A stretch of 33,820 nt of DNA from a virus. The position numbers and the translations under genes are program-made. Of the stretch, positions 1-33,820 are shown piece by piece; within the stretch, counting starts at the first letter, position 1; every line of letters begins with the position of its first letter. Where the stretch lies: positions 1 through 33,820 of the IMG/VR virus record IMGVR_UViG_3300042485_003644, one strand, 5' to 3'. The notes below the pieces were generated by a model. It ran no database searches and was not told the origin of the DNA. It saw nothing but the letters and a program-made list of their open reading frames with translations.

Positions 1-790
1 ATCCTGAAGTTCCGCTAGTTCCTGAAGAACCACTCGAACCAGATGTACCATTTACACCTGAAGAGCCGGAACTACCTGAAGTCCCACTTGTTCCTGATGA
101 ACCACTTGATCCTGACGTACCGTTAGTACCAGAAGATCCACTTGATCCTGAAGTTCCGCTAGTTCCTGAAGAACCACTCGAACCAGATGTACCATTTACA
201 CCTGAAGAGCCGGAACTACCTGAAGTCCCACTTGTTCCTGATGAACCACTTGATCCTGACGTACCGTTAGTTCCTGAAGACCCACTAGAACCAGAAGTTC
301 CTGAAGAACCACTCGAACCAGATGTACCATTTACACCTGAAGATCCGGAACTACCTGAAGTCCCACTTGTTCCTGAAGACCCACTTGATCCTGACGTTCC
401 ATTTGTTCCTGAAGACCCACTAGAACCAGAAGTTCCTGAAGAACCACTCGAACCAGATGTACCATTTACACCTGAAGAGCCGGAACTACCTGAAGTCCCA
501 CTTGTTCCTGAAGACCCACTTGATCCTGACGTTCCATTTGTTCCTGAAGAACCACTAGAACCCGAAGTTCCAGATGACCCTGAAGTACCATTTACTCCTG
601 AAGATCCTGAACTTCCTGATGTTCCACTACTTCCTGATGAACCACTTGAACCTGAGGTTCCAGAAGATCCAGAAGAACCCGAAGTTCCATTGATACCTGA
701 AGATCCCGAACTGCCCGAAGTACCACTCGAACCTGAAGTTCCACTTATACCAGACGACCCTGACGTTCCTGAGGTTCCTCCTCCACTTAT
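1..790 (-). repeat. Nested tandem repeat encoding GTS/GSS triplets
   Basis: The DNA is a 9-base-periodic repeat because each Gly-X-Y triplet takes nine bases. Longer units are superimposed. The block at 1-127 recurs identically at 145-271 (period 144, 16 triplets), and later copies of the segment starting near 21 recur near 165, 300 and 435, giving spacings of 144, 135 and 135. All spacings are multiples of nine, so copy-number change keeps the frame. Near-identical long copies point to recent expansion by recombination or slippage. Confidence 0.9.
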
Positions 791-1516
791 TCCTGTAATA
801 TTTACTGTACCTCCAGTGGAGTTGAATAGAGATAATGTTGATGTTCCTGAGTTGAAAGTACCTCCAGTAATTTCTACACCAACAACTCCACTTACATTTA
901 TTGTACCTCCTGTAGAATTGAATAGTTGTAATGTCGCTGATGTTTCATCAAAAGTTCCACCTGTTATTTGTACATCACTACCATAAAAAATTCTCCATCT
1001 AGCGTTTGCTCTTGTTGCACCTCCTTGACCTTCTACCGAAGAATCTAACCATACATTGATAAAAGCTTGTCCCGCAGCATTTACAACTCCACTGATTTTG
1101 TTGTTTACATAGAAGAATGTATCACCACTAGTAACAACACCCGCACTAACTGCGTTGTCCCATAAAGTATTATAGTTATCAATCTGAAGTTGGTATGTTG
1201 TATTCGTTTCATGAACATAAACCAACATTCCTAACTTTCTTCTTCCTGATGAAATTGCATCACTGTTAAGTGTAATTCTGTCTGAAATTATCGAGGTTTG
1301 ACCAACAAAATAATTGATTGGGATGGTATTTCCAGAATTTTGTATATTACCTGTACCACCAAAAGTAGAATAATCTAAATCTGTTAGATAATATACTTCC
1401 ATGTAACCACCAACTTGTAAAGTTGAGAAGTTTGTACCATAGACTTGATTCCTTTGTACGGAAGATGGAGAAGATACGTAAAGTCCTGAAATTGGATTTT
1501 TGTAGGGAACGCTCAT
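1..1516 (-). CDS. Tail-fibre-like protein with collagen-like Gly-X-Y stalk, partial
   Basis: The frame is open from the ATG at 1516 (MSVPYKNPISGLYV) to the left edge without a stop, so the C-terminus lies outside the window. About the first 180 residues look globular. Next come two copies of a roughly 30-residue unit with ITGGTF and LFNSTGGT motifs, suggesting beta-solenoid turns. From about position 790 leftward the protein is an uninterrupted run of some 87 Gly-X-Y triplets, almost all GTS or GSS with occasional GVN, GIN and GTN, and no proline. Collagen-like triplets are common in phage tail fibres and form trimeric stalks; here Thr and Ser replace Pro. It is last in the adhesin cassette and starts 12 bases after the preceding stop. 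A fibre or adhesin role at the tail tip is inferred from composition and position; the receptor-binding end is not visible. Confidence 0.85.
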   Translation of the reverse strand, partial: MSVPYKNPISGLYVSSPSSVQRNQVYGTNFSTLQVGGYMEVYYLTDLDYSTFGGTGNIQNSGNTIPINYFVGQTSIISDRITLNSDAISSGRRKLGMLVYVHETNTTYQLQIDNYNTLWDNAVSAGVVTSGDTFFYVNNKISGVVNAAGQAFINVWLDSSVEGQGGATRANARWRIFYGSDVQITGGTFDETSATLQLFNSTGGTINVSGVVGVEITGGTFNSGTSTLSLFNSTGGTVNITGISGGGTSGTSGSSGISGTSGSSGTSGSSGSSGINGTSGSSGSSGTSGSSGSSGSSGTSGSSGSSGVNGTSGSSGTSGSSGSSGTNGTSGSSGSSGTSGTSGSSGSSGVNGTSGSSGSSGTSGSSGSSGTNGTSGSSGSSGTSGTSGSSGSSGVNGTSGSSGSSGTSGSSGSSGTNGTSGSSGSSGTSGTSGSSGSSGVNGTSGSSGSSGTSGTSGSSGSSGTNGTSGSSGSSGTSGTSGSSGSSGVNGTSGSSGSSGTSGTSG

Positions 1517-1528
1517 TTTTGTTTTTTT

Positions 1529-2794
1529 TTAATTTAGGGTACCTCCTTTGAAGAAGTTATTTGTTGTATCTATCTGTCCCTGTATACCATTGGTGAATCC
1601 ATTGTTTTGTGCCGAGGTGTAGATACGATATGTTGTGTTAAACCAGTTTGATCCCGTATATACAATATTTGTATTTTTTACGCTTGTTTCTGTATTATAA
1701 CCACTAAGAGATTGTGGTGTATCATTATAACTGATGCTTATTGTTGAGTATGTTAGATTGTTAGTGAGTGATATTGGTGCTAACACAATGTACCACGCTT
1801 GACCAGTAACTGTATTTGTAGGTATTTCAGTAGTTACAAAATTGTAGGCGTCTATAACATTACCATAAAAATCCACACCTCCTGAGGTTTGTGGTATTAT
1901 AGACTGTAAAGTACCATTAGTATTATTTGTTGTACCATTTACAAAACCTGGCCAATCCATCCATAATAGGAAATCATTGAGGTCTGTTGGGAAATTAGGA
2001 ATACCACTTGTTTGGAAACCAAACCAACCTGTCGCACCATTTGTTATCATGTACGATAGGATATCAGTATTTGGATTTCCGGCTGGGTTTACCGCATCGT
2101 CACTAGATTCTATAAAGATTAAAGCTTTAGCCCCAACAACCCCTGAAGGAGTTGGTGTAAGGGTCGGAGTTGATGTTACCGTTGGAGTTACACTTGCGGT
2201 GATTACAGGTGTTGATGTTACCGAAGGTGTTGGTGTTGGTGTAACCGAAGTTGGACTTGGTGTTTGTGTAACAACTATGTCACAACCATATGGTAAATTC
2301 TCAATACTAATTGTAGTTAGTTGATTTTTAAATGCGGTATATAAAGTTCCTGTAATATAGTATATTGTTACAGTAGCACCGGGTTGAATGTATTGTTCAT
2401 CTACAAAAAATCCATCCTCGAATCTATTGTAACTAACTATAGCAATTCCACTTGATACATTCTTAATAACATGTTTTTTTCCTGTACATGTACCCGGAGT
2501 AGTTAGATCGTACTCTAAAGGCTGAACGTTTTGTGTCGTAGTAGTTGTAGTACTTGTGGACGTAGTTGTTGTTGTGGTATCACAACCTTCAGGTAGATTA
2601 GATTTACCTAAAACCTGTAATTGATTGGGGTTTGCGGTACTATAAGTACCTTTTTGATAATATAAATTGGCTGTAGCACCCACACCAATTTGTTGATTTG
2701 TAATAACAAATCCATCACTATATCTCGTGTAACTAACAATTGCTATTGTGTTTGAGATATTTTTAACCGTTAATTTTTCTCCTGTACAAGCCAT
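1529..2794 (-). CDS. Adhesin-like protein with duplicated N-terminal domain and Thr/Pro linkers
   Basis: 421 residues, function not recognised. Residues about 1-71 and 102-172 are two copies of one small domain: each begins ACTGEK or TCTGKK, contains IAIVSY and DGF, and closes with NLP-GCD. They are joined by a nearly pure Thr linker (residues 73-90). A second, TPTPS-type linker (about 173-217) leads to a C-terminal domain of about 200 residues rich in Asn, Thr and Gly. Repeated modules on extended Thr/Pro stalks are typical of surface-exposed fibres. The gene follows a 93-base gap that carries a TATTTAT motif, and is followed closely by the collagen-like fibre gene. A tail-fibre or host-binding role is inferred from architecture and place. 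Confidence 0.8.
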   Translation of the reverse strand: MACTGEKLTVKNISNTIAIVSYTRYSDGFVITNQQIGVGATANLYYQKGTYSTANPNQLQVLGKSNLPEGCDTTTTTTSTSTTTTTTQNVQPLEYDLTTPGTCTGKKHVIKNVSSGIAIVSYNRFEDGFFVDEQYIQPGATVTIYYITGTLYTAFKNQLTTISIENLPYGCDIVVTQTPSPTSVTPTPTPSVTSTPVITASVTPTVTSTPTLTPTPSGVVGAKALIFIESSDDAVNPAGNPNTDILSYMITNGATGWFGFQTSGIPNFPTDLNDFLLWMDWPGFVNGTTNNTNGTLQSIIPQTSGGVDFYGNVIDAYNFVTTEIPTNTVTGQAWYIVLAPISLTNNLTYSTISISYNDTPQSLSGYNTETSVKNTNIVYTGSNWFNTTYRIYTSAQNNGFTNGIQGQIDTTNNFFKGGTLN

Positions 2795-2813
2795 CTATGA
2801 AATATTTCATATC

Positions 2814-2820
2814 ATAAATA
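2814..2820 (-). promoter_or_regulatory. TATTTAT motif upstream of the 421-aa adhesin gene
   Basis: On the minus strand the gap before this gene contains AACTATTTATGATATG, with TATTTAT ending 19 bases before the ATG. The same heptamer occurs in five other gaps of the window. It may be a promoter or leader element; function is not established. Confidence 0.35.
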
Positions 2821-2887
2821 GTTGTAAAAATTAAAACTAACACATTGGTTTACTTTTTTGATTCATATTAATAAACGTAACTCATTA

Positions 2888-4675
2888 TTACCATGTAGGA
2901 GGACACCAAAGCCCAAATATACCTATACAACCAGCAACAGGTACAGGACACAAGTTAGTGTCTTTTCCACCAGAAGTGTCTGTCGAGTAACAGCAGGAAC
3001 TACTACCCGCATTTGAACATAAATTATATGCAGAATAACCAGGCGTTGATAAATTTACTCTTATCTGATTAGATATTGTCGTAATATCTTGTATATCAAC
3101 TCTTAATGAGTACCACTGTCCGTTTACAGGTGACGCAATATTATATACACCTAATGAACAATCACCATTAACTCCAGTACCAATAGCTAATCTTAAGTTA
3201 GTTACAGGTGTACTATTTTCAAAATATTGGAAAGCTATCATATATGAATATGATCTTGCATCATAATTGTCGGGATAACTATTTGACATGTTAGGTTTTG
3301 AACTAGATACTGGTAAGGCGTTTCCAATACTAATTTCACACGGTAATATCCAAGACTCCCAACCTATTATATTTTGATATAACGGATCGGTATTTGTTCC
3401 AGATATAGTTTCATAAACAGTAATTGAGGTATTAGTATAAGTTGTACATTGACAGTTAGATGTTGGTGACGGAGTAATAGTTGGTGTAACTGTTGGAGTA
3501 TTTGTCAATGTTGGTGTTGGTGTCTGAGTTGCTGAAACCGACACACTTATTGTTGGTGTCGGTGTTGGTGTGGATGTGTTACTAATGGTTGGTGTTGGTG
3601 TTGGAGTTCTTGTCGGACAAGGACTTGTTTGTGCCTCAGCCGTGCAGTTAGCACAATCTTGTATTGAATCATAATAATAATTGAAGGTGACATTCACTAT
3701 TCCAGAATCTATAGCCCCTATAGTATAACAAAGTCCATTTGTTGCCACGAAAGTACCACTTGAATATTGTGCAGGTATGACCGCTTTGAATGCCCCTGAT
3801 TCAGTTGAGCAACACGGCTCAACCCTTCTGATAGGAGCAATTGTTGGTGTAGGAGTTGGAGTTCCTGTTGGAGTTTCAGAGATTGTTGGTGTAGGAGTTG
3901 GAGTACCAGTCTCGGAAATTGTAGGAGTTGGTGTCGGAGTACCTGTTTCAGAAATTGTTGGTGTAGGAGTAGGTGTTCCCGTCTCGGAAATTGTAGGAGT
4001 TGGAGTCGGAGTACCTGTTTCAGAAATTGTTGGCGTAGGAGTAGGCGTTCCTGTTTCTGAAATCGTTGGTGTAGGTGTTGGTGTACCTGTTTCAGAAATT
4101 GTTGGCGTAGGAGTAGGTGTACCTGTTTCAGAAATTGTTGGAGTTGGTGTTGGAGTACTTGAAGGGGACGCTCCAGGGGTCTCAGTTGGCGTAGGTGTTG
4201 GTGTAGGTGTTCCAGTCTCAGAAATTGTTGGAGTTGGTGTTGGTGTTCCAGTCTCAGAAATGGTTGGCGTAGGTGTTGGAGTTCCTGTTTCAGAAATCGT
4301 TGGTGTAGGTGTTGGAGTTCCTGTTTCAGATATTGTTGGAGTTGGTGTTGGAGTTTGTGTCGGAGTAATTGAAATTGTTGGAGTAACCGTCGGTGTAGTT
4401 GTAATTGTAGGTGTTACCGTAGGTGTTGGTGTTGGACTAGGGAAGATTGTTAAACATTCGTCAATTGTGAATTCCTCACAACCATTTGCATCGATTATTG
4501 TTATTTTTACAGCAGGTGCAAAATCAAATAAAGATGGTAGTGTAAAATAAATTGTTGGTGGAATTGCAGATATTATAGATCCAACAAAAGTATTGTTATT
4601 ACCATACACATCAGATACAAATACCTGTGCTGGTAACCCTCCCGTAAAACTTGTTATTTGAATTTGTGATGGCAT
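2888..4675 (-). CDS. Adhesin-like protein with [10 protein letters not shown] repeats and Cys-rich domain
   Basis: 595 residues, no known family recognised. An N-terminal beta-rich domain (about 1-78, ending near [16 protein letters not shown]) is followed by a stalk of about 200 residues made of near-perfect [10 protein letters not shown] decapeptides, interrupted once by [10 protein letters not shown] Cys-rich domain follows (about 285-350: CC, later LCY, DCANC and CP), then a second Thr/Pro stalk (about 352-397) and a C-terminal domain of about 195 residues (starts CQC, ends in a Cys-rich tail with SCC, LCP and WCPP). The Cys-rich domain resembles two domains in the next protein upstream. 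Modular stalk-and-head design and location indicate a tail-tip or fibre protein; ligand unknown. The start lies 13 bases after the preceding stop. Confidence 0.8.
3835..4440 (-). repeat. Tandem repeat encoding [10 protein letters not shown] decapeptides
   Basis: About 30-base units encode the decapeptide [10 protein letters not shown] over and over. The protein copies are almost identical while the DNA copies differ at many third codon positions (several Thr, Pro and Gly codons are used). The antisense strand reads as an artefactual [10 protein letters not shown] frame. A related Thr/Pro tract lies in the neighbouring gene at about 5045-5370. Confidence 0.85.
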
Positions 4676-4688
4676 ATCGATTATTTAT

Positions 4689-7600
4689 TTAACTTGGTGG
4701 AGTACCAGGACAACAACCTCCAGGGAGTGTACAATCAAATCCAACTTGTGGATATCCGGCAATAACTTTACCCAAACTATTAGTTTCCCAAAATTGACAA
4801 CCATCCGCCAAGGGATTAGAAGACCCTAATAGACTCGAAGTCACAGTGTCATAAATAAACATATTGACTGTGCTCCACAATCCACTGTATAAGTAACTAT
4901 ATGGGTAATTTGATTTATATCGAGTTGCCGAACCTAAACCATTTTGAACCTGTGTACAATTTGATGAAGGACTTCCTCCGACAGCATACATTCTTCCATC
5001 ATAACAATAACCAGCTAAGAAATATGGATATGGATCAGATGAAGGTGTAACCGTTGGAGTTAAAGTAGGTGTTACTGAAGGAGTTTGAGTTGGTGTCGTC
5101 GTCGGTGTTTGCGTAATTGTTGATGTTGGTGTATTTGTTGGTGTTTCAGTTATAGTTGGTGTTGGAGTTGGTGTAGGTGTCCCTGTTTCAGAAATCGTTG
5201 GCGTAGGAGTTGGAGTACTTGATGGCGACGCACCAGGTGTTTCTGTTGGAGTAGGAGTTGGAGTTGCCGTCTCAGAAATGGTTGGTGTTGGTGTTGGTGT
5301 CTCGGTAATAGTTGGTGTAACTGTAGGTGTCGTTGTAATCGTAGGTGTGACAGTAGGTGTAGGTGATGGACAAGGAGTAGGACACAAAATTGAATATCCG
5401 ATAATCAAGTTTATCAAAACACTCTGACTACTCAGTGAGTCACCACTTTCAATTGTTATCTCAGATGTTACGGGATCTATTGTTACTCCTGTTACACCAG
5501 GTATAGTTAGCAATAAATCCTCAACGGCTTGGAAATACAACGCATCTGTTGGGACATCAAGTAAATTACTTCCCGTATAGAATAAATCGGTGTAGGTATT
5601 ACCACTTACTTCAACCTCAATGGTAAAGGTAGATGCCGTTAGGATACATCCATCTTGCGGTGATACCAAATCATTGAATCCTTCGTTTAGCATTTGAACC
5701 ATACCTCGTTTTGTACCCGAGGTAAATCCAAACTCACTCTCACACATATTGAAGATCTGATATGAAGTAATCACAGGACTACATTCAATTAATGTACTTC
5801 TTGTTTTTACACACCCATTGTCATCCGTAATTGTCAAAGAATAGGTTCCACCTGTTAGACCTGTTACATAAACCTCTTGTGGGTTTGAATCAACATTTGA
5901 TGACCAGTTATATGTAAATGGCGGTTGACCTGATGTTATAAGTGCGGTGATTGTTCCCCCACTTCCACTAACACCACATGATGTTGGGAATAAAGAAAAC
6001 TCCAATACACTTTCTTCAGGGACCACAGCACCACCTGTAATGGTACATCCCCCCGCGTCGGTAATGGAGTAAGTATATCCACCACCCAATAAAGAAGAAA
6101 ACGTTACATCCAAAGAACTGGTTGTAATTGATTGTCCATCACTTAGAGTGTAGATGTAAGGTAATGTCCCACCCGGTGTTGTCATAATGGTAAGGGTACC
6201 ATTAGGTTGACCACATGTTGAGGTGGTGGCTGAATATGTAACATCAAATAAATTCTCAGAATCAACAGTTAGGTTTGTCGAATACGGACAAGGACCACCA
6301 TCAGTAATTGTTAGATTATACTCACCATTTTGAAGGTCAGTGAAGATGTATTGAGTTGAATTAGTTGTTGCACTAACCGATGATGTAGATGACGATAACA
6401 CATACGTATATGGAGGTGATCCTCCTTGCAAAAATACATTGATAGAACCGTTACTTGTAGAACAGGTAGAATTACTAACAATATTTTGGACCGAGTAGAA
6501 CGACTGAGGTGTCTGTAATGTAGTGGATAAGGTTACCTTACATAAAGCAGCATCAGTAACATTGACAAAGAATGAACCCGCAGGTAAACCACTAAACTCA
6601 TAACTTGTTTGATACGTTACAAATGTAGTTCCATTTGAACCCGAATACAAATAAGGACCAGTACCACCAGTAATTGTTAATGTTAGACTCCCGTCACTAG
6701 CAAAACAACTAGGAGTGGTAGCACTCCACGATCCCAAACCAACAGACGGAACAAACTCGACCAAAACAGATTTGTTGACCGAACATCCTTGTGAATCAGT
6801 GACTGTTACATTGTACGATCCGTCAGTAAGACCCGTGATAGAAGATGTAGTCTGCAAATTACTCCATAGATAGGTATAGGGAGCATTACCAGTTTGACCC
6901 GTAACATATATCTTTCCCGTTGGACTCGCACACTGGGTATCATTGACAACATAAAAACCAAAATCTAATGGATCAGACTCACCAATAATAAAATTACCCG
7001 TAGTACCAGTACAATTTGAACTATTTACCCCCACAACATCATAAACCCCCGACTCTAACCCAACAAACTGAGTTGTTAGATTATTCGAAGACTGAACCGC
7101 CAACAAAGTAACCCCCGAATAAAGGTAGTACGTAATGTTTGAATCGTCACTGGTGGCAACTATTGTCGCAGTACCATTATTTTGTCCGCAAGTAGTGTCA
7201 GTAACCGTAGATACAATCAGAGACAATCCATCACTAATAGTAACATTGATGAAAAACTCATTATTTACAGGCATCGTTGAGTCGTTAGCCCTTACAATGT
7301 AAGTTCCCGCACTCAAATTAGTTTTAGTATCCCCCGTACCCAAATTTGGTGTAACCCACTCGAAAGTATACGGTGGAACACCACCTGACCCAATAATGGT
7401 TGCGGTACCGATGTTACCCTCACAAGTACCCGTAACAGCAACAGTGTAAGCAAATGTCGACGGTGTAATGACCCCAGAAGAACTGATCGTTGGTGTGATC
7501 GTAGGAGTTGGTGTTGGTGTCGAAGTGATCGTAGGAGTCGGTGTCGGAGTGGGAGTTGGTGATGGACTTGGACTAATACCACAAGGTTCACCAGTACAAA

Positions 7601-8348
7601 CTGATAATGTTGTTGCACTTACCACATATGGATCACCAATACTAAAAGGATCCCACGGATATGTATCACCACTATAAGTTGTTACTCCAACACTAAAGTA
7701 TGTTGTTATAGTAGTACCAGTCTGATTACAAATATTGAATACATTGTTTAGTGATGTAGCAACATATGTTTCGGACCCACCAGAACAAGAAGTATAATCA
7801 ACAAATACATTACCACCATTAGGTGGTAACAGATATAGACCACTTCCAATATTCATTTCGGTACACTCACAACAAGGGAATGATACTGTACACGCAGCAC
7901 ATCCATCATACCCACCATAAAGTTCTACACCGCCAGAACCTCCGAATGATTGTAATACCCAACATTTATCGTCATATCTTATAGATTGAACACCAGGTGT
8001 GTAAGTATTTGGAACTCTTGCATCTAAGGTTTCTGTTGGATCACAACAGTTAACAAGTATCGCATCCGCAAAAGTGACAATAACGGGACAAAATCCCCCG
8101 TAAGTGAGTTGACAATCATCACAGTCTATTGTACTGGTATAAGATGTTTGTTGAAGGTTGAATACCGTTCCTACGGGAGTTGAACTTGCAGAATAACAAA
8201 TACTACCGTTTATAGCGTCAGTCCCGACATAAGTATTACCAGGTATGAAAGATGAAAAAGGGACACTATCTATCGTTGGTGTACAAGCTAAAAATGATCT
8301 TGTAGGATCATAACAACAAACTAAATAAACCGAATTACTACAAGACAT
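4689..8348 (-). CDS. Large tail adhesin with Cys-rich domains and SprB-type repeats
   Basis: 1219 residues. The order is: two Cys-rich domains (about 11-89 and 101-158; each CC, a CY or CW, then a C-x2-C); a further domain to about 255; a TPTPTP stalk (about 259-288); about seven SprB-type repeats of about 80 residues (about 298-860); a domain of about 140 residues; a Thr/Pro stalk (about 1005-1105); and a Cys-containing C-terminal domain ending CCPGTPPS. SprB units are recognised by a Cys followed by N-G-T/S, then PPYTY-W, then L-x-x-G-x-Y-x-V-x-V-T-D and a closing Cys. SprB repeats are known from flavobacterial gliding adhesins and related secreted proteins. The start overlaps the preceding stop by one base (TAATG), so it is probably translationally coupled to the 984-aa gene. 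A host-recognition fibre is inferred. Confidence 0.85.
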   Translation of the reverse strand: MSCSNSVYLVCCYDPTRSFLACTPTIDSVPFSSFIPGNTYVGTDAINGSICYSASSTPVGTVFNLQQTSYTSTIDCDDCQLTYGGFCPVIVTFADAILVNCCDPTETLDARVPNTYTPGVQSIRYDDKCWVLQSFGGSGGVELYGGYDGCAACTVSFPCCECTEMNIGSGLYLLPPNGGNVFVDYTSCSGGSETYVATSLNNVFNICNQTGTTITTYFSVGVTTYSGDTYPWDPFSIGDPYVVSATTLSVCTGEPCGISPSPSPTPTPTPTPTITSTPTPTPTITPTISSSGVITPSTFAYTVAVTGTCEGNIGTATIIGSGGVPPYTFEWVTPNLGTGDTKTNLSAGTYIVRANDSTMPVNNEFFINVTISDGLSLIVSTVTDTTCGQNNGTATIVATSDDSNITYYLYSGVTLLAVQSSNNLTTQFVGLESGVYDVVGVNSSNCTGTTGNFIIGESDPLDFGFYVVNDTQCASPTGKIYVTGQTGNAPYTYLWSNLQTTSSITGLTDGSYNVTVTDSQGCSVNKSVLVEFVPSVGLGSWSATTPSCFASDGSLTLTITGGTGPYLYSGSNGTTFVTYQTSYEFSGLPAGSFFVNVTDAALCKVTLSTTLQTPQSFYSVQNIVSNSTCSTSNGSINVFLQGGSPPYTYVLSSSTSSVSATTNSTQYIFTDLQNGEYNLTITDGGPCPYSTNLTVDSENLFDVTYSATTSTCGQPNGTLTIMTTPGGTLPYIYTLSDGQSITTSSLDVTFSSLLGGGYTYSITDAGGCTITGGAVVPEESVLEFSLFPTSCGVSGSGGTITALITSGQPPFTYNWSSNVDSNPQEVYVTGLTGGTYSLTITDDNGCVKTRSTLIECSPVITSYQIFNMCESEFGFTSGTKRGMVQMLNEGFNDLVSPQDGCILTASTFTIEVEVSGNTYTDLFYTGSNLLDVPTDALYFQAVEDLLLTIPGVTGVTIDPVTSEITIESGDSLSSQSVLINLIIGYSILCPTPCPSPTPTVTPTITTTPTVTPTITETPTPTPTISETATPTPTPTETPGASPSSTPTPTPTISETGTPTPTPTPTITETPTNTPTSTITQTPTTTPTQTPSVTPTLTPTVTPSSDPYPYFLAGYCYDGRMYAVGGSPSSNCTQVQNGLGSATRYKSNYPYSYLYSGLWSTVNMFIYDTVTSSLLGSSNPLADGCQFWETNSLGKVIAGYPQVGFDCTLPGGCCPGTPPS

Positions 8349-11302
8349 TAATTACACGTTATATCTATATTTATCCCAACATTGATTTGTAGAGTACTCG
8401 GAATATCATCTTCCGCACAGGCTAAATTGTAAACCGTCACGACATTTCCATTTACATAGAAATAATAACCATCATTTACCAATTGTGAAAGGTTTAATAA
8501 TAGGGCAGCCTTCCATTGATTATTTGTTGGGACTTGTCCAGTACCGTATCCTGTAAAGAAAGGTGTTTGGAACATAATATTACCATCAATCCTAACATCA
8601 ACAAACCATTCAGATAGTAATGATGATGTATTACACTCACTCAAGGTTAATCCTTGTGAGTTGAGGTATGAGTTTAGAACACTAAATAAGATTTGAGAGA
8701 AGGACGTAATTTCACTTGAGGATCCAATCCATGGATATATGAAACAATTTGCACTTTCTGTAGTACAGTCAAACGCAAATAACGTACCTGTCGCCAAGCA
8801 TGGATCTTTTTCTACAGGAACTAACTGACATCCACTTTGCCTTCTATAGACAAACTTTTGTCTTTGAAGTGGAGAGTTTTCAAATTTTACACCAGTATTC
8901 CAAATAGTTGATGCAGGAACCATCTGTTGTGTTAATCTAATCCAATATGGTCCAATACCTTGAACATATTCGATTAATTTTTGGTAAGTGAAATTGTCAT
9001 TTGGAATACCAACTAATTGATTGGATAATAAGTAATTGTAAAAAATATTGAGAAGATCAGGATATCCTGAAGTTTTACCATCAGTTGAATACCATCTATC
9101 TCTTACGTTGATAGTATTACTAATAAATGTTTGAGCAAATTCAAAGAATGTTTTCTTGTTCGCCTGTGGATTGATAAACGACCAATCAGTACTTCCAAAA
9201 CTTGGGTAAGTTGGTGTCATACCACTATTGGGAATAGGGAAATTGTCTCTTTTAGACATCTCCCAAATGTTATATAAAATACCTTGCGAAGGATTTAAGA
9301 ATAATTCAACGTTTTTAGCGTTGAGTACTAATCTTTCATCCGCAGCAACATAATAGGCTTCGTATCCAGCATTTTTAGCAACTCTAAACACAGGTGGTTG
9401 CCAACTTTTTTTGTTGTCAATTGTGTACTTGAGTCTATACCCCAAATTCATAAATGGGAAATGTCTGAATTTGTCAAAATATTCTTGTCCGTATGTAAAT
9501 GGTTGTAAAACAGTTTGAACATTTGGACTACTACCAGTGAAAACTGATAGTGACTGATTCACCACCTCGGGACTTCTGTGTTGAGGTGTAGATTCGAACC
9601 AACCAGCACCCTTCTCAAAATAATAATCATCAGTTTCAACAGGAGCTTGTGGATATCCCAATTCATCTACAGGATAATCTTCTCTTACTTGATCTACAAT
9701 GAACACATTTGATTGTGATGTAAATCCTGTATATTGAACCCCTTGTATTTTGAAAACATCACCAGGTAATAATGCTGTCGATTCTTCAACATAAGTACCA
9801 CCAGTGATTTGTGCAAACTGATTATTGAATTGTCTCATGTTTATTCTTTGGTCCGCCAAATAAACGTGTTCGTTAAACTCTATCAACGCTTCGGGAGCAC
9901 CAACTAAACGTAGTGTAAATTCAATAGATCTACGAGTACCTTTTGATTTGAATAGGTATGCCGAATTAAGAATAAGATTTCGATAAAATTGATAATTCAA
10001 TTCTGATGGAGTTAGTTCTCTTGAGAATCCAGCATATTGAGTAACACCCGTAGATGAATACACAGAACTCAAAAAGTTTTCTTCCGTGATTGGTGATATG
10101 TTAGTACTCCATCCCAAAGTTTGTGCTAAATTCTTTAGCAACATAGAAGGAATATCATTACCGGGATTATAATTTACCGAATTCATGTACGCTAATGCAT
10201 CAATGAATTGTTTTATTTGATCAAAACTTCTTCCGTAAATTTGTAAAACTTTACCAACTTTATGATCAGGCGTATCGAATTCTAATAAGGACTCTGTTAC
10301 CAAAAATCTAGCAACCAAGTTGGTTTTGAAAGCATCGAACTCAACCCCTATTTCATTAAGTTGTTCTAGGTAATCACTAAAAGCTTGCGTACGAATATCT
10401 AAATTCCATAAACCATCTACAGGCCAAGTTACACTTCTTGAGTTGACGGTTACAACACCGTTTTCATTTTCAACTGGTACACTAAAGGTTGCTGTGTAGA
10501 TTGGTAGTGATAATCTGTTAAGTAAGAATTTTTCAACTTCATCAAAATCTTCCGAAAACGATTTTTCAGTCCAATAGTCGTTTGGTTTTATAACCAAAGA
10601 CTCTAAGGTTGTTGTAATAGAACCAAATGGTTTACCGGTAACCACAACAGTTATTGTACCTGTGAATAAACTATTTGATGGTATAAAATCAACAATATTA
10701 TATGAAATACCACTAACAACTAACGCATAATCACGATATCTGTTAGTCAAATCCCTAATAGGTGAAAATTCTTGTTCTCTATTCTGTAAATTAATTATGG
10801 AATTAGTTGAATACTCAAGTGAAAATGGATTTTTTATTCTACTAACATTTATTGTGAGTTCCGTCTCATTTGAAACAGAGTCGTAACTAATATTTGTTGC
10901 CGTGTTACCCGTTGAATAATCATAGTAAATTTGATCAATCTCTAATCCAGCTGGAAAAAAATTCAAAATTCTTTGTACAGAAACTTCAAGTCGTTTCTGT
11001 AACGAACCAAATATCGTAAAATTGGTTACTTGAGATAAGTCGTAGTTTGGATAAACACGATATTCCTTCGCCAATAATAATCTCGCTTCATTAACTGATT
11101 CAATATCTAAATTTTCGAGACTAATTGGATCTTGGAATACACCAATATTGAATGTTCGATTTACCTTTTCAGAAAGTCCTGTGGAAAATTCAAAATTACC
11201 TTGCGTAAGTCCACCTCCTTGTACAGTCTGAAGACCTACAATATTATCAAAAGGAGTACCTACTCCTGATGCCGCGGTATTTGGAATGAACTTTTTAGCC
11301 AT
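8348..11302 (-). CDS. Putative baseplate/tail structural protein, tail protein I-like region
   Basis: 984 residues. The middle (about residues 330-480) has the flavour of tail protein I/wedge proteins: helical segments with RSFDQIKQFIDALAYM, a region on LLKNLAQTLGW, and LFKSKGTRRSIEFTLRLVG. This pattern (long segment, then KGT-x2-x-IEFxLRLxG) is typical of baseplate proteins that link the wedge to fibres. The N-terminal third is beta-rich. The last 160 residues carry several Cys and look fibre-like. It lies between the 302-aa gene (2-base gap) and the large adhesin (1-base overlap), fitting a role anchoring the adhesins to the baseplate. The family call is from motif feel only; T4 has no protein of clearly matching length here. 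Confidence 0.6.
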   Translation of the reverse strand: MAKKFIPNTAASGVGTPFDNIVGLQTVQGGGLTQGNFEFSTGLSEKVNRTFNIGVFQDPISLENLDIESVNEARLLLAKEYRVYPNYDLSQVTNFTIFGSLQKRLEVSVQRILNFFPAGLEIDQIYYDYSTGNTATNISYDSVSNETELTINVSRIKNPFSLEYSTNSIINLQNREQEFSPIRDLTNRYRDYALVVSGISYNIVDFIPSNSLFTGTITVVVTGKPFGSITTTLESLVIKPNDYWTEKSFSEDFDEVEKFLLNRLSLPIYTATFSVPVENENGVVTVNSRSVTWPVDGLWNLDIRTQAFSDYLEQLNEIGVEFDAFKTNLVARFLVTESLLEFDTPDHKVGKVLQIYGRSFDQIKQFIDALAYMNSVNYNPGNDIPSMLLKNLAQTLGWSTNISPITEENFLSSVYSSTGVTQYAGFSRELTPSELNYQFYRNLILNSAYLFKSKGTRRSIEFTLRLVGAPEALIEFNEHVYLADQRINMRQFNNQFAQITGGTYVEESTALLPGDVFKIQGVQYTGFTSQSNVFIVDQVREDYPVDELGYPQAPVETDDYYFEKGAGWFESTPQHRSPEVVNQSLSVFTGSSPNVQTVLQPFTYGQEYFDKFRHFPFMNLGYRLKYTIDNKKSWQPPVFRVAKNAGYEAYYVAADERLVLNAKNVELFLNPSQGILYNIWEMSKRDNFPIPNSGMTPTYPSFGSTDWSFINPQANKKTFFEFAQTFISNTINVRDRWYSTDGKTSGYPDLLNIFYNYLLSNQLVGIPNDNFTYQKLIEYVQGIGPYWIRLTQQMVPASTIWNTGVKFENSPLQRQKFVYRRQSGCQLVPVEKDPCLATGTLFAFDCTTESANCFIYPWIGSSSEITSFSQILFSVLNSYLNSQGLTLSECNTSSLLSEWFVDVRIDGNIMFQTPFFTGYGTGQVPTNNQWKAALLLNLSQLVNDGYYFYVNGNVVTVYNLACAEDDIPSTLQINVGINIDITCN

Positions 11303-11304
11303 TA

Positions 11305-12213
11305 TTATTGTTCAGTAATATTTTGGAAATTCTTACTAAAGTCTATATTATCACCACGATTTTCTTTAACCTCATAAAGAAGATTATTGAAGTCATCCTT
11401 GATTTCGTATAAGTTGAACTGCTGGTAAATGTTATTTTCAGCGTCGTAGATTGTGTAGATACCATCTTCCATACTCTTAGTCTGATTACCGTAAAGTGCA
11501 ATTCCAAGAGTATCAATATCGTATTGACTAACATTCACCTCAAGAGTTAATGGATTGAAGTATGTGTTAGATAAAATAATACTTTGTGCTGGTTGACCAA
11601 TGAATGGTGTTGCATTGGGTTTGTTAGTCGGTGCTGAACTTGGTGAAAGGGTACAAAAAACTAAATTAGTCTGACCTTCCGTGTAACGGTATCTTACGGC
11701 TTTTTGTTGTGTATTAGTAAGGTTTTGTACAATTGGTTCACAGAAAAAGTTTGAGGTAATTATTCTGAAAAAATTTGGAATTTTACTACCATCAGCATTT
11801 AGATATTCTACTCTGAAACCAACCAATCCCTGAGCAACAAACTTATTTACAAATTGACTCGGAACATTTGACAAATCAATAACAATTCCTTTGACGTTTG
11901 GTAGAGCGGATAAAACACCACAATCAGTAATTGTCGTTCTAATTTCTGCGGGTCGGATATACAACGTATATATACCCAATTGATTGAATACATCTGCGGG
12001 TAACCTTAGATTATAAAGACCACCTAAAATTTCGTTTGTATTACCACCCGTTTGGTTGTTATTAAAATAAGGTCTTAGAATAGAGGCTGCGTCAAGTTGA
12101 GTTAAGACAAAATTATCTGTAACATCCCTTGAGGGTGTGTAATTCATAATGATTTGAACGTCTTCGGGAGATACATCTGCCGGTCTAATCGTTCCGTAGG
12201 TTCCTGTTGCCAT
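11305..12213 (-). CDS. Hypothetical phage structural protein (302 aa)
   Basis: No family recognised. The protein starts MATGTYGTIRPADVSPEDVQ and is soluble and mixed alpha/beta, without signal peptide or membrane segment. It includes beta-rich stretches such as GIYTLYIRPAEIRTTI and a C-terminal part with DGIYTIYDAENNIYQQFNLYEI, which look like virion proteins. The start codon lies one base after the stop of the HNH gene and the stop lies two bases before the 984-aa gene. Position within the baseplate cluster suggests a baseplate or fibre-attachment component; this is inference from context. Confidence 0.6.
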   Translation of the reverse strand: MATGTYGTIRPADVSPEDVQIIMNYTPSRDVTDNFVLTQLDAASILRPYFNNNQTGGNTNEILGGLYNLRLPADVFNQLGIYTLYIRPAEIRTTITDCGVLSALPNVKGIVIDLSNVPSQFVNKFVAQGLVGFRVEYLNADGSKIPNFFRIITSNFFCEPIVQNLTNTQQKAVRYRYTEGQTNLVFCTLSPSSAPTNKPNATPFIGQPAQSIILSNTYFNPLTLEVNVSQYDIDTLGIALYGNQTKSMEDGIYTIYDAENNIYQQFNLYEIKDDFNNLLYEVKENRGDNIDFSKNFQNITEQ

Positions 12214-12214
12214 A

Positions 12215-12736
12215 TTAGAATGTTATCTTATTAGATTTTCTTTTATTTTGATATTTCCAAAGAGGTTGTAAATTTGAATAATGATTTAATTTGCACACAT
12301 CGTTTTGATCTTTGGCCGAAGAAATCGGTATTTTATGGTCAATTTCCCATTCTCCATAATTTTCCCAAGACATCCCACTTTCAAATAAGTTTTGAATGTA
12401 TATCTTAAAAGATATTACATCCATACCCAAACATTCTAAAGTCTTTTGTGTTTTTCCTTTAATAATATTACAAATTCTTGATCTAATATTTCCTATCATT
12501 CTATATGTAACATCAGACTCACGTCTTTTTTTTTGATATTCAATATTATAAGTTGGATTCAATTGACGATATTTTCTTTGATATTCAGTAATCCTTTCAC
12601 GGTTTTCAGAATTATATTTTTTCTTCATATCTGATTGACAGACACGACAGTAACTTCTTTTACCTAATTTACCATATTTTTGATTGTTAAAATCAATTAA
12701 TGGTTTTTCAATATTACAAAGACTACAAACTTTCAT
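12215..12736 (-). CDS. Free-standing HNH endonuclease
   Basis: 173 residues. An N-terminal zinc-ribbon-like motif has Cys4, Cys7, Cys30 and Cys33. A basic helical region (about 36-100, rich in Lys, Arg, Tyr and Gln) probably contacts DNA. The HNH core is EWEIDHKIPIS with Asp133-His134, then SNLQPLW with Asn155, and the ending QNKRKSNK with Asn164, the usual form in phage HNH enzymes. Such proteins cut DNA and often act as homing endonucleases that spread into related phages. It interrupts a block of structural genes, between the 359-aa and 302-aa genes, and is preceded by its own TATTTAT motif, so it is probably a later insertion. Nothing looks broken. Target unknown. Confidence 0.9.
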   Translation of the reverse strand: MKVCSLCNIEKPLIDFNNQKYGKLGKRSYCRVCQSDMKKKYNSENRERITEYQRKYRQLNPTYNIEYQKKRRESDVTYRMIGNIRSRICNIIKGKTQKTLECLGMDVISFKIYIQNLFESGMSWENYGEWEIDHKIPISSAKDQNDVCKLNHYSNLQPLWKYQNKRKSNKITF

Positions 12737-12740
12737 ATCT

Positions 12741-12747
12741 ATAAATA
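12741..12747 (-). promoter_or_regulatory. TATTTAT motif just upstream of the HNH gene
   Basis: The minus strand reads GTATTTATAGATATG, with the motif only four bases from the start codon. If it were a -10 element the transcript would be leaderless, so a translational role is also possible. The reverse complement, TATAAATA, is identical to the T4 late promoter core, but it points away from the gene. Confidence 0.3.
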
Positions 12748-12761
12748 CTTAAGTTCATTTT

Positions 12762-13841
12762 TTATATGACATTGAAAAATCTATAACCATACTTAATCAA
12801 ATCACCTAAATTATCAACTTCTCCAATTCGTTGTACTCGTTCATAGGCCGAGTTTTTTCCTCTTTCGATGAAGACATTTGATTGTATTTCTGCTTGGGCA
12901 GATATTCCTAATAATAATTCATCTTTTACAAGTGGTTCTGCAACCATCCAATCAGCGGATAATCCTGATGAGTAAATAGAGTAAATTGTGGTTCCATTCG
13001 CATAGTCAACATAACTAACATCTTGAATCGTGTAGGCGGTATATAGTAGGTTCATTTCTGTGATAATACCATAATCAATACCTTCTCTTTGAATTGGTAG
13101 TAATAATTGATAACGATTAGTGCCATATTGTGCTAATTCAGTAATCCTTGACGATGTTAGTCCTGTAATCAAAAATGGGACTGATACATAATTGTCAGAT
13201 GTTTGGGCGTTGACAACGTTTTCACTATCACCAGTGAATATGTAGTTGTACGAAATTGGTGTCGCAGTCCACGCTCCAACATTTGGAGTAAAATAGGCAG
13301 TACCTTCGGGATTGAAGTTGGGAACGTCCACAAAAGGTGTCTGAATTACTTTTGACACTGTTGTATTACCCCACGGATTATTTTGAGATAAAGTTATAGT
13401 ATACTCACTCGGTGTTGATGGATAAGTGTGAACCAATGAATTTGGGGTGAATACATTTATACTTTGGACAGGACTTCCATCACCCCAATCCAACGAATAT
13501 GAAGATAGTTGTAAAAAGTTATTGAATTCAATATCTGATGTGTTATAAACATTCCATGTGTAGGGATTGATAGTTGTTGAAGAAAATATAAAATTGTTTA
13601 CAACATCTTTCTGTAATATGGCACCATCAAATACTGAGTAATATCCAATATCTACGGTATTCTCAACAAGAAGGATCGGGACTGTGAGACCTGTAAGTAA
13701 TGATGTACCATTAGAACCTCCAGTCAATGTTTGAGTCATCCCCGAATAAACACCAAAAGTTTCACCTGAGTAAGTTACTTCATGGATAATTGTGGATAGG
13801 TCACCAGGTGAAACCCTTATTTTCATTATTTGAGTTTCCAT
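12762..13841 (-). CDS. Putative structural protein with PKD-like domain
   Basis: 359 residues. Residues about 108-165 look like a PKD or immunoglobulin-like fold: SLDWGDGSP followed by LVHTYPSTPSEYTITL, matching the W-D-(F/G)-G-D-G core and the H-x-Y-x3-G-x-Y/F core of PKD domains. The rest is beta-rich without recognised motifs; the C-terminus (RVQRIGEVDNLGDLIKYGY) may be helical. PKD domains serve as spacers or binding modules in surface proteins. The ATG overlaps the previous stop by one base (TAATG), indicating translational coupling. Position suggests a baseplate or tail component. Confidence 0.65.
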   Translation of the reverse strand: METQIMKIRVSPGDLSTIIHEVTYSGETFGVYSGMTQTLTGGSNGTSLLTGLTVPILLVENTVDIGYYSVFDGAILQKDVVNNFIFSSTTINPYTWNVYNTSDIEFNNFLQLSSYSLDWGDGSPVQSINVFTPNSLVHTYPSTPSEYTITLSQNNPWGNTTVSKVIQTPFVDVPNFNPEGTAYFTPNVGAWTATPISYNYIFTGDSENVVNAQTSDNYVSVPFLITGLTSSRITELAQYGTNRYQLLLPIQREGIDYGIITEMNLLYTAYTIQDVSYVDYANGTTIYSIYSSGLSADWMVAEPLVKDELLLGISAQAEIQSNVFIERGKNSAYERVQRIGEVDNLGDLIKYGYRFFNVI

Positions 13842-14626
13842 TACGGGTTCACATATTCATACCATTTTATCGGATTTGACAAAGTCCCCGCCAAAATAGA
13901 TACCGGATATTCAAACATCTGATATTTTTGAGTTGGGTAGTCAAGTTTCACTCTATAATAGAAATACTCATCAGGTGGAAAATCTGTTGGATTTGACAAT
14001 GTATTTTGAGGTCTATTCATCATTTTTGTAAACTGACCTGTACTTCCGTCAAAAAATTTGGCAGTCATATAAAATTCATCTACGTTGATGAAATCTCTTT
14101 TTTTCAACCAATAAATAAAAAACCCTTCTTTATCACCAATATAATCCAAAGAATATTTTGGTTTTTTAATTTGTACTTGTGTAGTACCATTCAAGTTTGC
14201 CGTTTCTAAAAATCCCTGTTGGACAGGTAAAATAATTGTGACATAAGCTTGTTGATCTCTATTCAAAGGGGTGGTATACAAATCCAACTTCCAAAATGAT
14301 TTGGTAAATGGTTGTTGGTAATAATAAATTTGACCCACATCAAACTTTGACGTGTATGAATTTACATAAGAACCTGATGGATTTGAAACAGAATTCCACA
14401 AATAAAACTCATAATTCAATGAGGATTTATTAACATCATATTCTTTATGTTCAAATCTCGTAACCTCGAAATCCTCGTCTTTATTAAGAATTTCTTCAAT
14501 AATACTTGCTTCGTATTTTTCAATAGCCTGTTGTTGGCCTTGGAAATCCCACGTTTGCTCAATAGGTATTTGTAAATCAATACCTCCTTGATTTCTAATC
14601 TCAACTCTAATATTATTCACACCCAT
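13841..14626 (-). CDS. Hypothetical baseplate-region protein (about 261 aa)
   Basis: No family recognised. The preferred start is the ATG at 14626 (MGVNNIRVEIRNQGG), which overlaps the preceding gene by 14 bases. An ATG at 14662 would add 12 residues (MKFIRSFLTLLS) but would overlap by 50 bases, unlike the 1-4 base overlaps elsewhere in the cluster. The protein is soluble, rich in aromatic residues (YYYQQPF, WYEYVNP at the end), and seems mixed alpha/beta. It lies in a tightly packed run of structural genes, so a baseplate or tail role is inferred. Confidence 0.65.
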   Translation of the reverse strand: MGVNNIRVEIRNQGGIDLQIPIEQTWDFQGQQQAIEKYEASIIEEILNKDEDFEVTRFEHKEYDVNKSSLNYEFYLWNSVSNPSGSYVNSYTSKFDVGQIYYYQQPFTKSFWKLDLYTTPLNRDQQAYVTIILPVQQGFLETANLNGTTQVQIKKPKYSLDYIGDKEGFFIYWLKKRDFINVDEFYMTAKFFDGSTGQFTKMMNRPQNTLSNPTDFPPDEYFYYRVKLDYPTQKYQMFEYPVSILAGTLSNPIKWYEYVNP

Positions 14627-16340
14627 CGATAACAGGGTCAGGAATGACCGAATAAATTTCATTTATGTCGAAAGACGCACCTTCAGGATAAAGTCTGAAT
14701 ATGATATTAGTAAATGGATAGTGAGCCTCGTTTAAAAATGGGTAATCAACACCATTATCATTTGTATCAACAAAACCAAATGGATATATATCTCTCCAAT
14801 ACCAAAGTTTTTGAGTGTTACTAAAATACGAGTAACTTGGCACACCTACAACAAAGTTTTCTTCTGCAGTTTCAACATAGTCAGAGAATACTTTCAGTCT
14901 TATCGGATAGTGAACCTGATAATAATATCCATTAGGATTAGATGTTGGTGATCCACTAACATCAAAACCTTTAGTATAATAAGTTAGTTTATTCATGTAA
15001 CGAGAAATAACCCTTTCCTCCTGTGTTATATTATTCCACTCACACCAATCACCATACATCGTATCTCCACTCATCCTTGGTAGGTTTACCGTGAACGTGT
15101 AACAATCTGAAGGTATTACACATACAGTTGACCCGTCAATATTTCTAACATATGTTGAGGTGTTGTTTGTCTCAACGGCATTTCCGTTTGTTAAATCCCA
15201 CCATGGATTTGTTTCACCAGGTATCATATTAAATTCCCATCCTCGTCTAAGTTTGTTCCACCATCCAAAATAACCCACATTTTGGAATGTTACAAAAATT
15301 TGGGTCAACGGTTTTTTATTATTGTCTAATTGATTAATTATTTCCAAATCTTTAGACAACGTCATATTGTAGGTGTTGGAACTTTGCCATTCAGCGATCC
15401 TTGCAACATTATTTGGGGTTAGAGAAGAAAATTGATAGGCGGCATGATCTCCAAATGGATTCAATTCAAAACCATTTTTTGTTATGAGAGAATCACTTGG
15501 ATTTGTGATAACTTTGTGCATTCTAACATAATAAATTGATGTCGTTTCTCCCGAGTTGTTGATGTCAATAATTCTTTTGAATACACCTTCATTACCTGAA
15601 TTGAATGTAGTACCGGTATAACCAACATTTACAATGTTGAATACATATTCATCCGACCCTAAATTACCATTACCCAAACTGAAAACTTGGAATGTATTTG
15701 TACCATTATAATCAAATGATAATAAAACATAATCCGATTCTCTTAAACCATGTTTTACAGGACAATTCATCTGTATAATTGGTAATCCATTATCGGAACC
15801 TGCGGTGATGTAAAATGGAATACCGTCACCTGACACCCAATCCGACAAGGCCGAACCATTTGTAAAATAATATTTCATAGGTACGGAGAAATTATTTTCA
15901 AACGGATAAGAAACAACTACATTCCAATTATAACTTGATGCACTTTTGGTAATAAAATTTACTTGAGGATTTGTAACATCAGTTCGTATAAATTCAAATT
16001 CTTGATACGATGGTAATCCACTCCAAGAGTTATTACCACCCAAAAGGGGTGTTGAAGATTCAGGGTTGATATAGTAGAGTTCGTTCAAAAAATTTTCATA
16101 CTCAGTAGTCCCTACTAAATTATTTTCATAGATATAAGAAAACTTAACTATAGGTCTAAATGTTGTGGACTTATTTCGTTCCTCATCAAACAACGTTGCT
16201 AAATTTACCGTCACAGTTCTATCATAATCAATCAATTCTGACTGAGTTTGATTCAATTCAGTATTGATACTAATATCACTATCCGGTGCTGATTGATATT
16301 GTAAATCCGGTTTGATTACTATGTAATTATTCTGACTCAT
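14613..16340 (-). CDS. Hypothetical baseplate-region structural protein (575 aa)
   Basis: Starts MSQNNYIVIKPDLQYQ, with the ATG overlapping the stop of the 1676-aa gene by four bases (ATGA), a sign of coupling. It is beta-rich, Asn- and aromatic-rich, with no membrane segment, and ends with few charged residues (PDPVIDGCE). It occupies the position after the presumed gp7-like protein in the T4 order, but no sequence motif of gp8 is recognised. A wedge component is plausible by synteny only. Confidence 0.65.
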   Translation of the reverse strand: MSQNNYIVIKPDLQYQSAPDSDISINTELNQTQSELIDYDRTVTVNLATLFDEERNKSTTFRPIVKFSYIYENNLVGTTEYENFLNELYYINPESSTPLLGGNNSWSGLPSYQEFEFIRTDVTNPQVNFITKSASSYNWNVVVSYPFENNFSVPMKYYFTNGSALSDWVSGDGIPFYITAGSDNGLPIIQMNCPVKHGLRESDYVLLSFDYNGTNTFQVFSLGNGNLGSDEYVFNIVNVGYTGTTFNSGNEGVFKRIIDINNSGETTSIYYVRMHKVITNPSDSLITKNGFELNPFGDHAAYQFSSLTPNNVARIAEWQSSNTYNMTLSKDLEIINQLDNNKKPLTQIFVTFQNVGYFGWWNKLRRGWEFNMIPGETNPWWDLTNGNAVETNNTSTYVRNIDGSTVCVIPSDCYTFTVNLPRMSGDTMYGDWCEWNNITQEERVISRYMNKLTYYTKGFDVSGSPTSNPNGYYYQVHYPIRLKVFSDYVETAEENFVVGVPSYSYFSNTQKLWYWRDIYPFGFVDTNDNGVDYPFLNEAHYPFTNIIFRLYPEGASFDINEIYSVIPDPVIDGCE

Positions 16341-19300
16341 TCTTCAATTCCCAAATATTTCTCCCTGAATTTATCCATGGCACTTGCACCAACTCTGAGC
16401 CCGAAATAAAAATACCACGGGGCCGAGGTAATCGTCGTAAAATTATTACCACCCAAATTGCTTGGAACGTATTCCCCTAATGCGTTTCTTTGGAAGATAT
16501 ACCCCAATCTGTTTTCAATCATTCCATTATTTCCCAAGAAATAAGGTGATGTGAGTCTATCGAGTGATTGATACTTTTGACCGTATATGTTTTGACCCCT
16601 ATTTGAAGAGTATTGAGTATTCCAAGTGTTTTTATCATTCCCAAAAATAGATGGTTGGGCGGGTTGTGAAAAAGCATTGTTCTGCCAACTGTAGAAAGGA
16701 ACAAACTGTGATTTAGTTCCAAGATAATCAGCCAACAAAATTGGCCCTGTGGAATTTCTATCTATTCTTCTTGGTGAAATTAAATCCCTTTGTTCGGGGA
16801 AAGATTCATAAAAAATACCAAAGACAGGATTACCCTGACTGTCTGACGAAATATAAATCGGATTATCACCAGGAATTGTAGGATTATCAACATAACTTCC
16901 TTCGTTGAACGGTGTAACACCGAATTGAGAATTGATTTGTAACATCTGAGCGTAATCACCATCCACCCTTTGACCATCTCTTGAAAAGAATGAATTTAGT
17001 GCCGCATTACCAGTGGAGAATATACTTTGCAAAAAGTTGATGTTTACTAATCTTGAGACCTTAAATACTCCGACCAAATTTTCTATTTCATTCCACGAAG
17101 TCGAATTAATATTATCCATTTGGTACCCGTAGTAATCTGGACTCATAATAACATCTTTAGTCCAAAAATATTTTGGTCCCAAATCCAAAATCGTCGTTGG
17201 ATATAACAAATTGTATTTGTTAAGGGGTATTATATCCAAACCAGGAATAATTGTACCAGTTTTGTCAGGAGCCTTTTTACCTATAAACGTATTCGTTGTT
17301 GAATTCCATGGACTAGATCTGTAATAGAAATTATTAGTATCTTCATCGAAAACCATTGTATCAGCACAGAAAGTATATGTTACAATTGAAGATGGTCCAA
17401 CGGGAATAACTCTTCTAACCTGTAAATTACCATTCACATCAAATGATGGTCTATTCTTAAACGGGAATGCATACAGTGTTCCGTTGACCCACGAATTTAC
17501 AAAAATGTGGGAAAATACTCCACGACAAAAAGCAAATGTTAATCTAAATCTTTGTAACCACTCAAAATAATTTTGAATTGATATTTGAATTGTTGCCAAA
17601 TAAGATCCTTCCTCGTTTGGTGCCAACAAATCATAACAACCATCTTGAACTCTTACGGGATCTTCGTTTGCGGGACATGGATCCAAAATCGTTAATCTTC
17701 CCTCAGAATCTGTGGTGTAACATCTAAGTGGTACCATACCACTACAACCGAAACTTGAGATTACCCTATCCAAATCACTATCATTACCACTTATTTCTTG
17801 AGGTTCTCCCAAACCAAAATCGCCTGAAATTACATATCCAACTTCATTAGCACCTAAAGAACCAATGTAATAAAATGAGAAATTATCATTCTGATATAAG
17901 GCAAATGAGTTGTTACTCAATAATTGGTTATTACCATAAGTCGGAATTTGAGTGTTATCTGACGTAGGTAATCTGTCAGATCTCAAAATTAGTTTTGCAT
18001 TATTGATTGTTGAATCAAATGCAATATTAACACTCAACAAGTTTGAGTATGATGGTGCGTAAACTCTTGAGTCATAAGATAGTCCTACAATCCCACTAAT
18101 TCCAAGGAATGATCCTCCTTCAATATCTCCTTGATACTCAGTATCAAAAAATCTGAACTTCTGTTGTGTGTTTCCGTCGTCAGACAAATCCCCGCCCGAG
18201 AGATAATTGTTGTTCATAAAGTAGGACAATGTCTTATCACCAGGATATGGTACAAAACTAATTTGCGATTTATCCAAAGATGAATAAAACCTTATAGAAT
18301 TTGAATTTACACTTTGAAACTCACTATTCTTAACAATAAAATTGAAAGGTTGATGATATAACGGTGATGTTGAGTAGGGGGTAAGGTGACTTTCAGGTGT
18401 CTTATAATTCGTATACCAAGACCCACTTCCACTGTTGGGTTGGATAGGAATATTCAAATAATACTCACCACTTACTGTCACAGTATTCGTCCCCAAATTA
18501 TATCCAAATAACTTTGACAAATCATAGGTAATTTTTTGTTTTTCAGTAAATGGGTCAACCCCACGAGTCAAGAATACAATTTGATAACTTTCCCATTGAT
18601 CTCCAACACTCTGTAAACAATTAAGTGTCACATCACTGAAGGTACCATCACTTTCACGATATCTAATTTTTTGTTCCTTATCAATAATGTACTTTCTAAG
18701 TAAGGAATTGTTTGATGATAATAGAGTGTTAATTTCACTTACCGTTCCACCAGTAATAACTTGGAAATACTCTGTTCCTGTTTTTTGACGGTAATAATCC
18801 TCATTAGTTGAACCCGAAATATAAATTGTTGAGCTTCCTAAAGTACCATCGCTCTTGATATAACTCAGATTTTTTGTAACAATCCCTTGGCTAGTAGTAC
18901 CTGTTATCGAGTAATTCCCGAATTGATTCAATGTAGTGGACGACATGTTGATGTCGACAATGTTATCCGGATCAGTAAATGTAAGTAAAGTACCTGTAGG
19001 AAGTTGACTTGATGGTTGAATTAATAAAACCATCATATTGTCGGTAAAAGGTTGAGAAATAAAACTCGGTGTTGATACTGTTGTTTGTATTATATTCAAT
19101 TCTTCGAAGTACCTTTCTCTGATGTTCGCTAAATTTAGACTTTGAGAATAGTTGATATCATAATTTAATAAGATATTGAAACCTGTAGAACTGTATGACT
19201 TAACGATCGGTGTTCCAACCATTTTACCGTCTGTAGTTGGATCACCTAAAGGATAACCAGCAAGTCCATAACGGAAACCAATTATATCTGCTTGATATTT

Positions 19301-21367
19301 TTCCTGTCTTTTTTGAGCACCACCTGAAGAATATAAATCAGGATCAAGACCAACGGGATCAGTATTCGTTGGGTCTCCTTGTAAATAACCCCATGTAGTT
19401 CCGTTATTACTTGGAAATAAAATGGATGAACTTTCACGGTTATATACTGTGTATCTACCTATATCTTGTGAGGTTGCCGTACCACCACCAAACAAAGAGA
19501 TAGTGTTTATATCCTCTAAACCAAGCTCATCAACAGTACACTCACAGGCATCACAATCAGGATAACTCAACATAGGTAACTTAAATTGTCTGAATTGAAA
19601 CTGTCTAAGAATTGGAGAGACGTATTTAGTGTAGTAACCTAATGCAAGTCCATAAACAACAGCGTAGGCTACGTTAGATATAATTAATCCAACCGCAGGA
19701 AACGCTGTTGCGGCATTTACCACACTTATTACTATATTATAACCTAACCAAGCCTTTATAAAACTATCAATAACAAACTTAGCAACAGGCCAAAATTGTG
19801 CTATAAAAGATAATATTGGAATTAGGACTAAAGCAAATGGTGACAGAATGGTTAAGAAGAAATTCACCACAAAAAATAAAAAATCGAAATTTCTTACACC
19901 ATCTGTAGCAGGAAATTTGTTGTTTTCTGAGGCACATTCCGAATCAGTAATCTCTTTGATACCAATGAAATTTCCTCGTGATAGACCTTTATAATATTGA
20001 TCCACCAAACCAGAAACAGTATATACTTTATTGTACATGAATTCGTAAAAAGTATCAGTACAATCAATTGCCGCTTGTTGGTTTGTATATCCACTCCAAT
20101 CCAAACCAAAATAATAAGAACCAATTAATTGTTGGTATGCAACACTATTTGTATTCAATGAATAGTAAGGGTCGACGTTTGAGTCAGTCCACCCATATTC
20201 TTTGATATTAGGTACTAAGAAATAACCTCTTCTTGTCTGATTAAGTTCTAAACTATTTGATTGACCATATTTTATTTTGAATCTGTATTTTCCTTTGGTC
20301 GGGACACCTACCGATGGATCGTTACTCAATATTTGTTCTCCAAACTCATTTGTTGTAACATAATCCAAATTCATGGGTACTTCCAGTAACCAAGTACCAT
20401 CTTCGTCAATAACCTTACCTCCTTGGTCAAATGCTGCTGATTCTAAAATTGGTAATCCATTTGAATCTTGGAATATGGTTTGTCTGATTGCAACTATTTC
20501 TCCTTCATTTGTTATAAGATTACACAAGTCACCCATTTCTGTTGGTGGTCTACATCCACTCGCAATTGCCCTGTCATCTATGTTTGAAACCAAAGATCCC
20601 ATAAAAAGAGATGTAGGTTGAATTGAAATACCAACTTGTCCCAAATTAAAGTCATGACGAGCAATACCAATTTGACATATTTCAGGTTGACCCCAAAAAG
20701 GAGATACTTCAATTGACTGTGAAAGAGTCACAATTTGAGGTAGGGTAGAAAGATCTGTTGAACTTTGAAAGTCGGTACCATTGAATTGATCTGTAGTAGC
20801 CCTTCCAATTCTAATAAGGTCTTGAGGACTCATTGAGAATGGTCCCATATCTGAAAGATCTAAGTCCATAACTAAAGTATGTGTTCCAACTGGAACACCC
20901 ATAATCATAAAGTCACCACTACCATTGGTTTTGACCGTAAATTTATAATACTTGTCATACACTTGGATAAGTGCAGGATTACTTAGAATATCTTGTTTAC
21001 TTGGAAATGTTCCTGTTGGTGTATGACCACCATGGCTTTTTTCATAGGGTAAGAGGTTATATCTATAACCATCAGAATTTACATCATCAAATTCAGAATA
21101 TGGATAAAGGTCTCTAATAATCTCGTTATTCAAATCCTCTTCTGTGATAGGTACGAATACCGAAACTCGTGCATTCGGAATTCCATAACCACCATTTGAA
21201 AATACACGACCGACAACCACTCCGTAGTCAGCACACATCCTTGTATAGACATCCTCACTCCTAACTTTGAGTGATAGGATTTCAATTTGCTCAAAGTCTT
21301 GTTCTAACTGAACGTTGATTTGTCTATCAACTCCGATCTGTACTGGTAACCTATATGATTTTGACAT
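16337..21367 (-). CDS. Giant baseplate-region protein with regulatory-like domain and membrane segments
   Basis: 1676 residues, the largest gene here. Residues about 45-165 form a carboxypeptidase-regulatory-like (CnaB-type) fold: VVGRVFSNGGYGIPNARVSV, later FTVKTNGSGDFMIMGVPVGT. Residues about 492-582 are strongly hydrophobic (FDFLFFVVNFFLTILSP, LVLIPILSFIA, AVGLIISNVAYAVVYGLALG), enough for three to four membrane spans, and are followed by a Cys cluster (CDACEC, near 600). The remainder is beta-rich with a second conserved-looking part near 1270 (FAFCRGVFSHIFVNSW). It follows gp6, the place of gp7 in T4 (1032 residues), so a wedge role is inferred from position. Membrane segments are unexpected in such a protein. 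It is preceded by a 75-base gap with a TATTTAT motif. Confidence 0.75.
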   Translation of the reverse strand: MSKSYRLPVQIGVDRQINVQLEQDFEQIEILSLKVRSEDVYTRMCADYGVVVGRVFSNGGYGIPNARVSVFVPITEEDLNNEIIRDLYPYSEFDDVNSDGYRYNLLPYEKSHGGHTPTGTFPSKQDILSNPALIQVYDKYYKFTVKTNGSGDFMIMGVPVGTHTLVMDLDLSDMGPFSMSPQDLIRIGRATTDQFNGTDFQSSTDLSTLPQIVTLSQSIEVSPFWGQPEICQIGIARHDFNLGQVGISIQPTSLFMGSLVSNIDDRAIASGCRPPTEMGDLCNLITNEGEIVAIRQTIFQDSNGLPILESAAFDQGGKVIDEDGTWLLEVPMNLDYVTTNEFGEQILSNDPSVGVPTKGKYRFKIKYGQSNSLELNQTRRGYFLVPNIKEYGWTDSNVDPYYSLNTNSVAYQQLIGSYYFGLDWSGYTNQQAAIDCTDTFYEFMYNKVYTVSGLVDQYYKGLSRGNFIGIKEITDSECASENNKFPATDGVRNFDFLFFVVNFFLTILSPFALVLIPILSFIAQFWPVAKFVIDSFIKAWLGYNIVISVVNAATAFPAVGLIISNVAYAVVYGLALGYYTKYVSPILRQFQFRQFKLPMLSYPDCDACECTVDELGLEDINTISLFGGGTATSQDIGRYTVYNRESSSILFPSNNGTTWGYLQGDPTNTDPVGLDPDLYSSGGAQKRQEKYQADIIGFRYGLAGYPLGDPTTDGKMVGTPIVKSYSSTGFNILLNYDINYSQSLNLANIRERYFEELNIIQTTVSTPSFISQPFTDNMMVLLIQPSSQLPTGTLLTFTDPDNIVDINMSSTTLNQFGNYSITGTTSQGIVTKNLSYIKSDGTLGSSTIYISGSTNEDYYRQKTGTEYFQVITGGTVSEINTLLSSNNSLLRKYIIDKEQKIRYRESDGTFSDVTLNCLQSVGDQWESYQIVFLTRGVDPFTEKQKITYDLSKLFGYNLGTNTVTVSGEYYLNIPIQPNSGSGSWYTNYKTPESHLTPYSTSPLYHQPFNFIVKNSEFQSVNSNSIRFYSSLDKSQISFVPYPGDKTLSYFMNNNYLSGGDLSDDGNTQQKFRFFDTEYQGDIEGGSFLGISGIVGLSYDSRVYAPSYSNLLSVNIAFDSTINNAKLILRSDRLPTSDNTQIPTYGNNQLLSNNSFALYQNDNFSFYYIGSLGANEVGYVISGDFGLGEPQEISGNDSDLDRVISSFGCSGMVPLRCYTTDSEGRLTILDPCPANEDPVRVQDGCYDLLAPNEEGSYLATIQISIQNYFEWLQRFRLTFAFCRGVFSHIFVNSWVNGTLYAFPFKNRPSFDVNGNLQVRRVIPVGPSSIVTYTFCADTMVFDEDTNNFYYRSSPWNSTTNTFIGKKAPDKTGTIIPGLDIIPLNKYNLLYPTTILDLGPKYFWTKDVIMSPDYYGYQMDNINSTSWNEIENLVGVFKVSRLVNINFLQSIFSTGNAALNSFFSRDGQRVDGDYAQMLQINSQFGVTPFNEGSYVDNPTIPGDNPIYISSDSQGNPVFGIFYESFPEQRDLISPRRIDRNSTGPILLADYLGTKSQFVPFYSWQNNAFSQPAQPSIFGNDKNTWNTQYSSNRGQNIYGQKYQSLDRLTSPYFLGNNGMIENRLGYIFQRNALGEYVPSNLGGNNFTTITSAPWYFYFGLRVGASAMDKFREKYLGIEE

Positions 21368-21385
21368 TAAAAAATACTTTCTATG

Positions 21386-21392
21386 ATAAATA
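21386..21392 (-). promoter_or_regulatory. TATTTAT motif upstream of the 1676-aa gene
   Basis: The minus strand reads AAACTATTTATCATAG, 18 bases before the ATG. Flanks resemble the copy before the 421-aa gene (AACTATTTAT then ATA within four bases), so both may start transcription units. Confidence 0.35.
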
Positions 21393-21442
21393 GTTTATTC
21401 ACTATTTTATAAAAAGTAATGAAAAATCAGGAAAAATATATA

Positions 21443-23284
21443 TCAGGAAAAATTCGTGGTTTGGAAGTTTTTCACTCTAACCGTGATATCCTTAGCAGGG
21501 AATCTAATCTGATAAATTTGATTTGGTTCCGCAAATATTGTGTTGTCTACCAATCCTATTTGTCTTGTCGCAGAATCTGAATACGGCATCGATGTTTGTG
21601 CTGAGCTGTATTGACCACCCACTTTATTAAAGATGGATATGTCACCAACACTAATTACACCATTTTCAGATTGGATAATCCTATTAAGTTCTGATACCAA
21701 AATATCTTCACCAAGATTTCTAAGTGTTGGACTAAAGAATGTTGTCACTCTATCAATTACGTTTGAAATAACCGCACCTTGGTTTTGAGTTGCATCGAGT
21801 ACAACTTGGACATCAACCGCCAAATCAATAACTTGAGCACTACCGATTTGAATGTAGTCATTTATCATACGATAATTTGATAGATATTCCGCCAAGTTTT
21901 GTTTCATGGTTTGCGAAACTTCTGAGGTCAGATTACCTGATGAATCATAGGATAAAACGTTAATAACAATTTTGTTGTTGTTTTCTGTTATTGATACTTT
22001 AGCAGGTGCTCCAAATTGACCAGGCATATTTCTAATAATAGCTTCGTAATCATTGATGGTAACCGCTCTGTTTTGAGCTGCGAAATTGAATGTAACGTAA
22101 TTTCTTACCTCTTCTGTTGAGGGATAACCAGCACCCCCAATCGCGGCAGTAACGTTGTTACAAGTGAGTGAATTAATAACTGAGGTATTGATTATATCTG
22201 AAGGACCATTTACAAAGAAGTCTACAGCACCAATCTGATTGATAACATTCACACCTAAATTTGTACCAAGTCCACCACCGATTCTATACTGAATAAATAA
22301 TGTGGTATTTGCCTTTGGTGTTGACCCTAAAGACATCATGTTATTCTGATATCTTTGGATTTTTAATGGTACGTCTAAAGCCGTGAACTCTCTGAGTTGA
22401 TCTTCCGCGGTATTTGTACCACCACCAAATGTAATTTTCAAGAATCCTTCGGGTGTATATTCAGTAACAAATCTTTCTTGTGTTTGAATATATCTACCTA
22501 CTTTGATTGCCGGATCATCTGAAGGTTTAGTTGGATCTTCGATAAAGACACGATCATCAGCCAAGGCCGGAACTTCATACCATCTTCCCGCAGCACCTAA
22601 AAACTCCTGAGAAGTTGGTACGTTTGAATATGCCGTACCATCTCTTTGAATAATAGACGTAACACCTAAAACATTTTTTTCGGGTAAGAAAAATTCAAAG
22701 AATGGTCTTACATCATTTGGTGTGATAACTCTTTTGAATACTTTTGTAATTCCATTTACTACCGTTTCTCTTTTTGTGATCGTGTAGTTTAGAAGATTAC
22801 CGTTCTGATCAAAGTTTGGAATTTTTAGTCTGTTTGGAAATCCATCCTGATTGAATGGTGATGCAAAGTTTACATCATCCAACAGTTCAAATACCTGACC
22901 TGACCCAATTACCTGACTACCTCTACGAAGAATACCCAAGTATCTTTCATCTTCTTTATCACCAAACGCTGGAACAGTAATTGAAACATCGACTAAGGCT
23001 ATTGATGGTCTTTGACCTGGAATTTTTAGACCATAAGTTCTCGCAATATTATAAATTGAAGAACGTTGTTGTGCATATTGAAGAACTGTCTCCTGAATAC
23101 TTCTATCTATATGATAGTGTAGGTTATCAGCAACTGCAGCGTTTAGATCCAAAAACACTGAGTAAACCGAAGCATCGTTGAAATTATCGATGAGTTCGGG
23201 ATAAAAGGTTTTAGTGTAATTAATAAGTTCTTGTCGGATCGCAGCAAAATCACGTACTGTATAGGATATTCTTCTTTCAGCCAT
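21443..23284 (-). CDS. 6: Baseplate wedge protein gp6, baseplate J family
   Basis: 613 residues, close to T4 gp6 (660). The N-terminus (RRISYTVRDFAAIRQELINY, then FNDASVYSVFLDLNAAVADN) is the hallmark start of T4-like gp6, and the body fits the Baseplate_J family. In T4 gp6 dimers form the inner ring of the baseplate wedge, together with gp7 and gp25, and drive the sheath-contraction change. A C-terminal RNase-inhibitor-like beta part is expected; here residues about 480-560 (QVIDLAVDVQVVLDAT) match the usual J-family end. The ATG lies four bases after the gp25 stop, so the two genes are co-expressed. Confidence 0.92.
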   Translation of the reverse strand: MAERRISYTVRDFAAIRQELINYTKTFYPELIDNFNDASVYSVFLDLNAAVADNLHYHIDRSIQETVLQYAQQRSSIYNIARTYGLKIPGQRPSIALVDVSITVPAFGDKEDERYLGILRRGSQVIGSGQVFELLDDVNFASPFNQDGFPNRLKIPNFDQNGNLLNYTITKRETVVNGITKVFKRVITPNDVRPFFEFFLPEKNVLGVTSIIQRDGTAYSNVPTSQEFLGAAGRWYEVPALADDRVFIEDPTKPSDDPAIKVGRYIQTQERFVTEYTPEGFLKITFGGGTNTAEDQLREFTALDVPLKIQRYQNNMMSLGSTPKANTTLFIQYRIGGGLGTNLGVNVINQIGAVDFFVNGPSDIINTSVINSLTCNNVTAAIGGAGYPSTEEVRNYVTFNFAAQNRAVTINDYEAIIRNMPGQFGAPAKVSITENNNKIVINVLSYDSSGNLTSEVSQTMKQNLAEYLSNYRMINDYIQIGSAQVIDLAVDVQVVLDATQNQGAVISNVIDRVTTFFSPTLRNLGEDILVSELNRIIQSENGVISVGDISIFNKVGGQYSSAQTSMPYSDSATRQIGLVDNTIFAEPNQIYQIRFPAKDITVRVKNFQTTNFS

Positions 23285-23288
23285 AACC

Positions 23289-23750
23289 TTAAATATTTAG
23301 AATAATAAAATCTTTAGTGTTGAATACATCATTAGATATTGCATAATCAACTCTCACCGTTGCGGTATATTCGGCTACGTCTTGATTGAATCTCCTAATT
23401 TCGGGATCTATAACCCCACCGGCAGCAGTAGCGGTTAGACCCGCAGCTTCACCCGTAGGTGAAGTTATGTTTATACTTGTAAGTTGTAATTGAGGCATGT
23501 ATTTGGTAACCGAATCTCTGATTTCAGCCTCAATACTTTGAAACGTAGGTCCATCCAAAGGTTCAAAGATATATTCTAACAATCTTGTACCGAAATCGGG
23601 AAGGAAATACCTTGACCCTTTTCTTGTTAATAATAAATGTATGAGATTACTTCTGATTTCTTCAGCGGTGTAATCTGTTAGATCCAAATATTTTCCATCG
23701 AACGAATCTACAAAAGGAAAAGTTAAACCATATGTCCTGCCGTTTGCCAT
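23289..23750 (-). CDS. 25: Baseplate wedge protein gp25 (lysozyme-like fold)
   Basis: 153 residues from the chosen ATG at 23750 (MANGRTYGLTFPFVDS), near T4 gp25 (132). The frame extends upstream to an ATG at 23822, but that start would sit within the nrdA terminator, so it is rejected. Features of the GPW/gp25 family: EEIRSNLIHLLLTRKGSRYFLPDFGTRL, where the L-L-x-T-x-x-G-x-R core with following PDFG-x-x-L is diagnostic, and FEPLD. The protein joins the wedge to the sheath initiation ring. It heads the baseplate operon, directly before gp6, behind a TATTTAT motif. Confidence 0.95.
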   Translation of the reverse strand: MANGRTYGLTFPFVDSFDGKYLDLTDYTAEEIRSNLIHLLLTRKGSRYFLPDFGTRLLEYIFEPLDGPTFQSIEAEIRDSVTKYMPQLQLTSINITSPTGEAAGLTATAAGGVIDPEIRRFNQDVAEYTATVRVDYAISNDVFNTKDFIILNI

Positions 23751-23755
23751 ATGTG

Positions 23756-23762
23756 ATAAATA
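23756..23762 (-). promoter_or_regulatory. TATTTAT motif between the terminator and gp25
   Basis: The minus strand reads GTATATTTATCACATATG, with the motif five bases before the gp25 start. It lies right behind a terminator, as expected for a new transcription unit, but the close distance to the ATG leaves the role open. Confidence 0.35.
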
Positions 23763-23790
23763 TACTTCAATATTTTTTTTAAGACATAAA

Positions 23791-23818
23791 AAAACCCAGC
23801 ACCTAAGTGCCGGGTTTT
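23791..23818 (-). terminator. Rho-independent terminator after nrdA
   Basis: On the minus strand a stem AACCCGGCAC / GTGCTGGGTT with a four-base loop TTAG is followed by a run of seven Ts. One position is a G-U pair in minus-strand RNA but an A-C mismatch in plus-strand RNA, so the element works best in the direction of the genes. It ends the replication/nucleotide block before gp25. Confidence 0.85.
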
Positions 23819-23844
23819 TCATTCGTTATGACATTATATAGTCA

Positions 23845-25551
23845 TTATGCCTGACATGCCACACATTCAAGGTCATTCAGATTCAATTTTTTTCTTGCGA
23901 ATGCTTGTGCCGAGTTCATTGAATGTTGGTAATATAGTGTCTTTACACCCAACTGCCATGCGTCAATCAACAATTTGTTGACATCCTTTGTAGGCATGTC
24001 AGGTGAAATCATAAGGTTCAAAGATTGAGCCTGATCAATGTAATCTTGACGAATAGCCGCTTGGTTGATAATTGATGACTGATTGATTTCAGCAAAAGTT
24101 CTAAAAACGTCTTTCTGTTCGTCAGTCAAGAAATCCAAGTGTTGGACTGATCCGTCATATTTTTTAATACTATCCCATACTTCTTTAGTGTCCCTACCCA
24201 TTTCAACAAGTAACTTTTGTAGTACTGGGTTTTTGATTGTAACTTTCAATTTAGCAACATCCTTTACATACGCATTTGACCAAATTGGTTCAATCGATTG
24301 AGATACTTGACCCAAAATGAATGCCGATGAAGTGGTTGGTGCAATTGCGTTCAACGTAACGTTTCTCCTTCCGTATCCCACTAAGTGTTCGGGTTCTCCG
24401 AACAGTTCAGCAAGTTCTTCAGAAGCCTTGTAAGATTTTTCTTTGATAAGTTTGAACACCTCTACGTTCAGACGTGCGGTATCTCTACTATCAAAAGGAA
24501 GATTCTTAGACTGTAAGAATGAATGCCATCCTAAAACTCCGAGACCAAGAGCACGTTGTCTCTTAGCAAAGTTGTAAGCTTTTTCCAAATAGAAAAACGC
24601 TCGTTGACCTTCAATTGTTCCGTTGTGTCTTAGACTATCAATTTTTTCAATGAATTCGGTTACAACCGCATCCAAGAAATAAACCATCGTTTCAACAGCA
24701 TCGGTGTCCTTCCACTCGTCATAGTGAAGTAGGTTCATAGATGAAAGAACACATACAAATGACTCTTCTTCAGAGTTATGGAGTGCAATTTCAGAACAAA
24801 GATTTGAATTATAAATTTTCATGTCCTTATCCTTGTAAACCTCAGGTGCTTTGTTATTCATAGTATCAGTGAACATGATATACGGATATCCAATTTCACC
24901 TCTACGTTGAATTACCTTAGCCCATATAGCTCTTTTCTCATCATTACCAGCAATCATATCTCTCATAAAGTCATCTGTAACAGTGACTGCGTGAGTTAGG
25001 TCTTGAATTGGGAAACCCTCGGTACCAATTTCCAAGAATTCCATGATATCAGGATGCTCTAAAGGTAGATAAGGTGAAAAACGACCTCTACGAGTAGAAC
25101 CCTGTGAAATATTATCAACGACACTTTGAAACAAATTCATAAAATGTACTGAACCAGGTGCGTGTCCATTGTCAGTAATAGTAGCACCACGACCACGGAT
25201 ATTACCAAAATATCCAGAAGTTCCTCCACCCATCTTACTCATTTCTCCTACCTCAGCTTGAGTGTAAAGAATAGATTCAATATTGTCACCAATATTGGAT
25301 CCGAAACAACTTACAGGAAGACCCCTTAGTTTACCAAAATTAGCCCATACGGGTGATGATAATGAATACCATCCTTTACCCATATAACCATAAAATTTAT
25401 CGGCAAATCCTTCGATCCCCAAAAGTTTTTCAGCGTGATCAGCAATGACTCTGATTCGCTCCAAGGGTTGTTCTCCCTCACTCAAATATCCACGACGGAG
25501 GAATGTGATTGATTCATCATTGATCCAGTCGAATGGTTTTCTATTTTCCAT
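23845..25551 (-). CDS. nrdA: Class I ribonucleotide reductase, large subunit, no ATP-cone
   Basis: Reduces ribonucleoside diphosphates to deoxyribonucleotides with NrdB. 568 residues, much shorter than E. coli NrdA (761): it starts MENRKPFDWI directly before the catalytic barrel and lacks the N-terminal ATP-cone. Key residues are in place: redox cysteines Cys82 (LPVSC) and Cys267; the active-site motif N250-L-C252-S-E254 (as Asn437, Cys439 and Glu441 of E. coli); radical-transfer Tyr540-Tyr541 in GVKTLYY; and a C-terminal CVAC (563-566) for thioredoxin/glutaredoxin re-reduction. It starts 16 bases after nrdB, so the two are one unit. The activity regulator seems to have moved to NrdB. Nothing suggests an intron or frameshift. 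Confidence 0.97.
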   Translation of the reverse strand: MENRKPFDWINDESITFLRRGYLSEGEQPLERIRVIADHAEKLLGIEGFADKFYGYMGKGWYSLSSPVWANFGKLRGLPVSCFGSNIGDNIESILYTQAEVGEMSKMGGGTSGYFGNIRGRGATITDNGHAPGSVHFMNLFQSVVDNISQGSTRRGRFSPYLPLEHPDIMEFLEIGTEGFPIQDLTHAVTVTDDFMRDMIAGNDEKRAIWAKVIQRRGEIGYPYIMFTDTMNNKAPEVYKDKDMKIYNSNLCSEIALHNSEEESFVCVLSSMNLLHYDEWKDTDAVETMVYFLDAVVTEFIEKIDSLRHNGTIEGQRAFFYLEKAYNFAKRQRALGLGVLGWHSFLQSKNLPFDSRDTARLNVEVFKLIKEKSYKASEELAELFGEPEHLVGYGRRNVTLNAIAPTTSSAFILGQVSQSIEPIWSNAYVKDVAKLKVTIKNPVLQKLLVEMGRDTKEVWDSIKKYDGSVQHLDFLTDEQKDVFRTFAEINQSSIINQAAIRQDYIDQAQSLNLMISPDMPTKDVNKLLIDAWQLGVKTLYYQHSMNSAQAFARKKLNLNDLECVACQA

Positions 25552-25567
25552 ATTGTTTTTTTATAAA

Positions 25568-26848
25568 TTAAAATAAGTCGTTAAGTGTAATTGATTTTTG
25601 TTTTTTACTATAGTTGATACTTCTTTTATTGAAGAAATCAGTGTGTTTTGTTGTTAGAATTTCATCATCAAACCACTCTGTCGTTTCCAATATTTTTTTA
25701 TCAACTTTGAATACATTTTCAATACCAATAGAATTCAAAGATAGATTGAATCTGTGTTTGATAAACTCTAAAGTTTGTTCTTTGGTGAGAAAATCTAAAT
25801 CACCTTCTTCAAAGATCCAGTTCACAACTTCAACCTCAGATTCGTAAGCTTCTAAAGTTGCGTCAACCAAATCCTCCATAAGGTCTTTTGTCCACCAAGT
25901 TGGATTTTCTTTTTTGATTAGGTTTACCAAATCAAATCCAAACTCAGCATGAATGTTCTCCTCTTTTGATGTTGCTTCAACAGCATTACTAACTCCTTTG
26001 AGGACATTTTTATGTTTGTTGAAAGCCATGATAACCAAAAATTGAGAAAAAAGAGATACGTTTTCTATAAACATAGAAAATAAAATTACCGATTCAAAGT
26101 AATCTTGATTATCAATTGATTTAGAACTTGAAATTGATTTTTCTAAATACTTGATACGTTTACGGATAGCGGGTACCTCAAGTAGATTTTCAAATTCTGT
26201 ATTAAGTCCCAACAATTGAATTAGGTGTGAATAAGCATCTGCGTGTCTCACTTCTGATTCAGCAAAAGTAGCTCCAACACTTCCAATTTCTGGTTTTGGT
26301 AATCTTTTGTAGATATCACCCCAAAAGGTCTTAACCGCTATTTCAATTTGAGAGATTGCCAACATAGCACGTTGAACTGCGGTTTGTTCCTTTTGATTCA
26401 AGTGTACCTTGAAGTCCTGAATATCAGAAGTGAAATTGAACTCTGTATGAACCCAATATGAGTGTCTAATAGCATCTACATAATTCAACAAGTCCGGATA
26501 TTCATATGGTTTCAAGTTTACTCTTTTTGTGAAGATGTTTGGTTGATGTTTAGATCGGTAAATAATATACTCCTTAGCAACATCATTCAAACCATTATCC
26601 ATAAGTTTATTCTCAACCATATCGTGAATTTCATCCACGTGTGGAATATGATGTCTATTACCTCTGAATATACCTTTTTTTGTAAGTCGAGCAATTTTCT
26701 CAGCCATTTCTCCGTCTACTCTACCAGCACTTTCCATAGCCTTCAAAACAGCATTTTTGATCTTATCAACCTCGAATAATACTCGGTCACCACTTCGTTT
26801 GATGACGAAACGTTGGTCACTACCAATCATGTCTATTAGATCGTTCAT
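25568..26848 (-). CDS. nrdB: Class I ribonucleotide reductase, small subunit, with N-terminal ATP-cone
   Basis: 426 residues. Residues about 13-101 form an ATP-cone (FVIKRSGDRVLFEVDKIKNA, ending AKEYIIYRSKH), the domain that senses ATP/dATP and normally sits on NrdA. The ferritin-like radical domain follows with metal ligands Glu169, Glu199, His202 (E-V-R-H), Glu262, Glu297 and His300 (E-N-I-H), and Tyr206 at the place of the E. coli radical Tyr122. The fused NrdB type was characterised in the flavobacterium Leeuwenhoekiella blandensis, where dATP binding to the cone shuts off activity by tetramerisation of NrdB. Residue equivalences here are by eye. Gene order nrdB-nrdA is opposite to T4. 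Confidence 0.96.
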   Translation of the reverse strand: MNDLIDMIGSDQRFVIKRSGDRVLFEVDKIKNAVLKAMESAGRVDGEMAEKIARLTKKGIFRGNRHHIPHVDEIHDMVENKLMDNGLNDVAKEYIIYRSKHQPNIFTKRVNLKPYEYPDLLNYVDAIRHSYWVHTEFNFTSDIQDFKVHLNQKEQTAVQRAMLAISQIEIAVKTFWGDIYKRLPKPEIGSVGATFAESEVRHADAYSHLIQLLGLNTEFENLLEVPAIRKRIKYLEKSISSSKSIDNQDYFESVILFSMFIENVSLFSQFLVIMAFNKHKNVLKGVSNAVEATSKEENIHAEFGFDLVNLIKKENPTWWTKDLMEDLVDATLEAYESEVEVVNWIFEEGDLDFLTKEQTLEFIKHRFNLSLNSIGIENVFKVDKKILETTEWFDDEILTTKHTDFFNKRSINYSKKQKSITLNDLF

Positions 26849-26883
26849 TGTTTATCTATAATTTTATTTTTTATTTGAGCAAG

Positions 26884-28263
26884 TTAACCTTGCTGTCTTT
26901 CTCTTTGTTGTCTCTTCTCCATAAGTTCCTTGATACGGTCCCTTTTCTGCTCTTCCTTTTTTTCTTCAAATCCAAGGAAGGTTACAGAACTTTCAGTATC
27001 AATTTCCAACAACTCGTTGTTGAACTTACAGTTCTCAAAAACAACACCATCTTTACCAACTCGAGATTTGGTAATGGCGATGGTAGCCAAGTTCATTTCT
27101 TTTTGTTGAAGGGTCTTTGCCACAGAAATGATAACGTGACCTACTTGAGCCTTTTTAATACTACCACCCATCTGGTCGGTGGTGACTACCTCAGAAGATA
27201 TAGAGCTTCTGTTACCCTGTGTCGCAGTCCAACCCACAACGCTCAGTTCATGACAAAGTGCCTCAAACCCTCTCATAACTGAACCCTCACTTTTCCATTC
27301 ATCACCTAAGTTTTTGTCAGGAACAATACAGTCAATGTAATCAACCAAGATCATGTCAATCTTATGACCATCGGCAATCATCTTACGAATCATGTTTTTA
27401 ATTTGAGTCATAGTGTGAGTATCAGAAGGAAGTTTCTTCAAGTATAACTTGTTAGTCATCTCTTCTTTTACCTGACGAGCTTTTTCCAAAACTTCATCAC
27501 GGTGAAATGGTAATTCATCAGGTGCAATTCCTGTCCACATGGTAAAGTGTTTTCTCTGAATAACCTTTGGGTTATCCTCAAAAAACAACTGTAACACATT
27601 GTATCCGTTGTTGAATGCACTGTTAGCGATCTTGGACAAGATTGTGGTTTTACCAACACCTGTTGGTGCCAAAATAACACCGATCTCACCTTTAGCTAAT
27701 CCACCTTTGAGTAGTTTGTCAATCCCTACAATTCCCATAGGAATGGGATGACGGAAATCTTCATTGAGTACGTCATCCAAATTGTTGAATACATCTTCAA
27801 CTTTATTGTTGTTTTCACCAATCTGAATTGCCGCTCTGAAGAGTTCTTCCAACTTTTCATAGTTTTCAAACTCCCCATTGTCAAGGATTTTTTGAGACTT
27901 GACAATAGCCTTTTGAAGTTCTTGTTGCTTACAAAACTTTAACGCCTTTTCTTGAACAAATTCACCACCATCAATTGGAGCGTCTTGAATTTGTTTGATT
28001 GTATCGTTGAGGATCTTGAGCATCATCTCTTGAGGAAACTCACTTTTGACAATCTGAAACAAAGTTTCAAAGGATGGAGTACAATCGTATTTTACGTAGT
28101 ACTCTTTGATTAATTGAAGTAGCGTTTTGAAATATTTGTTCTCAAAATGCGAGGGTTCAATCACGTCAATGATGGAATGCGCGAACTCTTTGTCGAGAAT
28201 AATTTGGTTTAGTAATTGTAATTGAAATGTATTTCCGAGATATTCGAAGTTCCTATTTGACAT
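26884..28263 (-). CDS. 41: Replicative DNA helicase, DnaB/gp41 family
   Basis: 459 residues, like T4 gp41 (475). An all-helical N-terminal domain (about 1-150) is followed by a RecA-like motor domain: Walker A APTGVGKTT near residue 200, Walker B MILVDYID near 305, then the loops with TATQGNRSS (DnaB motif 3 region) and AITKSRVGKDG (arginine-finger region). The C-terminus is a charged helix (EKKEEQKRDRIKELMEKRQQ). It unwinds the lagging-strand template at the phage fork and is expected to pair with a primase outside this window. Same strand as rnh, the 149-aa gene and nrdB; a TATTTAT motif lies 26 bases upstream of the ATG. Confidence 0.93.
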   Translation of the reverse strand: MSNRNFEYLGNTFQLQLLNQIILDKEFAHSIIDVIEPSHFENKYFKTLLQLIKEYYVKYDCTPSFETLFQIVKSEFPQEMMLKILNDTIKQIQDAPIDGGEFVQEKALKFCKQQELQKAIVKSQKILDNGEFENYEKLEELFRAAIQIGENNNKVEDVFNNLDDVLNEDFRHPIPMGIVGIDKLLKGGLAKGEIGVILAPTGVGKTTILSKIANSAFNNGYNVLQLFFEDNPKVIQRKHFTMWTGIAPDELPFHRDEVLEKARQVKEEMTNKLYLKKLPSDTHTMTQIKNMIRKMIADGHKIDMILVDYIDCIVPDKNLGDEWKSEGSVMRGFEALCHELSVVGWTATQGNRSSISSEVVTTDQMGGSIKKAQVGHVIISVAKTLQQKEMNLATIAITKSRVGKDGVVFENCKFNNELLEIDTESSVTFLGFEEKKEEQKRDRIKELMEKRQQRERQQG

Positions 28264-28289
28264 AATTTATTTTCCCTTTTTCTGTAAGA

Positions 28290-28296
28290 ATAAATA
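28290..28296 (-). promoter_or_regulatory. TATTTAT motif upstream of the helicase gene
   Basis: The minus strand reads GTGTATTTATTCTTAC, 26 bases before the ATG, inside a 36-base gap. The longer distance fits a promoter -10 element with a short leader. Confidence 0.3.
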
Positions 28297-28299
28297 CAC

Positions 28300-28749
28300 T
28301 CAAGCGAGGGTATAATTCAGGTAGTTAGTAACAAAATTTTGTGATGAAAATATGTCAGTCAAGTGTCGAAGAACACTTTTTGCTTGCTGGCGTATGTCTA
28401 CGGTGTATCTTATCTTAGGTGGGAAAAGTTTCGCATCTAAAATTCGGTGACAAATTGTCTGCTCACCAATTTTTACATAAAAATTGAAATATTCGTTGCT
28501 GTCGGTATTGTCAGTATCCAAAATTGTTGGATCTTCCAAAATATCATATTGGTTGTCCATCATGTAGACGACAGTACGCATTTTCTGAGTTTGCTCAAAT
28601 GCATCAACGAGATCTCTCATATATTCATGTAGTTCCATAGATGAACGAGCCGTTGAATTGTAACCTCTTACGTTGAAGTATCTTTGGATTACGATGTTGT
28701 TATTCAAAGTGATGAGAAACTCCATCTTTACGATATCCTGTTCTTTCAT
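28300..28749 (-). CDS. Hypothetical protein between RNase H and helicase genes (149 aa)
   Basis: No family recognised. Soluble, mixed alpha/beta, with aromatic and charged patches (RYFNVRGYNSTARSS, MELHEYMRDLVDAFEQT, YFNFYVKIGEQTICHRIL) and a helical C-terminus. It starts five bases after the rnh stop, and the helicase starts 36 bases after its stop, so it is probably expressed with the replication genes. T4 places helicase-loading and other small replication proteins near these genes, but no sequence match to gp59 or others is visible; the role is open. Confidence 0.7.
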   Translation of the reverse strand: MKEQDIVKMEFLITLNNNIVIQRYFNVRGYNSTARSSMELHEYMRDLVDAFEQTQKMRTVVYMMDNQYDILEDPTILDTDNTDSNEYFNFYVKIGEQTICHRILDAKLFPPKIRYTVDIRQQAKSVLRHLTDIFSSQNFVTNYLNYTLA

Positions 28750-28754
28750 AAAAT

Positions 28755-29759
28755 TTAATTTGATTGTTTGAATTGTCTTTTTTCTTTTCTTGTTAGTTTT
28801 GTAAACGGTTTGACGAAGTTCAAAAAAGCTTCATCGGTTTTAGGTAAAAATTTGAAGAAACCATCGTCTGTCATCATTCTGATAAGATTCTTCGACCCCC
28901 TACCCTCGGGGTCCATTGTTTCACGATAATAAAGTTCGACAAGTTCTTTACCTTCTTCAGTAATCATTGGATTAGACAAATCCACGATTCTCTTGTTGAC
29001 ATCAAAGAATGTATCCCCGAGTTCACCGTCTTTTGTCTTTCCTTTGACAAGATTCTGTAGTGCTTTGTTATTTTCATTCTCCTGAAGAAGTTGATTGGTT
29101 TTAGATAAAATATCATCTACAGAAACCACTTCGTCAAGGACCTCAGGGAAAAACTTTAGAAAAGTCTTCTCCCCAAGTCTTTCGATACCATCAATATTAT
29201 CGCTCTTGTCACCCATTATCACCTTGAGGGTCAGGATGTTCTGATGAGGAATTTGGTTACCCATAATGGATACTTTATCTCCCACCTTATACATCACTTT
29301 GATCATCGGTGAGTAGATGGATGTTGTTGAATCGATGAGTTGTAATAGGTCTTTGTCTGCGGTAAAGATGACTTTATCCTCATCTTTGGCCACATGACAG
29401 TAGTACGCAATTAGGTCATCAGATTCATTGTTGTCAACCCTAAGTTGACGCACGAAACATTCCTCCAAGTACTGTTTTACTCTCTCCTTTTGAATGTGAT
29501 ATGATTCGAGTTTGAACTCGTTCATATCTTGTCTTCGGTTTAGTTTGTACTTGGGGTATATGTTACGTCGTTGGGATGAGTTGCCGTCACCGTCCCAAAA
29601 GACAATGACTTTATCGTAGTTGTGCTCATCCAACTGTTTTCTAAGTGTGTTGAGAAAGTGGAAGACCCCGCCGATGTGATTTCCATCAACGAAGAATTCG
29701 CGGACTCCGTGGAATCCGATTTTAAATAAATTATCTCCATCTACTAAAAGAGTTTTCAC
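28755..29759 (-). CDS. rnh: RNase H / 5'-3' exonuclease (FEN family)
   Basis: 334 residues, T4 RNase H being 305. It removes RNA primers and flaps from lagging-strand fragments. Metal-binding acidic residues of the PIN/FEN fold are visible: LLVDGDN at the N-terminus, FWDGDG, the ESDDLIAYY helix, FTADKDLLQL, and GDKSDNIDGI leading into the helix-hairpin-helix (IERLGEKTFLKFF). The start is GTG at 29759, overlapping the stop of the 35-aa ORF by four bases (GTGA), so it is translationally coupled to it. The basic C-terminus ends TRKEKRQFKQSN. Confidence 0.93.
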   Translation of the reverse strand: MKTLLVDGDNLFKIGFHGVREFFVDGNHIGGVFHFLNTLRKQLDEHNYDKVIVFWDGDGNSSQRRNIYPKYKLNRRQDMNEFKLESYHIQKERVKQYLEECFVRQLRVDNNESDDLIAYYCHVAKDEDKVIFTADKDLLQLIDSTTSIYSPMIKVMYKVGDKVSIMGNQIPHQNILTLKVIMGDKSDNIDGIERLGEKTFLKFFPEVLDEVVSVDDILSKTNQLLQENENNKALQNLVKGKTKDGELGDTFFDVNKRIVDLSNPMITEEGKELVELYYRETMDPEGRGSKNLIRMMTDDGFFKFLPKTDEAFLNFVKPFTKLTRKEKRQFKQSN

Positions 29760-29863
29760 TTCTTACCTTTTGAAGGGTTCGACATAGTGTAAATTTGATA
29801 AACGGTATGCACAAAACCTGCAAGACCAAAACCCATAAGGAATATACCCAATCCTAACAACAT
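29756..29863 (-). CDS. Small membrane peptide between uvsX and rnh (35 aa)
   Basis: A short frame, ATG at 29863: it begins MLLGLGIFLMGFGLAGF and ends SNPSKGKK. Residues 1-26 form one hydrophobic segment with a Gly-rich face, followed by a short basic tail, so a single-pass membrane peptide with the tail in the cytoplasm is likely. Evidence that it is real: it begins one base after the uvsX stop and its stop overlaps the GTG start of rnh by four bases, filling an otherwise empty 105-base gap exactly. Function unknown; a link of replication proteins to the membrane is speculation. Confidence 0.7.
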   Translation of the reverse strand: MLLGLGIFLMGFGLAGFVHTVYQIYTMSNPSKGKK

Positions 29864-29864
29864 A

Positions 29865-30875
29865 TTAGAGTGTTTCAGGGTCTTTCTCTTCGTTCAGGGA
29901 AAAGTCCCCGTCCGAACCAATAATTTCCTTCCAGTAGTCAGAATGTTCCTTCTTGTATGACTCGATGGACGACTTCTCTTCGGCGGTATCTTTACCCGCC
30001 AAGAAACCGTGCGGTGTGACAATAATCTTTCCGTCTTCGTAACCCAATCCGTTGATGTGGTTCTTCATAACAGAAATTTTTGAACGGATTGCGAACTTCA
30101 CCGTTCTCTTGTCTTTGGTCGCGGTAATCTTTGTGGTGCCAGCACCTTTTTGGTTTCCGAATAGGAATACCAATGATGAGTTGAGCCAAACTGACTCACC
30201 ACCTTTAGCTTTGATTTTGGGTTGTCCGAATGGATTATCCGGTAATTCAACCCATGGTTGGTTCACAATAACTAAGGTGTTTTCGTGTTTTGAATCCGCC
30301 TTTCGTGAACCTGAGATTCTTTGGTTGATACCCATTCCGATTTTGTCGGCAAGTGTTGCTGCGTTGTGTTGCTTTCCACCCTTACCTTCGTACGTCATCT
30401 TCGATGGTACCGATCCAATTGAATCCCAAAGGAACAACAAATCATATTCCAATTCACCCTTCTCTTGAGCATCCAAAAGATCATTGATGTATTCGGTGAT
30501 TTGTTCGATGTAACTAAAGTTATTATTGAAGATAAAGAATCCGTCCCAATCGATTTCACCTGTCTCTTGGTCAACAACTTCTTCACACTCAAATCCCATC
30601 AAACGTGCGTGTTCGAAACTCCACTTCTGTTCTGTGATAATAAACACAGGAAGAACATTTTGTTTCTGAGCACTCACGGCAGTCTTTACAAGTGCAGTGG
30701 TTTTACCAGTATCACTATGTCCCAAGAACATATTGATGTGTCCAATTGCTGGACCAGGGAGACCAACAGCCTCCAAAAACTCTTTACCCAAGTCAAAGAA
30801 ACGTTGGGGTTTGTATTTTGCTGAAGTAGAGAACTTCTTCTTCAGTGATGAGAAATCATTTTTCTTTAGTGCCAT
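29865..30875 (-). CDS. uvsX: UvsX RecA-like recombinase
   Basis: 336 residues from the ATG at 30875 (MALKKNDFSSLKKKF), one base after the previous stop; an upstream ATG at 30920 would overlap that gene by 44 bases and is rejected. T4 UvsX is 391. Walker A is GHSDTGKTT (52-60), and Walker B lies in YDLLFLWDSIGS (near 145). An EQKW-type segment after sheet 2 and the GTTKITATKDKRTVKFAIR region correspond to DNA-binding parts of the RecA core. It forms filaments on single-stranded DNA and drives recombination-dependent replication with the gp32-type protein encoded nearby. Confidence 0.93.
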   Translation of the reverse strand: MALKKNDFSSLKKKFSTSAKYKPQRFFDLGKEFLEAVGLPGPAIGHINMFLGHSDTGKTTALVKTAVSAQKQNVLPVFIITEQKWSFEHARLMGFECEEVVDQETGEIDWDGFFIFNNNFSYIEQITEYINDLLDAQEKGELEYDLLFLWDSIGSVPSKMTYEGKGGKQHNAATLADKIGMGINQRISGSRKADSKHENTLVIVNQPWVELPDNPFGQPKIKAKGGESVWLNSSLVFLFGNQKGAGTTKITATKDKRTVKFAIRSKISVMKNHINGLGYEDGKIIVTPHGFLAGKDTAEEKSSIESYKKEHSDYWKEIIGSDGDFSLNEEKDPETL

Positions 30876-30876
30876 G

Positions 30877-31056
30877 TTATTTTTTAAATTCGTATTCGTC
30901 AGCTCCGACAGTACTTTCAATATAAACCCAATCTTCGTCTTTTACAATATCAATTAAAAATTCATTAGGATTTTCCTCATAAATTTTTTCTTGTTCTTCG
31001 GTTAATTCAAGTTCGTAATAACGATAAACGGGTGATACTCTTACTATTCTCGCCAT
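30877..31056 (-). CDS. Small hypothetical protein before uvsX (59 aa)
   Basis: The chosen start is ATG at 31056 (MARIVRVSPVYRYYELELT); a start at 31098 would lie within the terminator stem and is rejected. An N-terminal basic strand is followed by an acidic helix (LTEEQEKIYEENPNEFLIDI) and a short beta end. Its stop lies one base before the uvsX ATG. Function unknown; co-expression with uvsX suggests a recombination or replication accessory. Confidence 0.75.
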   Translation of the reverse strand: MARIVRVSPVYRYYELELTEEQEKIYEENPNEFLIDIVKDEDWVYIESTVGADEYEFKK

Positions 31057-31073
31057 ATTATATAAAAAAAGAA

Positions 31074-31098
31074 ATGGTGCCGACATCGCCGGCACCAT
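31074..31098 (-). terminator. Rho-independent terminator after the ssb gene
   Basis: A perfect nine-base-pair stem ATGGTGCCG / CGGCACCAT with a seven-base loop, followed on the minus strand by TTTCTTTTTTT. It lies eight bases past the single-strand binding protein stop and ends that gene's transcript before the 59-aa gene/uvsX run. Confidence 0.88.
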
Positions 31099-31105
31099 CG
31101 TTTAT

Positions 31106-31948
31106 TTAGAAGGGTAGATCTTCATCAGGATCAGCACCTGCTTGTGGATCAGCCAACTCAGAGGATTTACCTCCACCCATAGAAAGGAGGGCATCATCAC
31201 CATATACATACTTACCTGTTTCGGAATTCCAACGTGGTTCTTCACCACGAGCAATTGCCTCCAAAAACTCTACAGGTTTCTTCGAGTACACATCCTGCCA
31301 AGTTAGTTCATCAGCCAACCACTCTTTCATAACTGAATCATCTTCGTGAAGAAGTGAAGGGTCATCATGCATAATAGTCTGAATTGACGTGTAATCTTTA
31401 CCACCAGGTGTTTTTTGTTTTACCAATTGAACAATCAAATCACGACCTTTTTCAGCATCGGTAATATCACCTTTTTGTCTCCAAATGGGGATAATTTTAT
31501 CGAGAATACCCTCGTTTTTGTAATTGTGTTTGAAACGCCAGAATTTCACACCTTCTTCTTCAGCGTCACGGTCAACGACCTTTACGATGTAAAACTTACG
31601 TGATTTGTACTGACGAGCAAGTTCTTTGTCAGATTCTTTTCCCGTTGCCATGAGTTCGTCATAAACTTCATTCAAGGGTGAACGCTCATTGTCATTCTTT
31701 CCTGGATCATAAAACTTCTGCCATTTACCACCAACTTGTAGTTCGTGGTAGTAAACTTCTACGAAGGGTGATGAACCGTCTTTAGTGGGGAGAATTCGAA
31801 CTCTTCGTTGACCTTGAGCCTGACCTTGCGGTAGGATACAAGCGAAGTATTTCTTCATTCTTTCTTCCTGTGACATCTTTCCTGAGTTGTCATAGGATTG
31901 GGTGTTTTTCTCGTACTGAGCGAGAACTGCGTCAAGTGGACTAGCCAT
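31106..31948 (-). CDS. 32: Single-stranded DNA-binding protein, gp32 type
   Basis: 280 residues from ATG at 31948 (MASPLDAVLAQYEKNTQ); T4 gp32 has 301. The N-terminal basic part, the core with RVRILPTKDGSSPFVEVYYH and FYIVKVVDRD, and the very acidic tail ending DPDEDLPF match gp32-type proteins, whose tail recruits replication partners. The stretch KFYDPGKNDNERSPL occupies the place where T4 gp32 has its zinc-binding cysteines, and the core has no Cys cluster, so zinc is probably not bound. An upstream ATG at 31990 adds 14 residues without support. It has its own terminator, fitting high expression. Confidence 0.88.
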   Translation of the reverse strand: MASPLDAVLAQYEKNTQSYDNSGKMSQEERMKKYFACILPQGQAQGQRRVRILPTKDGSSPFVEVYYHELQVGGKWQKFYDPGKNDNERSPLNEVYDELMATGKESDKELARQYKSRKFYIVKVVDRDAEEEGVKFWRFKHNYKNEGILDKIIPIWRQKGDITDAEKGRDLIVQLVKQKTPGGKDYTSIQTIMHDDPSLLHEDDSVMKEWLADELTWQDVYSKKPVEFLEAIARGEEPRWNSETGKYVYGDDALLSMGGGKSSELADPQAGADPDEDLPF

Positions 31949-32022
31949 AGTTGTAAAAATATTAATTGTTAGACATAAATTATACGCCAAGTTTATTGTT
32001 CAGTCAAATCATTCGCCAAATA

Positions 32023-32047
32023 AAAAGGGTCACAACGTGACCCTCTT
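32023..32047 (-). terminator. Rho-independent terminator after the 217-aa gene
   Basis: Stem GGGTCAC / GTGACCC with a three-base loop; on the minus strand it is followed by TTTTTATTT. It lies about 25 bases past the stop at 32072 and separates that gene from ssb. Confidence 0.82.
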
Positions 32048-32071
32048 AATATAGTAATATATTTTTTGAAA

Positions 32072-32725
32072 TCAACGCATTCCAAATCTAGTATCTGTCG
32101 GTTCAGGTAGTGCCGAATCAAACGATTTTTTGATTTCACTTGGTACGATTTGTTCAACCTCATCAGAAGTTAGGACATATTCGTTCTTACCTGACTTTTC
32201 CATATCTTCTTGTTTGTCATCAAAGAAATCAGTTAACTTTTGATGGAATGGACCTGAATCCAAACTACGTAATTCTAATTTTTCTTGTGCCGACTTAGGT
32301 CTGTATTTTTCAATTTTCTCTTCAATGTCATTTAACTTTGATACCAAACCTTCCATTTCAGACAACTTACTCTGTAAACCTTCAAGTTGTTTGAACATCA
32401 TATCGAAATATTCATTTTGTTTTGATTCCATTCCCTTTTGAGAATTTACCAAATCAGTAATGTCAATTTCTTCAGATCCACTTTCAGTTTCAACAGATTG
32501 ACCTTCATCACCAATTTTTTCTACTTCGTCATCTTGAGCAACATCAATAACTTCAGGTTCCGGTGTTTCTGCAGGTGTCAACATTGGATCTTCAGTTGGA
32601 ACTTCATCCGTAACTGTCGCGTCAACTTCAGTGCCTGGTGTCACTTCAGCTTCTTGCTCTGTAATATATTTGTTGATAGAATTGTGTCTTTTCAATTCTT
32701 CCAAAATTGTTTTGTCGATATTCAT
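32072..32725 (-). CDS. Acidic coiled-coil hypothetical protein (217 aa)
   Basis: No family recognised. Residues about 20-95 are a disordered, very acidic Pro/Thr/Glu region (TPAETPEPEVIDVAQDD). Residues about 100-145 form a heptad-like coiled coil (FKQLEGLQSKLSEMEGL, then LNDIEEKIEKY). The C-terminal part has mixed charge and ends PEPTDTRFGMR. Such build is seen in scaffold-like or partner-binding proteins, but nothing more can be claimed. It starts four bases after the 74-aa gene and has a terminator downstream. Confidence 0.7.
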   Translation of the reverse strand: MNIDKTILEELKRHNSINKYITEQEAEVTPGTEVDATVTDEVPTEDPMLTPAETPEPEVIDVAQDDEVEKIGDEGQSVETESGSEEIDITDLVNSQKGMESKQNEYFDMMFKQLEGLQSKLSEMEGLVSKLNDIEEKIEKYRPKSAQEKLELRSLDSGPFHQKLTDFFDDKQEDMEKSGKNEYVLTSDEVEQIVPSEIKKSFDSALPEPTDTRFGMR

Positions 32726-32729
32726 TTTA

Positions 32730-32954
32730 TTATCCGTTTAATAATTGTTTAACCCCTTGTGGTGTTTCAACTTGAACTCTTCTGTTTGTCCTCATAGTAT
32801 TATCAACTCTCTCGATCAAACCGTCACGATCTCTAACAGTATAACAATCACCAGTGTCCAAATCACATACTTCTGTGAATCCGTTTCCTGTCGTCTTTTC
32901 ACTATATCTTGAATTTTTTCCAAGATAATTGTCTAAATGGGCTTTAATATTCAT
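32730..32954 (-). CDS. Small hypothetical protein (74 aa)
   Basis: No family recognised. The compact beta-like part has FTEVCDLDTGDCYTVRDRDG, with two Cys seven residues apart, then a basic segment (NTMRTNRRVQVETPQG). It could be a small DNA- or protein-binding module, but this is a guess. A TATTTAT motif lies 14 bases upstream, and it is followed four bases later by the 217-aa gene. Confidence 0.65.
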   Translation of the reverse strand: MNIKAHLDNYLGKNSRYSEKTTGNGFTEVCDLDTGDCYTVRDRDGLIERVDNTMRTNRRVQVETPQGVKQLLNG

Positions 32955-32968
32955 AATATTTTTTATCT

Positions 32969-32975
32969 ATAAATA
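32969..32975 (-). promoter_or_regulatory. TATTTAT motif upstream of the 74-aa gene
   Basis: The minus strand reads GGATATTTATAGATAAA, 14 bases before the ATG. The right part (TTATAGATAAA) also occurs before nrdB, where the left part is missing. Confidence 0.35.
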
Positions 32976-32978
32976 TCC

Positions 32979-33820
32979 TTAAAAGTTAATAAGTCCTAAA
33001 GAAATACATTTCTCAACTGTTTCTGAGGCTTGTGCTCTAATAACCTGAACTGATTGAGTATTAGCCAAGATCCAATTGTCTCTTTGTTGTTTAGTTTGGA
33101 ATCTCTTAGTTGGCCACCATTCAATCCACAATAAAATTAAGCTGTCAATAAACAATTCTTTAGTATTCCATTTGTATTCAGGATCGGAATTAAATAACTT
33201 CGAATAATATGTTGAGATGAAATCAATTGATTTTTCAAAATTATCAAATACCGCGTATGGAACTGATACACCGCTCGAAGTGGTTCTACATCCATAAGTT
33301 TCTGTAAAGAATTTTCTTCGTTCACCATAGGTTATACCTGAATAAACTGTTCCTCCAAATGGAGTTCCTCCTAAATCATAATCGTAAGTGATAAATTTAT
33401 TATCATCGTGACCATTAGTATATGCGGTAAAGAACACTAAACCTCTAATAATCTCACTACTAACTTTATTCTGTATCAATTTAGCTAAATCAGCAAAAGT
33501 TATTTCTCGTTTTACAGTTTCAGTACCTAAATAATTTCTGTATTTTTCATTTGCAAGTTGCATATCGCTTATACATCTTACAGGATCGGCAGGTGTGAAT
33601 CTTTGGTTGGATTGAATGGAATTACCAACCGCAATAACGTTTTTGGATACTGTTTGAGCCTCAGTATCTTTCAGTCTTTGTACACTCTGAACCAACTCAC
33701 TCAACAAATTATTATTCAAACTCAAAATTTGTTTAGTGATTTTTGGTATTGAGGCTACAGGCATTCTGATTCCCGTAAAGAATGTTTTGAAATCTCCACC
33801 ATCAATTACGTGTTCAACAG
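32979..33820 (-). CDS. Unidentified protein, 5' end outside the window
   Basis: An ATG at 33764 (MPVASIPKITKQ) gives 261 residues, but the same frame stays open upstream to the edge and reads like protein (EHVIDGGDFKTFFTGIR), so the true start probably lies beyond the window. Residues 1-60 from the ATG are helical. The central part (TFADLAKLIQNK, then FFTETYGCRT, then PYAVFDNFEKSIDFISTYY) has the look of a peptidoglycan-cleaving glucosaminidase-like fold, where aVFdn-x2-eSI-x-F is common; catalytic residues are not identified. The end is helical (ETVEKCISLGLINF). If the resemblance holds it might be a virion lytic enzyme; confidence in that is low. Confidence 0.6.
   Translation of the reverse strand, partial: VEHVIDGGDFKTFFTGIRMPVASIPKITKQILSLNNNLLSELVQSVQRLKDTEAQTVSKNVIAVGNSIQSNQRFTPADPVRCISDMQLANEKYRNYLGTETVKREITFADLAKLIQNKVSSEIIRGLVFFTAYTNGHDDNKFITYDYDLGGTPFGGTVYSGITYGERRKFFTETYGCRTTSSGVSVPYAVFDNFEKSIDFISTYYSKLFNSDPEYKWNTKELFIDSLILLWIEWWPTKRFQTKQQRDNWILANTQSVQVIRAQASETVEKCISLGLINF

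Follow-up and report, generated by a model that had tools for sequence, protein, structure and literature searches.

The ATP-cone is present in about half of the class I ribonucleotide reductases (PMC11226230), and the NrdAi subclass of catalytic subunits never carries one (PMC5794259). NrdBi proteins with an N-terminal cone, encoded by viruses as well as by bacteria, were already counted in the 2018 eLife paper (PMC5794259). The closest solved relative of the enzyme considered here is the NrdAi/NrdBi pair of Leeuwenhoekiella blandensis (5OLK, 6SF4/6SF5), in which the cone sits at the N-terminus of NrdB while NrdA has none, and 6dqx is the template named for the model of that NrdA (PMC8350387). 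For dATP inhibition of the L. blandensis enzyme, a Ki of about 20 uM is reported (PMC8350387). In Facklamia ignava, an NrdB with an NrdBi cone forms inactive tetramers with dATP (PMC6187632), but this protein bears an additional N-terminal glutaredoxin domain that is absent from our viral NrdB. Whether phages keep, loosen or discard the feedback control of dNTP synthesis is an old question, and the enzyme described below bears on it.

This enzyme is encoded in the IMG/VR virus record IMGVR_UViG_3300042485_003644, whose 33,820 bases constitute the stretch of DNA that was analysed (hereafter the window). On its minus strand, the window carries baseplate genes of a tailed phage (gp25-like, wedge subunit) and replication genes for a DnaB-like helicase, a 5'-3' exonuclease, a UvsX-like recombinase and an ssDNA-binding protein. 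The nrdB gene (25568..26848, minus strand, 426 aa), recognized through its Pfam, PDB and AlphaFold matches as the radical-generating subunit of a class Id enzyme (NrdBi), is flanked by the helicase gene and by nrdA (23845..25551, minus strand, 568 aa). The two nrd genes follow each other in the beta-alpha order with a gap of 16 bases, an order that is common in the NrdAi clade (70 of 104 sequences; PMC9669993). Between the helicase and exonuclease genes lies an ORF of 149 aa (28300-28749) that matches nothing in PHROG and, in Pfam, only DUF6205 below threshold (17 bits). A/T-rich upstream regions without Shine-Dalgarno motifs are typical of Bacteroidota. Since 19 of the 20 window genes that were checked lack such a motif and have an A/T-rich upstream region, the virus may well infect a member of this phylum. 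Among the best 80 GTDB matches, the closest bacterial NrdBs come mostly from Flavobacteriia.

The sequence-only reading had assigned residues 13-101 of NrdB to an ATP-cone and had proposed to search this N-terminus against the family; the search places PF03477 at residues 14-102 (26543..26809, minus strand; E = 1e-20, 74.5 bits for a cut-off of 25.8), and the domain is modelled as a hairpin and four helices. The R2 core with its dimetal site follows (PF00268, Ribonuc_red_sm, residues 109-383, 25700..26524, minus strand; E = 1.5e-57), and in the PDB the protein matches best the L. blandensis NrdB with its cone (5OLK, residues 11-426, E = 4e-156), so that the likeness to the L. blandensis layout proposed earlier is borne out. 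No NCBIfam NrdB equivalog scored above its cut-off for this protein. As for NrdA, it is a clear NrdAi (TIGR02510, 752.5 bits for a cut-off of 602.25; best PDB matches 6dqx and 6dqw), it has the short, coneless alpha chain of this subclass (568 aa for about 560), and its profile search returned no ATP-cone match over the 568 aa, as had been claimed. A cone on a longer version of NrdA, the case said to undo that claim, is excluded because the stop-to-stop frame counts 571 codons, with only three open upstream of the ATG, and because only 16 bases separate it from nrdB. The view that the cone of class I enzymes mostly sits on NrdA needs to be qualified: about half of class I enzymes carry a cone, and an NrdA without a cone is what one expects here, because the NrdAi subclass never has one.

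The dimetal ligands of the window NrdB are Glu169, Glu199, His202, Glu262, Glu297 and His300, and the inward lysine and the associated aromatic residues are also conserved (Lys173, Trp176 and Tyr206, corresponding to Lys174, Trp177 and Tyr207 of L. blandensis). This set of carboxylate and histidine ligands, with the lysine, the tryptophan and the tyrosine, is that of class Id, which is further defined by a Mn2(IV,III) cofactor without tyrosyl radical. Judged by these residues, the metal site is intact and would be of the Mn2 type, as in L. blandensis. The phage of the window thus encodes a ribonucleotide reductase of class Id (NrdAi/NrdBi) with its activity switch, the ATP-cone, on NrdB. This layout is not new for viruses, as cone-bearing NrdBs are also found in cultured Staphylococcus, Sporosarcina and Salicola phages.

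What sets the phage protein apart from L. blandensis is the passage from the cone to the core. We compared 467 sequences (the window and the fetched loci), of which 383 have a cone and 51 are coneless with a closed 5' end (one more, cut by the contig end, was left out of the coneless set); these counts are of records and not of events, because some loci share one contig. The junction, measured from the Tyr-Arg of helix 4 to the conserved Phe of the core, is exactly 8 residues long in 274 viral and no bacterial sequences, and exactly 12 residues long in 90 bacterial and 20 viral ones, as in L. blandensis, with no length in between. At 90% identity, these reduce to 68 short-type and 49 long-type representatives, in which the distance from the helix-4 Tyr to KPYEYP is 16 (68/68) or 20 (49/49), again without intermediates. 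The counts run over related sequences, mostly of one clade, so they speak of long conservation rather than of many independent events. In the window, the end of helix 4 and the short junction correspond to residues 97-106 (YRSKHQPNIF; 26531..26560, minus strand). Residue 103 is a proline in 63 of the 68 short-type representatives, which fits an early end of helix 4, and in the AlphaFold model of the phage protein (block pLDDT of about 77-91 in the region of helix 4) this helix stops at residue 100, three past Tyr97, whereas that of a Flavobacterial homologue stops seven residues past the equivalent Tyr. In these models, the short-type helix 4 is one turn shorter than that of the L. blandensis type.

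The long type (12-residue junction, Arg at +8 from the stacking Tyr, Gln at the sensor position) groups bacteria and Firmicute phages, and the short type is that of a virus-only clade. Indeed, the Staphylococcus (Silviavirus, Baoshanvirus) and Sporosarcina (Lietuvens) phages share with the window an NrdB cone and a coneless NrdA, but their NrdBs, about 48-53% identical, have the long junction, the +8 Arg and the Gln sensor. The NrdB of Salicola phage SCTP-2 has the short junction, the His sensor and no +8 Arg, but it is very divergent, and the NrdA of this phage contains an intein-like insert; a search for IMG/VR relatives of the Salicola enzyme gave one weak match only. No short-type cone was found in bacteria, either in the best 80 GTDB matches or in the 247 Bacteroidota and 240 Patescibacteria genomes sampled. 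Four Patescibacteria (Paceibacterota) MAGs (L087, L096, L134 and L137) contain NrdBi genes, either their own or on mis-binned contigs, whose cone-bearing products share about 60% identity with the phage NrdB. We found no description of the short junction or of the missing arginines in the literature searched, which covered few subscription journals.

The difference in length concerns the part of the cone where a second nucleotide is held in other systems. In the NrdD of S. thermophilus, the site-2 dATP lies along helix 4 and contacts Tyr101, Arg105 and Arg109, while ATP instead spans to the lysines of helix 1 and of the hairpin (PMC12662201); in P. copri NrdD, the residues named are Tyr83, Arg87 and Arg91 (PMC11226230). 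These cones and the first cone of P. aeruginosa NrdA, which are of the two-nucleotide type, share with the phage cone the Lys-Arg hairpin and the stacking Tyr, but they sit on the catalytic subunit and read YRxxRxxxR on helix 4, a signature present in each of the four two-dATP cones whose structure has been solved. The class III arginines align with Arg98 and Arg102 of L. blandensis; P. aeruginosa NrdA has both and the phage neither, since the window reads YRSKHQPNI. This is general in the short type, where Arg at +8 is found in 0 of 68 representatives for 49 of 49 in the long type, and where position +4 is Asn or His in 63 of 68, so that the basic residue is usually missing there too. The sensor position for the dATP ribose also differs: it is His75 in the window (codon at 26624..26626, minus strand) and in 66 of the 68 short-type representatives, and Gln in 48 of the 49 long-type ones (Gln72 in L. 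blandensis; Gln79 of S. thermophilus NrdD has an E. coli counterpart, PMC12662201). We also considered His70 (Thr67 in L. blandensis) as a sign of lost function and dropped it, as the two-dATP NrdA of P. aeruginosa has a His there as well and the position varies within the group.

The other residues of the two-dATP cone, a type further defined by two bound dATP and by a dATP-induced inactive oligomer, are in place. The window has the hairpin Lys17 and Arg18, the helix-1 Lys29 and the helix-4 Tyr97, and the site-1 residues are nearly invariant in the short type (Lys17, Ile30 and Tyr94 in 68/68, Arg18 in 65/68), the stacking Tyr97 being kept in 62 of 68. The tetramer interface of helices 3 and 4 is also conserved, with Asp76, Glu79, Met83, Lys92, Ile95, Ile96 and Arg98 present in all of 81 sequences (the window and 80 close relatives), although Asp76 is not constant across the short type as a whole. 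It had been asked whether dATP still acts on such a phage cone or whether inhibition was given up; the question was well chosen, and the sequence makes it sharper, with site 1 and the interface kept and the helix-4 arginines gone.

Most likely, as far as residues can tell, the switch works but answers dATP in an altered way, probably more weakly. By analogy with the class III structures, rather than from contacts in 5OLK, we infer that the clamp on the second dATP is lost. The cone would still bind ATP or dATP at site 1 and switch the enzyme, but its hold on the second, inhibitory dATP would be weak or absent, so that each cone may take up a single dATP, like that of E. coli NrdA. The inhibition through NrdB tetramers would then be weaker, or set in at higher dATP than in L. 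blandensis, or operate with one dATP. We lean towards this reading as a whole, that of a class Id enzyme with site 1 kept, the second dATP weak or unbound and the inhibition weaker or shifted. The cone could also act exactly as in L. blandensis, binding two dATP, letting NrdB assemble into tetramers by way of helices 3 and 4 and inhibiting the enzyme fully, the arginines being replaced or unneeded. The interface kept in 81 of 81 close relatives fits a retained oligomerization, and the stacking Tyr97 and the site-1 residues are kept as well; Lys100, the Arg or Lys found at 102 in many relatives and Arg109 might substitute for the lost arginines, and E. coli NrdA, which has His59 at the sensor position, is inhibited by dATP. 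However, the +8 Arg, present in all long-type representatives and in the four solved two-dATP cones, is missing in all short-type ones, and a helix 4 that is modelled one turn shorter also shifts the placement of the cone relative to the core. An unchanged mode of action is therefore a serious contender that we nonetheless rather doubt.

In the short-type phages (independent pairs), the pooled omega of the cone is 0.10 and that of the core 0.04; in bacteria, the values are 0.089 and 0.029. All are rough because synonymous sites are near saturation. By this measure, the cone is under purifying selection, hence its lack of visible decay, and the near-bacterial level of this selection also speaks for an action like that of L. 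blandensis. The aerobic reductase of phage T4 is not known to be inhibited by dATP. One could then imagine that nucleotide sensing has been lost and that the cone remains as a structural or interaction domain only, the overall activity control being gone, all the more so as some viral relatives dropped the cone altogether and many viruses are thought to gain from a loose dNTP control (PMC3267527). However, the 68 representatives, divergent as they are, all have Lys17, Ile30 and Tyr94, and nearly all have Arg18. A cone that binds no nucleotide would hardly show such constancy, and a non-sensing cone is therefore very improbable. The preferred reading, that of a sensing cone with a loosened second site, agrees with this invariance, and the missing helix-4 arginines are where its answer to dATP may differ.

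In the tree of the core, the short-type sequences group in a clade made up of viruses only (support 93/94, and 99/96 with another sampling), from which the Salicola phage NrdB is left out and unplaced. This clade includes three coneless viral sequences (L354, on the same contig as L222, L169 and L381), which are nested among cone-bearing short-type relatives; L354 sits inside a 100/100 clade and is best read, from its position in the tree, as a loss of the cone. When the L222 and L169 loci were scanned, no cone was found elsewhere in them. It is conceivable, if somewhat doubtful, that a large virus-only lineage removed the arginine clamp of the second dATP while keeping site 1, so that the switch stays on where the bacterial version stops. 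As the trait is essentially confined to one clade, it may go back to one old event rather than to repeated selection. The short-type cone may instead stem from an NrdD-like cone that was fused to the viral NrdB in a separate event, its regulation then not deriving from that of L. blandensis. When the cone by itself is searched for in phages, most matches are cones of NrdD or NrdD-like proteins, and of the 40 matches listed only the Salicola phage one is named as an NrdB. The two discrete junction lengths and the coneless lineages among the core sequences would suit such an origin. But the fusion point and the orientation of the cone are identical in both types, and the cone-only tree (85 columns) has no deep resolution, so we find it unlikely. 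A stand-alone ATP-cone of 98 aa also occurs in Proteus phage Privateer (L494, 3540-3836), where it is annotated as ribonucleotide reductase without any catalytic domain; it has the full YRxxRxxxR signature and a His at the sensor position.

If the clamp has indeed been removed, these phages would own a tuned switch that is active at dATP levels that shut down the bacterial version. The two natural versions of the NrdB cone differ in a short, defined junction and in the sensor residue, which makes the question directly testable, and YRxxRxxxR together with the junction length could serve as a sequence marker predicting which ATP-cones hold two dATP.

Longer and possibly cone-bearing NrdAs were also looked for among the relatives, and all candidates were rejected: L351 has an upstream open frame only, and the NrdA frames of L084 (from 6258), L356 (from 4188) and L335 (from 4328) are lengthened by intein-like inserts. 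These inserts, one in the Salicola phage SCTP-2 protein and the others in proteins from two viral contigs, lie just past the Cys of SN(L/M)C, an insertion site that is common to three divergent phages. In the Staphylococcus phages Stau2 and CF5 (L083 and L086), NrdA is split by homing endonuclease genes.
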